A program made the position numbers and the translations under genes. Of a DNA stretch of 64,000 nucleotides, positions 1-64,000 are shown in pieces; the stretch's first letter is position 1; every line of letters starts with the position of its first letter. Under the pieces are notes generated by a model, which searched no databases, had not been told where the DNA came from, and was given only the letters and a program-made list of their open reading frames with translations. The stretch spans positions 2,734,501 through 2,798,500 of the forward strand of contig NZ_CP072842.1 in NCBI RefSeq assembly GCF_017948305.1. Reading direction: 5' to 3'. The stretch is from Faecalibacter bovis. Lineage in GTDB: Bacteria; Bacteroidota; Bacteroidia; Flavobacteriales; Weeksellaceae.

Positions 1-324
1 AATACATTATTTTCTAAAGTAAATTATCGAATTGATCAACCGATTTCAATTTTTGATGATTTCGAATTTAATGTTTCTGGACGTTATGCTTTCGAACAAA
101 GTAACATTGCACAAAACGAAGACGTTACAAAAGACTATTTCTTACTGGGCGCAGGTATAAAAACTAACATTTTAATCAATAATTTTAAAGCAACTTTAAC
201 TGTACAAGGTTCTAATTTATTGAACAAAAAATATTACAATCATACAAGCTTTTACCGCGCTTTACAATTACCCGAACAAGCAAGAAATATTCAAGTAATG
301 TTAAGTATTCCATTCGGTAAATAA
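1..324 (+). CDS. TonB-dependent receptor, C-terminal fragment (5' end outside window)
   Basis: An open frame enters from the left edge and stops with TAA at 322-324, leaving 107 visible residues. Alternating polar and aromatic residues, an NLLNKKYYNH motif and a run to a final SIPFGK with hydrophobic alternation are typical of the last beta-strands of a TonB-dependent outer-membrane receptor, where the motif NLxNxxY(Y/F) precedes the final strands. Such receptors import chelated metals, cobalamin, carbohydrates or peptides using TonB energy. The next gene starts only 2 bases after the stop, so they are probably co-transcribed. The substrate cannot be read from this fragment; the neighbours hint at a metal (inference). 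Confidence 0.85.
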   Translation, partial: NTLFSKVNYRIDQPISIFDDFEFNVSGRYAFEQSNIAQNEDVTKDYFLLGAGIKTNILINNFKATLTVQGSNLLNKKYYNHTSFYRALQLPEQARNIQVMLSIPFGK

Positions 325-326
325 TA

Positions 327-644
327 ATGAAACAAAAGATCAAACAAAGGATTTTAGTTTTTTTTAGTAGCGTTATTTTATTGCTACCGATTACTAATGC
401 ACTTCATTTTGTTTTAATTGATCATACTGTAAATCAAGATTCTGGTATAATAAAAATTCCTCATCAATGTGATGATTTTATTCTGAATCAAACGTATATA
501 ATTCATGATTTTACATTAGAAATTGAAAAACCAATTTGGCTCGATTTCTACTACCACATTAATGTAAATTATTTAAAGAATTATCAATCAAAATTCTTGT
601 TTGATATTAATAATAAAGGTCCGCCAAATTCTAATTTAGCTTAG
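327..644 (+). CDS. small membrane-anchored or exported protein with GPP tail, downstream of TonB receptor
   Basis: 105 residues. The N-terminus has basic residues followed by a hydrophobic stretch (about residues 8-26), a signal peptide or anchor. The rest contains several His, one Cys and Asp residues (HQCDDF near residues 46-51) and ends in a GPPNSNLA tail. It sits 2 bases after the TonB receptor stop and 59 bases before a surface lipoprotein gene, so it is part of the same unit. I do not recognise an assigned function. Its layout (signal segment, early His/Asp cluster, double-proline end) resembles the small protein at 29654-30034 that precedes a metal-efflux operon. A role in metal handling is an inference. 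Confidence 0.7.
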   Translation: MKQKIKQRILVFFSSVILLLPITNALHFVLIDHTVNQDSGIIKIPHQCDDFILNQTYIIHDFTLEIEKPIWLDFYYHINVNYLKNYQSKFLFDINNKGPPNSNLA

Positions 645-703
645 AAAACCAACAAACCTTTATTTAAAATTAAATCAATTACAATACATTAAAAATTAAA
701 ACA

Positions 704-1147
704 ATGAATTCATTTTTCAAAACAATAATATTAGCTGCAACTCCTATTTTATTATTATCATCATGCTCTTCTGACGATGATAAATTAGATACTGAAAAAC
801 CAAAAATCGTATTAGGAAAACCAACAGATCACCAATCATACGAATTAGGTTCGACAATAGAAGTTCAAGCAATTTTATCTGATAATGTTGAATTAGGATC
901 GTACAAAATCAATATTCATTCAGATGGTGATGGACATGAACACAGATCAACGACAACAAATTGGGATTTTTCTGATACTGGAGTTATCGAAGGAAATAAA
1001 GAATATGTTTTAAACAAAACAATTCAAATTCCAGCTGGTGATATTACTGAAGGTCATTACCATTTAGGGATTATGGTAATTGACAAGGCTGGTAACGAAA
1101 CAGAATCATACATCGAAATCGTTGTAGGAGAAGATCACCACCATTAA
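704..1147 (+). CDS. DUF4625-type surface lipoprotein, His/Asp-rich
   Basis: 147 residues. The lipobox LLLSSC places the lipidated cysteine at residue 21, followed directly by SSDDD. An acidic run just after the cysteine is the known Bacteroidetes lipoprotein export signal, so exposure on the cell surface is predicted. The remainder is a single beta-sandwich-like domain of the DUF4625 family (EKPKI start, central His/Asp-rich HSDGDGHEH segment, HYHLGI motif near residue 120, AGNETES end) with a terminal EDHHH. It follows a TonB receptor fragment and a small exported protein and closes the operon before a strong terminator. The histidine-rich surface suggests binding of a transition metal to feed the receptor, which is inference; DUF4625 has no assigned function that I know of. 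Confidence 0.8.
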   Translation: MNSFFKTIILAATPILLLSSCSSDDDKLDTEKPKIVLGKPTDHQSYELGSTIEVQAILSDNVELGSYKINIHSDGDGHEHRSTTTNWDFSDTGVIEGNKEYVLNKTIQIPAGDITEGHYHLGIMVIDKAGNETESYIEIVVGEDHHH

Positions 1148-1164
1148 TCGATATAAATTATGAC

Positions 1165-1195
1165 AAAGGCTCGGAATTTCCGAGCCTTTTTTGGT
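1165..1195 (+). terminator. Rho-independent terminator after the TonB/DUF4625 operon
   Basis: AAAGGCTCGG is followed by a short AATTT loop and CCGAGCCTTTTTT, giving a 10-bp GC-rich stem with a T run. Confidence 0.9.
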
Positions 1196-1243
1196 TATAA
1201 AAATGAAAGATTTGTTATTTTAGCAGTCATCAAATAAAATACA

Positions 1244-2101
1244 ATGATAATTATTGCAGATAGTGGTTCTACTAAAACAGATTGGGTTGTTTTAGATAAT
1301 GAACAACAAGAAGTTTTCAGAACTAATACAATTGGTTTTAATCCCTATTTCGTTACAAGCGTAGACATAACTACTGAAATTGCTAAAAACGAAGAATTAG
1401 CAAATATTGCAACAAATGTAAAACAAGTATATTTTTACGGTGCTGGAACTTCAACTGAAGCAAACCGAGAAATTGTGCGAATCGGTTTAAATGGTTTATT
1501 TACAAATGCAGAATTTGTTGTAGATCACGATTTATTAGCAGCTTGTTACGCTACTTACATGGGAAAACCTGCAATGGTTTGTATCTTAGGAACAGGTTCT
1601 AATTCTTGTTACTTTGATGGAAAAGTAATGCGAGAAGAAACTAAATCTTTAGCTTATATTTTGGGTGATGAAGGTTCTGGAAACGATTTGGGTAAACGTG
1701 TTTTAAGAGCATATTTCACAAAAAAAATGCCTCCGCATTTAGCTAAAGCTTTTGATGATTATTACAAATTAAATGTAGAAGAATTAAATAAAAACGTTTA
1801 TCAGAACAAATTTGCAAATGCATATTTAGCTTCTTTCAATAAATTTGTTGTTGAACATAAAGACGATCCATTCATCCAAAAAATCATTTATGATGCAATG
1901 ACTGGTTTTATAGAATATCAAATATTACCTTACGAAGAAGCTCGAAATTCTGAGTTAAACTTCATCGGATCTATTGCACATATATACGAGCCAATCATCC
2001 GTTCAGTTGCAGCACAATATCACTTAACAGTTGGACATATCATTCGTAAACCGATTGATAATTTAGTTGAATATCATAAAAACTATTTAATTAACGCTTA
2101 A
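1244..2101 (+). CDS. N-acetylglucosamine kinase-like ATPase (BadF/BadG/BcrA/BcrD family)
   Basis: 285 residues. The ASKHA (actin-like) ATPase fold is shown by the phosphate-1 motif DSGSTKTDW (residues 6-14), a GAGTST turn (66-71), the phosphate-2 motif GTGSNS (116-121) and GDEGSG (141-146). This set is typical of the N-acetylglucosamine kinase group in Bacteroidetes, which phosphorylate GlcNAc released by cell-wall or glycan turnover. The next gene begins 11 bases after the stop, so the two are probably co-transcribed. Length and motif spacing are normal for the family. Substrate is inferred from family membership only. Confidence 0.82.
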   Translation: MIIIADSGSTKTDWVVLDNEQQEVFRTNTIGFNPYFVTSVDITTEIAKNEELANIATNVKQVYFYGAGTSTEANREIVRIGLNGLFTNAEFVVDHDLLAACYATYMGKPAMVCILGTGSNSCYFDGKVMREETKSLAYILGDEGSGNDLGKRVLRAYFTKKMPPHLAKAFDDYYKLNVEELNKNVYQNKFANAYLASFNKFVVEHKDDPFIQKIIYDAMTGFIEYQILPYEEARNSELNFIGSIAHIYEPIIRSVAAQYHLTVGHIIRKPIDNLVEYHKNYLINA

Positions 2102-2112
2102 TCACATCACGA

Positions 2113-2814
2113 ATGTCTCAACCACAAATTGCTGTTATAACTTACAATACACCTCATCGTAAAACTCAAGATGTTTTACATGGATTAAAAGCAAAAGGCT
2201 ATGAAAATGTAAAAGTCTATGCCTTACCATTCGTTCAGCGCGAAAATCCTTTTAAACCAATTTACCAACATCGACCAAGTAAAGCGATAAGTGTAGATAT
2301 AGATGTATATTCTAAAAATTTTGGCTATCAATTTGAAACCACAACAGCTGATACATTAAACCAACAATTATTAAATGTTAAAGCCAATTTTGTAATAATT
2401 GCAGGAGCTGGTTTATTACCTGACGAATTGGTAGAAACGCATAAAATAATCAATACTCATCCCGGTTTTTTACCTAAAACTCGTGGATTAGATTCATTAA
2501 AATGGGCTATTGTTAAAGGAGTAGAAATTGGAGTTACGACACATTTTGTAGATACTGAAGCTGATGCAGGATTTTTAATAGAACAACAATTAGTTCCTGT
2601 ATATAGTAACGATACATTTCATTCGGTTGCGCAGCGTCAGTACGAAATTGAAATTGAAATGTTAGTGAATTCAATTGAAGTTATTCCAACATTAAACGAC
2701 TTCCCTTCGCTTTCAACTACTGAATTTGAAGCAACTCGCAGAATGCCAAAAGCGATTGAAGAAAATTTAATGAGTTCTTTCGATCAATACAAAGAGCAAT
2801 TCCAAATAGATTAA
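2113..2814 (+). CDS. formyltransferase-fold protein (methionyl-tRNA formyltransferase-like)
   Basis: 233 residues. The core motif INTHPGFLPKTRGLDSLKWAI carries the Asn114-x-His116 pair, and Asp151 lies in TEADAGF. Together they match the Asn-His-Asp active site of folate-dependent formyltransferases (Fmt, PurN, ArnA). It is shorter than true Fmt (about 310 residues) and lacks its tRNA-binding C-terminal domain. The first 50 residues do not show the usual formyl-tetrahydrofolate N-terminal pattern. It may act on a nucleotide sugar or another amine. It follows the GlcNAc kinase-like gene by 11 bases, which would fit sugar metabolism (inference). Confidence 0.75.
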   Translation: MSQPQIAVITYNTPHRKTQDVLHGLKAKGYENVKVYALPFVQRENPFKPIYQHRPSKAISVDIDVYSKNFGYQFETTTADTLNQQLLNVKANFVIIAGAGLLPDELVETHKIINTHPGFLPKTRGLDSLKWAIVKGVEIGVTTHFVDTEADAGFLIEQQLVPVYSNDTFHSVAQRQYEIEIEMLVNSIEVIPTLNDFPSLSTTEFEATRRMPKAIEENLMSSFDQYKEQFQID

Positions 2815-2837
2815 TCTATAAATTAATATAACATCAT

Positions 2838-2875
2838 ACAAAAAGCTATTCTTTTTAAGGATAGCTTTTTGTATT
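2838..2875 (+). terminator. Rho-independent terminator
   Basis: ACAAAAAGCTAT and ATAGCTTTTTGT form a stem around a TCTTTTTAAGG loop just after the formyltransferase-like gene. Confidence 0.85.
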
Positions 2876-2950
2876 TTCACGAATTTAAATATCAAGTTTA
2901 GCATGATATGATAAGATTATTTAATTAATTTTATAGCTCAATTAACACTA

Positions 2951-3877
2951 ATGAAATTACTTTCTACACATTCTTATTACTATATCCCAATTATAATTGG
3001 AGCAATTTTATTAACAATCGGCGTAAAATTTATAGAATCTTACGGAATAGCAATTTTTCTAATTTTACCTTTTTTTATAGGCGCGATTACAACAATTTTA
3101 TTCAAGAAGAAACGACCAGAAATCTATACATTATCAAAATCCGTTTTTTCTGCTTTTATAAATATCCTTGTCATTTCTTTGGCTATTTTGCTTGTTGGTA
3201 TTGAAGGTTTAATCTGTATTGTTATGGCTAGTCCAATTCTCTTACTTTTTGTATTTATTGGTGCCGCAATTGCGCATACTTATGTAGATAGAATTAAAAA
3301 TACGAACGCTGTTATTATCTTTTTTACTACAGCTATTTTAGGATTTTCTTTTTCTGAAAGAGAGAAAACACCAAGTTTATCAGAGGTTAAAACTTCTATT
3401 ATTATTAATGCTCCTATAGAAACTGTTTGGGAAAATGTAGTTGTATTTCCGCAATTAGATGAACCAACTGAACTTTTATTTAAAGCTGGGATTGCTTATC
3501 CTATAAATGCTACAATAGAAGGTGAAGGTGTTGGCGCAATTAGGTATTGTAATTTTACCACAGGTAGTTTTGTAGAACCAATTACTACATGGAACGCTCC
3601 TACTCATCTTGCTTTTGATGTACTTGAACAACCTGAACCAATGAAAGAAATTTCGTATTGGGATTTTGACGCAGCACATTTACACGACTATTTTGTGTCT
3701 AAAAATGGTGAATTTAGATTAAAAAAGATTGACGAAAACACAACAGAATTAACCGGAACAACTTGGTATACACATAAAATTTATCCAGAATTTTATTGGC
3801 GTATTTGGAGCGACGAAATTATTCATTTAATTCATAACCGAGTTTTAACGCACATTAAAAAAGAAGCTGAAAAATAA
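2951..3877 (+). CDS. membrane protein with C-terminal SRPBCC (START-like) domain
   Basis: 308 residues. The first ~135 residues hold four or five hydrophobic helices (around 11-28, 30-47, 69-84, 86-110 and 121-135). The C-terminal half begins with the typical SRPBCC opening SIIINAPIETVWENVVVFPQ (about residues 149-168) and continues with alternating strands to a final amphipathic helix (SDEIIHLIHNRVLTHIKK). SRPBCC domains bind hydrophobic ligands in a deep pocket. The fusion to a membrane domain suggests a lipid or isoprenoid ligand, but this is inference. Its stop overlaps the next start by one base (TAATG), so it is translationally coupled to the 3877 gene. Confidence 0.75.
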   Translation: MKLLSTHSYYYIPIIIGAILLTIGVKFIESYGIAIFLILPFFIGAITTILFKKKRPEIYTLSKSVFSAFINILVISLAILLVGIEGLICIVMASPILLLFVFIGAAIAHTYVDRIKNTNAVIIFFTTAILGFSFSEREKTPSLSEVKTSIIINAPIETVWENVVVFPQLDEPTELLFKAGIAYPINATIEGEGVGAIRYCNFTTGSFVEPITTWNAPTHLAFDVLEQPEPMKEISYWDFDAAHLHDYFVSKNGEFRLKKIDENTTELTGTTWYTHKIYPEFYWRIWSDEIIHLIHNRVLTHIKKEAEK

Positions 3878-4503
3878 TGGCTCACGAATTTTCTATCTAT
3901 ACCCCAAAAAAAGAATCATTATTAACGGATATAAACTTAAAACCATTGGCTTTTTTAGGATTTGTTTTCTGTTTGTTTATATTGAATGAGCTAATTGACC
4001 TACCTGAAGAAGTAAAATACAGACCAATACTTTTAAATGGACTTTGGATAACAATCGCTATTGTAGGCATATATTACTACAGCTTAATTAGAATGGATGG
4101 TGACTTAAGTTCAGATGAGTTAGAAAAAAAACTTAAATTTCAGAAAGAATATATAGTAATTAATAATGAAATTATTGATTTGAATGACATCCAAAAAATA
4201 ACAATTCATGCTTTTGATAGCAAAAGAAATCAACGACCGTTTGTTATGCGACAAAATAAAAGTAGTTATTCTTTAGGAGTAAGTAACTTTTTAGAAATAA
4301 AACTTTTTTCAGGTCAAAATATCAATGTGCAATTTCAGAAAACAACCGAAAAAGAATTATTAAAAGTAAAAGATGAATTGATTCATTATTATCAAAATGA
4401 AAAAATCTCTTTACTCAATGTAACTGAAGCTTTACATATCATAAAATACGAGGATATACAACAATTCTTAGAAGAATATCCAATAAAGCGTATCAACTTA
4501 TAA
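3877..4503 (+). CDS. conserved two-helix membrane protein, unknown function
   Basis: 208 residues. Two transmembrane helices (about residues 27-43 and 52-71) are followed by a soluble region rich in beta-strand pattern and Lys/Glu, resembling a PH-like domain as in bacterial YcxB- or PH-type membrane proteins (tentative). The last part, LNVTEALHIIKYEDIQQFLEEY, looks helical. It starts on the last base of the preceding SRPBCC membrane-protein stop codon, so the pair is almost certainly expressed and perhaps assembled together. I do not recognise a named family. Confidence 0.65.
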   Translation: MAHEFSIYTPKKESLLTDINLKPLAFLGFVFCLFILNELIDLPEEVKYRPILLNGLWITIAIVGIYYYSLIRMDGDLSSDELEKKLKFQKEYIVINNEIIDLNDIQKITIHAFDSKRNQRPFVMRQNKSSYSLGVSNFLEIKLFSGQNINVQFQKTTEKELLKVKDELIHYYQNEKISLLNVTEALHIIKYEDIQQFLEEYPIKRINL

Positions 4504-4519
4504 GTTGATGCGCTTTTTA
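4485..4519 (+). terminator. Rho-independent terminator overlapping the end of the 3877-4503 gene
   Basis: AAAGCGTATCAACTTA pairs with TAAGTTGATGCGCTTT (one mismatch) and is followed by TTTAT. The left arm lies inside the last codons of the gene. Confidence 0.8.
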
Positions 4520-4589
4520 TTTAAAATTATAAAATTGAGTTAAGAATAAGCATGCAAAAGATAATTTCCGTAAATTGAAAAGAAAACCT

Positions 4590-5117
4590 ATGAATACAAT
4601 CGCATTTGCTGGAAGCAACAGTTCTACTTCAATTAACAAACAACTTGTAACATACGCTGTACAGCTTTATGGAAACGCTCAAATATTAGATTTTAACGAT
4701 TATAATATTCCAACCTACGACATTGATATTGAAAAAAAAGAAGGATTTTCTATTGATGTCAATAAATTTTATAGCGCAATACAGGATTCTAGCATTTTAT
4801 TAATCTCATTTTCTGAACATAATGCATCTATAACAGCCGTTTTTAAAAGTTATATGGATTGGTGTTCGAGAATTAATCCAAAATTCATGACCGATAAAAA
4901 AATATTCGCCATGAGTACTTCTCCTGGTGGTTACGGTGGAAGAAACGCGTTAGAGGCTGGAATAAAATTAGTTGAAAAATTTGGTGGAACTGTTTTAGAA
5001 GAATTTGCTTTACCTAAATTCAATGAAAATTTTAAAGAAGGTAAAATCACTGATGAAACTTTAGATCAAGAATTGAAAACTAAAATGAACTCATTTCAAG
5101 AAAAAGTTTTAAAATAA
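4590..5117 (+). CDS. NAD(P)H-dependent FMN reductase, paralogue 1
   Basis: 175 residues from ATG at 4590. A TTG 15 bases upstream is in frame, but the family begins right at the first strand, so ATG is preferred. The flavodoxin-like NADPH-dependent FMN reductase fold shows in the phosphate-binding loop FAGSNSSTSIN after beta-1, SEHNASI in the middle and the flavin-contact motif STSPGGYGGR. These enzymes reduce free or bound FMN, quinones or azo compounds. A second copy begins 74 bases downstream with the same motifs, so this is a tandem duplication. Soluble and cytoplasmic. Confidence 0.88.
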   Translation: MNTIAFAGSNSSTSINKQLVTYAVQLYGNAQILDFNDYNIPTYDIDIEKKEGFSIDVNKFYSAIQDSSILLISFSEHNASITAVFKSYMDWCSRINPKFMTDKKIFAMSTSPGGYGGRNALEAGIKLVEKFGGTVLEEFALPKFNENFKEGKITDETLDQELKTKMNSFQEKVLK

Positions 5118-5153
5118 TAACATACATCAATCCGTATTAGATAAAAACATTTT

Positions 5154-5161
5154 TATTTTTG
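5154..5161 (+). promoter_or_regulatory. candidate flavobacterial -7 box for the second FMN reductase
   Basis: TATTTTTG matches TAnnTTTG, 30 bases before the 5192 start. No clear -33 TTG at the right distance. Confidence 0.4.
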
Positions 5162-5191
5162 CTTAAAATTAGACAAGTTAAAATATAAATA

Positions 5192-5740
5192 ATGAAAATA
5201 ATAGCATTTGCAGGTTCTACTAGCAAAAATTCAATCAATAAAGAATTAGTAAATTACGTAGTAAATCAAATTGAAGGTCACGAAATCAAAACTTTAGATT
5301 TAAATGATTACGAAATGCCTATTTATTCTATTGATCGTCAATTAGAAAATGGTTTTCCAGCTGAAGCACAAGCTTTTTACCAAGAAATTAAAGAAGCTGA
5401 TGGTGTAATTATTTCTTTAGCAGAGCATAATGGAAACTTTGCAGTTGCATTAAAAAACATTTTAGACTGGGTTTCTCGCATTGAAATGCCATTCTTAAAA
5501 GACAAAAAAATCTTATTATTATCAACTTCACCAGGTGGTTACGGTGGTGGAAATGTGATGGAAGTTGGTTTAAAATATTTCACACATTTCGCAAGCGGAC
5601 ATGTTGTTGCTAATTCTACTTTCCCATCATTTAACGATCACTTTAAGGATGGTGAAATTATTCACGATGAATTAAAAGCTAAAATTGACGAAAATATTAA
5701 AGCATTTGAATGTGCTTTATCTGGAGTTGAAGCATTATAA
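5192..5740 (+). CDS. NAD(P)H-dependent FMN reductase, paralogue 2
   Basis: 182 residues with the same motif series as its neighbour: FAGSTSKNSIN near the start, LAEHNGNF in the middle and STSPGGYGGGN near residues 111-121, the flavin-binding signature of the family. It differs throughout, so the duplication is not recent. It is followed by a strong terminator. A separate -7-like box in the 74-base gap suggests it can be transcribed independently. The substrate is unknown; a role in redox or quinone stress is plausible because the AhpC cluster follows. Confidence 0.88.
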   Translation: MKIIAFAGSTSKNSINKELVNYVVNQIEGHEIKTLDLNDYEMPIYSIDRQLENGFPAEAQAFYQEIKEADGVIISLAEHNGNFAVALKNILDWVSRIEMPFLKDKKILLLSTSPGGYGGGNVMEVGLKYFTHFASGHVVANSTFPSFNDHFKDGEIIHDELKAKIDENIKAFECALSGVEAL

Positions 5741-5764
5741 TTTCAGTTTTTAAATATTATACCA

Positions 5765-5798
5765 AATAACCTTCAAAATTTTGAAGGTTATTTTTTTT
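5765..5798 (+). terminator. Rho-independent terminator
   Basis: AATAACCTTCAAAA and TTTTGAAGGTTATT form a 14-bp perfect stem followed by TTTTTT. Confidence 0.9.
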
Positions 5799-6028
5799 CC
5801 CTACAAAACAAATCTTAATCATTATAATTAAGATGAATCTAACGTTTGTCATATTAATTTTATGAAACATGATGTAATTTAGTCCTATAAAGTAAAAGAC
5901 TTAATTTTTATTGATCTGTAATAAACACCAATATATATTATTGCATTACATATCAATTTATTAGATATAAAATATCACGATTATAAAAATAATTTATTGA
6001 TTTATCTAAAATAGAAATTAAGAAACGT
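5799..6028. other. intergenic AT-rich spacer upstream of ahpC
   Basis: The gap 5741-6131 holds the terminator at 5765 and the consensus promoter at 6029-6058. The stretch between them is AT-rich with no open frame worth calling. It could carry a peroxide-responsive regulator site, but I could not identify a convincing palindrome. Confidence 0.5.
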
Positions 6029-6058
6029 TTGCCAAACACTTTTCCACGCCTACATTTG
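6029..6058 (+). promoter_or_regulatory. consensus flavobacterial promoter of ahpC
   Basis: TTG at 6029-6031 and TACATTTG at 6051-6058 with a 19-base spacer match the Bacteroidetes -33/-7 consensus (TTG, 17-19 bases, TAnnTTTG). Transcription would begin near 6064, giving a leader of about 65 bases before ahpC. Confidence 0.85.
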
Positions 6059-6131
6059 CAGTAGAAAAAGTAACAAAACACACTTTTACTTTTAAGAAAG
6101 AATATTTAATAAATATAAAAACATTACAATT

Positions 6132-6758
6132 ATGTCATTAGTAGGAAAAAAAGCGCCTTTATTTACAGCGCCTGCAGTAATCGATGGAGACGAAATCGTT
6201 GAAAACTTTTCAATGCCAATCGGAGAGAAAAATATTGTTTTATTCTTCTACCCAAAAGATTTTACTTTCGTTTGTCCAACTGAATTACACGCTTTCCAAG
6301 CTAAATTAGCTGAATTTGAAAAAAGAGATGCAGTAGTTATCGCTGCTTCAGTTGATTCTGAAGAAACTCACTTAGCATGGTTAAACACAGCTAAAGATAA
6401 TGGTGGTATCGAAGGTGTTACTTACCCAATCGTAGCTGACTTAGCAAAAACTATCGCTATGGACTACGGTGTATTAGCTGGTGAGTACGTTTACAACGAA
6501 GAAAACGATTCATTAAAATTCGAAGGAGCTCCAGTTGCTTACCGTGGTACTTTCATCATCGACAAAAATGGTGTTGTTCGTCACGAAACAATCAACGATT
6601 TACCATTAGGACGTAACATCGACGAGTATGTACGTTTATTAGACGCTATTTTACATGTAGAGAAATACGGTGAAGTTTGTCCAGCTAACTGGGAAGAAGG
6701 TAAAGAAGCAATGAACGCTACTAAAGACGGTGTTGCTACTTACTTATCTAACAACTAA
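6132..6758 (+). CDS. ahpC: alkyl hydroperoxide reductase C, 2-Cys peroxiredoxin
   Basis: 208 residues. The peroxidatic cysteine is Cys48 in FTFVCPTE and the resolving cysteine is Cys183 in GEVCPANW, the layout of typical 2-Cys peroxiredoxins. It reduces H2O2, organic hydroperoxides and peroxynitrite. No ahpF reductase lies nearby; instead a thioredoxin gene follows at 6928, which could recycle it. Codon choice is strongly biased (GGT, AAC, TTC, CGT), as expected for a highly expressed gene, and the upstream promoter matches the consensus closely. Cytoplasmic. Confidence 0.95.
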   Translation: MSLVGKKAPLFTAPAVIDGDEIVENFSMPIGEKNIVLFFYPKDFTFVCPTELHAFQAKLAEFEKRDAVVIAASVDSEETHLAWLNTAKDNGGIEGVTYPIVADLAKTIAMDYGVLAGEYVYNEENDSLKFEGAPVAYRGTFIIDKNGVVRHETINDLPLGRNIDEYVRLLDAILHVEKYGEVCPANWEEGKEAMNATKDGVATYLSNN

Positions 6759-6807
6759 GATTAAAAAATAGTTTGGCGATCTTTTAGGATTTCCAAAATT
6801 CACGAAG

Positions 6808-6893
6808 AGGCTGTCTAAATTGATTGACAGGAGATTTTAAAGAATTCATTTTCAATATAAAATCACTAAGTTCATACCTTAGACAGCCTTTTT
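6808..6893 (+). terminator. long-loop inverted repeat between ahpC and thioredoxin genes (terminator or MITE-like element)
   Basis: AGGCTGTCTAA (6808-6818) and TTAGACAGCCT (6879-6889) are perfect 11-base inverted repeats separated by 60 bases, with a T run after the right arm. The T run allows a terminator reading. The long loop and the ends, which resemble transposon terminal repeats, also allow a small non-autonomous element. No target duplication was clear. Confidence 0.5.
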
Positions 6894-6927
6894 TATACCC
6901 TTTTTTTAACATTTAAAAAATAATAAA

Positions 6928-7245
6928 ATGTTTGCAGAATTAGAACAAGATAACTTAGCACAAGTAGTTGCTGAAAATAATATAGTAATCGTACAATACG
7001 GTGCAGGATGGTGTGGAAACTGTCGTTTAGTAAAACCAAAATTCAAAAAATTAGCTGCTGAATACGAAGGACAAGCAGAATTTTTATACGTTGATGCTGA
7101 AAAATTACCAGAATCAAGACAATTAGCTGAAGTTCCAAACTTACCAACTTTCGCTGTATTTAAAGGAGGAGTTAATGTAGGACAAGTAACTGCATCTAAA
7201 ATTGATGCTGTAAAAGAATTAATCAATGAAGCTGCCGGTATTTAA
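6928..7245 (+). CDS. thioredoxin family protein, WCGNC active site
   Basis: 105 residues, the size of a bare thioredoxin. The redox motif is WCGNC (Cys29, Cys32), not the classical WCGPC. The cis-proline is in VPNLPTF (about residues 72-78). There is no signal peptide, so it is cytoplasmic. The position directly after ahpC suggests it reduces AhpC or related peroxidases (inference). Its last 20 bases overlap the next gene, which starts in another frame at 7226. The Pro-to-Asn change in the motif should alter its redox potential. Confidence 0.9.
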   Translation: MFAELEQDNLAQVVAENNIVIVQYGAGWCGNCRLVKPKFKKLAAEYEGQAEFLYVDAEKLPESRQLAEVPNLPTFAVFKGGVNVGQVTASKIDAVKELINEAAGI

Positions 7246-7474
7246 GAATTTAGCAAAAACTGTTTCTGTAGAAGCTATGGAAACTGCTTTGGAAGTTTTA
7301 GAAGCATACGCTGATTCTCCTGCGGTTAAAGAACCAGAGCAAGAGGTTATCGGAGAAATGATTTCTAACATTTGTGGAGCTATCGAAATGAAACAAATGA
7401 TGGATGAAGGTATGGACGAGCGTACTGCTGCAAATACTTTTATGCAACGTGTGATGGGATCTATTGATAAATAA
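7226..7474 (+). CDS. DUF6952 family small protein
   Basis: 82 residues, acidic and mostly helical, with one Cys in ISNICGAIEMKQMMDEGMDE. The N-terminal MKLPVFKNLAK and this motif match the short DUF6952 family, which in Flavobacteriia is found right after the ahpC-thioredoxin pair. Its start lies inside the thioredoxin gene (20-base overlap), so translation is probably coupled. No enzymatic motif is visible; a partner or adaptor role in peroxide defence is inferred from context. Confidence 0.8.
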   Translation: MKLPVFKNLAKTVSVEAMETALEVLEAYADSPAVKEPEQEVIGEMISNICGAIEMKQMMDEGMDERTAANTFMQRVMGSIDK

Positions 7475-7495
7475 TTTCACTTTACATATAATATA

Positions 7496-7524
7496 AAAAG
7501 CCAACTAAAAAGTTGGCTTTTTTT
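7496..7524. terminator. bidirectional terminator between convergent genes
   Basis: AAAAGCCAACT and AGTTGGCTTTTTTT form an 11-bp stem with A and T runs on both sides. It serves the DUF6952 gene on the plus strand and the GLPGLI gene on the minus strand. Confidence 0.88.
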
Positions 7525-7525
7525 A

Positions 7526-8260
7526 TTAATCAATCTTTGTTTCGACTTTGTTGTTGTACATTTCATCGAACTTTTTATTATCTTCCTCAATGATTTGATC
7601 AAATTCTTTTTGAGATACGATTTGACCTTTAGTTGGTCTTTCAATTTTTGCTTTAGAATCTATTTTAATATTCGTTGCATTATAAATACGCTTATTTTCT
7701 CCTCCTTTTTTATCAATATTTACAATTTCTAATTTCAATATTAATCCTGGTAAACCTGCATATTCTATCGGACCGTTTTTAATTGCTAATTTTGGTGCAA
7801 ACCAAGCGGTATAAGTATTAGACTTTTCTTGGTATGTTGCTTTTTTTACATCATAACCTAAATAAGTAGATTTATCTTTTTGTATAATCCAAGGTTGAAC
7901 TTTTAAAGAATCTTTGATGATTAATTTCTTTCCATTATAATCCATAAACGTTAAAGATATATTTTCAGAAAAATTTTTATAGAAATCATTTCCTACTCCA
8001 CCAAATGAAATCGAAGTACCTTTTTTTGATTGTGAATTATCAACACGCTCTATTTTTTTATATAGCGACTCGTCTACAGTGGTAACCAATTCGTAGAAAG
8101 ATTTTTGCTCATTACTATTTTTATAAATTTCTAACATTTTAGGATTAGTTTCTTTCGAAAGATCAAAAACGTTATAAAATTCATATTCAACAACAACTTT
8201 TTCTTGTGCTGTTAAAAATAATGAAGCAGATAATAATGCAACAGATAGTAGTTTTTTCAT
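7526..8260 (-). CDS. GLPGLI family secreted protein
   Basis: 244 residues. A signal peptide covers residues 1-18 (MKKLLSVALLSASLFLTAQ, cleavage near TAQ). The family signature AGLPGLILKLEI follows a YTAWFAPKLAIKNGPIEY segment, the standard arrangement of GLPGLI proteins (TIGR01200). They are periplasmic or outer-membrane associated proteins of Bacteroidetes, often encoded near TonB receptors; the function is unknown. This copy stands alone, convergent with the DUF6952 gene. A similar domain occurs at the N-terminus of the PNGase-like protein at 13463. Confidence 0.9.
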   Translation of the reverse strand: MKKLLSVALLSASLFLTAQEKVVVEYEFYNVFDLSKETNPKMLEIYKNSNEQKSFYELVTTVDESLYKKIERVDNSQSKKGTSISFGGVGNDFYKNFSENISLTFMDYNGKKLIIKDSLKVQPWIIQKDKSTYLGYDVKKATYQEKSNTYTAWFAPKLAIKNGPIEYAGLPGLILKLEIVNIDKKGGENKRIYNATNIKIDSKAKIERPTKGQIVSQKEFDQIIEEDNKKFDEMYNNKVETKID

Positions 8261-8288
8261 ATTTATGTTTTAATAAAAATATATAAAA

Positions 8289-8321
8289 AAAAAGTATAAC
8301 CCGCTAAGAATTATACTTTTA
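8289..8321 (-). terminator. terminator of the HAD hydrolase gene
   Basis: AAAAGTATAA and TTATACTTTT form an inverted repeat around CCCGCTAAGAA, with A runs on the left (T run on the minus strand). Confidence 0.75.
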
Positions 8322-8329
8322 TTAATATT

Positions 8330-9112
8330 CTAAATTATTCCGTAATGTTTTAAGGCATTCCAAATTCCGTCTTCATCAGCCGAAGTTGTAACAAAATCAG
8401 CCGCCTGTTGCACATTTTCTTTAGAATTTCCCATAGCTACGCCAATTTTACAACCATGAATCATCGGAATATCATTACCACCATCACCAAACGCCATCGT
8501 TTTAGAAAGATCTAAATTATATTGTTTTGCCATTCTTTCAATTCCTTTCATTTTATTAATTCCTTTCGGATTTACATCAGCAAAATAAGGCATCCAACGT
8601 GATGATTCACTATTCAACATCACTTCTTTCATTAGTTTTTGCTCTTGTTCTTCATCTACAAAAAAATTCATCTGCATAATTTTATCCAGCTCAATGTCTT
8701 TTGTATCCATTAATTTAGGAACATTCATACCAAAAAATTCAAATGATTTTTCAACGTATTCATTTACACGATTGATTGTAAAACCTTTTTCTGTCATGAA
8801 TGAAAATGCAAATGGATTGATTTCATCATACTTTAACAAAGCTTCCACATCAATTTTTGAGATGTATTCTATATGGAAAGGAATACGATTTTCATCAGAA
8901 CACATTCCGCCATTGTTATTGATATAGCCATCAAAATTTAATGAAAATAAACTTTCAGGAATGTCTGTTAAATTACGACCTGTAGCTAAAAATATTTTGT
9001 GTTTTTTTGACTTTAAAAGTTTTAAAGCTTCTTTAGTAGAGTCGCTTATCGTGTGATTGGCAAAACCTTGTAGAGTTCCATCAAAATCGAAGAAAAAAGA
9101 ATTTATTGGCAT
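8330..9112 (-). CDS. Cof-type HAD-IIB hydrolase
   Basis: 260 residues. The HAD motif I FFDFDGTL places the nucleophile Asp at residue 9 and the second Asp at 11. Motif II ATGRN, and motif III/IV AFGDGGNDIPMI near the C-terminus with a conserved lysine before it, complete the set; the large cap inserted between motifs II and III is type IIB. Such enzymes dephosphorylate sugar phosphates or the flavin/PLP-related phosphates; the exact substrate cannot be deduced. It has its own terminator downstream and faces no obvious operon partner. Confidence 0.9.
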   Translation of the reverse strand: MPINSFFFDFDGTLQGFANHTISDSTKEALKLLKSKKHKIFLATGRNLTDIPESLFSLNFDGYINNNGGMCSDENRIPFHIEYISKIDVEALLKYDEINPFAFSFMTEKGFTINRVNEYVEKSFEFFGMNVPKLMDTKDIELDKIMQMNFFVDEEQEQKLMKEVMLNSESSRWMPYFADVNPKGINKMKGIERMAKQYNLDLSKTMAFGDGGNDIPMIHGCKIGVAMGNSKENVQQAADFVTTSADEDGIWNALKHYGII

Positions 9113-9179
9113 AAAAAATAGTAATTTATTACTCGTATAAAATTATAATTTAAAATTGAATCGCTTAAAATTATGTGAT

Positions 9180-9212
9180 AAAAAAAGGTGAAACTTTATC
9201 TGTTTCACCTCT
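9180..9212 (-). terminator. terminator of the lysine catabolism operon
   Basis: AAAGGTGAAAC and GTTTCACCTCTT form a stem around TTTATCT, with an A run on the left that is a T run on the minus strand. Confidence 0.88.
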
Positions 9213-9232
9213 TAATTTTATTATTTAGATTA

Positions 9233-10540
9233 TTAAACTAATGCTTTTTTAATAATATCTAAAGCTAAGTTTACATCTTTAAAAGATACATTAAGATGTG
9301 GTCTAAAACGTACTGAAGTTTCTCCACATGGTAATAATATCAATTTATCGTTAAAACATTTTGTAAGGAAATCAGTTCTTGATTGATCGTTATCAAAATC
9401 GAAAGCAATAAATAAACCTTTACCTCTAATGTTTTTTATTTTGTTCGTATGTTTTTCAATATCATTTAAACGTTCAATGATATACGCTCCTTTTTCATTA
9501 GCATTTTCTACTAAATTTTCATTTTCGATTACTTCTAAAATCAATTTGAAACGTAACATATCGATGTAATTCCCACCAAATGTTGAGTTTATACGGCTTG
9601 ATTCTTTAAATACGTTATTCGGAACGACGTCTAATTTTTCTTTATTTGCTAAGATTCCACAAACTTGCGTTTTCTTACCGAAAGAAATAATATCTGGAAT
9701 TACATTGTAATGCTGAAAAGCCCACATTTTACCAGTCATTCCCATTCCTGTTTGTACCTCATCAAAAATTAAAAGAATTTCTTCTTGATCACAAATATCT
9801 CTTAACATTTGTAAAAACTCAGGTCGAAAATAATTATCTCCTCCTTCACCTTGTATTGTCTCAATTATAATACAAGCAATTTGATTTTTGCGTTCTTCTA
9901 ATGCTTGTTTAATTTGACTAATTGCTAATTCTTCTGTTTGTTTTGTTTGCGCGAAGTTTTCGTCTGTTTCTGGGAAGATAATTTTTGGATTCTCGATACG
10001 AGGCCAATCAAATTTTGGGAAATATTCGTATTTACGAGGATCTTTTGTGTTTGTTAGAGATAAAGTATAACCAGATCTTCCGTGGAATGCTTGTTTAAAG
10101 TGGATAACCTGTCCAGCTTCAGTTTCAATTCCTTTCGAAAAATTTACTTTAGTTTTCCAATCAAAAGCTGCTTTTAAAGCGTTTTCGACAGCTAAAGATC
10201 CACCTGAAATAAAGAAACAATATTGTAGTTCCTTTGGCATTGCAACACGAGCAAATGTATCAATAAAATCTGCATAGTCTTTTGTATAAATATCAGACAT
10301 TGCTGGTTTATTGATCGCATTTTTACCTAAAAAATCTTGATGTGCAACCAAATGTGGATGATTGTATCCAACTGCTGTTGAAGCAAACATTGAAAACATA
10401 TCTAAATATTTATCTCCATTTTGATCAACGATATAAGAACCATGAGATTTCTCTACGTCCATCACAATTGGATAACCATCAGCTAAAATATGTTTTGCTA
10501 ATCTTTCGTGTACAGTTTCGTTTATAGTAGTTGTATTCAT
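9233..10540 (-). CDS. lat: L-lysine 6-transaminase
   Basis: 435 residues. Class III PLP aminotransferase: the GGSLAVENALKAAF phosphate loop, the aspartate in LLIFDEVQTGMGMTGK and the PLP lysine in ISFGKKTQVCGI are all present. The MFSMFASTAVGYNHPHL segment and SSRINSTFGGNY are characteristic of lysine epsilon-aminotransferase (Lat). It converts lysine and 2-oxoglutarate to 2-aminoadipate 6-semialdehyde (cyclising to piperideine-6-carboxylate) and glutamate. It lies 10 bases downstream of the semialdehyde dehydrogenase gene, forming a two-gene lysine degradation operon. Confidence 0.92.
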   Translation of the reverse strand: MNTTTINETVHERLAKHILADGYPIVMDVEKSHGSYIVDQNGDKYLDMFSMFASTAVGYNHPHLVAHQDFLGKNAINKPAMSDIYTKDYADFIDTFARVAMPKELQYCFFISGGSLAVENALKAAFDWKTKVNFSKGIETEAGQVIHFKQAFHGRSGYTLSLTNTKDPRKYEYFPKFDWPRIENPKIIFPETDENFAQTKQTEELAISQIKQALEERKNQIACIIIETIQGEGGDNYFRPEFLQMLRDICDQEEILLIFDEVQTGMGMTGKMWAFQHYNVIPDIISFGKKTQVCGILANKEKLDVVPNNVFKESSRINSTFGGNYIDMLRFKLILEVIENENLVENANEKGAYIIERLNDIEKHTNKIKNIRGKGLFIAFDFDNDQSRTDFLTKCFNDKLILLPCGETSVRFRPHLNVSFKDVNLALDIIKKALV

Positions 10541-10550
10541 ATTCTATTAA

Positions 10551-12080
10551 TTATAAGTTAAATTGAATTCCTTGTGCTAATGGAACTTCTGTTGAGTAGT
10601 TGATTGTATTTGTTTGACGACGCATATATACTTTCCATGCATCTGAACCTGATTCTCTACCTCCACCAGTTTCTTTTTCACCACCAAAGGCTCCACCAAT
10701 TTCAGCACCAGAAGTACCAATATTTACATTCGCGATTCCACAATCTGAACCTTGATGAGAAAGGAATAATTCTGCTTCACGTAAATTTGTAGTCATAATT
10801 GCAGATGATAAACCTTGTTTTACACCATTTTGAATTTCGATTGCGTCTAAAACATCACCAGAATATTTAATTAAATATAAAATAGGTGCAAAAGTTTCAG
10901 TTTGAACAATTTCTAAATCATTCGTTGATTCAGCAATAACCGGTTTTACATAACATCCAGAATTATATTCTTCTGTTTCTAAAACACCACCAGGTACTAA
11001 AAATTCACCTCCTTGTTCTTTAATTTTCTCAAGAGCAACTAAATAATTTCTTACCGCATCTTGGTCAATTAATGGTCCGATGTGATTTGATGCATCTAAT
11101 GGATTTCCTATTTTTAATTGATCGTAAGCATTTTTCAGAATTACTTTAACTTGATCGTAAATAGATTCATGTACAATTAAACGTCTTGTTGTCGTACAAC
11201 GTTGTCCAGCTGTACCAACTGCACCAAATACTGCTGCTGTTAAAGTAATTTTTAAATCAGCATCTGGTGTAACGATAATTGCATTGTTACCACCTAATTC
11301 TAATAAAGTTTTACCTAAACGTCTTGCAACAACCTCGTTCACTTCTTTCCCCATACGAGTAGATCCCGTAGCAGATATTAAAGGAACTCTTTCGTCACTT
11401 GCTAGCCATTCACCAACTTCTTTTTCTCCTGAAATTACATTAGAGATTCCTTCTGGTAAATTATTTTCTTTTAAAACTTCTGCTAAAATATTCTGACATG
11501 CGATTGCACAAATTGGAGTTTTTTCACTTGGTTTCCAAACAACAACATCACCGCAAACCATTGCTAAACATGTATTCCAAGCCCAAACAGCTACTGGAAA
11601 GTTAAACGCTGTAATAACACCAACAATTCCTAATGGATGATATTGGTCGTACATACGATGTAAAGGTCTTTCAGAGTGAATTGTAGAACCGTATAACTGA
11701 CGAGATAATCCAACCGCAAAATCACAGATATCAATCATTTCCTGAACTTCTCCGTATCCTTCTTGTAAAGATTTCCCCATCTCGTAAGAAACTAACTTAC
11801 CTAAATCTTCCTTGTTTTGACGTAATTTATCGCCTAATTGTCTTACAATTTCACCTCTTTTAGGTGCAGGAATCATACGCCATTCTTTAAAGGCTGCTTG
11901 TGCTTTTGTAATAACAGTCTCGTATTCTTCTTTTGTTGTGGCTTTTACTTTTCCTATCTCATTTCCATCAACTGGCGAATAAGATGTAATTAAATTTCCA
12001 ACACCAAACCATTCTTGTCCAGTTGATGTTCCAAAATTTACTTCATTAATTCCTAGTGTAGTTTTCTCATTACCTATCAT
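10551..12080 (-). CDS. 2-aminoadipate-semialdehyde dehydrogenase (ALDH7 family)
   Basis: 509 residues. Aldehyde dehydrogenase with catalytic Cys295 in GQRCTTTRR and general base Glu261 in LLELGGNN. The FNFPVAVWAWN and SGAEIGGAFGGEKETGGGRE segments are typical of the ALDH7 (antiquitin/AmaB) group, which oxidises 2-aminoadipate semialdehyde (piperideine-6-carboxylate) to 2-aminoadipate with NAD+. It is first in the operon with lysine 6-transaminase and diverges from glutaryl-CoA dehydrogenase, 136 bases away. That context confirms a lysine catabolic role. Confidence 0.93.
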   Translation of the reverse strand: MIGNEKTTLGINEVNFGTSTGQEWFGVGNLITSYSPVDGNEIGKVKATTKEEYETVITKAQAAFKEWRMIPAPKRGEIVRQLGDKLRQNKEDLGKLVSYEMGKSLQEGYGEVQEMIDICDFAVGLSRQLYGSTIHSERPLHRMYDQYHPLGIVGVITAFNFPVAVWAWNTCLAMVCGDVVVWKPSEKTPICAIACQNILAEVLKENNLPEGISNVISGEKEVGEWLASDERVPLISATGSTRMGKEVNEVVARRLGKTLLELGGNNAIIVTPDADLKITLTAAVFGAVGTAGQRCTTTRRLIVHESIYDQVKVILKNAYDQLKIGNPLDASNHIGPLIDQDAVRNYLVALEKIKEQGGEFLVPGGVLETEEYNSGCYVKPVIAESTNDLEIVQTETFAPILYLIKYSGDVLDAIEIQNGVKQGLSSAIMTTNLREAELFLSHQGSDCGIANVNIGTSGAEIGGAFGGEKETGGGRESGSDAWKVYMRRQTNTINYSTEVPLAQGIQFNL

Positions 12081-12216
12081 TAGCTAATATTTTTATGTGA
12101 TTGTGATTTTGATTTAATAAATTTAGGGTATTATTAAGTTTATAACAAAATTTTATTCATTTTATTACAAATTATTATGAATATTATTTAGATTTACACA
12201 ACTATAACTGCACAAA

Positions 12217-13383
12217 ATGAATACAACAACAGATTACTTTAAAATAGATGACCTTTTAACTGAGGAGCATTTAATTATTAGACAATCGGTACGTGATTTC
12301 GTCGATAAAGAAATTAAACCTATTATTGACGAATGCGCACACGAACATAAAGATGTTCCTGATTTAATGAAAAAATTGGGTGCTATTGGTGCTTTAGGTC
12401 CATATATTCCAGAAGAATACGGTGGAGCTGGATTAGATCAAATGTCTTACGGTATAATCATGCAAGAATTAGAGCGTGGAGATTCAGCTGTAAGATCTGC
12501 TGCTTCTGTACAATCTTCATTAGTAATGTACCCTATTTACAGCTATGGTTCGGAAGAACAAAAAAGAAAATTCTTACCAAAATTAGCTTCTGGTGAATTT
12601 ATCGGATCTTTTGGTTTAACTGAGCCAAACCATGGATCAAACCCAGGCGGAATGGAAACTCGATTAACAAAAGATGGTGAACATTATCGTTTAAATGGAG
12701 CGAAAATGTGGATTACAAATGCACCAGTTTGTGATATTGCAGTTGTTTGGGCTAAAGATGATGAAGGTAAAATTAGAGGAGTTATTGTTGAAAGAGCAAT
12801 GGAAGGACTTTCTACACCTGAAACAATGAACAAATGGTCTTTACGTGCATCGAAAACAGGAGAATTAGTTTTTGATAATATCTTAATTAAAGAAGAAAAC
12901 ATTTTACCAGGAGTTAAAAGTTTAAGAGGTCCATTATCTTGTTTAAACTCGGCTAGATACGGAATTTCTTGGGGTGTAATCGGAGCTGCAATTGATTGTT
13001 ATGAAACGGCTTTAAAATACAGTTTAGAGCGTACACAATTCGGGAAACCAATTGCTTCTTATCAATTACAACAAAAGAAATTAGCAGAATTTATTACAGA
13101 TATTACAAAAGCGCAATTATTAGTTTGGCGTTTAGGAACATTAAAAAATGAAGACAAAGCGACTCCTGAACAAATTTCTATGGCAAAACGTAACAACGTA
13201 AAAATGGCTATTGATATCGCTAGAGAATCTCGCCAAATAATAGGTGCAATGGGAATTATTGGAGATTTCCCAAATATGCGTCATGCCGCAAACTTAGAAT
13301 CTGTAATTACTTACGAAGGAACACACGATGTGCATTTATTAATCACTGGAGCTGATGTTACAGGAATTAATGCATTTGTATAG
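12217..13383 (+). CDS. gcdH: glutaryl-CoA dehydrogenase
   Basis: 388 residues. Acyl-CoA dehydrogenase fold with SAASVQSSLVMYPIYSYGSEEQ, the FAD-binding FGLTEPNHGSNPG and MWITNAP, and the catalytic base in ITYEGTHDVH. These match glutaryl-CoA dehydrogenase closely, including the arginine just before the SAASVQSS segment. It converts glutaryl-CoA to crotonyl-CoA and CO2, passing electrons to ETF. It is divergent from the lysine 6-transaminase operon, which delivers 2-aminoadipate that reaches glutaryl-CoA through 2-oxoadipate. The 2-oxoadipate steps are not in this window. Confidence 0.93.
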   Translation: MNTTTDYFKIDDLLTEEHLIIRQSVRDFVDKEIKPIIDECAHEHKDVPDLMKKLGAIGALGPYIPEEYGGAGLDQMSYGIIMQELERGDSAVRSAASVQSSLVMYPIYSYGSEEQKRKFLPKLASGEFIGSFGLTEPNHGSNPGGMETRLTKDGEHYRLNGAKMWITNAPVCDIAVVWAKDDEGKIRGVIVERAMEGLSTPETMNKWSLRASKTGELVFDNILIKEENILPGVKSLRGPLSCLNSARYGISWGVIGAAIDCYETALKYSLERTQFGKPIASYQLQQKKLAEFITDITKAQLLVWRLGTLKNEDKATPEQISMAKRNNVKMAIDIARESRQIIGAMGIIGDFPNMRHAANLESVITYEGTHDVHLLITGADVTGINAFV

Positions 13384-13415
13384 TCAATAAAATTTGATTT
13401 TATCCATATAAATTT

Positions 13416-13454
13416 TTAGGTTTACATAAATACAATTTGTGTAAACCTTTTTTA
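13416..13454 (+). terminator. terminator after gcdH
   Basis: AGGTTTACA (13418-13426) and TGTAAACCT (13440-13448) with a following TTTTTTATTTT. The next gene starts 15 bases after the right arm. Confidence 0.82.
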
Positions 13455-13462
13455 TTTTACTG

Positions 13463-15133
13463 ATGTATAAAATCCTCTCAATTATATTTTTAACTTTTTT
13501 TGCATTTGTTGTCTCAGCTCAGGAAACTTATAAAATATCCTACGAGAAATTTACACATGATAAAAAAATATCAGAATCGAATCCTACAATTGTATTAGCA
13601 AACAAAAATAATACTGTGATAGGGACAAGTAATTCTTTCGATGAATATCGTTTTTTTCCAAATGAAATCACCTATTATTCCAATGATGAACCGAATAATA
13701 TTTATTCTATAATTCAGCTAGATAGCAGCAAAACGATAAAAACCATTGATTCTCTTTCACTGAAAAAACATGAGTTCAAGCGATTAATTGGTACAAAAAA
13801 AATATTAGGATTAAAGGCGAAACATGCTCAGATTATCATTAATTCAAACACCATAGATCTTTGGTATGTAGATAATTTAAATATTAATGCATCTCCATTA
13901 AGTTTAGGTTTAAAATTAGGCTTTGTACTGGAATATACTCGCAATAATAATTACACAATCCGAGCTTCTAAAATCGAAAAAATAAAGAGCGATCCGACAG
14001 AAAAATACCAAACAGAAATTGATTTACCAACGATTGATGCACTTACTTACAAAGATTTGGTGTGGAAAAGTAAATTCACAACAATTCCTTTAATCGAAAA
14101 TCAAGAAATTAATTTCGGTAATGATATTACGTCAAACGATAGTATTTTAAGATTTGCACATGGAACAATTGCAGTTAGAAAAATAAAGATTCCTGGCATT
14201 AGAAAGTCTTCACAAATCTTTTTGGATATTAAACAAAGATCAAACGGAGATGCTTACGACAGGATTGGTTCTGCTTTTATAATTCCAATTCATAAAAAAC
14301 AATCTTTTTTAGATGGATTAAAAAGCGGAATTAATACTTTACCTATTTACGAAAACGGAAATGGTAAAAAATACCAAGGTATTGTTTTAACTGAAAATTA
14401 CGAACCAATCATTGAATTGATGCGTTTCTTTACTCCTTTCGGGATTGATAAATACAACCACATCCTTCTGAAAGATAAAGAGTGGCATAATTTCGTAACC
14501 TTCCGACAAGATATATCTGAATATTATGATTTATTAAACGATAAAGAAGTTTACATCGGTTTTTATATTGGAAATTATGACAAAGGTGGACATAAAATTG
14601 ATGCTAACATCACGATTCACGATTCAAATAAACAGCTGATTTCTAACAACAAAATCCTTTCATTATTCAATACGACTAACGTAATGGAAATGGCTGGACA
14701 AGAATATCCAACTTTATTTAATTCAGATCAAGGATTGTACTTTGAATTCGAATTAAAAGAAGATTGGAAAAATGCGAAACTAAGATACACTACAACTGGC
14801 CATGGAGGTTGGGAAAATGGAGATGAATTTGTACCAAAAGTAAATTCTATTTTCATAGATGATAAAAAAGTGTTTTCTTTAGCACCTTGGAGACAAGATT
14901 GTGGCTCATACCGTTTATATAATCCTGCGTCAGGTAATTTTGACAACGGTTTATCATCATCAGATTACAGCCGATCTAACTGGTGTCCAGGAACAGTTAC
15001 CAACCCATATATCATTGAACTTGGTGATTTAAAAGCTGGTAAACACACAATCCAAATTAAAATTCCACAAGGCGAACCTGAAGGCGGAAGCTTCAGTTCA
15101 TGGGCGGTTTCAGGAGTTTTATTAGGAGAATGA
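13463..15133 (+). CDS. PNGase F-II-like peptide-N-glycosidase with GLPGLI-like N-domain
   Basis: 556 residues with a signal peptide (residues 1-19, VVSAQ). Three parts are visible: an N-terminal domain (about 20-175) whose KKILGLKAKHA and LWYVDNLNINASP segments resemble GLPGLI proteins; a PNGase F N-lobe (about 200-395) with Asp266 in DAYDRIGSAF matching catalytic Asp60 of PNGase F; and a C-lobe (about 400-556) with HGGWENGDEF (Glu455, counterpart of Glu206) and NWCPGTV, with Cys480 and Cys508 likely paired. Such enzymes release whole N-glycans from glycoproteins. The extra N-domain and length fit the F-II type known from Elizabethkingia. There is no T9SS tail. Confidence 0.88.
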   Translation: MYKILSIIFLTFFAFVVSAQETYKISYEKFTHDKKISESNPTIVLANKNNTVIGTSNSFDEYRFFPNEITYYSNDEPNNIYSIIQLDSSKTIKTIDSLSLKKHEFKRLIGTKKILGLKAKHAQIIINSNTIDLWYVDNLNINASPLSLGLKLGFVLEYTRNNNYTIRASKIEKIKSDPTEKYQTEIDLPTIDALTYKDLVWKSKFTTIPLIENQEINFGNDITSNDSILRFAHGTIAVRKIKIPGIRKSSQIFLDIKQRSNGDAYDRIGSAFIIPIHKKQSFLDGLKSGINTLPIYENGNGKKYQGIVLTENYEPIIELMRFFTPFGIDKYNHILLKDKEWHNFVTFRQDISEYYDLLNDKEVYIGFYIGNYDKGGHKIDANITIHDSNKQLISNNKILSLFNTTNVMEMAGQEYPTLFNSDQGLYFEFELKEDWKNAKLRYTTTGHGGWENGDEFVPKVNSIFIDDKKVFSLAPWRQDCGSYRLYNPASGNFDNGLSSSDYSRSNWCPGTVTNPYIIELGDLKAGKHTIQIKIPQGEPEGGSFSSWAVSGVLLGE

Positions 15134-15147
15134 TAAAATTGGGTTAA

Positions 15148-15182
15148 ATACGTTGCTATACATGGATAACGTACACTTTTTT
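15148..15182 (+). terminator. weak terminator after the PNGase gene
   Basis: TACGTT and AACGTA flank GCTATACATGGAT and are followed by CACTTTTTTC. The stem is short, so this is tentative. Confidence 0.45.
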
Positions 15183-15196
15183 CAAATTAAAATTAG

Positions 15197-15204
15197 TAAG
15201 TTTG
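15197..15204 (+). promoter_or_regulatory. candidate -7 box upstream of the DUF4290-murA operon
   Basis: TAAGTTTG matches TAnnTTTG, 27 bases before the DUF4290 start. No TTG at the ideal -33 distance. Confidence 0.55.
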
Positions 15205-15230
15205 TAGACTTAAAATTGTAGAAAAATTCT

Positions 15231-15980
15231 ATGGAATATAATACACTACGTTCACAATTAATTATTCCAGAATATGGACGTCACATCCAAGAAATGGTTA
15301 ATCATTGTTTAACGATTCAAGACGAACAAGAAAGAAACGAATTCGCTGAAATTATTATCGAAGTAATGGGAGAATTAAATCCTCATCTTCGTGATGTTCC
15401 AGATTTTCAACATAAATTATGGGATCAATTATTTATTATGTCTGATTTTAAATTAGATGTAAAATCGCCCTATCCCATTCCTACCAAACACGATACTGTT
15501 TATAGCAAACCTAATAAAGTAGAATATCCAAAATCTATTTACAAATATCGTTACTACGGGAATAACATTCGTAAAATGATCAATGTTGCAGTGACTTGGG
15601 AAGAAGGAGAAAAAAGTGAGGGATTATATTTTGCGATTGCAAACCACATGAAAAAATGCTATCTGAAATGGAACAAAGAAACTGTTGATGATAACGTAAT
15701 TTTTGAACATTTATATGAACTTTCTGATGGGAAAATTGATTTAAGAGATGTGGACGAAAATTTAGTTCAACCAGAAAGACAACAAAATAATAATCAGAAT
15801 AACTACCAACAACGTACACATTCTAATTACCAACATCGTTCGAATAATCAAAATACCAACAACCAGAACAACAACAGACAAAATAACCAAAATCGTCAAA
15901 ACAATAATTCGAACAACAACAATCAAAATAGAAATAATAACCGTAACCAAGGTGTTAGAAATAACAACAATAAAGGTTAA
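15231..15980 (+). CDS. DUF4290 domain protein with Asn/Gln-rich tail
   Basis: 249 residues. Residues 1-180 are the DUF4290 domain (LIIPEYGRHIQEMVNHC near the start, RDVPDFQHKLWDQLFIMS around 55-72), a soluble helical domain found across Bacteroidetes next to murA. From about residue 183 the sequence is almost only Asn, Gln and Arg, a disordered low-complexity tail. No signal peptide is seen, so it is cytoplasmic. It starts the DUF4290-murA-dedA-aroE run with a 23-base gap to murA. Conserved linkage to murA suggests a cell-envelope role, but no function is established. Confidence 0.85.
   Translation: MEYNTLRSQLIIPEYGRHIQEMVNHCLTIQDEQERNEFAEIIIEVMGELNPHLRDVPDFQHKLWDQLFIMSDFKLDVKSPYPIPTKHDTVYSKPNKVEYPKSIYKYRYYGNNIRKMINVAVTWEEGEKSEGLYFAIANHMKKCYLKWNKETVDDNVIFEHLYELSDGKIDLRDVDENLVQPERQQNNNQNNYQQRTHSNYQHRSNNQNTNNQNNNRQNNQNRQNNNSNNNNQNRNNNRNQGVRNNNNKG
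15775..15977 (+). repeat. Asn/Gln-codon low-complexity tract inside the DUF4290 gene
   Basis: AAC, AAT and CAA codons repeat irregularly for about 200 bases, encoding the disordered tail. It is imperfect and coding, not a tandem or CRISPR repeat. Confidence 0.8.
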
Positions 15981-16003
15981 TTAATATATTATTATCACTT
16001 ACA

Positions 16004-17317
16004 ATGGCAACATTTCAAATAAAGGGAGGAAAGAAATTAAAAGGTGAAATTACACCTCAAGGTGCTAAAAATGAAGTTTTACAAATTTTATGTGCTGTTT
16101 TATTAACAAGTGAACAAGTTAGAATAAAAAACATTCCAGATATTCGTGACGTTAATCGTTTAATCGAAATTCTTGGAGATTTAGGTGTAAAAACTCAGAA
16201 AAACGGAAAAGGTGATTACACTTTCCAATCTGATGATTTACGTTTAGATTATTTAAAATCAAATGAATTTAAAAAAGACGGTGCTTCATTACGTGGATCT
16301 ATCATGTTAATGGGACCTTTATTAGCTCGTTTCGGAGAAGCATTTATGCCAAAACCAGGAGGAGATAAAATTGGTCGTCGCCGTTTAGATACACATTTCG
16401 AAGGTTTCTTTGCTTTAGGTGCAAAATATCGTTTCAATCCAGACGAAGATTTCTACGGTGTAGAAGTTGACGAAAACGGATTACAAGGTGCCTACATGTT
16501 ACTTGACGAAGCTTCTGTAACTGGAACTGCAAACATTATTATGGCTGCTGTTTTAGCAAAAGGAACGACAACAATTTACAACGCTGCTTGTGAACCTTAC
16601 ATTCAACAATTATGTAAAATGTTAAACCGCATGGGTGCTAAAATTACTGGAATCGGTTCTAATTTAGTTACTATCGAAGGTGTTGAAGAATTAGGTGGTA
16701 CAGAACACACTTGTTTACCAGATATGATTGAGATTGGATCTTGGATTGGTTTAGCTGCCATGACAAAATCTGAAATTACAATCAAAGATGTTTCTTGGGA
16801 CAATTTAGGTGTAATTCCAAATGTATTCAGAAAATTAGGAATTCAATTAGAGCGTCGTGGAGATGATATTTTTGTGCCAGCTCAAGAGAATTACGAAATT
16901 GAGCGTTTTATTGACGGTTCTATCTTAACAATCTCAGATGCACCTTGGCCAGGATTTACACCTGATTTATTATCAATTATTTTAGTCATTGCGACACAAG
17001 CAAAAGGAAGTGTTTTAGTACACCAAAAAATGTTCGAATCTCGTTTATTTTTCGTGGATAAATTAATCGAAATGGGTGCTCAAATCATTTTATGCGATCC
17101 GCATCGTGCAACTGTAATTGGTCTAAATCAAGAAAATCCATTAAAAGGTGCGCAATTAACTTCTCCTGATATCCGTGCAGGTATGTCTTTATTAATCGCT
17201 GCTTTATCTGCAAAAGGTACAACAGTAATTCATAATATTGATCAAATTGATCGTGGATACGAAGATATTGACACACGTTTAAGAGCTTTAGGAGCAGATA
17301 TCATTAGAACAGCTTAA
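16004..17317 (+). CDS. murA: UDP-N-acetylglucosamine 1-carboxyvinyltransferase, Asp-type active site
   Basis: 437 residues. MurA transfers enolpyruvate from PEP to UDP-GlcNAc, the first committed step of peptidoglycan synthesis, in the cytoplasm. The KGGKKLKGEITPQGAKNEVL opening, the PDRIE-like region and the SPDIRAGMSLLIAAL segment are typical of the family. The loop that carries the fosfomycin-reactive cysteine in E. coli (Cys115 in GGCTIG) reads KPGGDKIGRRR here, so Asp121 replaces Cys. It lies between DUF4290 and dedA in one operon (10 bases to dedA). Confidence 0.95.
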   Translation: MATFQIKGGKKLKGEITPQGAKNEVLQILCAVLLTSEQVRIKNIPDIRDVNRLIEILGDLGVKTQKNGKGDYTFQSDDLRLDYLKSNEFKKDGASLRGSIMLMGPLLARFGEAFMPKPGGDKIGRRRLDTHFEGFFALGAKYRFNPDEDFYGVEVDENGLQGAYMLLDEASVTGTANIIMAAVLAKGTTTIYNAACEPYIQQLCKMLNRMGAKITGIGSNLVTIEGVEELGGTEHTCLPDMIEIGSWIGLAAMTKSEITIKDVSWDNLGVIPNVFRKLGIQLERRGDDIFVPAQENYEIERFIDGSILTISDAPWPGFTPDLLSIILVIATQAKGSVLVHQKMFESRLFFVDKLIEMGAQIILCDPHRATVIGLNQENPLKGAQLTSPDIRAGMSLLIAALSAKGTTVIHNIDQIDRGYEDIDTRLRALGADIIRTA

Positions 17318-17327
17318 TTTTAGCATT

Positions 17328-17996
17328 ATGCAATCAATTATTGATTTTTTTAGTGATTTTGTACAACGTCCAGACCGCGTCATCATGAATATGATAGATG
17401 CCTATGGTTATTGGATTTATGTCATTTTATTCACTATTATTTTTGCTGAAACTGGTTTAATTGTCATGACATTTTTAATGCCATTTCTTCCAGGTGATGC
17501 TTTAATATTTTCAATCGGAATGATTGCTGCAAACGACGCACAAAATCATTTACATATAGAATATATCATTCCATTGTTAATGTTTGCTGCTGTTCTTGGA
17601 GATAATGTAAACTACTATGTAGGCAAAAAATTTGGTCACTGGATTTTAAACAAAGAAGATTCATTTTTCCTAAAGAAAAAACATTTAGAAAAAGCAACTG
17701 AATTCTTTAACGAAAACGGTAAAAAGGCTATTATCATTGCTCGATTTATGCCTGTAGTAAGAACAATAATTCCTTTTATATGTGGAACTACAAATCTTAA
17801 CTATCGTGTATTTTTAACATATAGTTTTATTGGCACATTTTTATGGGTTGGTGTTATTTCAATTTTAGGATATTTTTTAGGTGGATTTGAAATCGTTCAA
17901 AATCATTTAGAAAAATTTATTTTCGGAATTATCATCGCGGCGAATATGCCTTTAATTACACGAATCGCTAAAGCACAATTCAATAAAAATAAATAG
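17328..17996 (+). CDS. DedA family membrane protein
   Basis: 222 residues with several hydrophobic segments. The DedA/SNARE-associated signature appears in ETGLIVMTFLMPFLPGDALIF (about residues 41-61), GDNVNYYVGKKFG (around 92-104) and ARFMPVVRTIIPFICG (around 138-153), including the conserved Arg and Pro residues. DedA proteins reside in the inner membrane and work in lipid carrier (undecaprenyl phosphate) or phospholipid flipping and proton homeostasis. It lies 10 bases after murA and 1 base before aroE, so all are in one operon. A carrier-lipid role would fit peptidoglycan synthesis. Confidence 0.92.
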   Translation: MQSIIDFFSDFVQRPDRVIMNMIDAYGYWIYVILFTIIFAETGLIVMTFLMPFLPGDALIFSIGMIAANDAQNHLHIEYIIPLLMFAAVLGDNVNYYVGKKFGHWILNKEDSFFLKKKHLEKATEFFNENGKKAIIIARFMPVVRTIIPFICGTTNLNYRVFLTYSFIGTFLWVGVISILGYFLGGFEIVQNHLEKFIFGIIIAANMPLITRIAKAQFNKNK

Positions 17997-17997
17997 C

Positions 17998-18732
17998 ATG
18001 AAACAATTTGGATTAATCGGGAGAAACATCTCCTACTCTTTTTCCAAAGGTTATTTTGCTGATAAATTTAAAAACGAAAACATCGTAGGTTCTGCCTATG
18101 ATGTTTTTGATTTACAGCAAATCCAAGAAGTAGAAAAAGTATTCGAAATTGAAGGTTTAAAAGGTTTTAATGTAACCATTCCTTATAAACAGAAAATTAT
18201 ATCATATTTAGACAACCTTTCGCCAGAAGCAAAAGAAATTGGAGCTGTGAATACGGTTTTAATTCAAGATGGTAAAAAAATTGGTCATAATACGGATTGT
18301 TTCGGATTTGAAACTTCTTTACAACCTCTTTTAAAATCAAATCATACAAAAGCTTTAGTGTTAGGCTACGGAGGCGCTGCAAAGGCTATTATTTATGTTT
18401 TAAATAAATTAGGAATAGAATTTCAGATTGTTTCAAGAGAGAAATCATACAACAGAATTACCTATGATGATTTAAATGAAGCTATTATTAAAACTCATCA
18501 TTTAATTATCAATTGTTCGCCAATCGGGACATTTCCTAACATTACGTCAGCTCCAAATATTCCGTACGAATTTTTAACATCAGATCATTTATTATATGAT
18601 TTAATCTATAATCCAGAGGTAACTCAATTTATACAAAATGGATTAGACAAAGGTGCAACAATCAAAAACGGATTTGAAATGCTGATACAACAAGCTGAAA
18701 AATCTTGGGAAATATGGAATAAAGTATTGTAA
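17998..18732 (+). CDS. aroE: shikimate dehydrogenase
   Basis: 244 residues. NADPH-dependent reduction of 3-dehydroshikimate. The substrate-binding IGRNISYSFSKGYF (near 7-20), the catalytic lysine in FNVTIPYKQKI (about 59-69), GAVNTV and the Asp in HNTDCFGF (about 98-105), plus the dinucleotide loop LGYGGAAKA (about 121-129), are all present. The C-terminal FEMLIQQAEKSWEIW is also typical. It is 1 base after dedA. The promoter of the next gene lies over its last codons. Confidence 0.94.
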   Translation: MKQFGLIGRNISYSFSKGYFADKFKNENIVGSAYDVFDLQQIQEVEKVFEIEGLKGFNVTIPYKQKIISYLDNLSPEAKEIGAVNTVLIQDGKKIGHNTDCFGFETSLQPLLKSNHTKALVLGYGGAAKAIIYVLNKLGIEFQIVSREKSYNRITYDDLNEAIIKTHHLIINCSPIGTFPNITSAPNIPYEFLTSDHLLYDLIYNPEVTQFIQNGLDKGATIKNGFEMLIQQAEKSWEIWNKVL

Positions 18733-18754
18733 TTCACTTGATTTTATAGTTTTG
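18727..18754 (+). promoter_or_regulatory. consensus promoter of the DUF349 gene
   Basis: TTG at 18727-18729 and TAGTTTTG at 18747-18754 with a 17-base spacer. The -33 element lies inside the end of aroE. Confidence 0.75.
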
Positions 18755-18790
18755 TTTTATTAGATTTGTTAGGAACAAAACTTTCTATTT

Positions 18791-20644
18791 ATGAGTATTG
18801 AAATGGATAACCTGCACCCGGCAGACGGACAAAACTTAGCATCAAACTTATCTAATGACCAAAATAACGAGTCATACAAACTAAGTGAAAATAACGATTC
18901 AAAGCAAGATATTGTAATTGAAAAGAAGGATTATGAATCTTTTGGATTTGATGTATTGATTGATGAAGCTAAGAATCTTCTTAATAAATATCCTGTAAAC
19001 CAAATCAGAAATCACATTGAGCAAATCAAAGATGTTTTTCGTCAAAAAATTGAACATGATGAAAACCTAAAGAAAGAAGCTTTTCTTGCTGATGGTGGTG
19101 ATGTTTTAGATTTTAAATACGAAAACAGTTATAAATCTAAATTTGCTATGGTTTACAATGATTATAAACATCAAATTTCAATATATCATAAAGAAAACGA
19201 AAAACAAGAAAAAGCAAATCTTGTTGAGCGTTTAGCTATCATTGATGAGTTAAAAGCACTTTATACTGAACAAAACGAATCCAACACTCAAATGTTTAAA
19301 TCATTCCGTGATTTAAAAACAAGGTGGCATAACGCAGGTAGAATTCCAGCATCTAATGCTGAAAATGTGTTCAAAAATTATTTCTTTCATTTAGATAATT
19401 TCTACAAATATTTGGACATGAACAAAGAATTACAATCTTTGGATTACCAACATAATTTAGAAGTTAGATATTCTATCATTAAACGTGCTGAAGAATTAGT
19501 AGCTGAAGAAAATGTACAAAAAGCATTAAACGAGCTACAATATTTACACCGTTTATGGAAAGAAGAAGCTGTTCCTGTAATCGAAGAAAAACGTGAGGAA
19601 ACATGGCAACTTTTCAAATCATTGACTAATAAAATACATGATCGTAAAGCTATTTTAAACGAACGTATCAAAAATGAACAAAATTCAAATTACGAGAAGA
19701 AGCTTGAAATCATTAATAAAATAAAAGAAATAGCATCTACTGCGAATAAAAAATCGCACGTAGAATTGCAAAAAGCTATTAAAGAAATTAATGATTTAAG
19801 AGATTCTTTCCTAACTGTTGGTCGTGTTCCTAAAGATAAAAATAATAAAACGTGGGATGCTTTTAAAGAAGCTACACGCGAATTTAATCATATAAAGAAC
19901 GATTTCTACAAAACACTGAAAAACGAACAGCAAGACAATTTAAAAAAGAAATTAGCTTTATTAGAAATTGCTAAAGAACACAAGGATAGTCGTGATTGGA
20001 ATAACAGTGTTAAAGTGATTAAAAAAATCCAAAACGACTGGAAAAACATTGGGCATGTTCCGCGCAAAAACTCTGACAAAATTTGGAAAGAATTTAAAGA
20101 AACTTGTAATCAATTTTTTGATCGCTATAAAAATCGTCAGAATGAGTTTAATGAACAATTTGAACAAAATTTAGTTTTAAAAACTGATTTATTAAATGAA
20201 TTCAAAACAATTCAACTTCCTGAAAATAAAGAGGAAGCTTTAAATTTATTGACAAGTTTAAATTCTAAATGGAACGAAATCGGAAAATTACCAAGTAATA
20301 AAACTGAAATCAACCAAGAATTTACGAAATTGTACAACGAAAAATTAAAATCGTTACAATTATCGCAACATCAGATTCAAGATTTTAAACTACAAACTTT
20401 AATTGATCAAATTATATCAAATAAAGACAGTAGAACTTTAGATGAAGAAATTCGTAAAACTAAAAAGGTAATTGAGGATTTAGAAAAAGAAATCAATCAA
20501 TTAGACAATAACGTAAGTTTCTTTGCTAATGCAGATGCAAACAGTCCTTTGCTAAAAGATGTTTACAAACAAATTGAAGAAAAACGTGCAAAATTGACTG
20601 ATGCAGAAGTAAAACTAAGAACACTTTACAGTGTTGAATTTTAA
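18791..20644 (+). CDS. DUF349 repeat protein
   Basis: 617 residues, highly charged and almost entirely helical, with several repeats of the DUF349 type (each with a W-x-x-x-G-x-(I/V/L)-P pattern: TRWHNAGRIPASN, KIQNDWKNIGHVPRKN, SKWNEIGKLPSNK and others). The last 90 residues are a coiled coil ending in EVKLRTLYSVEF. No signal or membrane segment is present. DUF349 proteins are widespread in Bacteroidetes with no firmly known function; the repeats suggest a scaffold or nucleic-acid binding rod. The promoter at 18727 starts a new transcript; ribD follows 15 bases later. Confidence 0.88.
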   Translation: MSIEMDNLHPADGQNLASNLSNDQNNESYKLSENNDSKQDIVIEKKDYESFGFDVLIDEAKNLLNKYPVNQIRNHIEQIKDVFRQKIEHDENLKKEAFLADGGDVLDFKYENSYKSKFAMVYNDYKHQISIYHKENEKQEKANLVERLAIIDELKALYTEQNESNTQMFKSFRDLKTRWHNAGRIPASNAENVFKNYFFHLDNFYKYLDMNKELQSLDYQHNLEVRYSIIKRAEELVAEENVQKALNELQYLHRLWKEEAVPVIEEKREETWQLFKSLTNKIHDRKAILNERIKNEQNSNYEKKLEIINKIKEIASTANKKSHVELQKAIKEINDLRDSFLTVGRVPKDKNNKTWDAFKEATREFNHIKNDFYKTLKNEQQDNLKKKLALLEIAKEHKDSRDWNNSVKVIKKIQNDWKNIGHVPRKNSDKIWKEFKETCNQFFDRYKNRQNEFNEQFEQNLVLKTDLLNEFKTIQLPENKEEALNLLTSLNSKWNEIGKLPSNKTEINQEFTKLYNEKLKSLQLSQHQIQDFKLQTLIDQIISNKDSRTLDEEIRKTKKVIEDLEKEINQLDNNVSFFANADANSPLLKDVYKQIEEKRAKLTDAEVKLRTLYSVEF

Positions 20645-20659
20645 ATGACCAAGAAATAA

Positions 20660-21703
20660 ATGTCACAAAATAATATCGATGAGCAATTTATGGCTCGTTG
20701 TATTCAAATTGCTCAAAACGGATTAGGATCTACATATCCTAATCCGTTTGTTGGTTCTATAATAGTTCATAACGGAAAAATTATAGGCGAAGGATTTACT
20801 TCGAAATATGGTGGACCACATGCTGAAGTAAATGCTGTGAATAGTATTAAAAATCAATCACTTTTAAGTGAAAGTACTTTATATGTTACGTTAGAACCAT
20901 GTTCGCATTACGGCAAAACACCGCCTTGTTGCGATTTGGTTATAGCCAAAAATTTTAAACGAGTTGTAATAGGAACGCTAGATCCATTTGCGGAAGTAAA
21001 CGGACAAGGGTATCTAAAATTATTAGAAAACGGAGTTGATGTAACGCTTGGTGTTTTAGAACAAGAATGCATCGATTTGAATCGTCGTTTTATTACATTT
21101 CATCAACAAAAAAGACCATACATTATTTTGAAATGGGCACAAACTCAAGATGGATTTATGGGGCATGATGATGTACAAAAATGGATAACGAATCGTTTTT
21201 CTAAACAAATTGTCCATCAATGGCGCACAGAAGAACAAGCAATTTTAGTAGGTAAAAAAACTGCTTTAATTGATAATCCACAATTAAATACAAGATACTG
21301 GCATGGAAAAAATCCACTGAGATTGTCTATTGATAAATTTTTAGCAATTCCTAGAAATTATCATTTGTATGACCAAAGTGTTCCAACAGTAATATTTAAT
21401 GCCATTGAAGATTCTGAGCAAGAAAATCTAAAACTTATAAAGATTGATTTTAATGAAAATATAATCCCTCCTATTTTAGATTATCTATACCAAAATAATT
21501 TTCAAAGTTTGATTGTTGAAGGTGGTAGTGATACGATTCAAAAATTTATTGATTTAAATTTGTGGGATGAAGCAAGAATATTAACTTCAGACACTTTTTG
21601 GAACGAAGGTATAAAAGCTCCAATCGTTTACGGTAAAAGGGTAAAACAAAACAAAATATTAAACGATTACGTTACTGTAATTAGAAATCAAGAAAATGAC
21701 TGA
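20660..21703 (+). CDS. ribD: bifunctional riboflavin biosynthesis protein RibD
   Basis: 347 residues. The N-terminal deaminase domain has the zinc motif HAEVNAV (His54, Glu56) and PCSHYGKTPPCC (Cys81, Cys90). The C-terminal reductase domain runs from about residue 150 with KWAQTQDGFMG, VGKKTALIDNPQLNTR and VEGGSDTIQKFI. It deaminates and reduces the GTP-derived pyrimidine in riboflavin synthesis. No other rib gene is adjacent. It overlaps the following IMPACT-family gene by 8 bases and follows the DUF349 gene by 15. Confidence 0.94.
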   Translation: MSQNNIDEQFMARCIQIAQNGLGSTYPNPFVGSIIVHNGKIIGEGFTSKYGGPHAEVNAVNSIKNQSLLSESTLYVTLEPCSHYGKTPPCCDLVIAKNFKRVVIGTLDPFAEVNGQGYLKLLENGVDVTLGVLEQECIDLNRRFITFHQQKRPYIILKWAQTQDGFMGHDDVQKWITNRFSKQIVHQWRTEEQAILVGKKTALIDNPQLNTRYWHGKNPLRLSIDKFLAIPRNYHLYDQSVPTVIFNAIEDSEQENLKLIKIDFNENIIPPILDYLYQNNFQSLIVEGGSDTIQKFIDLNLWDEARILTSDTFWNEGIKAPIVYGKRVKQNKILNDYVTVIRNQEND

Positions 21704-22301
21704 TTCATTCAGAACGATAAAAGAACCTGTAGAAGATATCATTTTTAAAGAATCTGGAAGCAAATTTATCAATTATGCATTTCCTGTTGATTCTGAAGAT
21801 GATGTTGAATTTTATTTAGGTCAATTATACGAAAAATGGCCAGATGCAACGCATCATTGCTATGCTTATAGTATTGGAATTGACGGTAAAAAATTTAGAG
21901 CAAATGATGATGGCGAACCTGGAGGATCAGCAGGTTTACCAATTTATAATCAAATTTTATCCAACGAAATCACCAATGTTTTAATTGTATCTGTCCGATA
22001 TTATGGCGGAACAAAATTAGGAATTCCTGGACTGGTTAAAGCATACAAATATGCTGCACAAGTTGTTTTAGAGGAAGCCGAAATCGTTGAGAAATTCGTT
22101 ACAAAAAGGGTTAAAATGATTTTCAACTACGACCAGCAAGGAATTGTAGAACGTAATGTTGAGCGTATGGATGGCGAAATAAAGGATAAAAATTTCACTG
22201 ATAAATGTATGTTCACCATATCGGTTAGAGAAAGTAAATTAGATGATTTTATTCGACAATTTGACGAATATTATCAAATGGAAATAAAAATTATAGACTA
22301 A
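21696..22301 (+). CDS. IMPACT/YigZ family protein
   Basis: 201 residues. The UPF0029 N-terminal domain is recognisable by SKFINYAFPV, HHCYAYSIG, RANDDGEPGGSAGLPI and VSVRYYGGTKLGIPGLVKAY, the standard signature; a ferredoxin-like C-terminal domain (residues 140-201) follows. YigZ proteins are cytoplasmic and linked to translation or stress, without a defined reaction. It overlaps ribD by 8 bases and the acyltransferase start shares its last base, so the three are coupled. Confidence 0.9.
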   Translation: MTDSFRTIKEPVEDIIFKESGSKFINYAFPVDSEDDVEFYLGQLYEKWPDATHHCYAYSIGIDGKKFRANDDGEPGGSAGLPIYNQILSNEITNVLIVSVRYYGGTKLGIPGLVKAYKYAAQVVLEEAEIVEKFVTKRVKMIFNYDQQGIVERNVERMDGEIKDKNFTDKCMFTISVRESKLDDFIRQFDEYYQMEIKIID

Positions 22302-23347
22302 TGCTAAACAGCTTAACTTCTTTGCGATTCTTTTTCGCATTCGCTGTATTCTTATCACATTTAACTTTTGTAAAAACAGATTTACATTGGTACAATTGGC
22401 TAAAAAACGTTGTGTTTTTTGAAGGATACGTAGGTGTAGGATTTTTCTTTATTTTAAGCGGATTTGTATTAGCTTTAAATTATGAACATAAAATAATTGA
22501 TAACTCAAAATTCTCCTACAAAAATTTCTACATTGCACGTGTGGCAAGGATTTATCCTTTGCATCTACTCACATTTGCATTGATGATTCCGCTTGTTATA
22601 ATGAATGGAATTTTTGGTTGGGATAAAGCAATTCTAAATTTTTTATTGTTGCAATCGTATATACCAATCAAGGACTATAATTTTTCTATCAATAACGTTT
22701 CTTGGAGTATTTCTACAGAGTTTTTCTTCTATTTAATGTTTCCTTTATACATTATTTGGTTACATAAATACAAATGGTTAAAATATACATTATTTATCGT
22801 TGCAATACCTTTAATCATATATTTCGAACCTTATGTAAACGGTCATAAAGATTGGGAAAAAGGCTTTTATTATGTCAATCCAATTGTACGTAGTTTAGAT
22901 TTTATTTTAGGAATAATCTTGTGCCAGATTTATAAAAAAGTAAAAGACAAAGAAATTTCATTTTCAGTTGGAACATTAATAGAAATTGGAGCTTTAGCAG
23001 TTTTCGTACTATTTTTCACCTATTATGATCAAGTTCCTAGACCATTTAGATTTAATATCTATTATTGGATTCCAATGGTATTAATCACTTTTGTATTCGC
23101 ATTACAAAGAGGATTTATCTCAAAATTATTACAAAATAAAACCTTAGTTTATTTGGGAGAAATTAGTTTCGGTTTTTATATGCTACATATGATTGTAATA
23201 AAATATGGAAATTATCTAGTTCCTGAAGGATATGATTTCATTAAGATATTTGTTTATTTTACCATCGCAATTATTCTAAGTATTTTATGTTTTGAATATT
23301 TTGAAAAACCATTAGCAAAAAAGATTAAACAAATCTTTACAAAATAA
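22301..23347 (+). CDS. membrane acyltransferase (acyltransferase-3 family)
   Basis: 348 residues with about ten hydrophobic helices. The first helix carries LTSLRFFFAFAVFLSHL, in which Arg9 and His20 are the conserved catalytic pair of acyltransferase-3 (OafA-like) proteins. GYVGVGFFFILSGFVL and NNVSWSISTEFFFYL follow in the usual order. Such proteins acetylate or acylate surface polysaccharides, peptidoglycan or lipids. The acceptor here is unknown. It is the last gene of a run that starts at the DUF349 gene and ends at a bidirectional terminator. Confidence 0.9.
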   Translation: MLNSLTSLRFFFAFAVFLSHLTFVKTDLHWYNWLKNVVFFEGYVGVGFFFILSGFVLALNYEHKIIDNSKFSYKNFYIARVARIYPLHLLTFALMIPLVIMNGIFGWDKAILNFLLLQSYIPIKDYNFSINNVSWSISTEFFFYLMFPLYIIWLHKYKWLKYTLFIVAIPLIIYFEPYVNGHKDWEKGFYYVNPIVRSLDFILGIILCQIYKKVKDKEISFSVGTLIEIGALAVFVLFFTYYDQVPRPFRFNIYYWIPMVLITFVFALQRGFISKLLQNKTLVYLGEISFGFYMLHMIVIKYGNYLVPEGYDFIKIFVYFTIAIILSILCFEYFEKPLAKKIKQIFTK

Positions 23348-23350
23348 AAA

Positions 23351-23386
23351 AAACGGGTTGAAATTAATTTCAACCCGTTTTTTATT
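23351..23386. terminator. bidirectional terminator between acyltransferase and porin genes
   Basis: AAACGGGTTGAAATT and AATTTCAACCCGTTTTTT form a nearly perfect 15-bp palindrome with A and T runs on both sides. Confidence 0.92.
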
Positions 23387-23397
23387 ATATCTTTTTT

Positions 23398-24633
23398 TTA
23401 AATTCCTATTTCTACTTGTAAACGTGCGTACCAGTTGTCTTTAGTAGATTGATCATAGAATTTTAAATTCTCATATGTAACCTCAGCTTGTAATTTGAAA
23501 GCGTGTTCCCAAATATATTTTGTTAACCCTAAACTAAATTGATTAGAATTTGGAGCAAATTGGAAAATTTCATTCTTTACCTTTTGATTAGAATATCGTC
23601 CAATTACTTCATAATTTTTAGGGAAAGTATAAGATGTCTGAAAATCGTGTCCATGACCAGCAAATACATATCTAAAATCTGATGCATCTTCAGGATTATA
23701 AGAGAAAATTGTATCAGAATTACGGTTCATGTAAGCATACATAAATGCCCAACCGTTATATTTTAACATCGCATCTAAAAACAATGACTGAATATTGGCT
23801 GTACCAAACATTTCGTCTCCTAATTGCCCTTGTGTACGATGCGCATTGTTGTTATATGAATAGGCTGCAGAAACCATTAATTTTGGTTTTTCTTCACGCA
23901 TAATATCACCTTCGAAATTAGTTCCATCATTTTTAAATGAACCTAATGGTAATAATTCTACTTTACCTGTATAAGCTAAACCAGTATCGTTAAATTGTGT
24001 CCAGTTACGCCCTTCACCACTAGAAATTGCTCCACGTAAGGTATAAGAAAACTTATCATTTTGCTTTTTACTGTGCTGAACATGTAAACCAAAATCACGA
24101 TCAATATTAAAATCTGCATTATTAATCGAACGATCTGTTAACTGAAGTGCCCCAGAAGAGTTAATTCTTTGTCTATTCCCTGGTAATTTTGTTTGACCAA
24201 AACCAAAACTCCAATGTTTATTTGGTTTGTAAAAAATCATGGCATCACGAATGATATTCGTATTTTTTCCTTCTTCAGCAATCCCTACATCTCCAGATGC
24301 AAATGATAATTGAATAGAATATTCAAATTTTGGATTACCTACATAACCGTCAAAACGTAAACGTAAACGACGAATTTGTGCATCAATCGCATCTTCTTCG
24401 TCCTCGTTATTGAAATACGTTATACGATTTTGCATTCTAAATCGAATATTTACTTGGTAAATACTATCAGCAGAAGTTATTCCTAAACCATCTCCGTAAC
24501 TGTAATAAGGAGACATATCAATTTTATAATCGTCTTTTTTAATTTCTTTTTTTGGTTTTACAATTGTAGAATCAGTTTGAGCATCTACAAAAGCGAATGG
24601 AACAAAAAAAAGTGAGAAAAGTAATTTTTTCAT
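23398..24633 (-). CDS. outer-membrane porin, phosphate-selective porin O/P type
   Basis: 411 residues. The signal peptide (MKKLLFSLFFVPFAFVDAQ, residues 1-19) is followed by an amphipathic beta-strand sequence with the signature RFRMQNRITYF and RRLRLRFDGYVGNPKFEYSIQLSFA, the start of the OprO/OprP fold, and the final strand ends in RLQVEIGI as usual for beta-barrels. Such porins admit phosphate or polyphosphate in the few members tested, but many Bacteroidetes members are uncharacterised. It has its own promoter (24651-24679) and a shared terminator, so it is monocistronic. Confidence 0.85.
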   Translation of the reverse strand: MKKLLFSLFFVPFAFVDAQTDSTIVKPKKEIKKDDYKIDMSPYYSYGDGLGITSADSIYQVNIRFRMQNRITYFNNEDEEDAIDAQIRRLRLRFDGYVGNPKFEYSIQLSFASGDVGIAEEGKNTNIIRDAMIFYKPNKHWSFGFGQTKLPGNRQRINSSGALQLTDRSINNADFNIDRDFGLHVQHSKKQNDKFSYTLRGAISSGEGRNWTQFNDTGLAYTGKVELLPLGSFKNDGTNFEGDIMREEKPKLMVSAAYSYNNNAHRTQGQLGDEMFGTANIQSLFLDAMLKYNGWAFMYAYMNRNSDTIFSYNPEDASDFRYVFAGHGHDFQTSYTFPKNYEVIGRYSNQKVKNEIFQFAPNSNQFSLGLTKYIWEHAFKLQAEVTYENLKFYDQSTKDNWYARLQVEIGI

Positions 24634-24650
24634 GTTTATTGTTTGTGTTG

Positions 24651-24679
24651 CGAAAATAGGTAAATTAACGATTTATCAA
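24651..24679 (-). promoter_or_regulatory. promoter of the porin gene (minus strand)
   Basis: On the minus strand TTG (24677-24679), an 18-base spacer and TATTTTCG (24651-24658) resemble the consensus, with one mismatch in the -7 box. It is 18 bases upstream of the ATG. Confidence 0.6.
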
Positions 24680-24747
24680 CTTTAATTTAATGTTAAGTTT
24701 ACATTTAAAATTTAAGTCATTCAATAATTACTAAAGTACATAACTAT

Positions 24748-25278
24748 TTATAAATCACCCAATAAATCATTAAATTTAGAGATTCTGTGGTCGTCTTCCA
24801 CCAAAATTATTTCAATACGGTTAGGATTATTATAATCGTACATTTCAAAGAAGGCTTTAATTTGATGAGCATCTAAAATTTCATCTTGTAAACCAATAAT
24901 CACTTTCGTATTGATAAAATAATTCATCGGCTTCAAATATTGTACTAAATGATTAGGGAAGTTATCTTCGAATTTGTACATCAATTCAACCATTGGATTG
25001 ATTAAAATTAAATCACATTTAATTCCTTCATTCAATAATTTTTGTTGAATTTGCCATGCAAAATTTCCACCAACCGAACTACCAATCAAAGTAATTGGCT
25101 CTTGCACAGTTTCTAACATATGGAATGTATTTTCCAAAAATTCAGTTAAATTATCATTGAATTTCCATTCCAAGCAAATAGCTGTTGGATATTTTTGTTG
25201 AATAAATCCAAATTTTCTTGAACTTCTTGACCCGTATAATCCGTGGATATAAAATATTCTACTACCTTCAGCTATCAT
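24748..25278 (-). CDS. YqiA-like alpha/beta-fold esterase
   Basis: 176 residues. The nucleophile elbow GSSVGGNFAW (about residues 64-73), an early FYIHGLYGSRSS oxyanion segment, the acid GLQDEILD and the histidine in EDDHRISKF form a complete serine-hydrolase set. Size and motifs match the YqiA/YcfP small esterase group (UPF0227). It is cytoplasmic. A -7-like box lies 22 bases upstream, and 126 bases separate it from the B12 salvage genes, so it is probably a separate transcript. Confidence 0.82.
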   Translation of the reverse strand: MIAEGSRIFYIHGLYGSRSSRKFGFIQQKYPTAICLEWKFNDNLTEFLENTFHMLETVQEPITLIGSSVGGNFAWQIQQKLLNEGIKCDLILINPMVELMYKFEDNFPNHLVQYLKPMNYFINTKVIIGLQDEILDAHQIKAFFEMYDYNNPNRIEIILVEDDHRISKFNDLLGDL

Positions 25279-25300
25279 AATTTTCGATTTAAAGCGACCG

Positions 25301-25308
25301 CAAATGTA
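25301..25308 (-). promoter_or_regulatory. candidate -7 box of the YqiA-like gene
   Basis: CAAATGTA on the plus strand reads TACATTTG on the minus strand, 22 bases before the start codon. No -33 TTG found. Confidence 0.5.
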
Positions 25309-25404
25309 TAAAAATTCAAATTTTATTCATTTGACACTTTGATAAATAATTACAATAAATCGATAAATAACAATGATTAGTATTGTATTACATTTCGAAT
25401 AAAA

Positions 25405-25956
25405 TTATTTCTTTCGATTAATCGTCTCAAAAGTTGTATCCAAAACTAAAACTTCACCAAAATCTACTGGAATTTTCATTGTATTTTTTAAATCTATAGC
25501 CAAGATAATTTTCCAAAAACAACGAATTGGTCCGGCATGAGTTACCAGTAATACTTTTTGATAAGGACTGTTTTTAATTTCTTGATAAAATGAATTCACC
25601 CGATCAAAGAGTTGCTGCATCGATTCTCCATTTGGAGTTGAAACTGAATCAAAATTTGTCATCCAATTTTCTGATTCTTCCATCGGAATATCATCCCATT
25701 TCTTAAGTTCCCAATCCCCAAAATTCATTTCCATCAATCGCTTGTCCGTTTCATAGTTATTAAAACCTAATTCGGTAACTAACTGCGTACATCTTTTTAA
25801 AGGACTACTAATTATTTTGTCGAAAGTCGATGGTAATTCATTTTTATAATAAGAACTATAATCAATAAAATCCTTGATTAATTCTACGTCACTTTGTCCG
25901 TAACAAGTGCCTTTCTCTAGATCTACTGGTGTATGTCTTATGATATAAAGTTCCAT
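25405..25956 (-). CDS. cobC: alpha-ribazole phosphatase (histidine phosphatase family)
   Basis: 183 residues. The phosphohistidine motif RHT (Arg7, His8) is followed by TPVDLEKGTCYGQSDVEL, characteristic of CobC, then SSPLKRCTQL, Glu in NFGDWELKKWDDI and VTHAGPIR with the second histidine. It dephosphorylates alpha-ribazole 5'-phosphate or adenosylcobalamin 5'-phosphate in B12 nucleotide-loop assembly. Its start overlaps the end of cobS by 19 bases, so they are coupled. It is the last gene of the B12 group. Confidence 0.9.
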   Translation of the reverse strand: MELYIIRHTPVDLEKGTCYGQSDVELIKDFIDYSSYYKNELPSTFDKIISSPLKRCTQLVTELGFNNYETDKRLMEMNFGDWELKKWDDIPMEESENWMTNFDSVSTPNGESMQQLFDRVNSFYQEIKNSPYQKVLLVTHAGPIRCFWKIILAIDLKNTMKIPVDFGEVLVLDTTFETINRKK

Positions 25957-26729
25957 ATAGCTAATAAACTTATTAAATAAATTGATTCACAAATTTGTTC
26001 TACTGCTCCTAAACAATCTCCTGTATAACCGCCAATCCATTTGTATAAAAAGTTTTTAAAATACAGTAAAATAAAAAAAACAGGAACGATAGAAAATATA
26101 AAATATATCGAATAAGAGCAGATGATAAGGAATGGAATTAGGCCGAATATACATACCCAAAATAATTCTGTTGAAGTTTGTTTTTTAGCTATTGGCTTTG
26201 CTTTGCTTTTCTCATCATCACGAACATAATCCAAAACGAAACTTAACGAAATCGCAGCCAATCGAGCAAAAGCATGATAGCCTATAAATAATATTAATAT
26301 TGCTAAAACACCAAATTGTGTAAAAATTGGAATCAGATAAATTAAACCAAAATATTTTATCGCTAATTGAATAATTGTCGCAACCATACCGTATGTGCCC
26401 ACACGGCTATCCTTCATAATATCAAGGATTTTTTCTTTTGTCCAACCACCGCCAAAACCATCAAAAAAATCGGCTAAACCATCTTCATGAAATGCTCCGG
26501 TTGTTAAGATTCCAACTACTAATGATCCAATTACACTTAATTCTAAAGGCAAAACAAATTGCAATAAAAAATATGCAATAAAGGATACTAATCCTACTAC
26601 ATACCCAATTAATGGAAAATATCGTGTAGCTTTATTTAGTTTATCATCAGTATACTCAATTTTAAATGGAATTGGAATACGAGTATAAAATATTAAAGCG
26701 ATCCAAAATAATTCTAGTTCTCTTTTCAT
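25938..26729 (-). CDS. cobS: adenosylcobinamide-GDP ribazoletransferase
   Basis: 263 residues, strongly hydrophobic with about seven helices. The acidic active-site motif HEDGLADFFDG (81-91) followed by KDSRVGTYG (about 106-114) is the CobS signature. This membrane enzyme joins adenosylcobinamide-GDP with alpha-ribazole (or its phosphate) to give cobalamin (phosphate). It lies 2 bases after cobT and overlaps cobC. A cobU/cobP gene, which makes adenosylcobinamide-GDP, is not in this cluster. Confidence 0.94.
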   Translation of the reverse strand: MKRELELFWIALIFYTRIPIPFKIEYTDDKLNKATRYFPLIGYVVGLVSFIAYFLLQFVLPLELSVIGSLVVGILTTGAFHEDGLADFFDGFGGGWTKEKILDIMKDSRVGTYGMVATIIQLAIKYFGLIYLIPIFTQFGVLAILILFIGYHAFARLAAISLSFVLDYVRDDEKSKAKPIAKKQTSTELFWVCIFGLIPFLIICSYSIYFIFSIVPVFFILLYFKNFLYKWIGGYTGDCLGAVEQICESIYLISLLAIWNFIS

Positions 26730-26731
26730 GA

Positions 26732-27757
26732 TTATTTGTTAGAAACGCCAGCACTTTCAAAACTTGCCATTTCATTAAGAAAAGCAACTGCGTTTTCAAG
26801 AATTGGATAAGCCAAGGCACAACCTGTTCCCTCTCCTACTCTCATTTCTAAATTTAATAAAGGTTTTACTTCTAAATAATTCAACATTTTTTGATGCCCA
26901 ATTTCGTTACTGTTATGACAAAAAACTGCATAATCTTTTATTTCTGGATACAAAGCTTGAGCTACTAAAAATGCACTTGTCGCAATAAATCCATCAACCA
27001 AAATTAACATCCTGTTTTTGTATGCAGCTACCATTGCTCCACATATCTGCGCAACTTCAAAACCACCATACGTTTGAAGAATTTCCATTGGATCGTTTAA
27101 AGCGCCATGAAATTCATTAGCTTCAGATAACAGTTCAATTTTTTTATTTAATTGTTCTTCATCTAAACCAGTTCCTCTACCAATACAATCTTTTAAAGGG
27201 ATTTTTGTGATATGATGCATAATCATAGATGCAGAAGATGTGTTTCCAATTCCCATTTCACCGAAACCTATAACATTACAATCATTATCGGCAACTTGAT
27301 TTACAACTTGAGCAGATTTTTCTAAACACAAATCCAATTCATTTCGAGTCATTGCTTTCTCGACAATGAAATTTTTAGTTCCGAAATTTATTTTATTGTC
27401 AATTAATCCATCTACGATTCCAAAATCATAATTTACTCCTGCATCAATGGTTAAAAAATCAAGTTTATTTTGTTTACAAAAAACCGTTACTGCAGCACCA
27501 CCCTGAACAATATTCATAACCATTTGAAAAGTAACTTCTGGTGGATATGCGCTAACTCCTGCTTTTGCAACACCGTGGTCACCAGCAAACAATAAAATCG
27601 TAGGATTAATTAACTGAGGAGTTAATGATTGTTGAACCATACCAATTTGGAAAGCTAATTTTTCTAATAATCCTAACGCTCCTAAAGGTTTAGTTTTTAA
27701 ATCAATTTTTTGTTGTAATTGTTCGTTTAATGTAGTAGTAGTTGAATTTTGTATCAT
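26732..27757 (-). CDS. cobT: nicotinate-nucleotide:dimethylbenzimidazole phosphoribosyltransferase
   Basis: 341 residues. The motif series LLFAGDHGVAKAGVSAYP, NIVQGGAAVTVFC, GFGEMGIGNTSSAS and the C-terminal RVGEGTGCALA, with the catalytic glutamate near residue 309, is CobT. It makes alpha-ribazole phosphate from nicotinate mononucleotide and a lower-ligand base, allowing salvaged cobinamide to be completed. It is first of the cobT-cobS-cobC operon. The 320 bases upstream show no B12 box; a terminator closes the riboswitch-controlled gene upstream. Confidence 0.95.
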   Translation of the reverse strand: MIQNSTTTTLNEQLQQKIDLKTKPLGALGLLEKLAFQIGMVQQSLTPQLINPTILLFAGDHGVAKAGVSAYPPEVTFQMVMNIVQGGAAVTVFCKQNKLDFLTIDAGVNYDFGIVDGLIDNKINFGTKNFIVEKAMTRNELDLCLEKSAQVVNQVADNDCNVIGFGEMGIGNTSSASMIMHHITKIPLKDCIGRGTGLDEEQLNKKIELLSEANEFHGALNDPMEILQTYGGFEVAQICGAMVAAYKNRMLILVDGFIATSAFLVAQALYPEIKDYAVFCHNSNEIGHQKMLNYLEVKPLLNLEMRVGEGTGCALAYPILENAVAFLNEMASFESAGVSNK

Positions 27758-28030
27758 TTTATTTTAATAAATTATTTTGATTTAAAGCAAGAAATTCTAT
27801 TTAAGAAATAACGTAATTTCCTAATTGAACTTGAGAAATTTCAGTATAATTTTATTCAGTTTTGCAACTTATTTATATAGCTAAAATTGCGTTAAAATAA
27901 GTGCTTACCACAAACTTTTTAATGGGTTTTCTGTTGCACTATACTAAAAAAGTAAAAATATAAATTATTTTCAATTTTAGAAAACCTCTACATTATCTTA
28001 ATATTAAGATTCAGAATTGAAGCTTTTTCA
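27758..28030. other. intergenic region upstream of cobT
   Basis: The 320-base gap 27758-28077 includes the terminator at 28031-28061. The rest is AT-rich. I searched for B12-box sequences on both strands and found none, and saw no exact TAnnTTTG box toward cobT. Confidence 0.5.
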
Positions 28031-28061
28031 ATAAAAAGACCTCAACAAAATTGTTGAGGTC
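28031..28061 (-). terminator. terminator after the riboswitch-controlled surface protein
   Basis: GACCTCAACAA and TTGTTGAGGTC form a perfect 11-bp stem (28038-28061); on the minus strand it is followed by TTTTT. It separates this gene from cobT. Confidence 0.9.
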
Positions 28062-28077
28062 ATTATAAAAAGTAAAA

Positions 28078-29178
28078 TTATTTTTTAATCAATTTTTTAA
28101 TTTCTTTTGTTTGATTTGTTGATACTTCTAAATAGTAAATTCCTGAAGGCAAATCATTTAATTGAATTTTAGATATCTTCGCCGTTTTTACTAAAGTACC
28201 TATTGTTGTATAAATTTTAATTTCTTTAATCGTTTCCTTTGAATCTACAATAACATAATCTGATGTTGGGTTTGGATAAACTTGTAATGTAGATGTTGTA
28301 AAATCGTTCGTATTTAAATTTTGCATTTCTTGCGGAATATATGGTCTTCTTGTACCAAAACTAATTCCTAACCATTGGTTATCGGTTAATGTAAAACTTG
28401 ATGTATTTTCTTGAGTAATCCAATTCGATAAATCTGTACCTTTAAACAAATTAGGTGTAGTTGTTTGCGAATAATTACCTAATTGTAAAGCTGAAATTTG
28501 ATCATTTGTAATTGAAAAAGTAAAATCCGTATTGTTCTCTTGAATTAACTGTAATGCTTGTTCTACTGTAATATTTCCATTGTAATTGATTCCAACAACA
28601 AAAGAATCAGCAACATTATTCGTATCAGTTCCAAAATCGATAATAACTAAACTGTTATTTGTACCAGTACCAATCCAAGAAGATACATAATTTTGCTGTA
28701 ACCATTGTGAAGAATATGCTGGAATTGGTGCTACAGGAGCATCTGGACCTGGAACATTCATTCCAAAACCATATGTAGCCGCGTACCAATAACCATCTAT
28801 AAGATCAGATGTCATCCAACCTCCCATATTCCAATTTTGTCCATCTCTCGAATACCATAAACTCCAATAGTCATATTCTTGTTCATACGAATCATGGTGA
28901 TTAAAAGCAATTCGATCTAAAAATCCACTTGATTGTTCATAAGTAAAGTTTGGCTCATAATCAGCAATTAACTGTAACATTTCTGTACCATTAATTGGTT
29001 CATCTTGATCAAATCTTATTCCCCAGACATATGAACGATCATCAGTTCCGTCCTTGAAATCAGCAATGAAGTAAGCCGTTCGATCTCCTTCGCCCACATA
29101 GAATTTTACATCATTCGTAGTAAATTGAGCAAAGCTACAAATGGAAAAAAATAAGAATAACAATGTAATTCTTTTCAT
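28078..29178 (-). CDS. T9SS-exported protein with duplicated domain, under a cobalamin riboswitch
   Basis: 366 residues. A signal peptide (1-17, CSFAQ) and a type A T9SS sorting domain (about 297-366, starting LQVYPNPTSDY) show export to the surface or medium. Between them are two copies of one unit: residues 28-140 and 169-279. Aligned features are GEGDRTAYFIADF versus GTGTNNSLVIIDF, YVWGIRF versus FVVGINY, TEMLQLIADYEPNFTY versus EQALQLIQENNTDFTF, then an NW...W...G end in both. A cobalamin riboswitch precedes the gene and cobT/S/C follow. I do not recognise a named family. Binding of cobalamin or cobinamide for uptake is the likely role (inference from regulation and location). No enzyme motif is visible. 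Confidence 0.85.
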   Translation of the reverse strand: MKRITLLFLFFSICSFAQFTTNDVKFYVGEGDRTAYFIADFKDGTDDRSYVWGIRFDQDEPINGTEMLQLIADYEPNFTYEQSSGFLDRIAFNHHDSYEQEYDYWSLWYSRDGQNWNMGGWMTSDLIDGYWYAATYGFGMNVPGPDAPVAPIPAYSSQWLQQNYVSSWIGTGTNNSLVIIDFGTDTNNVADSFVVGINYNGNITVEQALQLIQENNTDFTFSITNDQISALQLGNYSQTTTPNLFKGTDLSNWITQENTSSFTLTDNQWLGISFGTRRPYIPQEMQNLNTNDFTTSTLQVYPNPTSDYVIVDSKETIKEIKIYTTIGTLVKTAKISKIQLNDLPSGIYYLEVSTNQTKEIKKLIKK

Positions 29179-29190
29179 ATAATAATAATT

Positions 29191-29214
29191 TAAAGTTTAA
29201 CTCCCGAAACTTTA
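29191..29214 (-). promoter_or_regulatory. hairpin between riboswitch and start codon
   Basis: TAAAGTTT and AAACTTTA are perfect 8-base arms around AACTCCCG, ending 12 bases before the start codon. It has no T run, so it may act on translation initiation as an expression platform rather than as a terminator (inference). Confidence 0.45.
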
Positions 29215-29261
29215 GCGTACGAAAAGCTGATGCAGAACGTATGATAAAAAGTTGATGAATA

Positions 29262-29410
29262 ATGGCAGGTCTCCTGACTTGCATCTTATTAATTCCCTTC
29301 CCAGATCGACTTCCAGTGGGTGATATAATTAATAAGTTTGATAGCTTACAGTTGCGGGTACAGCTCGTGATTCACACACGATTCCCTTTTCATAGACAAT
29401 AATTGTCTAA
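29262..29410 (-). ncRNA. cobalamin (adenosylcobalamin-type) riboswitch
   Basis: Reading the minus strand, the conserved blocks occur in order: AAGGGAAT, GTACCCGCAACTGTAAG, CCACTGG, GGGAAGG and AAGTCAGGAGACCTGCC (the B12 box region at 29264-29280). The arms CTTATTAAT and ATTAATAAG give an internal helix. A small palindrome AGACAAT/ATTGTCT sits at the 5' end (29394-29408). It controls the T9SS-exported protein gene at 28078-29178 and is expected to lower expression when B12 is plentiful. Confidence 0.95.
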
Positions 29411-29423
29411 CCAAAATCGACGG

Positions 29424-29431
29424 CAAATATA
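29424..29431 (-). promoter_or_regulatory. -7 box for the riboswitch transcript
   Basis: CAAATATA on the plus strand reads TATATTTG on the minus strand, placing transcription start near 29418, just before the riboswitch. No clear -33 TTG. Confidence 0.6.
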
Positions 29432-29641
29432 TTCTTTTCTTTTACATTTTATTGAGTTATGTCTTTATTTCTAAATATTTTTTTGTGGTTTCAATTAATG
29501 CTGACCGTATTAAATAATAAGCTGTTATATTTATTTAAATTTTAAAACTTACAAGATTAAATATTATCATTAAATCTTCACACTTAATTTCTGTTTCTTC
29601 CAAATTATTAAAATGATTTGCGTATTTATGTTAATAATCGT
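29432..29641. other. intergenic region between divergent B12 and metal-efflux transcripts
   Basis: AT-rich stretch in the 475-base gap 29179-29653. Outside the riboswitch, its promoter, the 29191 hairpin and the plus-strand box at 29642, I see no gene or RNA. Confidence 0.5.
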
Positions 29642-29649
29642 TAGTTTTG
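29642..29649 (+). promoter_or_regulatory. -7 box immediately upstream of the efflux operon's first gene
   Basis: TAGTTTTG matches TAnnTTTG. A TTG at 29618-29620 is 21 bases upstream, slightly long. The GTG start at 29654 lies only 4 bases after the box, so the mRNA may be leaderless. Confidence 0.55.
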
Positions 29650-29653
29650 TGAA

Positions 29654-30034
29654 GTGAAAACATGGATTATCTACATATTTACATTTTTATACTTAACAAC
29701 TGCAACACAATTATCACAGTTTTATAAGTTACCTGTTTTCATAACACATTTTATCGAACATGATAAAGGTGGAGATTTCTTTAATGAAATGAAAAACTTT
29801 CTGATTCACCATTACGGTGGACATGAGGTAGATGAAGATTGGGCTACGGATCAAAAATTGCCATTTATGAATGTTGAAATTGCAAACATTGATTTGGCAG
29901 AAATTCCAAATTTCACTTTTACTCCTCCTTTCATTCATAAAAATAAAATAGAAACTATTTTCGTCTTTTATGATGAAAGTAATCTCTATTCGCATTACTT
30001 AAATTCTATCTGGCAACCGCCAAAACAAGCGTAA
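29654..30034 (+). CDS. small membrane-anchored or exported protein preceding the RND efflux genes
   Basis: 126 residues from GTG at 29654, the only start that includes the hydrophobic N-terminus (residues 3-19). It is rich in His, Asp and Glu: HFIEHDKGGDF, FLIHHYGGHEVDEDWATDQKLPF, and ends with SIWQPPKQA. No named domain is known to me, but small proteins of this form precede CzcA-type genes in Bacteroidetes. It probably binds the exported metal in the periplasm, or senses it (inference). It lies 100 bases before the czcA-like gene. Confidence 0.72.
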   Translation: MKTWIIYIFTFLYLTTATQLSQFYKLPVFITHFIEHDKGGDFFNEMKNFLIHHYGGHEVDEDWATDQKLPFMNVEIANIDLAEIPNFTFTPPFIHKNKIETIFVFYDESNLYSHYLNSIWQPPKQA

Positions 30035-30134
30035 ATTTTATAAATTTTCCATTTACTGTCTTATTAGAACGTAAATGCATTATGCTATTTGAATTTTTTC
30101 ATCTAGCTAATATTCTCATTTATACAATTTTACG

Positions 30135-33100
30135 ATGTTAAATAAAATCATTGATTTTTCAATCAAGAATAAATTCATCGTAGGTTTATTTACGCTTGCT
30201 TTGTTAATTTTTGGGATTTTCGAAGCGACTAAATTACCTATGGATGCACAACCTGATATTACCTCAAATCAGGTTCAAATTATTACAGTTGCTCCTTCTT
30301 TTGGAGCAGAAGATATCGAACGTTTGGTTACATTTCCTATCGAACAAGCCAATTCGAACATTGCTGGAATTTCAGAAATTCGTAGTTTTTCACGTTTCGG
30401 TTTATCTTTAGTTACCATAGTTTTCGATGACGATACGGATGTTTTTTGGGCACGACAGCAAGTAAGCGAACGGTTAGCTCAAGTTAAAAGCGAAATTCCA
30501 GAAGGAATTGGCGAACCACAAATGGGACCGATTTCAACAGGTTTGGGAGAAATTTATCAATATGTAGTTCGTCCCGCTGATGGATATGAAGATCAATACG
30601 ACGAAACCGAATTACGCACCATTCAAGATTGGATCGTTCGTCGTCAATTATTAGGTGTTCCTGGAGTTGCTGATGTCAGTAGTTTTGGTGGAAAATTAAA
30701 ACAATTCGAAATCGGAATTAATCCACAACAATTACAAGCGTTTAACTTAACTATTAATGATGTTTTCGAAGCGTTAAGCGCGAATAATCAAAATACAGGT
30801 GGAGCTTATATCGAAAAAGGTCCAACTTCATTATTTATTCGTTCCGAAGGATTAATTGGTTCTATCAAGGATATTGAAAATATTGTCGTTAAACAATCAG
30901 GAAGTGGAACACCAATCTTAATGCGTGATGTAGCCGAAGTTAAAACAGGTTTCGCAACACGATATGGTGCAATGACGTATAACGATAAAGGAGAAGTTTC
31001 TGGTGCAATCGTAATGATGCTAAAAGGTGCAAATGCGCAAGAAGTTGTTAAGAATGTACAGAAGAGAATCGAAGAAATTAAGAAAACTTTACCCGAAGGA
31101 ATTGTCATAGAACCTTTTTTAGACCGTAAAAAAATGGTAGATAATACCATTTCAACAGTTCAAACCAACTTATTAGAAGGTGCATTAATTGTAGTTTTCA
31201 TCTTAGTAATTTTCTTAGGAAATGCAAGAGCTGGAATTATAGTAGCCACTGTTATTCCGCTTTCATTACTATTTGCCATCATCATGATGAACTTGTTTGG
31301 AGTTGGAGGAAATTTGATGAGTATGGGTGCTTTAGACTTTGGATTAATTGTAGATGGTGCAGTAATTATTGTTGAAGCTGTTATGCATCAACTCGCTCAT
31401 AGTAAAAAGTTTGGATTGAAAAATAAATTATCTCAAAAAGAGATGGATCAAACGGTTGGAGAATCCGCTAAGAAAATGGTGAATTCTGCTGTTTTTGGCC
31501 AGATTATTATCTTAATTGTTTATTTACCAATATTTAGTTTACAAGGTATCGAAGGAAAAATGTTCAAACCAATGGCGCAAACCGTTGCTTTTGCATTAGT
31601 TGGTGCATTTATTTTATCCTTGACTTATGTACCGATGATGTCGAGTATTTTATTAAGCCGTAAAAAGAAAGAAAAACCAAATCTTTCAGATCGCGTAATG
31701 GCAAAAATTGAGGTATTTCATCAAAAATATTTAATCAAAGCTTTAAAAATAAGAACGATTATTTTAACTATTGTTATTTCCTTATTTGCTGTTGCTGTCT
31801 TTGTTATGTCACGTTTAGGTGGAGAATTTATTCCAGCTTTAGAGGAAGGAGATTTTGCCGTTGAAGCACGTATTTTACCAGGAAGTAATATTTCTACAAC
31901 CATTGAATATACAACGAAAGCAGCCAAAATACTGAAAGAACGTTTCCCTGAAGTTGAAATGGTGGTAACAAAAATTGGTAGTGGTGAAATTCCGACCGAG
32001 CCAATGCCAATGGATGCTGGAGACATGATAATCGTTCTGAAACCAAAAAAAGAATGGACTTCTGCAACAACTTTCCCTGAATTATCGGAAAAAATGCAAA
32101 AAGAATTGGAAGAAATTCCTGGTTTATCAGTGAGTTTCCAATTCCCAGTTCAAATGCGTTTTAATGAGTTAATGACAGGTGCAAAACAAGATGTGGTAAT
32201 TAAAATTTTCGGAGAAGATTTAGATAAATTAGTCGAAAATGCGCAAAAAATTGGTAAAATCATCAATTCGGTTGAAGGAACAGATAATTTATACATCGAA
32301 CCTGTAAATGGGATTCCGCAAGTTGTTATCGAATTTAATCGTGCGCTAATTGCTCAATATGGATTGTCTATCGGAGAAGCTAATCGAATCGTGAATATGG
32401 CTTTTGCTGGTCAATCAACTGGTCAAGTTTTCGAAGGAGAAAAACGTTTTGATTTAGTGGTTCGATTAGCACAAGATAAACGAGCAAATATCGAAGACAT
32501 TCGAAACTTATTAATTCCTATGCCATCTGGAACACAAATTCCTTTGAGTCAATTAGCGAAAGTAGATTATAAAAATACGCCGAATCAAATTCAGCGCGAA
32601 GATGCGAAACGTCGAATCGTGATTGGATTTAATGTAAAAGGTCGAGATATTGAAAGCGTAGTAAAAGAAGTACAACAAAAAGTAGATGCAAAAGTTAAAT
32701 TACCAACTGGTTATTACACAACCTACGGCGGTGCATTCGAAAACTTAAATCAAGCGAAAGCTCGTTTAGGAATCGCGGTTCCAGTAGCTTTAGTTTTAAT
32801 TTTCGTTTTATTATACTTTGCTTTCAAATCCATCAAAGAAAGTTTATTAATCTATACGGCTATTCCATTATCGTCAATTGGTGGAGTTTTATTTTTAGCT
32901 GCGCGTGATATGCCTTTTAGTATCAGTGCGGGTGTTGGATTTATCGCTCTTTTTGGAATTGCGGTTTTAAACGGAATCGTTTTAATTTCTGAATACAATC
33001 GTTTACGAGATCACGGAATCAAAAATACAACTCGAATCGTTGTCATGGGTACAAGAACTCGTTTACGTCCTGTTTTAATGACTGCTGCAGTTGCCTCGTT

Positions 33101-34463
33101 AGGTTTCTTACCTATGGCGATAAGTAATGGTTCTGGAGCCGAAGTTCAACGTCCATTAGCAACAGTTGTAATTGGTGGTTTATTAGGAGCCACATTTTTA
33201 ACCTTATTTGTCTTACCAATCTTATATGTCATGTTCGAACATATTCAATTTAAAAAGAAACGTAGAAACAAAAAAGCGATTTCTACAGCTCTAATAATTG
33301 CTTTTGCATTTTTAGGAACTACTGCTCACGCACAAGAAAGAATGTCTTTTGAAGAAGTTGTGAAATTAGCGGAAGTGAATAATTTAGAAGTTAAACAAGC
33401 GGAATTAAATTCATTGTATCACGAAAAAAATGTCTTTGCGAATCGTTCGTTAGATCCGTTAGATATTTCTGCTGAATTTGGTCAAGTGAATTCGAATCAA
33501 TTTGATAATAAAATTACAGTTGCTCAAAATTTTCAATTTCCTGTGGTTTTTAAACGTCAGAAAGCATTAAATGAACAAATGATTAATGTTTCAAAAACGA
33601 ATGAAAAATTAACGAAAATTGAAGTTAAACAACGTTTGGCGAATGTGTATGTGTTGATGCAGAATTATGAATCTCAACGTGAATTATTGAAAGAAAACGA
33701 ATCAATTTATCAGCAATTTTTAGATAAAGCAAATTTACGTTTAAAGAAAGGAGAATCGAACCGAAGTGAAGTTTCGACTGCTATTATTCAATTAAAATCG
33801 ATTCAAAATCAAATTAAATTAATTGATGTGGAATTAGAAAATTCATCTCGTAAAATTCAATATTTAGCGAATACGACTTCTAAAATTTATCCAATTCAAT
33901 CGGATATTAATTGGTATGATATGAACTTGAATACTATTTCAACTCATCATCCTATTCTAAAATTAGCAGAAGAAACGATTCAAACTTCAACATTAGAAAC
34001 TGAAGTTGAAAAATCGAAGAAAATTCCAACTTTTTCAGTTGGATATTCCAACCAAAGCTTCTCAGATTTAGATCAAAATCGTTACAATTCTTTCCAAATT
34101 GGAGTAGGATTACCAATTTTTAATCGTGGGATTAATTCATCCATCGAAGCGTCAAAAATTAAAGTGAATATCGCGAAACAAAATTATTCGTTACAACAAG
34201 CAAAAATGCAACAAGATTTAGATGTGGTAAGAAATCAAATCAATGCGTATGATGAAATTGTTTCTGATTTTGAACAAACGCAAATTCCAGCATCGCATGA
34301 TTTACAGAAAACTATTAATCATCAATTATTAGAAGGAGAAATTAACTTTTTGGATTGGGTAATTTTGAATAATCAAATCATCGATGTGAAAACAAAATTT
34401 TTAGAAGCCAAAAACTTACGTGATCAGGCAAATGCCGCAATGACTTATTTTACTGCACAATAA
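30135..34463 (+). CDS. CzcA-type RND metal pump fused to a TolC/CzcC-like outer-membrane protein
   Basis: 1442 residues. Residues 1-1045 are a full heavy-metal RND pump with 12 predicted helices; the proton-relay helix DFGLIVDGAVIIVE has Asp401, Asp407 and Glu414, matching CzcA Asp402/Asp408/Glu415, which points to divalent cations (Zn, Co, Cd or Ni) rather than Cu/Ag. Residues 1067-1442 are an outer-membrane efflux protein with long coiled helices (MSFEEVVKLAEVNNLEV opening). The joint, KKRRNKKAISTALIIAFAFLG to TTAHAQE, looks like a signal peptide with an AHA|QE cleavage site after residue 1066. The stop overlaps the adaptor's ATG (TAATG). Confidence 0.92.
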   Translation: MLNKIIDFSIKNKFIVGLFTLALLIFGIFEATKLPMDAQPDITSNQVQIITVAPSFGAEDIERLVTFPIEQANSNIAGISEIRSFSRFGLSLVTIVFDDDTDVFWARQQVSERLAQVKSEIPEGIGEPQMGPISTGLGEIYQYVVRPADGYEDQYDETELRTIQDWIVRRQLLGVPGVADVSSFGGKLKQFEIGINPQQLQAFNLTINDVFEALSANNQNTGGAYIEKGPTSLFIRSEGLIGSIKDIENIVVKQSGSGTPILMRDVAEVKTGFATRYGAMTYNDKGEVSGAIVMMLKGANAQEVVKNVQKRIEEIKKTLPEGIVIEPFLDRKKMVDNTISTVQTNLLEGALIVVFILVIFLGNARAGIIVATVIPLSLLFAIIMMNLFGVGGNLMSMGALDFGLIVDGAVIIVEAVMHQLAHSKKFGLKNKLSQKEMDQTVGESAKKMVNSAVFGQIIILIVYLPIFSLQGIEGKMFKPMAQTVAFALVGAFILSLTYVPMMSSILLSRKKKEKPNLSDRVMAKIEVFHQKYLIKALKIRTIILTIVISLFAVAVFVMSRLGGEFIPALEEGDFAVEARILPGSNISTTIEYTTKAAKILKERFPEVEMVVTKIGSGEIPTEPMPMDAGDMIIVLKPKKEWTSATTFPELSEKMQKELEEIPGLSVSFQFPVQMRFNELMTGAKQDVVIKIFGEDLDKLVENAQKIGKIINSVEGTDNLYIEPVNGIPQVVIEFNRALIAQYGLSIGEANRIVNMAFAGQSTGQVFEGEKRFDLVVRLAQDKRANIEDIRNLLIPMPSGTQIPLSQLAKVDYKNTPNQIQREDAKRRIVIGFNVKGRDIESVVKEVQQKVDAKVKLPTGYYTTYGGAFENLNQAKARLGIAVPVALVLIFVLLYFAFKSIKESLLIYTAIPLSSIGGVLFLAARDMPFSISAGVGFIALFGIAVLNGIVLISEYNRLRDHGIKNTTRIVVMGTRTRLRPVLMTAAVASLGFLPMAISNGSGAEVQRPLATVVIGGLLGATFLTLFVLPILYVMFEHIQFKKKRRNKKAISTALIIAFAFLGTTAHAQERMSFEEVVKLAEVNNLEVKQAELNSLYHEKNVFANRSLDPLDISAEFGQVNSNQFDNKITVAQNFQFPVVFKRQKALNEQMINVSKTNEKLTKIEVKQRLANVYVLMQNYESQRELLKENESIYQQFLDKANLRLKKGESNRSEVSTAIIQLKSIQNQIKLIDVELENSSRKIQYLANTTSKIYPIQSDINWYDMNLNTISTHHPILKLAEETIQTSTLETEVEKSKKIPTFSVGYSNQSFSDLDQNRYNSFQIGVGLPIFNRGINSSIEASKIKVNIAKQNYSLQQAKMQQDLDVVRNQINAYDEIVSDFEQTQIPASHDLQKTINHQLLEGEINFLDWVILNNQIIDVKTKFLEAKNLRDQANAAMTYFTAQ

Positions 34464-35602
34464 TGAAAAAACATATCGTAATACTTTGTTCATCAATTGC
34501 TTTGATGAGCTGTAATAAAGAAGAAAAAAATAAGGTAGAAATCGAACAAGCTGCAACAGAAACTTCGATTTTAAAATTAACGGATGCGCAATTAAAGAAT
34601 TTTCTAATTGATACAGCATCCTTACAAAATCAGAATTTACCGACGACAATCCGTTTAAATGCGAAGACAGAAGTTACACCGCAATACACAGTTTCAATTA
34701 CCAATCCATTCGGAGGATATGTGAAAAGAATTGCGTTGATTCCTGGAAATTATGTGCAAAAAGGACAAGTGGTTGTAGTTTTAGAAGATCCGCAATATAT
34801 CCAAATGCAAGAGGATTATTTAACGACAAAAGCGTTGTTAGAGCAAGCTAGTGCAGATTATACACGCCAAAAAGATTTGAATGCAGAAAAAGCTGCAAGT
34901 GATAAAATGATGCAACAAGCAAAAGCGACGCAACAAACTTTGTTAGTTAAAAAACGTGCGTTAGAAGAGAAATTAAAATTAATGAACATCAATCCTTCAT
35001 CTGTTTCATTGTCAAGTATTCGTAGAACAATAAACGTATATGCGCCAATTAGTGGAATGGTAAGCGAGGTATTTGCTAATTCGGGTCAATATGTTTCTCC
35101 AGCCGATGCAATGCTGGAAATCATTAATCCAAATACCTCTTTATTAAACGTAAAAGTTTTTGAGAAAGATTTAGTCAGCGTACAAATTGGTCAATATTTA
35201 AAAGCTTATACGAATGCCAATCCAGAGCAACAATTAACGGCTCAAATTTCATCGATTTCAAATCAAGTGAATGAAGATGGAACTGTAGATGTATTTGCGC
35301 GTATTACGAATCCAAATGGAATCCAATTAACTGCGAATATGTATTTTAATGTTGAATTAGAAATAACTTCTTTAAAGGCAAATGTTTTACCAGAAGATGC
35401 GGTTGTACATTACGAAGGTAAAGATTTCGTTTTTGAACGTCAGAATAAAAATCAATTCAAATTAATTCCAGTTACAATTGGTACGTCTGCAAATAAAATG
35501 ATTGAGATTAAATCACCAGCTAATTCAGGCAAAGTTTATATTACAAAAGGTGCTTACAACCTTATAACAGCGATGAAAAATAGCAGTGCGGAAGAAGAAT
35601 AA
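34463..35602 (+). CDS. periplasmic adaptor of RND metal efflux (CzcB-type lipoprotein)
   Basis: 379 residues. The lipobox ALMSC places the lipidated Cys at residue 17. The membrane fusion protein order is complete: barrel-sandwich halves (FGGYVKRIALIPGNYVQKGQVVVVLEDPQY, and APISGMVSEVFANSGQYVSPADAML), a helical hairpin in between (about 115-175), then beta-barrel and membrane-proximal domains to residue 379. It links the inner-membrane pump to its outer-membrane duct. Co-translated with the pump gene and followed by a strong terminator. No separate outer-membrane gene is present because it is fused to the pump. Confidence 0.93.
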   Translation: MKKHIVILCSSIALMSCNKEEKNKVEIEQAATETSILKLTDAQLKNFLIDTASLQNQNLPTTIRLNAKTEVTPQYTVSITNPFGGYVKRIALIPGNYVQKGQVVVVLEDPQYIQMQEDYLTTKALLEQASADYTRQKDLNAEKAASDKMMQQAKATQQTLLVKKRALEEKLKLMNINPSSVSLSSIRRTINVYAPISGMVSEVFANSGQYVSPADAMLEIINPNTSLLNVKVFEKDLVSVQIGQYLKAYTNANPEQQLTAQISSISNQVNEDGTVDVFARITNPNGIQLTANMYFNVELEITSLKANVLPEDAVVHYEGKDFVFERQNKNQFKLIPVTIGTSANKMIEIKSPANSGKVYITKGAYNLITAMKNSSAEEE

Positions 35603-35631
35603 TTTCTATATAATTTTAAAGAGACATAAAT

Positions 35632-35664
35632 AAAATAGCCCGCTTTCAGCGGGCTATTTTTATA
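35632..35664. terminator. bidirectional terminator after the efflux operon
   Basis: AAAATAGCCCGC and GCGGGCTATTTTT around TTTCA form a 12-bp GC-rich stem between convergent genes. Confidence 0.93.
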
Positions 35665-38544
35665 TTAATCTATAGTTTTGGTTTCTTCAACATCAAAGCC
35701 CCAATCAATTCCTTTCATTGTTGCAGGAACACCTGTTGTCATCCATTTTGGAGCAGGAGCGCCTTTTAAATAATGATCAAAAAATTGTTGTTGACGTTTT
35801 TGAATATCATTACGATTTGCACGATTCATCAAATTATGTTCATCATTATTATAATTTAATAACCAAGCAGGTTTACCTAAACGACGTAAAGACATAAACA
35901 TTTCAATTCCTTGGTACCAAGGCACAGCACCATCATTATCATTATGCATGATTGCAACTGGCGTATTTACATTTGGTGTGAAAAATAAAGGAGAATTTTC
36001 GATGTATAAATCTTTTGCTTCCCATAAATTCTTACCAATTCTACTTTGCGTACGCTCGTACTGGAACTGACGCGACATTCCTGTTTGCCAACGAATACCA
36101 CCATAAGCAGAAGTCATATTCCAAACCGGTGCCCCAGCCCAAGCTGCTGCATACATATTAGTGCGCGTAATTAAATGTGCTACTTGATAACCACCCCAAC
36201 TTTGACCTTGAATACCGATTTTATCTCCAGCAACCCATTTATTTTTCTTTAAAGCTTCAACTCCCGAATTAATATAATCTTCGGCTGATTTACCTGGATA
36301 ACCATCTTCGTAAGAAATATCTGGCGTAAATACTAAATATCCGTTACTTACAAAGTATGAATGATTTAAACGAGAACGTGTTGGTGCAGGTTCTTGGTAA
36401 CGATTTAATCCGTCAGAAACTTTTTCGTAGAAATAAACAATCATTGGATATTTTTTATTCTCATCAAAGTTTTCAGGTTTATATAAAACTCCTGTCGCCT
36501 TTTTCCCAGAATATGTTTTCCATTCTACCAATTCAGATGTTTCCCAAATATAATCTGCTTGTTGTGGATTGATGTCTGTAATTTTCGTTTCGTTGATGAA
36601 ATCTTTTGAAACATAAACATCAGCAGGATCTTTAACCGTTTCTTTCGAATAAATAAAAACATCAGCATCTTTGGCTTTTTTCATATTCTGAGCCGCATAC
36701 ATATTTGACATTTTTACTAATTCAGGATTTTTAGCTTTTTCGATGTTTCCTTTAAAAACTCCTGAAGCTTTTGTTTTGTTATTAAAAGCTGTTAAATAAA
36801 CATCTTGCTTACGATCTAACGTTTTAATATCTTCATTCAATTTTTTAATATCAAATGTAATATCATTCTTACGACCATATCCATTAGTTATATTTCTTGG
36901 TTTCTTTTTGCCAGTTAAATCAAATTCCCAAATATCATAACGATCTTTAATTAAAACTGTTTCATCGTTATTTGTAAAATATACAATACCGTATTCTCTC
37001 GCTTCCGTTGGCATATCATTTTCCTCATCTTTAAAAGAAACTTTTAACTTTTGATTTAAAACTTCTGTTTCCTTTGTAATTGGATTATATGAATACCATA
37101 AATGATTTTCTCTGTTGTAATACACAATATATTTCCCTGAAGGTGAAGCTGATAAACGACCAACTAAACCATTAACAATTGGCATACGATGACCCGTATT
37201 TACATCTACAATATAATAATCTTTACGTCCAGAAGCATCCCATTGCGATGAAACTCGATAGTGATTATCTGATGATCCAATTGCGAAATTTGCATTACCC
37301 TTAGCTACCAATTCTACTTGGTTCATTGATGCATCTGCTAACTGAACCATCTTTGTAGGATTTGTAGTATCTAATGATACCAAATACGAACGTTTTTTCT
37401 CACGATCAAGATTCTTTAACTGCATTGGTTGGATGTGATCTTCATTCCAGTGCCAAATGTCTACTTTAGCATGATCTTCTGCAATTAAAGTTGTATCCTT
37501 TTCAATTGGTTTTGGAGCAATTCCTAAAAATAATTTTTTACCATCTTTACTAAAATTAGGTTTTCTGTGTTCAGAAAGCACCCAATTAGTTGGCATATTA
37601 TCAATTTTAACAGAATCAATTTTTCCTGTTAATGGCAATTTAGCAAAGTAATGTTGATATGTTTTAGTCTTAACTTTTTCATCTTCTTTTGATCCAAAAA
37701 ACGAAACTTGAGTCGCATTTTCATCAAAAGAAAATTGTTTATATTCGCCAATTCCCTCAACTAATAATTGTTTAGCAAAATTTGCTGTATTTACAAGGTA
37801 AACTCCGTGTTGTGTTTTATCTGTAGAATCTTTCTTTTCTGGTTTAGTCGAAAAAATTAATTGTTTTCCGTTTTCACTAAAATCATAATCTACAACGTTT
37901 TTAAAAGTTTCCTTTTTTCCAGTCGCTAAATTTCTAAGAATCAAATCTAATGGTTGATCTTTTTTTGCATCCTTTTTAGGTGCTGGTTTTTTATCTTTTC
38001 CTTTTGTTGTATCCTTTTTAGCCTCTTCTTTATGCGTTAAATATGCAACAAATGAACCTCCTTTTTCAGGAACTTTAAATGATTTTAGGTTCGGTAATTT
38101 TTCAACCTTTTGAGTAGATAAATTGATGATTCCGATCGAATCTTTTGCTATTTCATGTTCTTTCTTCTTTTTGATTCGAACTTCTTTCAAATCTTTATAA
38201 AAAGGCTTTATATTAAAAATGGCAAAATTAGAATCAGAAGTAAATTTTACTTGATCCCCGCGGTGAAATTCAAAGTTTTTTTGAGTTGGAATTCCAAAAA
38301 TTCCTAATGTATTATCACTTTCTTGTGTCTTCACTTGGTAAGCAACCCAATTTCCGTTATTTGATAAAATCGAATATCCAATTGATTGCCATTCATCATA
38401 AACTGTGTGATCTAAAGGTTTTTTCTGTGCATCAACTTGTGTGGATAATAAAGTTATGGCTGCTAAAGCAATCGCTTTTCTGCGAATAATTTCTTGAGAA
38501 TAAGAAATTACTGTACTTTTTTTTGCAAGTAGATTTTGTATCAT
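35665..38544 (-). CDS. S9 family (prolyl oligopeptidase/DPP-like) serine peptidase
   Basis: 959 residues. An N-terminal export signal is seen at about 22-40 (RRKAIALAAITLLSTQVDAQ) after a longer than usual N-region. A beta-propeller follows, interrupted by a Lys/Asp-rich insertion (about residues 170-195). The C-terminal alpha/beta-hydrolase domain has Ser782 in GQSWGGYQV, Asp871 in NDNDGAVPW and His903 in DEHNL, a complete triad. It probably degrades peptides in the periplasm. Monocistronic between two intergenic regions. Confidence 0.9.
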   Translation of the reverse strand: MIQNLLAKKSTVISYSQEIIRRKAIALAAITLLSTQVDAQKKPLDHTVYDEWQSIGYSILSNNGNWVAYQVKTQESDNTLGIFGIPTQKNFEFHRGDQVKFTSDSNFAIFNIKPFYKDLKEVRIKKKKEHEIAKDSIGIINLSTQKVEKLPNLKSFKVPEKGGSFVAYLTHKEEAKKDTTKGKDKKPAPKKDAKKDQPLDLILRNLATGKKETFKNVVDYDFSENGKQLIFSTKPEKKDSTDKTQHGVYLVNTANFAKQLLVEGIGEYKQFSFDENATQVSFFGSKEDEKVKTKTYQHYFAKLPLTGKIDSVKIDNMPTNWVLSEHRKPNFSKDGKKLFLGIAPKPIEKDTTLIAEDHAKVDIWHWNEDHIQPMQLKNLDREKKRSYLVSLDTTNPTKMVQLADASMNQVELVAKGNANFAIGSSDNHYRVSSQWDASGRKDYYIVDVNTGHRMPIVNGLVGRLSASPSGKYIVYYNRENHLWYSYNPITKETEVLNQKLKVSFKDEENDMPTEAREYGIVYFTNNDETVLIKDRYDIWEFDLTGKKKPRNITNGYGRKNDITFDIKKLNEDIKTLDRKQDVYLTAFNNKTKASGVFKGNIEKAKNPELVKMSNMYAAQNMKKAKDADVFIYSKETVKDPADVYVSKDFINETKITDINPQQADYIWETSELVEWKTYSGKKATGVLYKPENFDENKKYPMIVYFYEKVSDGLNRYQEPAPTRSRLNHSYFVSNGYLVFTPDISYEDGYPGKSAEDYINSGVEALKKNKWVAGDKIGIQGQSWGGYQVAHLITRTNMYAAAWAGAPVWNMTSAYGGIRWQTGMSRQFQYERTQSRIGKNLWEAKDLYIENSPLFFTPNVNTPVAIMHNDNDGAVPWYQGIEMFMSLRRLGKPAWLLNYNNDEHNLMNRANRNDIQKRQQQFFDHYLKGAPAPKWMTTGVPATMKGIDWGFDVEETKTID

Positions 38545-38632
38545 GTGTTGTTTTATTTCAGTATTAGACCAAAATAATCAATAAAAGTTTAATAACACCT
38601 ATTAAATTGTACAGTTATCCTTAATTAGTAAG

Positions 38633-38640
38633 TATTTTTG
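38633..38640 (+). promoter_or_regulatory. -7 box of the phosphodiesterase gene
   Basis: TATTTTTG lies 15 bases before the ATG at 38656. The nearest TTG upstream is 23 bases away, too far for the consensus. Confidence 0.5.
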
Positions 38641-38655
38641 ATGAAAATATAGATT

Positions 38656-39597
38656 ATGAAAAAGTATTTGATTGGTGCTTTATTTTTTGGACACATTATC
38701 GGATATGGACAATCATTAGAAATTGTTCCACTTGGAGTTTATGGCGGATCAGATGAAAGCAACCTTTCGTCATATTTAGTTGCTGAAACCAAGACAAACC
38801 AATACATTTCGATGGATGGTGGAACTATTTATTCTGGAATTAAAAAAGCAATTGAAAAAGAAACGTTTACAACAGATATTTCAACCGTTTTAAAAGAATA
38901 CATCAAAGGATATTTTATTTCGCATGGACATTTGGATCATTTAGGTGGAATGATTATTAATTCGCCAGAAGACAGTAAAAAACCAATTTATGGAACAGCT
39001 GAAATGATTGATGTTTTAAAGCAAAATTACTTTACAAATGCTGCTTGGGCTAATTTTGGTAGTGAAGGTGAAGCTCCTATCATTAATAAATATCACTATC
39101 AAAAATATAAGCATCTAGATACATTTTCAGTTGAAGGAACTAATTTGAAAGCTAAAATTTACGAGCTAAGTCATGTTAATCCTTGGAAAAGTGCTGCTAT
39201 AAAAGTTGCAACTAAAACACAATCATTAATCTATTTTGGCGATACCGGAGCGGATAGAATCGAACAAACGAATCATCTTGAAGAGGTTTGGAAAGATATC
39301 GCACCAGAGATTAAATCTGGAAAATTAAAAACGATCATGTTAGAAGTTTCTTTTCCGAGCACACAACCCGATCATTTATTATTTGGTCATTTAACCCCAA
39401 AATTATTTATGGAAGAAATGCATAAATTGGCCATTTATGTTGGGAAGAAACAAATGAAAGGTTTAAATATAATTGTGACGCATATAAAACCTAAAGGCGA
39501 TAACGAAAAAATCATCAAAAAAGAATTGAATGAATTGAATGATTTAGGTCTAAATTTTATCTATCCACAACAAGGAGAACGAATCATTATAAAATAA
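38656..39597 (+). CDS. cpdP: secreted class II cyclic-nucleotide phosphodiesterase (metallo-beta-lactamase fold)
   Basis: 313 residues with a signal peptide (1-19, HIIGYGQ). The metal motif SHGHLDHLGG (His90, His92, Asp94, His95) and the later YFGDTGADR, EVSFPS, LLFGHLTPKLF and NIIVTHIKP segments match class II cAMP phosphodiesterases (PDEase_II, yeast PDE1 and bacterial CpdP). It would hydrolyse 3',5'-cyclic nucleotides in the periplasm. Monocistronic: a promoter box lies directly upstream and an AT-only hairpin downstream. The symbol is by family likeness. Confidence 0.85.
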   Translation: MKKYLIGALFFGHIIGYGQSLEIVPLGVYGGSDESNLSSYLVAETKTNQYISMDGGTIYSGIKKAIEKETFTTDISTVLKEYIKGYFISHGHLDHLGGMIINSPEDSKKPIYGTAEMIDVLKQNYFTNAAWANFGSEGEAPIINKYHYQKYKHLDTFSVEGTNLKAKIYELSHVNPWKSAAIKVATKTQSLIYFGDTGADRIEQTNHLEEVWKDIAPEIKSGKLKTIMLEVSFPSTQPDHLLFGHLTPKLFMEEMHKLAIYVGKKQMKGLNIIVTHIKPKGDNEKIIKKELNELNDLGLNFIYPQQGERIIIK

Positions 39598-39610
39598 TAT
39601 AATTATTATT

Positions 39611-39640
39611 TTATTAAATTAAGTCATAATAATTTAATAA
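39611..39640 (+). terminator. AT-only hairpin after the phosphodiesterase gene
   Basis: TTATTAAATTA and TAATTTAATAA are perfect 11-base arms followed by GATTTTATT. Without G/C pairs it is at best a weak terminator. Confidence 0.35.
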
Positions 39641-39720
39641 GATTTTATTATAAGCAGTCAATTTTTAAATATTCATCAAAAAAGTAGTTTTTAAATTTCA
39701 ATAATAGGTAGTTGCTTTTA

Positions 39721-39728
39721 TATATTTG
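39721..39728 (+). promoter_or_regulatory. -7 box of the 39747 gene
   Basis: TATATTTG matches TAnnTTTG, 18 bases before the ATG. No TTG at -33. Confidence 0.5.
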
Positions 39729-39746
39729 GGTTAAACCACAAGATAA

Positions 39747-40187
39747 ATGACGCCACAAATTGGAGAAGTCTTCCTGATGGAAGGTGAACAACATTTTATA
39801 GATGAGCAACCTTTACACCAATATTTTATCACATTTAATAACCCACCCTATTTTACACCTCCGTCGCCAACGTGTTGGAGAGGCTACTACGGAAAGTGGG
39901 AATTAAGAGATAACGAATTATATCTAATTAATTTTAGAGGTTATTTGGAAGGATTTGATGAAGTTGATATGAATTATTTGTTTCCTTTACAAGATGAAGT
40001 TTTTGCTAATTGGTATTCTGGTACAATAAGAGTTCCACAAGGTAAAATCTTAAAATGGAATGAAACATTGAATGGGTCTTTATATGAAGAGTATTTGCAC
40101 TTAATATTCAAAAATGGTGTGCTAACCCATTACGAATACGAAGACACAGAAGATAATTTAAAATCGAAAGAAGAAATTTCCCAATAA
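39747..40187 (+). CDS. uncharacterised cytoplasmic protein
   Basis: 146 residues, acidic, no signal peptide or membrane segment. The only cysteine lies in SPTCWRGYYGKWELRDNELYL, followed by LINFRGYLEGF, FANWYSGTIRVPQGK and EEYLHLIFKNGVLTHYEYE, a mostly beta pattern with many aromatic residues. I do not recognise the family. It stands alone with its own promoter box. A hairpin and a terminator lie after it. Small orphan proteins like this can be immunity or stress proteins, but nothing nearby supports that. Confidence 0.75.
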   Translation: MTPQIGEVFLMEGEQHFIDEQPLHQYFITFNNPPYFTPPSPTCWRGYYGKWELRDNELYLINFRGYLEGFDEVDMNYLFPLQDEVFANWYSGTIRVPQGKILKWNETLNGSLYEEYLHLIFKNGVLTHYEYEDTEDNLKSKEEISQ

Positions 40188-40198
40188 TTACACACTTT

Positions 40199-40260
40199 TT
40201 GGCGATATATTAATAAATCATGAAGATTCTAATACAAACGATTTATGAAAGTATCGCCAA
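40199..40260. repeat. nested inverted repeat downstream of the 39747 gene
   Basis: TTGGCGATA (40199-40207) and TATCGCCAA (40252-40260) are perfect outer arms, with inner ATAAAT/ATTTAT arms. No T run follows. It may be a structured 3' end or the trace of a small mobile repeat. Confidence 0.55.
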
Positions 40261-40273
40261 TATTTTAAAAAAT

Positions 40274-40315
40274 AAAACCCCTCAAGATTTTATTCTTAAG
40301 GGGTTTTTTATTTTA
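40274..40315. terminator. bidirectional terminator
   Basis: AAAACCCCTCAAGA and TCTTAAGGGGTTTTTT form a stem around the TTTTAT loop, between the plus-strand unknown gene and the minus-strand alkene reductase. Confidence 0.9.
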
Positions 40316-40318
40316 GAA

Positions 40319-41416
40319 TTATTGATTTAAAAAAGGATAATCAGTATAACCTTTTGGTCCTGGCGTATAGAAAGTTGAAGAAACTGCTTCATTTAATTCA
40401 GCGTTTTGTTTGAAACGTTCAACTAAATCAGGATTCGCAATAAACGGAACTCCGAAAGATACTAAATCTGCATCACCATCTTCTAGTACTTTAATGGCTT
40501 TTTCTTTATCAAATGATTTATTAATCATTAATGTTCCTTTGTATAATGGTCTAAAATGTTTCGCAACCTCTTTAATCGCAAATGGCAAATCGTCAATTGG
40601 TGCAAATGGTTCTGTTAGATGTAAATAAGCTAAATCATAATCGTTTAATTTATTCACAATATATTCAAATGTTGGAATTGATTCTTCATCCATCGTTGCA
40701 CCTAAAACTTTATGCAAAGTCGGGTTAAGACGAACTCCTACTTTATTATAAGAAATTACTTCTTTTAAAGCATCTAAAGTTTCAAATAAAAATCGTGCTC
40801 TATTTTCTATTGATCCACCGTATTCGTCTGTACGTAAATTGGTAGTTTTACTAAAAAATTGGTGGAATAAATAACCATTCGCTGCATGTAATTCAACTCC
40901 GTCAAAACCAGCTTCTAAAGCATTTTCAGCAGCTTTTTTGAAATCTTGAATGGTTTGCTGAATGTCTTCTTTAGTCATCGCTTTTGGCGTCACAGTATCT
41001 TCAAAACCATTACCTGTAAACGCTTGTGTATTAGGATTTACAGCTGATGGTGCCATTGGCAATTTACCATTTAATAAATTAGGATGAGAAATTGCACCAA
41101 CGTGCCAAATTTGAGCAAAGATTTTACCACCTTTTTCGTGAACAGCATTTGTAACAATTTTCCAAGCTTCCACTTGTTGTGGAGTATAAATTGAAGGAAC
41201 ATTAATATATCCTATTCCTTGTGGACTAACGAATGTACCTTCAGAAATAATAAGACCAGCAGTTGCTCTTTGAGCGTAGTATTCCGCAGTTAATTCAGTT
41301 GCAACCTTCTCATCGTTATCCGAACGAGATCTTGTCATAGGTGCCATTACTATTCGGTTTGCTAATGTTATATCTTTTAAATTGTATTGACTAAATAATA
41401 TTTGATCTTCCATCAT
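40319..41416 (-). CDS. alkene reductase, Old Yellow Enzyme family
   Basis: 365 residues from ATG at 41416 (MMEDQ); a TTG nine bases further up is less likely. FMN-dependent TIM barrel: IVMAPMTRSRS near the start, IFAQIWHVGAISHP, the substrate-binding DGVELHAANGYLFHQFFS, and phosphate-binding VSFGVPFIANPDLVERF. This is the NemA/Old Yellow Enzyme group, which reduces activated alkenes, quinones and nitro compounds with NAD(P)H. Cytoplasmic. Monocistronic. Confidence 0.92.
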   Translation of the reverse strand: MMEDQILFSQYNLKDITLANRIVMAPMTRSRSDNDEKVATELTAEYYAQRATAGLIISEGTFVSPQGIGYINVPSIYTPQQVEAWKIVTNAVHEKGGKIFAQIWHVGAISHPNLLNGKLPMAPSAVNPNTQAFTGNGFEDTVTPKAMTKEDIQQTIQDFKKAAENALEAGFDGVELHAANGYLFHQFFSKTTNLRTDEYGGSIENRARFLFETLDALKEVISYNKVGVRLNPTLHKVLGATMDEESIPTFEYIVNKLNDYDLAYLHLTEPFAPIDDLPFAIKEVAKHFRPLYKGTLMINKSFDKEKAIKVLEDGDADLVSFGVPFIANPDLVERFKQNAELNEAVSSTFYTPGPKGYTDYPFLNQ

Positions 41417-41489
41417 TTTATTCAAATTTTAAAACAAATATATAATGTAGTACAGATCGAAATCTTGATTTAGATCAATAAATAAATCA

Positions 41490-41948
41490 TTATTTTAAAA
41501 ATATTTTCTGACAAATATCTTTTCTATAAATGAATAGTTCTTCTAAGTTTTTTAGAACAAGAGATTCATGAAATAAATTACCAATAACCCCGAAAGGTAA
41601 CTCATATTCAATTTCATCCACCATTAAAACTCCATCACCTTGACGTAAAAAAGTATGTGTATGTTTCCAAGATTTAAAAGGTCCTTTGAGTTGAATATCT
41701 ACAAAATGTGAATGATTAGAAACTTCAACAATTTCAGTTTCCCAAAAAACTGGTATTCCAAATAATGGAGAAACAGTATAAGCAATGCGCATACCTTCAA
41801 ACAATTTTGTGTCCGGAAGATTGGTTCTAACTTTCATTTTCATATGATCTGGCGTTAAAACGGTTAAGTTTTTAGCGTCTGAGAAAAAAGCCCAAACCTC
41901 ATCCATCGAAGCGTTGATATATTGTTCGTATTTTAAATGATGTTTCAT
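41490..41948 (-). CDS. SRPBCC family protein
   Basis: 152 residues. YEQYINASMDEVWAFFSDAKNLTVLTPDHM is the usual opening of the START-like fold; GPFKSWKHTHTFLRQGDGVLMVDEIEYELPFGVIG resembles the SRPBCC proteins annotated as cell-division-inhibitor-like or cyclase/dehydrase-like. There is no signal peptide. A hydrophobic ligand is expected; which one is unknown. It is immediately upstream (minus-strand sense) of no partner, standing between the alkene reductase and the nucleoside phosphorylase. Confidence 0.82.
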   Translation of the reverse strand: MKHHLKYEQYINASMDEVWAFFSDAKNLTVLTPDHMKMKVRTNLPDTKLFEGMRIAYTVSPLFGIPVFWETEIVEVSNHSHFVDIQLKGPFKSWKHTHTFLRQGDGVLMVDEIEYELPFGVIGNLFHESLVLKNLEELFIYRKDICQKIFLK

Positions 41949-41963
41949 AGCTTAAAAATAATC

Positions 41964-42000
41964 AAAAAAAAAATCGCCTTAGTAAACTAAGACGATTCTT
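41964..42000 (-). terminator. terminator of the lpxK-purine phosphorylase unit
   Basis: AATCGCCTTAG and CTAAGACGATT (one mismatch) form a stem around TAAA, with an A run at 41964-41972 (T run on the minus strand). Confidence 0.85.
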
Positions 42001-42017
42001 TTAAATTATTGTTATGA

Positions 42018-42830
42018 TTAACACGTTTCAATAACGCTTTTTACAATTTTAATCACATTTGGCATCGCAGTGTTTGCCGCGTTTAAAACTTCTTCGTGAG
42101 AAACTGGGAAAGCAATTTCTGGACCACCTAAATCTGTAATAACAGAAACACAGAAAACACGCATGCTCATGTGTTTAGCAACGATTACTTCTGGTACAGT
42201 TGACATTCCGACAGCATCACCACCAATGTAACGAACTAATCCATACTCTGAAGGTGTTTCGAAAGTTGGTCCTTGTAAACCTACATAAACACCTGTATGA
42301 ACTAATATATCGTTTTGAGCAGCGAATTCTACCGCAGCATTTAACATTTCTTTGTCATAAGCTTGTGACATATCTACGAAACGAGGTCCTAATTCGTCCA
42401 TATTTTTACCACGTAATGGGTGTTCTGGCATCATGTTAATGTGATCTTTTAAAATCATCACATCACCTACTTTGAAACTTGGATTAACACCTCCCGAAGC
42501 ATTTGATAAAATTACTTTATCGATTCCTAACCCTTTGAAAACTCGCATTGGGAAAGTAACTTCCTGCATCGAGTATCCTTCGTAGTAATGAAAACGACCA
42601 GCCATCATTAATACATTTTTACCTAAAATTTTTCCAAATACTAAGTGACCTTTGTGTCCTTCTACAGTAACTTGTGGAAATCCAGGAATATCTTGGTAAT
42701 TGATTACAATCGGATCTTCTACCTCATCTTCTAATTTACCTAATCCAGAACCTAAAACAATTACGAATTCTGGTGTTGTAGGAATAATATTGTTGATGTA
42801 TTTTACAGCTTCATTAATGCGTTCTAACAT
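42018..42830 (-). CDS. purine-nucleoside phosphorylase (trimeric, PNP-I type)
   Basis: 270 residues. VLGSGLGKLEDEV (about residues 25-37) is the phosphate loop, MAGRFHYYEGY and LSNASGGVNPSFKVGD the middle motifs, and GVYVGLQGPTFETPSE with DAVGMSTVPEV the base- and ribose-binding parts. Family 1 PNPs cleave inosine and guanosine with phosphate. It is cytoplasmic. Its start overlaps the lpxK end by 17 bases, so the two share a transcript. Confidence 0.94.
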   Translation of the reverse strand: MLERINEAVKYINNIIPTTPEFVIVLGSGLGKLEDEVEDPIVINYQDIPGFPQVTVEGHKGHLVFGKILGKNVLMMAGRFHYYEGYSMQEVTFPMRVFKGLGIDKVILSNASGGVNPSFKVGDVMILKDHINMMPEHPLRGKNMDELGPRFVDMSQAYDKEMLNAAVEFAAQNDILVHTGVYVGLQGPTFETPSEYGLVRYIGGDAVGMSTVPEVIVAKHMSMRVFCVSVITDLGGPEIAFPVSHEEVLNAANTAMPNVIKIVKSVIETC

Positions 42831-43842
42831 ACTCTAAAATAGTTTGATTAAATTTCTCTTTATCGTTTAATTCGATCCGAATTGGCAAATAGAAAAGATT
42901 ATTTTTTAACGAACCTTCTTCCAGCAACCTCATATAATCTTTCTCGGTTGTTAAAATTATTTTCTCTCCTTCTGTTTCATCAAATCGTTTGCGAATATAG
43001 TCAATTTCTACATCTTTAAAATTATGATGGTCTGGATACTTTAAATGCAATACATCTTTAAAGTTTGATTCTGCAAAATTTACTAAACTTGTTGGATTCG
43101 CTATTCCTGTTACTAAAATAACGTTCTTTTTAAACCACTCAGTTTGTTCCAAATTATGTGTAGCCCCAATCAATTGGTTATCATAAATAATACGAGAAAA
43201 AAACAATTGTTGATTACCTCTTAATTTAATTTTTTCTTGAAAAACTTTGAAACGTTCGTTCGGAATTGAATCTGGACATTTTGTAACAATAATTATATCA
43301 GCACGTTTTGCTCCGGCCCCACTCTCTCTTAAATCACCACCAGGCAATAAAAAATCTTCAAAATAGGGTTGATTGTAATCTGTTAAAAGTATATTGAATC
43401 CAGCTTTTATTTGTCTGTGCTGAAAAGCATCATCCAAAATAATAATTTCTGGATAATAATGTTTCATTAAATTCTGTACGCCCAAAACTCTACTTTCACA
43501 AACTGAGATTAAAATTTTGTTTTTGAATCTTCTAAAAAATTGCATTGGTTCATCCCCAATATCAAAAACTTTAGAATCGTAATTCGCAATACGAAAACCT
43601 GAAGTTTTGCGACCGTAACCTCTACTCAACGTACAAGTCATTTTTTCATCTTTTAAAAGATCAATCAGATACATTACGTGAGGAGATTTTCCTGTACCAC
43701 CAACTGATAAATTTCCTACATTAATAATAGGTAAATCAAAAGTGGTTGTACGCATCAAACCTAAGTTATAAAAGACATTTCTGATAGAAGTTATTCCCCA
43801 GTAAATTCCAGAAAAAGGTAGTAAAAGTCTACGCCAATTCAT
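42814..43842 (-). CDS. lpxK: tetraacyldisaccharide 4'-kinase
   Basis: 342 residues. An N-terminal hydrophobic/basic anchor (LLLPFSGIYWGI) and the P-loop VGNLSVGGTGKSPHV (about residues 42-56) are typical of LpxK, as are SRGYGRK, GDEPMQ and ILDDAFQHRQI. It phosphorylates the lipid A precursor at the 4' position at the inner membrane. It overlaps the purine nucleoside phosphorylase gene, a pairing without obvious functional link. Confidence 0.95.
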   Translation of the reverse strand: MNWRRLLLPFSGIYWGITSIRNVFYNLGLMRTTTFDLPIINVGNLSVGGTGKSPHVMYLIDLLKDEKMTCTLSRGYGRKTSGFRIANYDSKVFDIGDEPMQFFRRFKNKILISVCESRVLGVQNLMKHYYPEIIILDDAFQHRQIKAGFNILLTDYNQPYFEDFLLPGGDLRESGAGAKRADIIIVTKCPDSIPNERFKVFQEKIKLRGNQQLFFSRIIYDNQLIGATHNLEQTEWFKKNVILVTGIANPTSLVNFAESNFKDVLHLKYPDHHNFKDVEIDYIRKRFDETEGEKIILTTEKDYMRLLEEGSLKNNLFYLPIRIELNDKEKFNQTILEYVRTH

Positions 43843-43914
43843 AATATTTTTAATATTAAGCGAAAATAAAACTTTAATAATTGATTAGAAAAAAGATTCT
43901 ATTAAATTTTTAAA

Positions 43915-43946
43915 AATAAAAAATCCACCCCGCAGGATGGATTAAA
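43915..43946 (-). terminator. terminator after the DUF4230 gene
   Basis: On the minus strand AATCCATCC and GGGTGGATT surround TGCG and are followed by TTTTTATTTTT (one mismatch in the stem). Confidence 0.75.
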
Positions 43947-43948
43947 TT

Positions 43949-44560
43949 TTAATAGAATAACTGTTTTAATTCTGTGGCATAAATTGTATTATCTTCAATT
44001 TCCCAACCATAAATTTTAGCTATTTGATATATATCTGTTAAATTCTGAATTAATTGTTGATGAGCTTCAGATTTTAATTTATTTCGATCAATTTTTTCTT
44101 CCATTTTTGCAATTCCACGTTTTTTAATTTCGTTTAATTCATTCTTTTCAAACTTATTAAAAACACTTTGGTCCATGTCATAAAAATCAACATCTGGATA
44201 AACTTTAAGATCAACCGGCGGAATAGATTTAATTACTATTTTCTTGTTTATAGAATCTAATTCTACTTCCATTTTAGATAAATCATAACTTGCTTGCACC
44301 TTTCCATTGACGAGCATTGTAACTTTTTTATCAGCAGAATAAAGACTTTCTAATCCTGGTAACGATTTCTTCGAAGTATGGGTATAAATTTCTGACAACG
44401 ATTGTTCTGCAACAACCATTTTATTCATCTTATTGATTTGATATGCAATGACTCTTGAATCTTCTGTATAAGATTTTTTTTCACAGGATTTGATTCCAAA
44501 AAACGTGATTATAATTCCAAGTACAAAAGCTATAATCGAAAATAATCCTACTTTTTTCAC
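43949..44560 (-). CDS. DUF4230 membrane-anchored protein
   Basis: 203 residues from GTG at 44560, which overlaps the upstream stop as GTGA. One N-terminal membrane helix (about residues 5-23) is followed by a single extracytoplasmic domain with KMVVAEQSLSEIYTH, the KVTMLVNGKVQASYDLSKM strand pair and KIVIKSIPPVDLKVYPDVDFYD, the DUF4230 pattern. A long helix ends the protein. The function is unknown. It is translationally coupled to a periplasmic thioredoxin-like lipoprotein, suggesting a shared envelope role. Confidence 0.85.
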   Translation of the reverse strand: MKKVGLFSIIAFVLGIIITFFGIKSCEKKSYTEDSRVIAYQINKMNKMVVAEQSLSEIYTHTSKKSLPGLESLYSADKKVTMLVNGKVQASYDLSKMEVELDSINKKIVIKSIPPVDLKVYPDVDFYDMDQSVFNKFEKNELNEIKKRGIAKMEEKIDRNKLKSEAHQQLIQNLTDIYQIAKIYGWEIEDNTIYATELKQLFY

Positions 44561-45114
44561 TCTTCAGCGTAATTAGGTGTTAAAGGTGTTCCGTTAACAA
44601 TTTTTTCAAAATCTTCTTCTAAATAACCCGAAACTGGACCTTCTACAATACGACCAATTTCTTTTCCATTTTTATAGACGATAATTGTAGGAACATGCGT
44701 AATATCTTTCCCAATTTCCTCGCCGTAAAAACTTTTCTTTTTATGATCAACACCATAAACTTTTAATCGACTTTCGATAGGGAATTTTACACTTTCTAAA
44801 ATTTTATAAAAACGAGGTAATTCTCGTTGAGAATCACTACACCAAGTTCCTACAAAAACTTCTATTCGTAAAAATTTAACATCTAATTTTTTAATATTTT
44901 TTAACTTAGATTCCTCAACTTCGTAAGTATTATATTCTTCATTAAACCAAGATGCGTAATGCTTTTGATTTAGTGCTTCTCTATCAAATTCACCAGTTAA
45001 AAATCGTTCACCAGATTCTGTTTTAATCTGTCTATTTAATACTTTTTGTTGTTGACATGCTGTAAGCGTAAAAACAAAAATGGTGACAAAAGCGAGTTGA
45101 AATATTTTTTTCAT
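44557..45114 (-). CDS. thioredoxin-like lipoprotein with single active-site cysteine
   Basis: 185 residues. The lipobox TLTAC gives a lipidated Cys at residue 20. The thioredoxin fold has EVFVGTWCSDSQRELPRF, so the active site is WCSDS with only one cysteine, and a cis-proline in HVPTIIVYKNG. A CxxS site usually forms mixed disulfides rather than oxidising dithiols. It lacks an acidic export signal after the lipid cysteine (CQQQK), so a periplasmic location is likely. Overlap of four bases with the DUF4230 gene indicates coupling. Confidence 0.85.
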   Translation of the reverse strand: MKKIFQLAFVTIFVFTLTACQQQKVLNRQIKTESGERFLTGEFDREALNQKHYASWFNEEYNTYEVEESKLKNIKKLDVKFLRIEVFVGTWCSDSQRELPRFYKILESVKFPIESRLKVYGVDHKKKSFYGEEIGKDITHVPTIIVYKNGKEIGRIVEGPVSGYLEEDFEKIVNGTPLTPNYAEE

Positions 45115-45145
45115 TATGTAATTTCTTGTCCTAAATATACTGTTT

Positions 45146-46303
45146 TTATTGAAGAATTCGACCGTTAACTAATTTATATTCTCCAACCTGAAATGTTGCT
45201 TTTTGATTAAGTTGCGGAAATTGATTTGTTTCGCTAACAAATTCAGCTTCTTTTGCATCAATATCGATGTGACCAAAGAATTTTCTTAAATCTCCCAATT
45301 CGATAATCGATCCTACTTCTACAACATCATTTAAAATTGGATCATAAACATCTTCGTAATAAATTCCAAGATCTAAAATTGAAACTTTATCGCCGTTGGT
45401 AACCTTGACGTTACGTAATACAATATCTAAAAATTTTTGACCATTTTGCGGAATAAATTCGTATTGATCAAAATCAAATTCAGTTTGATTAGCAATCGCA
45501 TGTAAACCAGCTAAAATAGCTAACGCATTATATTTTCGTGCTTCATTTCTTTGATAATCATTTGGATAATGACCAGCCTCGAAAAGAACACATGGATAAC
45601 CCATTTTAGTGAAATTATCGCCCGTAGACATCGGATAGAACTCGGATGTATATCGCCCAACTTTTCCTGGAATTACTTTTTGCAACTCAGTGTTCATCGC
45701 TTGAATTATACCCATTGTTTTTTGTCGAACCTCGTTTACATCTTCTTCAAGATTGTATGATGGCGCTAAAAAGGACAAAGTTGCCGGCTCTTTGGTAGCA
45801 CCAACATTAAAAATTGTACGTTGATCGTGTAAATTGAACAATATATCGTAATTACCAATTTCAATCTGATTCAACAAAACATGAATTTCAGTAGATTGTT
45901 GAGCTAAAAAATCACGATTTATATCTATTCCAACAGCGTTGCGACGAATATTTATATTTGCACCATCTGGATTTAACATCGGGATAAAATCAAAAGAAAC
46001 ATTATCCAAAATGTTGTTCGCTAAGGAATGATTGGTTTGTAAAAAATTTAAAACATCAAACATCGCTCGCGTTCCAGAAGATTCATTTCCGTGCATTTGA
46101 GACCAAATCAAAATACGCTTTGAACCTCGACCAAATGATAATTTATAAATTGAATTTCCTAAAAAAGATTTCCCAATTTCTAGTTTTTCATAATTTACTT
46201 TATCAAAATATTGATTTAGAGCTTCGTAATTAAGCCATTTTCTATCAAAACCTTCTTGTCTAAAAGAAGGGTATAATTTTTCAAGTTGATTAATATCAAA
46301 CAT
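45146..46303 (-). CDS. M14 family zinc carboxypeptidase
   Basis: 385 residues. Zinc ligands are His71 and Glu74 in QMHGNESSG and His159 in FNLHDQRT; GIDINRDF (Asn129, Arg130) binds substrate and Glu242 in VLFEAGHYP is the catalytic base. There is no signal peptide, so it is cytoplasmic, which is unusual for digestive carboxypeptidases and suggests murein-peptide or intracellular peptide trimming. About 100 residues of beta structure follow the catalytic domain. It lies 2 bases after the GNAT-like gene. Confidence 0.9.
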   Translation of the reverse strand: MFDINQLEKLYPSFRQEGFDRKWLNYEALNQYFDKVNYEKLEIGKSFLGNSIYKLSFGRGSKRILIWSQMHGNESSGTRAMFDVLNFLQTNHSLANNILDNVSFDFIPMLNPDGANINIRRNAVGIDINRDFLAQQSTEIHVLLNQIEIGNYDILFNLHDQRTIFNVGATKEPATLSFLAPSYNLEEDVNEVRQKTMGIIQAMNTELQKVIPGKVGRYTSEFYPMSTGDNFTKMGYPCVLFEAGHYPNDYQRNEARKYNALAILAGLHAIANQTEFDFDQYEFIPQNGQKFLDIVLRNVKVTNGDKVSILDLGIYYEDVYDPILNDVVEVGSIIELGDLRKFFGHIDIDAKEAEFVSETNQFPQLNQKATFQVGEYKLVNGRILQ

Positions 46304-46305
46304 AG

Positions 46306-47427
46306 TTATAGTGCTTTTTTAAATGTTTTACGTCTTTTATGATTTACTGGATCATAGGCTTTCCAAAGCACTTGGATATTTTCATTTTCAACTAATTCAG
46401 GATTAGTTTCTAAATATTTAATATTGTTTCGTTTAAATGTTTCATACATTGCTTTAAAAATCAATGCTGTAACACCTTTACCTTGATATTTTGGATCGAT
46501 ACCAATTAAATAAAACGCGGCAGAATCATTTTTTCTGTTAGCCTGTAATAAATGCCACCAACCAAATGGAAATAATTTCCCGTTCGCTTTCTGCAATGCT
46601 TTAGAATAAGAAGGCATCGTAATTGCAAAAGCGACCATTTTATCGTCTTCGTCAACGATAATATTTACGTAATCTGGGTTAATAAACGGAATATATTTTT
46701 CCTTATAATGTTTAATTTGATAATCGGCAATCGGAACGTAAGTATCTAAAGAAGAATATGTTTTATCTAACAAATCAAACATTTCATCAACATACTGTAA
46801 AAGTTCTTTCGTCTTTTTAAATTTAAGCTCTTTTAATTTGTAACGCTCTTGAATAATTTTATTAAACTTCACCACTTTTTCAGGTAAAATTTGAGGAGCT
46901 GGTAAAGCAAACTCGATCCATTCATTCGCAGTTTCAAAATTTAATTGCTTAAAATGTTCTGCATAATATGCTTCATTGTATAAACCAACCATTGTAGCTA
47001 ATTTATCAAATCCCATCGTCAATAAACCGGCTTTATCTAAATTAGAAAATCCAACAGGACCTTCCACATATTCTAGCTTATTTTCACGACCAATTTTCTC
47101 AACTTCAACTAATAATGCTTTTGTCACTTCAATATCATCAATAGTATCAAACCAACCAAAACGCATCTTATTTTTCCCTTGCTCCTTTACTTCCTTCCTA
47201 TTTATAATTGCTGCAATTCTACCTACAATTTGATCTTCTTTATAAGCAAGAAAAAATTTAGCTTCAGCCTCTTTAAACACAGGATTATGCTCTTTACTCA
47301 TCGATTTTTTCTCATCGCTGATGATTGGAGGAACATAATATGGATTATTTTTATATAGTTGCATTGGAAACTTCACAAAAGCATCCAAATCTTTTTTATT
47401 TTGAATTTCTTTAACCTGAATTTTCAT
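46306..47427 (-). CDS. GNAT-fold N-acetyltransferase-like protein
   Basis: 373 residues from ATG at 47427 (a TTG nine bases upstream is inside the promoter box). The C-terminal half has AAFYLIGIDPKYQGKGVTALIFKAMYETFKRN, the acetyl-CoA pyrophosphate loop of the GNAT fold, followed by ETNPELVENENIQVLWKAY. The N-terminal half (FVKFPMQLYKNNPYYVPP) is a second GNAT-like domain seen in this long Bacteroidetes family. Substrate unknown. It is 2 bases before the M14 carboxypeptidase gene, so the two form an operon. Confidence 0.85.
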   Translation of the reverse strand: MKIQVKEIQNKKDLDAFVKFPMQLYKNNPYYVPPIISDEKKSMSKEHNPVFKEAEAKFFLAYKEDQIVGRIAAIINRKEVKEQGKNKMRFGWFDTIDDIEVTKALLVEVEKIGRENKLEYVEGPVGFSNLDKAGLLTMGFDKLATMVGLYNEAYYAEHFKQLNFETANEWIEFALPAPQILPEKVVKFNKIIQERYKLKELKFKKTKELLQYVDEMFDLLDKTYSSLDTYVPIADYQIKHYKEKYIPFINPDYVNIIVDEDDKMVAFAITMPSYSKALQKANGKLFPFGWWHLLQANRKNDSAAFYLIGIDPKYQGKGVTALIFKAMYETFKRNNIKYLETNPELVENENIQVLWKAYDPVNHKRRKTFKKAL

Positions 47428-47433
47428 AGTTGA

Positions 47434-47441
47434 CAAATGTA
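47434..47441 (-). promoter_or_regulatory. -7 box directly at the GNAT gene start (minus strand)
   Basis: TACATTTG on the minus strand ends only 6 bases before the ATG at 47427, so the transcript would be leaderless or nearly so. No -33 TTG seen. Confidence 0.55.
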
Positions 47442-47675
47442 CGGAAATCAGTTTTTTTTATTCTAAACGGAATTCACAAATAATTGTCAAAATTATAGTA
47501 TTGAAAAAACCAGATTCATTTCCAAGGTATAAAAATAATATCAATTAAATTTAAGTGATAATTTTAATCAAAAGTCCTAAAATTAACCATCTGAAAACTA
47601 AATTATATTGAAAAATTTGATGTAAATTTTCAATATAATTATAATTTAGGTTATGCTAAACAAAACGGATTTCTA
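47442..47675. other. intergenic region between divergent genes
   Basis: The gap 47428-47748 holds promoter boxes at both ends. Between them is AT-rich sequence with an imperfect repeat (ATTATATTGAAAA near 47605 and TTTTCAATATAAT near 47628, an inverted pair around ATTTGATGTAAA). No gene is visible. Confidence 0.5.
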
Positions 47676-47683
47676 TATTTTTG
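47676..47683 (+). promoter_or_regulatory. -7 box of the zinc metallopeptidase gene
   Basis: TATTTTTG matches TAnnTTTG, 65 bases before the ATG at 47749. No clear -33. Confidence 0.45.
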
Positions 47684-47748
47684 TATAGCTATTCCAGTTG
47701 GAATAATTTTTGATTAAGTATTATTACAAATTAATTATATATTATAAA

Positions 47749-48444
47749 ATGGGTGGATATTACATTCTAATCGGATTGTTCATGCTTATCAGCATGGGTG
47801 TATCTTCACAATTAAAAAGAAAATTCGCAAAATACTCTAAAACGTTTTTAGCAAACGGAATGAGTGGACGAGAAATCGCCGAAAAAATGCTTGCAGATAA
47901 TGGAATTACTGACGTACAAGTAATTTCGACTCCAGGTCAGTTAACAGACCATTATAATCCAGCAAATAAAACTGTAAATTTATCAGAAGTTGTTTACCAC
48001 GAACGTAACGCTGCCGCTGCTGCAGTTGCTGCACACGAGGTAGGACATGCTGTACAACATGCTGTTGGATATAATATGTTACAATTTCGTTCGAAAATGG
48101 TTCCTATGGTAAACATTGCTTCGAATTTAAATCAATGGATTTTAATGTTAGGAATCGCTGTAATGGCTGGTTCTGGTAATGCTACTTTATTATGGATTGG
48201 TATTGCTTTATTTGCAGTTACTACAGTTTTCGCGTTAGTTACTTTACCTGTTGAATACGACGCTTCGAACCGTGCATTGGCTTGGTTCCAAAAACATAAT
48301 ATGTTATTACCAAACGAATATGATGGAGCAAAAGACTCGTTAAAATGGGCTGCTCGTACGTATTTAGTTGCTGCCATTAGTTCATTAACTCAATTAATTT
48401 ACTTTGTCTTAATGGCAGTTGGAGGTGGAAGAAATAACGAATAA
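47749..48444 (+). CDS. membrane zinc metallopeptidase (YugP/Zn_peptidase_2 family)
   Basis: 231 residues from ATG at 47749 (a TTG 39 bases upstream would add 13 residues that are not typical). An N-terminal helix (3-19), the zinc motif HEVGH (96-100) preceded by YHERNAAAAAVAA, and two further helices (about 125-160 and 200-225) match the YugP family. The conserved PVEYDASNRA motif follows the membrane segment. It is an inner-membrane protease of unknown substrate. Followed by a strong terminator. Confidence 0.92.
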   Translation: MGGYYILIGLFMLISMGVSSQLKRKFAKYSKTFLANGMSGREIAEKMLADNGITDVQVISTPGQLTDHYNPANKTVNLSEVVYHERNAAAAAVAAHEVGHAVQHAVGYNMLQFRSKMVPMVNIASNLNQWILMLGIAVMAGSGNATLLWIGIALFAVTTVFALVTLPVEYDASNRALAWFQKHNMLLPNEYDGAKDSLKWAARTYLVAAISSLTQLIYFVLMAVGGGRNNE

Positions 48445-48463
48445 TTTTTATAATTTATTCTGT

Positions 48464-48496
48464 AAAAAGAGTCTGATTTTTCAGACTCTTTTTTTA
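48464..48496 (+). terminator. terminator after the zinc metallopeptidase gene
   Basis: AAAAAGAGTCTGA and TCAGACTCTTTTTTT form a perfect 13-bp stem around TTTT. Confidence 0.93.
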
Positions 48497-48520
48497 TTTT
48501 ATTTTTCCTATTTTTAGAAC

Positions 48521-49087
48521 ATGAGAAAATTAGGTTTAGGGCTGTTATTAGCTGCTGCAACAATTAATGCACAAGAAAAAGAAATTCCATCAAAGGTATT
48601 TTGGAACAACTTACAAAAACATTGTGGGAAAGCTTACGAAGGAAAATTAGCTGATTATGTAAAAAATGATGATTTTGCAGGTAAAGAATTAAAAATGCAC
48701 GTGATTTCATGTAAACCAAATGAAATTAAAATTCCATTTCATGTAGGAGACGATCATTCAAGAACATGGGTTTTAACGTATGAAAATGATGTAATTAAAT
48801 TGAAACACGACCACAGACATAAAGATGGTTCTGAAGATAAAGTAACACAATATGGTGGAACTAATCCAAATCCAGGATTTGAGAAATTTCAAATGTTTCC
48901 TGCTGATTTAGAAACTCATCAACGTATTCCTTATGCATCGACAAACGTTTGGTGGATTACATTAGATGAAAATAAATACACATACAATTTACAAAGAGCT
49001 GGATCTGATAACAAATTTACAGTTGAATTTGATTTAACAAAAGAAGTTGAAAAACCACAAGCACCTTGGGGTTGGACAGGAAAGTAA
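48521..49087 (+). CDS. conserved secreted protein, unknown function
   Basis: 188 residues with a signal peptide (1-17, AATINAQ). The mature part has two cysteines (KHCGKAYEG and HVISCKPNE) that could form a disulfide, then HVGDDHSRTWVL, KLKHDHRHKDGSEDKVTQYGG and a WGWTGK end. The histidine- and aspartate-rich block is conspicuous. I recall similar conserved proteins in Flavobacteriia, but no function. It is single and bounded by terminators on both sides. Confidence 0.78.
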   Translation: MRKLGLGLLLAAATINAQEKEIPSKVFWNNLQKHCGKAYEGKLADYVKNDDFAGKELKMHVISCKPNEIKIPFHVGDDHSRTWVLTYENDVIKLKHDHRHKDGSEDKVTQYGGTNPNPGFEKFQMFPADLETHQRIPYASTNVWWITLDENKYTYNLQRAGSDNKFTVEFDLTKEVEKPQAPWGWTGK

Positions 49088-49104
49088 TCTTTGTACAATA
49101 AAAC

Positions 49105-49139
49105 AAAAAAGCCTGAAAATATTTTCAGGCTTTTTTTTA
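49105..49139. terminator. bidirectional terminator
   Basis: AAAAGCCTGAAAAT and ATTTTCAGGCTTTT form a 14-bp perfect palindrome with A and T runs. Confidence 0.93.
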
Positions 49140-50912
49140 TTTTTTATCATATAATCGATTGTAAACATCTTGATATTTAGCTAAAACAAATTTACGTTTT
49201 AATTTAAGTGTAGGCGTCAATAAACCTTCTTCAACAGTCCATTCATCTGGAACTAATTCAAATTTCTTAATTTGTTCCCAGTGTCCGAAACCTAAATTAA
49301 ATGTGTCAATTTCTGATTGAATTTCCTTAATTAATAAAGGTTCTTTTATCAGTTCTTCATTCGAAATTGAGACGTTAATTCCTTTAGAAGATAAAAAATC
49401 TTTCGCAATTACAAAGTTTGGTTTAATAATCGCACATGGCATTTTTTCTCCATCACCAACCACCATTACCTGCTCTATAAAACGAGATTCTTTAAATTTA
49501 TTTTCAATCACCTGAGGCGCAATATATTTTCCTCCAGAAGTCTTGAAAATTTCTTTCTTTCTATCCGTAATTTTTAAAAGTCCATTTTCAAAAACCCCAA
49601 TATCTCCAGTTTTAAAATATCCATCTTCGGTAAAAGCTTCTTTTGTTTTTTCTTCGTCTTTATAATAACCTGAAAAAATTGAAGGACCTTTGACCATAAT
49701 TTCACCATCTTCTGCAATTTTCACTTCAACATTTGGTAAAGGTTTTCCTACGGTTCCAATTCCAAACATTCCTTTTTCATTTTTATTTACAGAAACAACT
49801 GGCGAAGTTTCAGTTAAACCATAACCTTCTAAAATTGGAATACCAGCTCCCCAGAATAAATGATTTAATCTTGGAGCTAATGGCGCAGAACCAGATACCA
49901 TACAAACCAATTCACCTCCTACTCCTTCTCTCCATTTAGAGAAAACAATTTTAGATGCTATCGAATGTTTTATATTAAAAAATACATCATGATTTGCAAA
50001 AGGATCATAATTTTCAACAAGACTTAAAGCCCACATAAAGATCTTAGTTTTTAATCCTCCTGCAGTAGAACCAGTCGTATAAATTTTATCGAAAACTTTT
50101 TCAACCAAACGAGGCACAACTGTCATTACATGTGGTTTTACCTCTTTCATATTTTCACCTAATTTTTCAATACTTTCAGCGTAATAAATTCCGTTTCCAA
50201 TGTATTGATACAAATAAATAACCATGCGTTCGAAAACGTGATTAATTGGTAAAAAAGATAGGGATCTCGCTAAATTTGGGAAAACTGGAACTCGTTCAGA
50301 ACTACGTTTTGTATTCTCTACGATATTTTCGTGCGTTAAAATAACACCCTTTGGACGTCCTGTTGTTCCTGAAGTATAAATTAACGTAACGACATCAGAA
50401 GGTTTGATTAAATTTTTAACACTATCAACTTCATGCTGTGTTGAATCATCTTGTCCTAAATCCAAAATTTCTTTCCAATTTGCAGCTCCTTCTACTTGAT
50501 CAAATGTATAAATAGCGACCAAAGATTGAACTTTATCTTTTACTGATGACAAGCGATTGAAAAGATCTTGATCAGAAACGATACAAAACTTTGATTCAGA
50601 ATTATTTAAAATATATTCAAAATCTTCAGGCGAAAGTGTGGGATACATAGGAACTGATATTGCTCCTACTTGTTGTACACCTATATCAACAATGTTCCAT
50701 TCTGTGCGATTATTAGAAGTTACAATCGCAATTTTATCTTGAGGTTTGATTCCTAGTTTAAATAACCCTCGACTGAATGCATTAGCTTGTGCAATGTACG
50801 ATGCCGTAGATGTTTTAACCCACTCACCGTTCACTTTTGTAACTAATGCATCCTCTCGAGGTGCCTTCTCTAGCTGATAATAAGGGAAGTCGAAAAGTCT
50901 TTTAATTTCCAT
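49137..50912 (-). CDS. long-chain fatty-acid-CoA ligase
   Basis: 591 residues. AMP-binding signature YTSGTTGRPKG (179-189), the P8-type GYGLTETSPV, YFKTGDIG and the hinge DRKKEIFKTSGGKYIAPQ are all present, the set of long-chain acyl-CoA synthetases of the FAA/FadD15 type. It activates fatty acids with ATP and CoA at the membrane surface. Monocistronic. It fits with the acyl-CoA dehydrogenase and thioesterase genes in the window, but it is not in their operons. Confidence 0.92.
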   Translation of the reverse strand: MEIKRLFDFPYYQLEKAPREDALVTKVNGEWVKTSTASYIAQANAFSRGLFKLGIKPQDKIAIVTSNNRTEWNIVDIGVQQVGAISVPMYPTLSPEDFEYILNNSESKFCIVSDQDLFNRLSSVKDKVQSLVAIYTFDQVEGAANWKEILDLGQDDSTQHEVDSVKNLIKPSDVVTLIYTSGTTGRPKGVILTHENIVENTKRSSERVPVFPNLARSLSFLPINHVFERMVIYLYQYIGNGIYYAESIEKLGENMKEVKPHVMTVVPRLVEKVFDKIYTTGSTAGGLKTKIFMWALSLVENYDPFANHDVFFNIKHSIASKIVFSKWREGVGGELVCMVSGSAPLAPRLNHLFWGAGIPILEGYGLTETSPVVSVNKNEKGMFGIGTVGKPLPNVEVKIAEDGEIMVKGPSIFSGYYKDEEKTKEAFTEDGYFKTGDIGVFENGLLKITDRKKEIFKTSGGKYIAPQVIENKFKESRFIEQVMVVGDGEKMPCAIIKPNFVIAKDFLSSKGINVSISNEELIKEPLLIKEIQSEIDTFNLGFGHWEQIKKFELVPDEWTVEEGLLTPTLKLKRKFVLAKYQDVYNRLYDKK

Positions 50913-51037
50913 TGGTATTTTCTCGTTTTTTTGTTAATGCCAAAATAAAACATTTTTTAAAAAAAACAATACTTCGTACTAATAAATAACGTATTTAATA
51001 CACCAATAGCAAATCCTAAGATTATTTTAAGAAGATT

Positions 51038-51274
51038 TTATTCATCTCCTTCTAATTCAGCCATTTCTTTATCATAAAAATCTAAAGCCAACTCTATTAA
51101 ATTAGCTACTTCTGTATCAAAGCCTTCTCCTTCTTCTTCCTCTGATAAATCTTCAAACCATTCTACTTCGTCTGTCTCAACGTCTAATAAAAAACGAGGA
51201 TACTCTGTATGTAAAATAAAGATTTTATCTGGAAAATCTGAATTGTCTGCGATTAAAAACTGTGGTAATTCCAT
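51038..51274 (-). CDS. small acidic protein downstream of the MATE exporter
   Basis: 78 residues. The start is ATG at 51274; a longer frame exists upstream but runs antisense-shifted through the MATE gene and shows no protein-like sequence. The N-terminus MELPQFLIADNSDFPDKIFILHTEYPRFLL is typical of a small conserved Bacteroidetes family; the rest is very acidic (LSEEEEGEGFDTE) and helical at the end. About one third of residues are Asp or Glu. It starts 11 bases after the MATE stop, so it is co-transcribed. Function unknown. Confidence 0.8.
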   Translation of the reverse strand: MELPQFLIADNSDFPDKIFILHTEYPRFLLDVETDEVEWFEDLSEEEEGEGFDTEVANLIELALDFYDKEMAELEGDE

Positions 51275-51285
51275 TGTATATAATT

Positions 51286-52692
51286 TTATGAATTTTCTAA
51301 TATTAATTTTTTTGTTTGTTGATGAAAACGATAAACCAACATAATTGCTGATGCAGTAAGTCCTAATCCTAAACCAATCCACATTCCAAAAGCACGCATC
51401 TCGAATACTATTGCTAAAATTGTACCTATTGGAATTGCAATTAACCAATACGCTACAAAGGTTAAAATTGAAGGAATTCGTACATCTGTCATTCCTCTTA
51501 ATGCTCCTAAAACTACTAATTGTAATCCATCTGATAATTGGAACAAAGAGGCTATTATTAATAATTGTGCCGCTAAGTTGATTACTTCAGTATTTTCAAC
51601 ATATATTGTAGGTAATTGATAACGTAACAAAATAAACGCGATACCGCAAACGAACATAAATCCAAGCACCAAAATAATACAAGACCAGCCGGCTTCTCGC
51701 AATGTTTTATAGTCTTTTAAACCTAATTGATTTCCGATACGAACGGTCGCAGCAACACCCAAACCTGTACACATCATAAAAGTTGTTGATGCTAAATTAA
51801 TTGCAATTTGATGCGCAGCTAAATTAACTTTTGCTAACTCTTGATCCGCAATAGAATCTGTAAATGTATATCCACAAATAAAAGCAGCTAACGAAAAAGC
51901 ACTCATTTCAAAAAATGAGGTTAATGCGGTTGGTATTCCAATATTGGATATTTTTCTGAAATATTTCTTTTGAATATTCTTAAAAGAAACCAATTTTAAG
52001 ACTTCTCTAGTTTTTTTGAAATTAAATAATACAACCAGTAAGAAAATCATCATTACAACACGTGCAACAAATGTTCCCCACGCTGCACCTTCAACTTCTA
52101 AACGAGGGAACCCCAAATTACCATAAATCCAACCATAATTTAAAAGTATGTTAACTACATTTCCTAAAATAGTAGCGATTGTAACTGGAATTGTGAGAGA
52201 TAAACCTTCTGATAATTGTCTAAATGATTGAAAAATCATCAATGGAATCATTGAGAAAGTCATAATATTTAGATAAGGAATACAGGCCTCAATTACATCA
52301 GTTGGTTGTTTCATAAAGTGTAAAAGTGGCTGAGCAAATGTTATTAATAGGAATAACAAAAATGCAAGAGTCACATTCATAATCAAACTATGAGTAAAAT
52401 AATTTGCTGCATTTTTTTTGTCACCTTTCGAATCTTCAGCAGCAATCAAAGGAGAAAGTGCAAAACTAAATCCGAAAGCAAATACTAAAACAGCAAAAAA
52501 TAATGAATTTCCTAAAGACGTAGCCGCTAAAGCAACTTTACTAATACTCTCATCCTTAACATTATCAAATTTACCACCCAATCCTCCGACCATAATAGTA
52601 TCGATAATATTAACCGAAATCTGCCCTGCCTGCGTTATCATCACAGGAAAAGCTAATTTTATATTGCGTTGTAAATGTTCTTTAAGAGTCAC
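51286..52692 (-). CDS. MATE family multidrug/Na+ exporter
   Basis: 468 residues with twelve hydrophobic helices. The start is GTG at 52692 (GTGACTCTTAAAGAACAT), which begins the family's usual basic N-terminus. MATE features are the first helix AFPVMITQAGQISVNIIDTIMVG, FFEMSAFSLAAFICG in the second half and ALRGMTDVRIPS. It exports cationic drugs or metabolites in exchange for Na+ or H+. It has its own minus-strand promoter box 15 bases upstream and is followed by a 78-residue acidic protein. Confidence 0.93.
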   Translation of the reverse strand: MTLKEHLQRNIKLAFPVMITQAGQISVNIIDTIMVGGLGGKFDNVKDESISKVALAATSLGNSLFFAVLVFAFGFSFALSPLIAAEDSKGDKKNAANYFTHSLIMNVTLAFLLFLLITFAQPLLHFMKQPTDVIEACIPYLNIMTFSMIPLMIFQSFRQLSEGLSLTIPVTIATILGNVVNILLNYGWIYGNLGFPRLEVEGAAWGTFVARVVMMIFLLVVLFNFKKTREVLKLVSFKNIQKKYFRKISNIGIPTALTSFFEMSAFSLAAFICGYTFTDSIADQELAKVNLAAHQIAINLASTTFMMCTGLGVAATVRIGNQLGLKDYKTLREAGWSCIILVLGFMFVCGIAFILLRYQLPTIYVENTEVINLAAQLLIIASLFQLSDGLQLVVLGALRGMTDVRIPSILTFVAYWLIAIPIGTILAIVFEMRAFGMWIGLGLGLTASAIMLVYRFHQQTKKLILENS

Positions 52693-52706
52693 GTATTAAA
52701 TTTATA

Positions 52707-52714
52707 CAAAGATA
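52707..52714 (-). promoter_or_regulatory. -7 box of the MATE gene
   Basis: CAAAGATA on the plus strand reads TATCTTTG on the minus strand, 14 bases before the GTG start. No -33 TTG. Confidence 0.5.
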
Positions 52715-52815
52715 ATTTAAGGGATTATACTTTTCTGAATAAATTAATTATTCATGCATAATATTCCTAGTTTTTTTTAAATTGCAAGTCAAATAACCAC
52801 AAAAAACATTTCATT

Positions 52816-53778
52816 ATGACTATTAATGAGTTTAAACAAAGTCTAGAAATTCCAGTAATTTCTTCTCCTATGTTTTTAGTTTCTAGAACAGAACTTGTAA
52901 TCGAAGCTTGTAAAAATGGAATCTGCGGAACTTTTCCATCGTTAAACGGAAGAACATCCGAGGATTTTGAAAACATGTTGATAGAGATTACTACAGAATT
53001 GAATAAATTCGAAGTAGAAACTGGTAAAAAAGCCGCTCCTTTTGGAGTTAATATAATTGTAAATCACACGAATCCTCGTATTCAACCTGATTTAGAATTA
53101 TGTGCAAAATATAAAGTGCCTTTAATTATTACATCATTAGGTGCTGTTAAAGACATTGTAAATGCGGTGCACGCTTATGGAGGATTAGTTTTTCATGATG
53201 TGATTAAAAAACGACATGCTGAAAAAGCAGCTGAAGCAGGTGTTGATGGTATTATTGCAGTTGCAGCCGGCGCAGGTGGACATGCAGGTACATCTAATCC
53301 TTTTGCATTAATAGCCGATATAAAATCTGTATATAATGGACCTATTATTTTAGCAGGTTGTTTAAACACTGGGAATGATGTTGCTGCGGCTTTAGCAATG
53401 GGAGCTGAATTTGCTTACATGGGAACTCGTTTTATAGCCACAAAAGAAGGAAATGCAGATGATGCTTATAAAAAAATGATTGTTGATTCTACGTTAGAAG
53501 ATATTATCTATACACCGCATGTTTCTGGTGTTAATGCAAATTTTTTAACGAAAAGTTTAGTATTAGCCGGTGTGGATATGACGGAAGTTAAAGAAGAAGA
53601 TTTTTCTAAATTAAATGATAATGGACAAAAAGCATGGAAGAATATTTGGTCAGCAGGACACGGTGTTTCTGGAATCCATGATATTCCTACTACGAAAGAA
53701 TTAATAGGTCAAATTAAAGCTGAATACAAAGCAGTTCTTCTAAAAAATAAAGAAGAATTAGATAAATTGAAATATTAA
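52816..53778 (+). CDS. nitronate monooxygenase
   Basis: 320 residues. The FMN-dependent barrel begins with IPVISSPMFLVSRTELVIEACKNG and has the phosphate-binding AAGAGGHAGTSNPFALI (about residues 155-171), ILAGCLNTGNDVAAALAMGAEFAYMGTRF. This is the 2-nitropropane dioxygenase/nitronate monooxygenase family, which oxidises propionate 3-nitronate and related nitroalkanes. Cytoplasmic. It is 3 bases before tesB, so the two are one operon, maybe with acyl-CoA metabolism. Confidence 0.9.
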   Translation: MTINEFKQSLEIPVISSPMFLVSRTELVIEACKNGICGTFPSLNGRTSEDFENMLIEITTELNKFEVETGKKAAPFGVNIIVNHTNPRIQPDLELCAKYKVPLIITSLGAVKDIVNAVHAYGGLVFHDVIKKRHAEKAAEAGVDGIIAVAAGAGGHAGTSNPFALIADIKSVYNGPIILAGCLNTGNDVAAALAMGAEFAYMGTRFIATKEGNADDAYKKMIVDSTLEDIIYTPHVSGVNANFLTKSLVLAGVDMTEVKEEDFSKLNDNGQKAWKNIWSAGHGVSGIHDIPTTKELIGQIKAEYKAVLLKNKEELDKLKY

Positions 53779-53781
53779 TAA

Positions 53782-54645
53782 ATGAATACAACTACTGAAC
53801 TAATCAACTTAATAACACTTAAAAAAATTAGTGAAAATGTATTTGAAGGAAGAAGTGCATACATGGGTAGCCCAAATGTATTTGGTGGACAAGTTGTAAG
53901 CCAAGCTTTGTACGCTGCTTACCAAACTGTTCCTGATGATCGTTTTTGTCACTCATTACATTCTTACTTTATATTACCTGGAGATTTGGATACTCCGATT
54001 GAGTATGAAGTGACGATTCTACGTGATGGTGGAAGTTTCACAACACGTTCAGTAACCGCAAGACAAGAAGGCGAAGCAATTTTTATGATGGCATGTTCTT
54101 TCCAAACTGAGCAAGAAGGATACGAGCATCAAATAGAAATGCCTGTAGTTAAAACTCCTGAAGAATTAGTTAGTTGGACTGATATTCTGAATCAATTTGG
54201 AACTCTTTTACCCAAAGCAATTCATAATTTTATTGCAGCTGAACGACCTTTAGAATTTAAACCTACTGTGATTCAAAATCCTTTTGAAAAAATTGATTAT
54301 GAACCTGTAAGTAATACGTGGATCAAATTCAACGATGCTGATATGGATTTATCCATTCCGACAATTCATGTTTTATTAGCTTATTGTTCAGATTACAATG
54401 TTTTATCAACTTCTTTATTACCACATGCATCAAAAGCACATTTAGGTAATACACAAATTGCAAGTTTAGACCATTCTATTTGGTTCCATAGAAATACCGA
54501 CTTAAAAGATTGGATTCTTATAAATGTAGAATCCCCAAGCGCATCTAACACAAGAGGATTCAATAAAGGTTCTATTTTTAATCGTTCTGGTGAACTGATT
54601 TGTAGTATTACGCAAGAAGGATTAATGCGTCCAAAACAAGCTTAA
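53782..54645 (+). CDS. tesB: acyl-CoA thioesterase II
   Basis: 287 residues. Double hotdog fold: the first half has SPNVFGGQVVSQALYAAYQTV and HSLHSYFILPGD, the second ends with ASLDHSIWFHRN and FNKGSIFNRSGELICSITQEGLMR. The Asp in LDHS with a Thr/Ser and Gln forms the known TesB active site. It hydrolyses acyl-CoA esters. Its stop codon overlaps that of the convergent DUF4126 gene by four bases (TTAA), leaving no room for a separate terminator. Confidence 0.94.
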   Translation: MNTTTELINLITLKKISENVFEGRSAYMGSPNVFGGQVVSQALYAAYQTVPDDRFCHSLHSYFILPGDLDTPIEYEVTILRDGGSFTTRSVTARQEGEAIFMMACSFQTEQEGYEHQIEMPVVKTPEELVSWTDILNQFGTLLPKAIHNFIAAERPLEFKPTVIQNPFEKIDYEPVSNTWIKFNDADMDLSIPTIHVLLAYCSDYNVLSTSLLPHASKAHLGNTQIASLDHSIWFHRNTDLKDWILINVESPSASNTRGFNKGSIFNRSGELICSITQEGLMRPKQA

Positions 54646-55247
54646 GCATTTTGATTTTCTAATAACACTTCAGATCGTTTTTTAATACGTTTCCAAACTC
54701 TGATAACAGTTATAACTAGTATTATAGCGATGATAAATGCCAAAGGTGCAATTACAATCGCTATAATACTTAAAAATAACGATCCAATTGTTTCACCAGT
54801 ATTTACCAAGAAATTACCTATACCTCCAGTTGTTGTTGTACTAATTGCTCTGGCAGTTGCCGTAGTTGTACTAATTGCTGCAGCAGTTCCTCCACCAGCT
54901 ATTATAGCTAATGCCCAAGTTGCAACTTCATTCATATCAGCTAATGTTGCGCCAACTGCAAAAGTTCCGGCAACAGCAGCTAAGGGCACCGAAATTGTAT
55001 CTAACATATTATCAATTAACGGAAGGTAATAAGCACCAATTTCTATCACCATTGCTACACCTAAAGTAATTAAAGCTGGCCAGCTACCAACCCATTGTAA
55101 ATCTTGATCAATTTCAATATGATTCCCCAATAACTTCGTCGCAAGGCTTAAAATAAATAAAGGTAGAAAAACTCTAAAGCCCGAGGCGGCTGCCAATCCT
55201 ACTCCCAAAAAAAGGGATAATAAAGTACTTCCTGAAAAGAAATCCAT
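54642..55247 (-). CDS. DUF4126 membrane protein
   Basis: 201 residues, hydrophobic, with about five helices. LSLFLGVGLAAASGFRVFLPLFILSLA opens the DUF4126 family; the central Ala/Gly/Thr-rich segment (AIIAGGGTAAAISTTTATARAISTTTTGGIGN) with repeated ATATARAISTTT phrases is typical. The function is unknown. The gene is convergent with tesB and shares a TTAA stop overlap. It has no obvious promoter box in the 309-base upstream gap. Confidence 0.85.
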   Translation of the reverse strand: MDFFSGSTLLSLFLGVGLAAASGFRVFLPLFILSLATKLLGNHIEIDQDLQWVGSWPALITLGVAMVIEIGAYYLPLIDNMLDTISVPLAAVAGTFAVGATLADMNEVATWALAIIAGGGTAAAISTTTATARAISTTTTGGIGNFLVNTGETIGSLFLSIIAIVIAPLAFIIAIILVITVIRVWKRIKKRSEVLLENQNA

Positions 55248-55571
55248 AGTAATTTTATTTTGTGTGGTTTTATAATATAAATATATGATAAAATTCTATT
55301 TTTTATCCGTTAAATTTTCTTTTCCTTTGCAGACGGTTTGATTTTAAAATCGAATATTTAAAATTCAGTCGTAAAAACCTATACCTAACGATTCTATATT
55401 TAGATTTACAAACACGCTGTAAAATCTTTCAAAACTCTGAATTTTAAATTGTCAAAATTTTGACTTCATTCCAAATAAGACTGTAAGAAAATTGATTTAA
55501 TTGGTTTCATAATTGATATTTTTTTATCTTTAGATGATATTTATTAAAATCAAATCTTGCCAGTAAATAAA
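55248..55571. other. intergenic region between DUF4126 and uridine kinase genes
   Basis: Divergent gap of about 320 bases, AT-rich. A weak box TATCTTTA (55525-55532), one mismatch from consensus, with TTG at 55501 and a 21-base spacer, may serve uridine kinase. AAAATTTTGACTT near 55454 is a simple AT repeat. No gene or RNA is seen. Confidence 0.5.
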
Positions 55572-56228
55572 ATGGAAAATAATAACAAAAATACACGTTC
55601 AAAAATGTTAGTTATAGGAATTGCAGGAGGAACTGGTTCAGGGAAAACAACAGTAGTTAATAATATTTTACGCGACTTAGATACAGAAAGCGTTATTGTA
55701 ATCTCTCAAGATAATTATTACAGAGATAATCACGATATGCCTTTAGAGGAGCGAGCTAAAATTAACTTCGATCACCCAAGATCTATTGATTTTGATTTAT
55801 TAAAACAACATGTTCGCGCGCTAAAAAACGGAGAAACAATCGAACAACCTGTATATTCATTTATTACACACACACGTACAGGAGAAACTATTTTAACACA
55901 CCCGCAATCTGTAATTATAGTGGAAGGAATTTTAGTTTTAACAGATGCTGAATTACGTGAATTATTCGACGTTACAATTTTTGTACACGCAGATTCTGAT
56001 GAAAGATTAATTCGTCGTGCTCGTCGTGATATCCAAGAAAGAGGACGTGATTTAGATGAGGTTTTAACGCGTTACCAAGAGACATTAAAACCAATGCATC
56101 AACAATTTATTGAACCATCTAAAAATTACGCTGATATAATTATTCCTAACATGAAAAAAGGACATTCTGTTGCGGTTAAAATTTTATCATCAGTAATTAA
56201 AGAAAAACTGAACACATCTAAAAAATGA
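55572..56228 (+). CDS. udk: uridine kinase
   Basis: 218 residues from ATG at 55572; a TTG 15 bases upstream is in frame but weaker. The P-loop GGTGSGKT (19-26) is followed by SQDNYYRDN, FDHPRSIDFDLL, the ARRDIQERGRD lid and RQETLKPMH-like RYQETLKPMHQQFIEPSK motif, all typical of Udk. It phosphorylates uridine and cytidine for pyrimidine salvage. The next gene starts in the ATGA overlap at 56225. Confidence 0.95.
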   Translation: MENNNKNTRSKMLVIGIAGGTGSGKTTVVNNILRDLDTESVIVISQDNYYRDNHDMPLEERAKINFDHPRSIDFDLLKQHVRALKNGETIEQPVYSFITHTRTGETILTHPQSVIIVEGILVLTDAELRELFDVTIFVHADSDERLIRRARRDIQERGRDLDEVLTRYQETLKPMHQQFIEPSKNYADIIIPNMKKGHSVAVKILSSVIKEKLNTSKK

Positions 56229-56602
56229 AAAAATTAGACGAAAAAATTACATCTTCAAAGAAATTTGAAAAATATAAATCTTACATCAAATGGCTAAAAT
56301 ATGTGATTAATCCATATGTTATAGCGAGTGTATGTTTTATTATTTGGATGGCTTTTTTCGATCAAAATTCATTAATTACACATAAGGAATTAGATAAGCA
56401 AATTCGTGAATTAGAGGCGGATCAAAAATATTTTGAACAACATCTAAAAAACGAAAATGCAAAATTAAAACTTCTACAAGACAATCCTGCTGAAATTGAA
56501 CGTATCGCTCGTGAGAAATTCTTTTTAAAGAAAGACAACGAAGATATTTTTATCATTCAACAAGAAGTCCGTAAAAAACCACAAAACACAACAAATGAGT
56601 AA
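56225..56602 (+). CDS. septum formation initiator family protein (FtsB/DivIC-like)
   Basis: 125 residues. A short cytoplasmic N-terminus, one membrane helix (about 33-50, VIASVCFIIWMAFF), then a coiled coil (ELDKQIRELEADQKYFEQHLKNENAKL) and the conserved IERIAREKFFLKKDNEDIFII block define the FtsB/DivIC family. It links FtsL and FtsQ-like proteins in the divisome. It overlaps udk by four bases and mutA by 8 bases, so all three are coupled. Confidence 0.93.
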   Translation: MKKLDEKITSSKKFEKYKSYIKWLKYVINPYVIASVCFIIWMAFFDQNSLITHKELDKQIRELEADQKYFEQHLKNENAKLKLLQDNPAEIERIAREKFFLKKDNEDIFIIQQEVRKKPQNTTNE

Positions 56603-57872
56603 TTTATTTGATAACTTTAACGCCGTTTCTGAAAAAGAATGGAAAAATAAAGTACAAGTTGAATTAAAAGGATTAGAGTATAACGAAACTTTGGTTTGGG
56701 GTACTAACGATCAAATTAATGTAAAACCAGTTTACACGAAAACTGACATTAATTATTCAGAAATTCAACCATTACCACGTAAAAATTCAGATTGGAAAAT
56801 CATTTCTAATTATACAGAAAATGAAAACCAAGATTTTACTTTTTTATATGGTTATGAAATTCAATACAATCAACTAAAAGCAAATAAAAATATTCCTAAT
56901 TATTTAGATTTATTTATCAATTTAGATGAAACAAACGCGATTGATGGTTTAGACGATCTAAAAAACTTAAAATATTTAAACCTAGATATTTTTGGATATT
57001 ACGCTCAAAATGGACTTTGGCAAACTGACACAAAGGAAGAAGCTTTCGAATTAGTTAAAAAAGCGATTGCAAATCCACATTTTACTAAAGCGATTGCAAT
57101 ACAAGGTGAAGTTTACCAAAATACTGGTGCGACTCATGTGCAACAATTAGCAATCACGTTGTCTCATGCCGTAGAATATTTAGAAACTTTCGGTTCTGAA
57201 ATTGCTGACAAAATGTATTTTCGTTTTGCTGTTGGAAGTAATTATTTCTTCGAAATTGCTAAACTTCGTGCCTTTCGTTTCCTTTGGAAATTAATTTTAG
57301 ACCAGTATAATACTGAAAGTGAAGCGGTTATTTATACAACTAATTCAACTAGAAATAAATCAAAATTAGATCTTTACAATAATGTAATTCGTTCAACTGT
57401 AGAAGCAAATGCGGCTATTTTAGGAGGAAGTGATGTTATCAACATCCAATCGTATGATGCTTTATACGAAACAACAGATTTTGGTTTGGAATTAGCTGCT
57501 AAACAACAACTATTATTACAAAAAGAGTCGAACTTAGATCAATTTACAGATCCTGTTGCGGGTTCTTATTATATAGAAAATTTAACAAATCAAATGGCCG
57601 AAAACGCGTTAGAATTATTCAAAACAATTCAAAACGTTGGAGGATTTACAAAAGCTTTAGAAAATGAAACAATTCAAGATTTCATTTATTCTAGTGCCAA
57701 GAAAGAACAAAAAGAATTTGATGCAAACGAAATTAACTTAATCGGGGTGAACAAATACAAAAATCCTGAAGAAAAGTTAGAAGTTAATAAGAAGGCAAAA
57801 ATTGTAAAACCAGCCTTATTTGTACCAATTGTACCAAGTCGTTTAGCTGAAAAAATTGAAAAAAATTCATAA
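56595..57872 (+). CDS. mutA: methylmalonyl-CoA mutase small subunit (lacks cobalamin domain)
   Basis: 425 residues. The TIM barrel of the small subunit is recognisable: FNAVSEKEWKNKVQVELKGLEYNETLVWGT, RFAVGSNYFFEIAKLRAFRFLW, NVIRSTVEANAAILGGSDVINIQSYDA, and DPVAGSYYIENLTNQMAENA. The large subunit (MutB) needed for B12 catalysis and the cobalamin-binding DxHxxG motif are absent; the gene after it is a methyltransferase. With the large subunit it interconverts methylmalonyl-CoA and succinyl-CoA. It overlaps the FtsB-like gene by 8 bases. Confidence 0.9.
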   Translation: MSNLFDNFNAVSEKEWKNKVQVELKGLEYNETLVWGTNDQINVKPVYTKTDINYSEIQPLPRKNSDWKIISNYTENENQDFTFLYGYEIQYNQLKANKNIPNYLDLFINLDETNAIDGLDDLKNLKYLNLDIFGYYAQNGLWQTDTKEEAFELVKKAIANPHFTKAIAIQGEVYQNTGATHVQQLAITLSHAVEYLETFGSEIADKMYFRFAVGSNYFFEIAKLRAFRFLWKLILDQYNTESEAVIYTTNSTRNKSKLDLYNNVIRSTVEANAAILGGSDVINIQSYDALYETTDFGLELAAKQQLLLQKESNLDQFTDPVAGSYYIENLTNQMAENALELFKTIQNVGGFTKALENETIQDFIYSSAKKEQKEFDANEINLIGVNKYKNPEEKLEVNKKAKIVKPALFVPIVPSRLAEKIEKNS

Positions 57873-57898
57873 TAAAATCTGATTTAAAGGCGATTTTA

Positions 57899-59068
57899 AT
57901 GATTAACAATACTATATTAACTCCTGAATTTCAGGAGTTTTTACTTTTAATAGAAAAAGAAGATATACGATCGATTGGTTTAAAAAAATCGCCTTTTGAT
58001 GAGGTTACTTCTGCTGAAGTTGCGCAACAACTAAAAGGACTACAAGTAGCAAAACATAAATTTCCTACCTTTTATCAAACGAAAGGAATCTACTTTCCTC
58101 CTTCTGTAAATTTGGAACAAGCTAGTTCGGAAGCAACTGCTAATTATAAAGCTTCGTTGGTTAGCGGTAAAAAATTAATTGATTTAACTGCAGGTTTAGG
58201 AATAGATTCTATTGCTTTTTCAAATTCATTTGAAAATGTAATTCACATTGAAAAAAATTCAGATTTAAGTCAAATCGTATCTCATAACGTTTCTGTTTTA
58301 AACCGAAATATCAAATGTTATAATGGAACTTTCGAAGATTATTTTGAACAAAATCCAAATGAGAAATTTGATGTAATTTATTTAGATCCAGCGCGTAGAA
58401 ATGATTCGGGCCGAAAATTTATTTTAGAAGATTTAGAACCAAATATCTTAGAATATATTCCTATTTTCTTCGAGAAAAGTAATCAAATTATGGTCAAACT
58501 TTCTCCTTTATTGGATTTATCTTTAACCATACAGCAAATTCCTTCTATTAAAGAAATTCATATTGTTGCGCTTAAAAATGAAGTGAAAGATTTCTTGATT
58601 TTATTAGAAAAAGATTTAGTTACATCTAACCCAAAAATTGTATGTGTTAATTTAGAATCTAATCAAGATGAATTTTCATACAATTTTGAAGATGAAGCTA
58701 TATCGTACGCTTCCTTCGGAGGATTAAAAAAATATATTTACGAGCCAAATGTTTCCATTTTAAAAGCTGGAGCTTTTAAGAATATTTGTTCAAAATTTGA
58801 TGTTTTAAAACTGCATCAAAACACACATTTATATACTTCGGATGAATTGATTGAAAATTTCCCAGGTCGTATTTTTGAAATTCAAGAAATTATCAAAAAT
58901 CCAAAGAAAGAAATTACCAAATCAAAAGCGAATCTTTTAGTTAAAAATTATCCAGATTCTATAGACGTTATTAAGAAAAAATTTAAAATTAACGACGGCG
59001 GAAATATTACATTAATTTTTACACAAAGTATTGAAGGAATTCATATCTTAAAAACTACAAAAATCTAA
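57899..59068 (+). CDS. class I SAM methyltransferase with THUMP-like domain
   Basis: 389 residues. The methyltransferase core has the SAM motif LIDLTAGLGIDSIAFSN (about 98-114), the acidic IEKNSDL, and DVIYLDPARRND with the DPAR active-site motif. The C-terminal 150 residues form the THUMP-like domain of the PG_1098 family (KAGAFKNIC and LYTSDELIENFPGRIFEI). Such proteins probably modify RNA. The N-terminal 90 residues are a helical PG_1098-type region. It starts 26 bases after mutA, in the same transcript. Confidence 0.85.
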   Translation: MINNTILTPEFQEFLLLIEKEDIRSIGLKKSPFDEVTSAEVAQQLKGLQVAKHKFPTFYQTKGIYFPPSVNLEQASSEATANYKASLVSGKKLIDLTAGLGIDSIAFSNSFENVIHIEKNSDLSQIVSHNVSVLNRNIKCYNGTFEDYFEQNPNEKFDVIYLDPARRNDSGRKFILEDLEPNILEYIPIFFEKSNQIMVKLSPLLDLSLTIQQIPSIKEIHIVALKNEVKDFLILLEKDLVTSNPKIVCVNLESNQDEFSYNFEDEAISYASFGGLKKYIYEPNVSILKAGAFKNICSKFDVLKLHQNTHLYTSDELIENFPGRIFEIQEIIKNPKKEITKSKANLLVKNYPDSIDVIKKKFKINDGGNITLIFTQSIEGIHILKTTKI

Positions 59069-59089
59069 AGTTCTAATTTAAAATCTAAT

Positions 59090-59097
59090 TATTTTTG
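59090..59097 (+). promoter_or_regulatory. -7 box upstream of the FUSC gene
   Basis: TATTTTTG matches TAnnTTTG, 27 bases before 59124. No -33 TTG. Confidence 0.45.
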
Positions 59098-59123
59098 TAG
59101 TTAACAATCATAAGTCAATACCA

Positions 59124-61271
59124 TTGCAATACAAAATTAAAATAGAGAATTTTATAAATAGTGAAATGTTTTCAGACGGTCTGAAAACTGCATTTTCTAT
59201 TATTTTACCTCCTTTAATTTTAGGTTTTTTTGGAAGAATAGATATTGGAGTCAACATCTCTTTAGGAGTAATTTTGACACATATTTGTGATATTCCAGGC
59301 ATCATGAAAGATAGACGAAACTTCATGATTCTTTCTATCATTTGCACATTTATTATATCATTCGCTACTAAAACTTTATCTGATATCACTTGGCTTATTT
59401 TTGGTATTTTACCAATTATCACATTCTCTATGTCGATGCTAACCGTATATGGTCAACGTGCGACAAATTTAGGAATGTCGGTGATGCTTTGCTATGTCAT
59501 GTCACTTTCTAATTCTACTGCTGGCGGAAATTTTTCACCGATAGAAAATTCATTAATGATTTTGGCTGGTGGATTATGGTATTTGTTTATTAGTTTGTCA
59601 ATTTCTCAGTTCAGACCCTATAAAATGGCTCAACAAGCTTTAGCAGATTGTATGAATCATGTAGCTGAGTATAATCGAATTAAAGGAAAATACTATGAAA
59701 CAACATTAGATTTTGAGAAAACTACACAAGAACTTTTAGAAGAACAAATCTTGATTAATGAGAAACAAGATTTAGTTCGAGAATTAGTTTACAACAATAA
59801 AAAATTAGTAAAAGATACTACGGTAATTGGTCGATCTTTAGTATTTACTTTTTCGGATTTAAATGATATTTTCGAGAGTTTTAATGCAACACATTTCGAG
59901 TATGAAAAAATGCACGAAAAGTTCGGACAAGATGAAGTTTATAGGCAAATAAATCGTATTTGTAACAAAACTTCTTTGGAATTAAAATCTATAGCTTTTC
60001 ACATCAATACATCAAGAATTCCTAAATCGAAATTTGATTTTGAAAAAGAACTTTTTAAATTAAAAGAACAAATTGATTTATATGATGATGAGGATAAAAT
60101 TGTTTTAAACAACGTTTATTTAAACTTAAAGCATATTGTTCAGAAAATTGGTTTCATTCATCGTTTTTTTCATGAAAAAAATGTAAAAGAAATTAAAAAG
60201 AATCCTTACGAACATTTAGAGCATTTTACCTCTCCGAAGGAATATACACTAAAAAAATTAAGAGATCATTTAAATTTTAAATCCTCAATTTTTAGACATG
60301 CTTTGCGCTTAAGTATTGTCATGATAATTGGTTTTTTAACCACATTTTTAGTATCAAATTCAGAACATAGTTATTGGATTCTGTTAACGATTCTCGTAAT
60401 TATGAAACCTGGTTTTAGTGTAACTAAAAAACGAAATTATCAGCGACTTTTAGGAACTATTTTTGGAGGATTAATCGGGATTTTTGTAGTTTATTTTATT
60501 ACAAATCTTCAAATTAAATTCGTTATTATGCTGATCTTGATGATTTTTGCATATACTTATTTACGACATATTTACGTAATCGGAACGCTCTTTCTTACCG
60601 CTTATATTCTTATTTCGTTTAGCTTTTTAACCGAATATAATACATTTGATATAATTGGTGAACGTTTGATGGATACGTTGATTGGAGGCTCTTTGGCTTT
60701 TGTTTCAAGTTATCTGATATTTCCTTCGTGGGAAAGTAAAAACATACATCAAACTTTTCAAAAAGCATTAATTTCTAATTACGAATTTTTATTTCGAATT
60801 TTTTCTTATGTTATTCGTCGTGATATGAATATGACGGATTATAAATTAGCTCGAAAAAATGTCTATGTCAATATGGCAAACGTTACATCCATATTTCAGC
60901 GTGTAATTTCTGAACCAAAAAAATCGAACATTAATGCGAAAGAATTAAACCGATTTACCATTTTTAATCATTCCTTTGTTTCTTACACATTAGGTTTATT
61001 GGAATTAATGCAGCGTAAGAAAAATTTACACGTTAAAACAGAACATATTGATTTAATGATTAAAATTTTAAATGATTTACTTGCAGTCATTGTGATTTTT
61101 GGTGAACATAAAACTTCATATCATCCAAATGATTTATTAAATGATTTTCAAATGCCAATTTTATACCACGAAATTGAAGGTAGAGAACCAGATTTAATTA
61201 TGGAAATTTTAGAATTGATAGAAGAAATTGTATTTGATTTAAGAAAAGTTTCTCAAAAAATGAATTGGTAA
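59124..61271 (+). CDS. FUSC family membrane protein (YccS/YhfK-like)
   Basis: 715 residues, two blocks of about six helices (about 18-155 and 395-535) separated by a soluble helical region. The second block begins FRHALRLSIVMIIGFL, with LTILVIMKPGFSVTKKRNYQRLLGTIFGGLIG, the FUSC/aromatic-exporter signature. TTG at 59124 is used as the start because it gives the usual EGL/DGLKTAF spacing; ATG at 59166 is the alternative. It may export aromatic acids or other small anions (inference). An ABC exporter gene follows 36 bases later. Confidence 0.88.
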   Translation: MQYKIKIENFINSEMFSDGLKTAFSIILPPLILGFFGRIDIGVNISLGVILTHICDIPGIMKDRRNFMILSIICTFIISFATKTLSDITWLIFGILPIITFSMSMLTVYGQRATNLGMSVMLCYVMSLSNSTAGGNFSPIENSLMILAGGLWYLFISLSISQFRPYKMAQQALADCMNHVAEYNRIKGKYYETTLDFEKTTQELLEEQILINEKQDLVRELVYNNKKLVKDTTVIGRSLVFTFSDLNDIFESFNATHFEYEKMHEKFGQDEVYRQINRICNKTSLELKSIAFHINTSRIPKSKFDFEKELFKLKEQIDLYDDEDKIVLNNVYLNLKHIVQKIGFIHRFFHEKNVKEIKKNPYEHLEHFTSPKEYTLKKLRDHLNFKSSIFRHALRLSIVMIIGFLTTFLVSNSEHSYWILLTILVIMKPGFSVTKKRNYQRLLGTIFGGLIGIFVVYFITNLQIKFVIMLILMIFAYTYLRHIYVIGTLFLTAYILISFSFLTEYNTFDIIGERLMDTLIGGSLAFVSSYLIFPSWESKNIHQTFQKALISNYEFLFRIFSYVIRRDMNMTDYKLARKNVYVNMANVTSIFQRVISEPKKSNINAKELNRFTIFNHSFVSYTLGLLELMQRKKNLHVKTEHIDLMIKILNDLLAVIVIFGEHKTSYHPNDLLNDFQMPILYHEIEGREPDLIMEILELIEEIVFDLRKVSQKMNW

Positions 61272-61307
61272 AAATTTTTCGCTAAATTACATAACAGACT
61301 TTACTTT

Positions 61308-63104
61308 ATGAATTTAGCTGAATTATTTAAAAATCTAAAACCATACGTTTGGCCCTATAAAAGACTTGTAATAGCCACTTTAACCTTAACACTTATAGGT
61401 TCATTTGCTGCGCAGGTAAACGCTTTAATCTTACAATACACGGTAGATTCTGTCAACGAATTAGTTGAAGCCGGAAAAGGATTAGAAGCCGGATTTAAAA
61501 TTTTAACCTTTATTTCAATCGTTTTATTGGTTAAAGAAATTTTAAATCTCTTTATCACATTTGGTCAAAAATATTTCGGAGAAAAACTTCGCATTTATGT
61601 TTCAAGGGATTTAGCACAAGCCATTATCGAGAAAATCTTGACTTATCGTATGGCTTTTTACACGAATCAAGATAATCAATCTGGAAAACTACAAACTAGA
61701 ATTGATCGTGGAATTGAAAGTTTAACTCGATTGGTTCAGAATTTCTTTATCGATATTTTACCACTTTTTGCAAATTCTATCGTTGCCTTATTTTTAATGT
61801 TTAATGCTAACGTTTACGTTGGTTTAGTCGGACTTTGTATTATACCAATTTATTTTTGGATTACGCAAAGACAAGCGGTTAAATTAGGCGATTGGCGAAG
61901 AAATTTGCGTAATTATCGTGAACAAAAATCGCAAGGAATTATCGGAATTATAGATTCTATAACGGTGATAAAATCGTTCAATCGTGAAAATATTGAAGCA
62001 AAAAAACAATTAGACATTCAGCATCAATTAACCGAAAATCAATTACAAACTCGTAAAACAAGTTTTTTTTATGACGGAATCAAAACCTTTATAGAACAAA
62101 TTGGTGTCGTACTTATCATCATTCTTACAGCATATTTGGTTTTAGATGATCAAATGACAATTGGTGCAATTATGTTTCATATATTATTATTTAATAATGT
62201 GTCTGCTCCTATCCGTCAATTACACCGAATTTATGATGAAATGAATGACGCTATGATTTATTCTGAAAGTTTTTTTAGTATTATAAATGCTAAGGAAGAA
62301 ACTGAAACATCAGGAAAATATATTCCAACAGAATTAAAAGGTGAATTTAAAATTGAAAATGTAGATTTTTATTATCCCAACGGATTACACGCCTTAAAAA
62401 ATATTAATATGACTATTCAGCCTAATAAAATTACTGCATTGGTAGGATTATCGGGCGCTGGAAAAAGTACTGTGATCAATTTATTAGATAAATTTTATGT
62501 TCCAAACAAAGGTAAAATTTATTTAGATGGAGTCGATATTGAAGAATATGACACAAAATATTTAAGAGAAAATATTGGTTTAGTTCTACAAAAAAATCAT
62601 ATTTTCAACGGTAGTATTGAAGAAAATATACGCTACGGAAATATTGATGCAACTGAAGAAGAAATTATTGATGCAGCAAGAAAAGCGTATATACATGATC
62701 AGATTTTATTACTTCCAGAAGGTTATCAATCCAAAGCATTATTGCTTTCGGGTGGTCAACAACAACGTATTGCAATCGCAAGAATGTTCCTGAAAAATCC
62801 ACCAATTATCTTTTTAGATGAACCTACTGCGAGTTTGGATGCAATTGCAACGGAACAGATAAAAAATAGTTTAGATGCAATTAAAAAAGGTCGTACAGTT
62901 ATTATTATTTCTCACAGTATTTCCCAAATTATTGATGCCGATTATACGTATGTGATGAAACAAGGCGAAGTTGTAGAAGACGGTACGCATGATGAAGTTT
63001 ATAAAATGAATGGTACCTACAAAGAAATTTTTGATGCGATGGCAAAAAGCTTAAATATTGAAAAAATTGCCAAAACTATGGACGATGATGAAGAAAATTA
63101 TTAA
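61308..63104 (+). CDS. ABC exporter (fused permease and ATPase)
   Basis: 598 residues. Six helices in residues 1-320, then one ATPase domain with Walker A GLSGAGKST (380-388), signature LSGGQQQR and Walker B IIFLDEPTAS, and the switch histidine in IIISHS. It is a half-size exporter of the lipid/drug type (MsbA-like arrangement) that works as a dimer. It could export lipids, peptides or drugs. It lies 36 bases after the FUSC protein gene. A terminator follows. Confidence 0.93.
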   Translation: MNLAELFKNLKPYVWPYKRLVIATLTLTLIGSFAAQVNALILQYTVDSVNELVEAGKGLEAGFKILTFISIVLLVKEILNLFITFGQKYFGEKLRIYVSRDLAQAIIEKILTYRMAFYTNQDNQSGKLQTRIDRGIESLTRLVQNFFIDILPLFANSIVALFLMFNANVYVGLVGLCIIPIYFWITQRQAVKLGDWRRNLRNYREQKSQGIIGIIDSITVIKSFNRENIEAKKQLDIQHQLTENQLQTRKTSFFYDGIKTFIEQIGVVLIIILTAYLVLDDQMTIGAIMFHILLFNNVSAPIRQLHRIYDEMNDAMIYSESFFSIINAKEETETSGKYIPTELKGEFKIENVDFYYPNGLHALKNINMTIQPNKITALVGLSGAGKSTVINLLDKFYVPNKGKIYLDGVDIEEYDTKYLRENIGLVLQKNHIFNGSIEENIRYGNIDATEEEIIDAARKAYIHDQILLLPEGYQSKALLLSGGQQQRIAIARMFLKNPPIIFLDEPTASLDAIATEQIKNSLDAIKKGRTVIIISHSISQIIDADYTYVMKQGEVVEDGTHDEVYKMNGTYKEIFDAMAKSLNIEKIAKTMDDDEENY

Positions 63105-63137
63105 TAAAAAAACACAACTCAATCGAGTTGCGTTTTC
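63105..63137. terminator. terminator after the ABC exporter gene
   Basis: AACACAACTC and GAGTTGCGTTTT form a stem around AATC with one mismatch, between convergent genes. Confidence 0.75.
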
Positions 63138-63941
63138 CTATTTGATAGGCTTTATATTTTCTAAATAATGATTAATTGTAGATAAACGATTAATTAAATC
63201 ATAGTAAGTTGGAGAAATTTCATCATCCAAATCATCTTTGTGTACCAGTTTATTATTTTTATAAAATTCTATTTTATTAGTTGATTTACCACAGATTATG
63301 AATTCATTTTTTACTTTTTTTGGTAATGTAAAATCTATTGCATCAACTTTTTGCAGAATTAATTTTAGATAAGCTTTATTTACTTGTGCTTTCTCATTTC
63401 TTATTAAATCATCGTATCGAAATTTTTTATATTCAATTGAACCGTTCTTCTTTAATGAAAATTTCACTCGAACTGTAGCTCCATTATAATTAGTCTCAGA
63501 AAATCGAATCTCATCATAGTCCAAAAGATTGGTATTAACTTTTTGGCGAACTAATAAATATCCTTCAGAAAAAATCGTGTCTTTAGTTACCTTATTTATC
63601 TTCAAGATAGGCTCCATTTTATTATTCTTTGGATATTCATAATAAATAATTGAATTTTTAATTTCAAACGTAGAATAATCTCCAAAATATTCTATTGAAT
63701 CTTTCTCACCATCATAATAAAAATACGAATTCGAATTATAAATAGAATCTCCTTCGAAACTGTAAACTGGATTTCTAAAATGAGGCAAAGGTTCTGGCAA
63801 TGGTTCTTCCATTTCCTTATCTTTATAATAGTCTGGATTATCAAACATTATCCAAGTTCCTTGTAGAGCTTCATTCAATTTTTTATCTGTGGTATTACAA
63901 GAAAAAAATGCTAAAAATAATAGTGCAATCAAATACTTCAT
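63138..63941 (-). CDS. uncharacterised lipoprotein
   Basis: 267 residues. The lipobox LAFFSC places the lipidated cysteine at residue 15, followed by NTTDKK, with no acidic export signal, so it probably faces the periplasm. LQGTWIMFDNPDY, YSFEGDSIYNSNSYF and EYFGDYSTFEI resemble lipocalin-like 'LxGxW' starts of secreted Bacteroidetes proteins. The C-terminal half is beta-rich with NGATVRVKFSLKKNGSIEYKKF. I do not recognise a family. Single gene, convergent with the ABC exporter. Confidence 0.75.
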   Translation of the reverse strand: MKYLIALLFLAFFSCNTTDKKLNEALQGTWIMFDNPDYYKDKEMEEPLPEPLPHFRNPVYSFEGDSIYNSNSYFYYDGEKDSIEYFGDYSTFEIKNSIIYYEYPKNNKMEPILKINKVTKDTIFSEGYLLVRQKVNTNLLDYDEIRFSETNYNGATVRVKFSLKKNGSIEYKKFRYDDLIRNEKAQVNKAYLKLILQKVDAIDFTLPKKVKNEFIICGKSTNKIEFYKNNKLVHKDDLDDEISPTYYDLINRLSTINHYLENIKPIK

Positions 63942-64000
63942 TAAAATTTATTGGAGTAAATAAATTTAATATTTCAAAATTATAATTATAATTTAAACAT

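Follow-up and report, generated by a model that had tools for sequence, protein, structure and literature searches.

What kind of protein is made from a gene that directly follows a cobalamin riboswitch and whose two repeated units match no domain family of Pfam or NCBIfam? This question is raised by a locus of Faecalibacter bovis (NZ_CP072842.1, assembly GCF_017948305.1), which lies in a 64,000-nt stretch of DNA that we call the window; all features of the locus described below are on the minus strand. An earlier note on this DNA had proposed a candidate surface B12-capture protein, encoded together with its riboswitch at 28078-29431, which is correct to one base. The B12 context of relatives and the predicted fold support this proposal, and the gene probably encodes a surface corrinoid-capture protein that hands its ligand over to BtuG-BtuB.

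A riboswitch-led gene for a T9SS-tailed protein with two units

The riboswitch is complete, as the earlier note had described it. The RF00174 aptamer (29247..29430) was matched by cmscan over model positions 1-189 of 189, with 110.9 bits (gathering score 31.5 bits) and an E value of 6.4e-27. A chance or artefactual match is ruled out by this score and by the recurrence of the element in relatives. The open reading frame for the 366-aa protein (28078..29178, ATG start) begins 68 bases downstream of the aptamer, which thus lies directly upstream and on the same strand. Its family is defined by profile searches and by the operon context of relatives; we call the protein transcobalamin-like (TCL). 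The gene is followed by an intrinsic terminator (28038..28061) with a 10-pair stem and a T-rich tail (MFE −17.9, z −6.18; 0 of 200 shuffles equalled the native sequence). Past this terminator lie, again as noted before, cobT (26732..27757; DMB phosphoribosyltransferase, TIGR03160, 424.1 bits), cobS (25938..26729; TIGR00317, 115.7 bits, cut-off 110) and cobC (25405..25956; alpha-ribazole phosphatase, TIGR03162), the last with 162.8 bits, 0.1 bit below the NCBIfam cut-off of 162.9. A search of 27650-28150 for another riboswitch between the TCL gene and cobT gave none. Elsewhere in the window, on the plus strand, a 1442-aa open reading frame (30135-34463) presumably encodes, as judged by eye, a CusA/CzcA-type RND pump fused to an outer-membrane-factor-like C-terminal part.

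The N-terminus of the window protein, MKRITLLFLFFSICSFAQ, is hydrophobic, ends in FAQ and looks by eye like a signal peptide in the translation (residues 1-17, then Gln; 29128..29178). It is followed by unit 1 (residues 23-152; 28723..29112; profile E 1.9e-27), for which a transcobalamin beta-domain fold is predicted, and by unit 2 (residues 164-289; 28312..28689; profile E 2.4e-17), a derived form that lacks the YWSTWS strand motif and falls into a clade of derived second units. The C-terminus (residues 300-366; 28081..28281) is a T9SS type A sorting domain, with PF18962 (44.3 bits) and TIGR04183 (43.7 bits) both above cut-off, in agreement with the sorting tail proposed earlier. The unit profile comprises 110 units taken from other genomes (E < 1e-15, more than 100 residues; L113 omitted because of runs of N) with the window left out and the search space set to 1e6. 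Judged by this profile the two-unit duplication is real; the earlier note had given the unit as ~110 residues, and while the duplication stands, since the profile finds both units, the length is ~125 residues. The 366 aa are accounted for by the two beta-grasp units and the tail. The protein had been called unrecognised, and indeed the units have no known domain family in Pfam or NCBIfam (window protein), nor in Pfam when 14 units were searched.

Relatives of the gene lie in B12-uptake operons

The body of the window protein was found in 13 of 395 class genomes, its own included. Among the other 12 carriers, RF00174 was present in the fetched locus of eight and one BtuB gene upstream in three (L067, L070, L071), while one locus met a contig end. 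When a species-level collection was scanned with a pattern, 54 TCL loci were obtained, mostly from uncultured Flavobacteriales or unplaced Bacteroidetes, and also from Crocinitomix, Mesonia profundi, Psychroflexus halocasei, Bacteroidales, a Chitinophagales and a Saprospirales. RF00174 lay upstream on the same strand at 50 of these 54 loci (within 700 bases at 44, with btuB in between at 6), compared to a rough chance expectation of 0.02 loci over 49 genomes. Riboswitches were placed by contig coordinates followed by a check for a short aptamer motif, and the secondary placements at L082, L097 and L105, which did not pass this check, were dropped. At three of the four remaining loci (L068, L108 and L117) the sequence is truncated by a contig end. 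L111 is a genuine exception: its TCL gene (L111:9869-11041) has no riboswitch in the 9.8 kb upstream and no adjoining btuB, and the one riboswitch of this genome is placed outside the TCL locus. A single RF00174 match was obtained in 38 of the 49 genomes searched, with filters that lose some weak matches, and the TCL operon therefore seems to be the sole clear use of the RF00174 family in many of them.

Within 6.5 kb and on the same strand, we found BtuB-like genes at 45 of the 54 loci, BtuG-like genes at 40 and a gene for a second T9SS-tailed protein, C3, at 31. Gene orders differ between loci: riboswitch-TCL-C3-BtuB-BtuG; riboswitch-TCL-BtuB-BtuG with C3 present or absent at the end; and riboswitch-BtuB-TCL-C3-BtuG. 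TCL stands alone behind the riboswitch, with no btuB adjoining, in the window, L109, L118 and L181. The BtuG-like profile (10 rows, one of them the BtuG-like protein of the F. bovis genome) matches solved BtuG structures (3dsm, 7e-84; 8blw, 3e-58). BtuB-like genes were identified by their likeness to the F. bovis BtuB (phmmer, blastp clusters); in two relatives that were scanned TIGR01779 was the best NCBIfam match, with 73 and 83 bits, far below the cut-off of 599.7. Homologues are thus not mostly found outside a B12 context, and in several orders of the phylum the TCL gene is part of B12-uptake operons.

A T9SS tail was present in 54 of the 55 TCL proteins scanned. The number of units ranges from one to four; L113, with runs of N, gave more partial matches and was left out of alignment A9. 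Extra N-terminal regions occur in L084, L091, L093, L115, L096 and L098, and for the N-terminal ~330 residues of the L084-type fusions there are only weak hints of a propeller. At L065:31-1941 (reverse), a riboswitch is followed by a truncated transcobalamin-like unit that runs in frame into sequence which by eye is RHS-like, owing either to an assembly error or to a real rearrangement.

B12 genes of the genome and genus

The F. bovis genome (2.84 Mb, one contig) has two strong RF00174 matches, the second of which precedes btuB (599 aa) and a gene for a BtuG-like lipoprotein (352 aa). The window riboswitch is 57% identical to this btuB riboswitch and 70% identical to that of L109 (176 columns), but also 62% (124 columns) and 77% (69 columns) identical to two shorter cobT riboswitches of genus mates, so that riboswitch and gene may have arrived either together or separately. 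For cobJ, the sole de novo family tested, there was no match over the cut-off (27.2 versus 246.35 bits), which fits a dependence on imported corrinoids with cobT-cobS-cobC for their completion.

This setting could also be read in another way, namely that the units have the transcobalamin beta-domain fold but actually bind an incomplete or foreign corrinoid (cobinamide, other cobamides), in which case the protein would serve salvage via cobT-cobS-cobC and not uptake of B12 itself. The three cob genes directly downstream speak for this, and so does a riboswitch match directly before cobT in 3 of 28 genus-mate riboswitch loci (62, 44 and 30 bits, the last below cut-off; neighbours were taken from 28 matches with loci L124-L151). 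In addition, the isolated transcobalamin beta domain is described as binding cobinamide as well as cyanocobalamin in crystals (PMC5599065). However, in the window the terminator parts the TCL gene from cobT, and its neighbours in most relatives are btuB and btuG, so we regard this reading as unlikely.

Among 14 genomes of the genus, the two-unit protein was found only in F. bovis. Three other genus genomes gave a partial match within a ~755-aa protein, in which a transcobalamin-like unit is joined to a DUF5074 propeller and a T9SS tail (both confirmed for L158, the propeller with 436 bits). Such fusions lie behind riboswitches at L158:4925-7189, L159:6522-8813, L160:6046-8310, L179:2776-5055, L180:2553-4811 and L182:10716-12989. 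In a profile comparison, the unit of the fusions matched the TCL units with 98.6% probability (E 1e-15). The fusion operon of genus mates has the order riboswitch-btuB-btuG-btuH-like; L180 and L182 have btuB, btuG and btuH-like in the operon, L179 btuH-like only. The btuH-like protein matches the structures of BtuH and BtuG1 (2e-45 and 4e-69, respectively). A separate 262-aa transcobalamin-like protein, lipoprotein-like as it has a lipobox cysteine by eye, is encoded at L178:11372-12160 in an operon riboswitch-btuB-btuG-btuH-like, where the transcobalamin-like gene is followed by one for a DUF4988/DUF5074 protein.

Predicted fold of the units

The model of unit 1 consists of strands 17-24 and 33-41, helix 48-58 and strands 87-94 and 115-122, with a beta-hairpin (strands 62-67 and 70-76) directly after the helix. 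A beta-hairpin inserted after the helix is a defining feature of the transcobalamin-like clade of the SLBB beta-grasp superfamily (PMC1796856). When the model was compared to solved structures, B12-binding proteins and 3u7z ranked well above the rows for ubiquitin, SAMP and MoaD, and the model was nearer to transcobalamin, intrinsic factor and haptocorrin than to other beta-grasp folds. By prediction, the units thus have the transcobalamin/intrinsic-factor beta-domain fold, and not the unrelated enzyme fold that the earlier note had considered as an alternative. That the protein resembles neither the BtuG propeller nor BtuH is borne out by this beta-grasp model and by the lack of a DUF5074 match, of a PKD match and of any BtuH chain among the PDB sequence matches.

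Conserved glycines occur at positions 29, 31, 53, 85 and 97 (Ser at 97 in the window), some of which might correspond to the two glycines conserved at set places of the fold in the transcobalamin-like clade. Over 110 units there was no excess of conservation on the ligand side. At the sequence level we found no match of TCL to transcobalamin among PDB chains: profile A1 returned just two weak odorant-binding-protein rows. To look for a link to DUF4430, A1 and A8 were each aligned by hhalign with the single DUF4430 sequence obtained, and nothing was returned; a plasmid search for further DUF4430 sequences was empty, and a PDB search with the lone sequence listed only three rows, all weak and unrelated. 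Nothing in the viral fold library matched at E ≤ 0.001, and no relative of TCL was found in viral contigs.

Beta-grasp units often serve protein contacts. TCL might then act as a scaffold or adaptor, keeping the partners of the BtuB-BtuG surface complex together without binding a corrinoid itself, in the manner of BtuL of B. theta, which like BtuK2 is a riboswitch-operon protein for which no cobalamin binding is reported in PMC12751083. The lack of extra conservation on the ligand side and the derived state of unit 2 would agree with such a role. Against it stand the ranking for the unit 1 model, with B12-binding proteins and 3u7z well above ubiquitin, SAMP and MoaD, and the four loci where TCL follows the riboswitch with no btuB beside it; we therefore think this quite improbable and retain corrinoid capture as the probable function.

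A derived second unit

We calculated a tree of 115 units, which has few supporting columns and a long branch for window unit 1 (1.18, flagged by the tool). Window unit 2 groups with second-type units of L181, Psychroflexus halocasei (L109), Mesonia profundi (L108) and L118 (6 rows, 100/99) in a clade with a long stem (1.28). Window unit 1 groups with unit 1 of P. halocasei and M. profundi and two first-type units of L118 (5 rows, 100/96). L181 is a genome of the same family as the window but of another genus, with a two-unit protein behind a riboswitch; its unit 1 is placed elsewhere with weak support (86/67). By eye, the GIGG loop is altered also in P. halocasei and L181. A cysteine at unit position 134 (window numbering; DNA about 28777-28779) in the motif GCSYTDF is kept in 79% of 110 units and is Ala in the window. 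Despite the lost YWSTWS motif, the place of unit 2 in a second-type clade of several species suggests that it is an old derived form kept across these species rather than a product of recent decay. It is hardly credible that the window gene is in decay or a mere passenger caught between the riboswitch and the cob genes: the two-unit protein was not found in the other 13 genus genomes, and the unit 1 branch is long and a motif lost, but the 366-aa frame is intact with start, sorting tail and terminator, and the two-unit form also lies behind a riboswitch in L181 and P. halocasei (44-46% body identity).

The partner protein C3

C3 has a domain of ~230 residues without a Pfam family and a mean column identity of 60% among 13 rows (examples at L072:10960-11970, L101:14486-15499 and L115:2711-3694). 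Its AlphaFold model is poor (pLDDT 64), the Foldseek list is mixed, with CBM32/discoidin folds, BtuH (7biz) and BtuG1 (8blw), and hhalign to BtuH-like domains covers 43 columns only, with 63.8% probability. These are weak signs that C3 represents a T9SS-tailed version of the BtuH C-terminal domain, which we treat as no more than a lead. A search of the F. bovis genome, run without a positive control, did not find C3.

Comparison with known B12-binding proteins

TCL shares with the beta domain of transcobalamin, intrinsic factor and haptocorrin the predicted fold and the order of helix and hairpin, and with the animal transcobalamin-type carriers a probable secretion and a probable role in extracellular B12 capture. 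In contrast to animal transcobalamin, it is a bacterial protein that lacks the alpha/alpha-toroid domain, has between one and four units in tandem and ends in a T9SS tail. In carriers of this type the beta domain is described as the first binder (PMC11107200). As the domain can bind both alone and first, a protein with beta domains only could plausibly capture corrinoids, by analogy with an affinity below that of full transcobalamin. In zebrafish, B12 proteins that consist of the transcobalamin-type beta domain only (Benoit et al. 2018, cited in PMC11107200) likewise lack the alpha domain, but these are animal proteins.

A role in scavenging B12 was predicted in 2007 for bacterial transcobalamin-like SLBB proteins, a clade placed in low-GC Gram-positives, planctomycetes and, less often, euryarchaea (PMC1796856). 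No Pfam match to DUF4430 (PF14478) was obtained for the window protein, 14 units or 55 TCL proteins, and DUF4430 was found in 1 of 395 genomes of the phylum. The TCL family differs from DUF4430 proteins by its riboswitch-led btuB-btuG operons. Because there is no profile match and no alpha domain, we class TCL neither as DUF4430 nor as transcobalamin; the evidence of fold and context suggests that it works like these proteins.

The surface B12 proteins described from gut Bacteroides include BtuG (PMC6143338), BtuH (PMC8941943) and BtuJ, BtuK and BtuL (PMC12751083), of which BtuK1 is described as binding cobalamin. BtuG (3dsm) and BtuH (7biz) act in B12 uptake at the cell surface, and their genes, like those for TCL, lie with btuB behind B12 riboswitches; BtuG-like and BtuH-like genes share operons with TCL or TCL fusions. 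However, BtuG is a lipoprotein with a seven-bladed propeller, and BtuH is a lipoprotein that combines PKD domains with a different B12-binding domain, whereas TCL, a T9SS cargo, has a beta-grasp fold by prediction. BtuJ (DUF4465, IPR027828) is likewise a B12 binder of riboswitch operons, but has an augmented jelly roll unlike TCL, and no DUF4465 Pfam match was found in the window protein or 14 units. We take IPR026444 to be the T9SS tail. It was counted among the C-terminal extracellular-targeting motifs of DUF4465/BtuJ-type proteins in 229 of 824 cases (PMC12751083). The earlier note had regarded the T9SS in place of a lipoprotein anchor as a new type of uptake component; a surface T9SS cargo is supported, yet in view of these motifs the route is not wholly new.

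The word transcobalamin is absent from the main texts of PMC12751083, PMC8941943 and PMC10404256. A search of titles and abstract openings, with most subscription journals and bioRxiv outside its scope, gave no transcobalamin-like T9SS protein in Bacteroidota among the matches listed. TCL is thus probably a kind of surface B12-catching protein so far undescribed in Bacteroidota, set apart from BtuG, BtuH and BtuJ, unless BtuK is related to it. It places the predicted transcobalamin beta-domain fold, in the absence of an alpha domain, in direct genetic linkage with B12 riboswitches, BtuB and BtuG, and does so in a phylum that nearly lacks DUF4430. If TCL binds B12, it would add another independent fold to the Bacteroidota capture set of BtuG, BtuH and BtuJ, show the T9SS in micronutrient capture and offer a tractable bacterial model of a lone transcobalamin beta domain.

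Proposed mechanism

From the computed riboswitch, duplication, sorting tail, predicted fold and conserved neighbourhood, we infer the following for the direction of regulation, export, binding, hand-over and clamp geometry. Cobalamin riboswitches in Bacteroides are described as shutting genes off when B12 is plentiful (PMC6143338); at low cellular B12 the riboswitch would open and TCL would be made. The product would leave by Sec and then by the T9SS, and be held at the cell surface or released. A corrinoid would bind on the unit face of the post-helix hairpin and the following strands, and tandem units may add avidity or close over the ligand. It would then pass to the BtuG-BtuB receptor, encoded in F. 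bovis by a separate riboswitch-led operon, and the adjoining cobT-cobS-cobC could complete or remodel the imported corrinoids. A wider reading, which we offer tentatively and consider possible rather than probable, is that TCL represents a class of T9SS-exported tandem-transcobalamin-beta-domain B12-capture proteins in several Bacteroidota orders, which with BtuB, BtuG and a BtuH-like T9SS partner would make up a complete uptake system, and in which flavobacterial units 1 and 2 would close over one corrinoid, unit 2 replacing the alpha domain of transcobalamin.

Further riboswitches in the genus

A third, weak RF00174 match in the F. bovis genome (28.1 bits, below cut-off) is better fitted by RF01482 (AdoCbl), whose gathering score of 50 is exceeded with 51.8 bits (L003:1523-1677 / L122:3147-5058, ~838.9 kb). 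By eye, the genes behind it are acyl-CoA thioesterase-like and tryptophanase-like, unusual targets for a B12 riboswitch, and a like arrangement is found in the genus mate L147. In another genus mate (L148:1-1641), a riboswitch match of 33.9 bits precedes a gene that by eye is metE-like; metE, the B12-independent methionine synthase, is a classic B12-riboswitch target.
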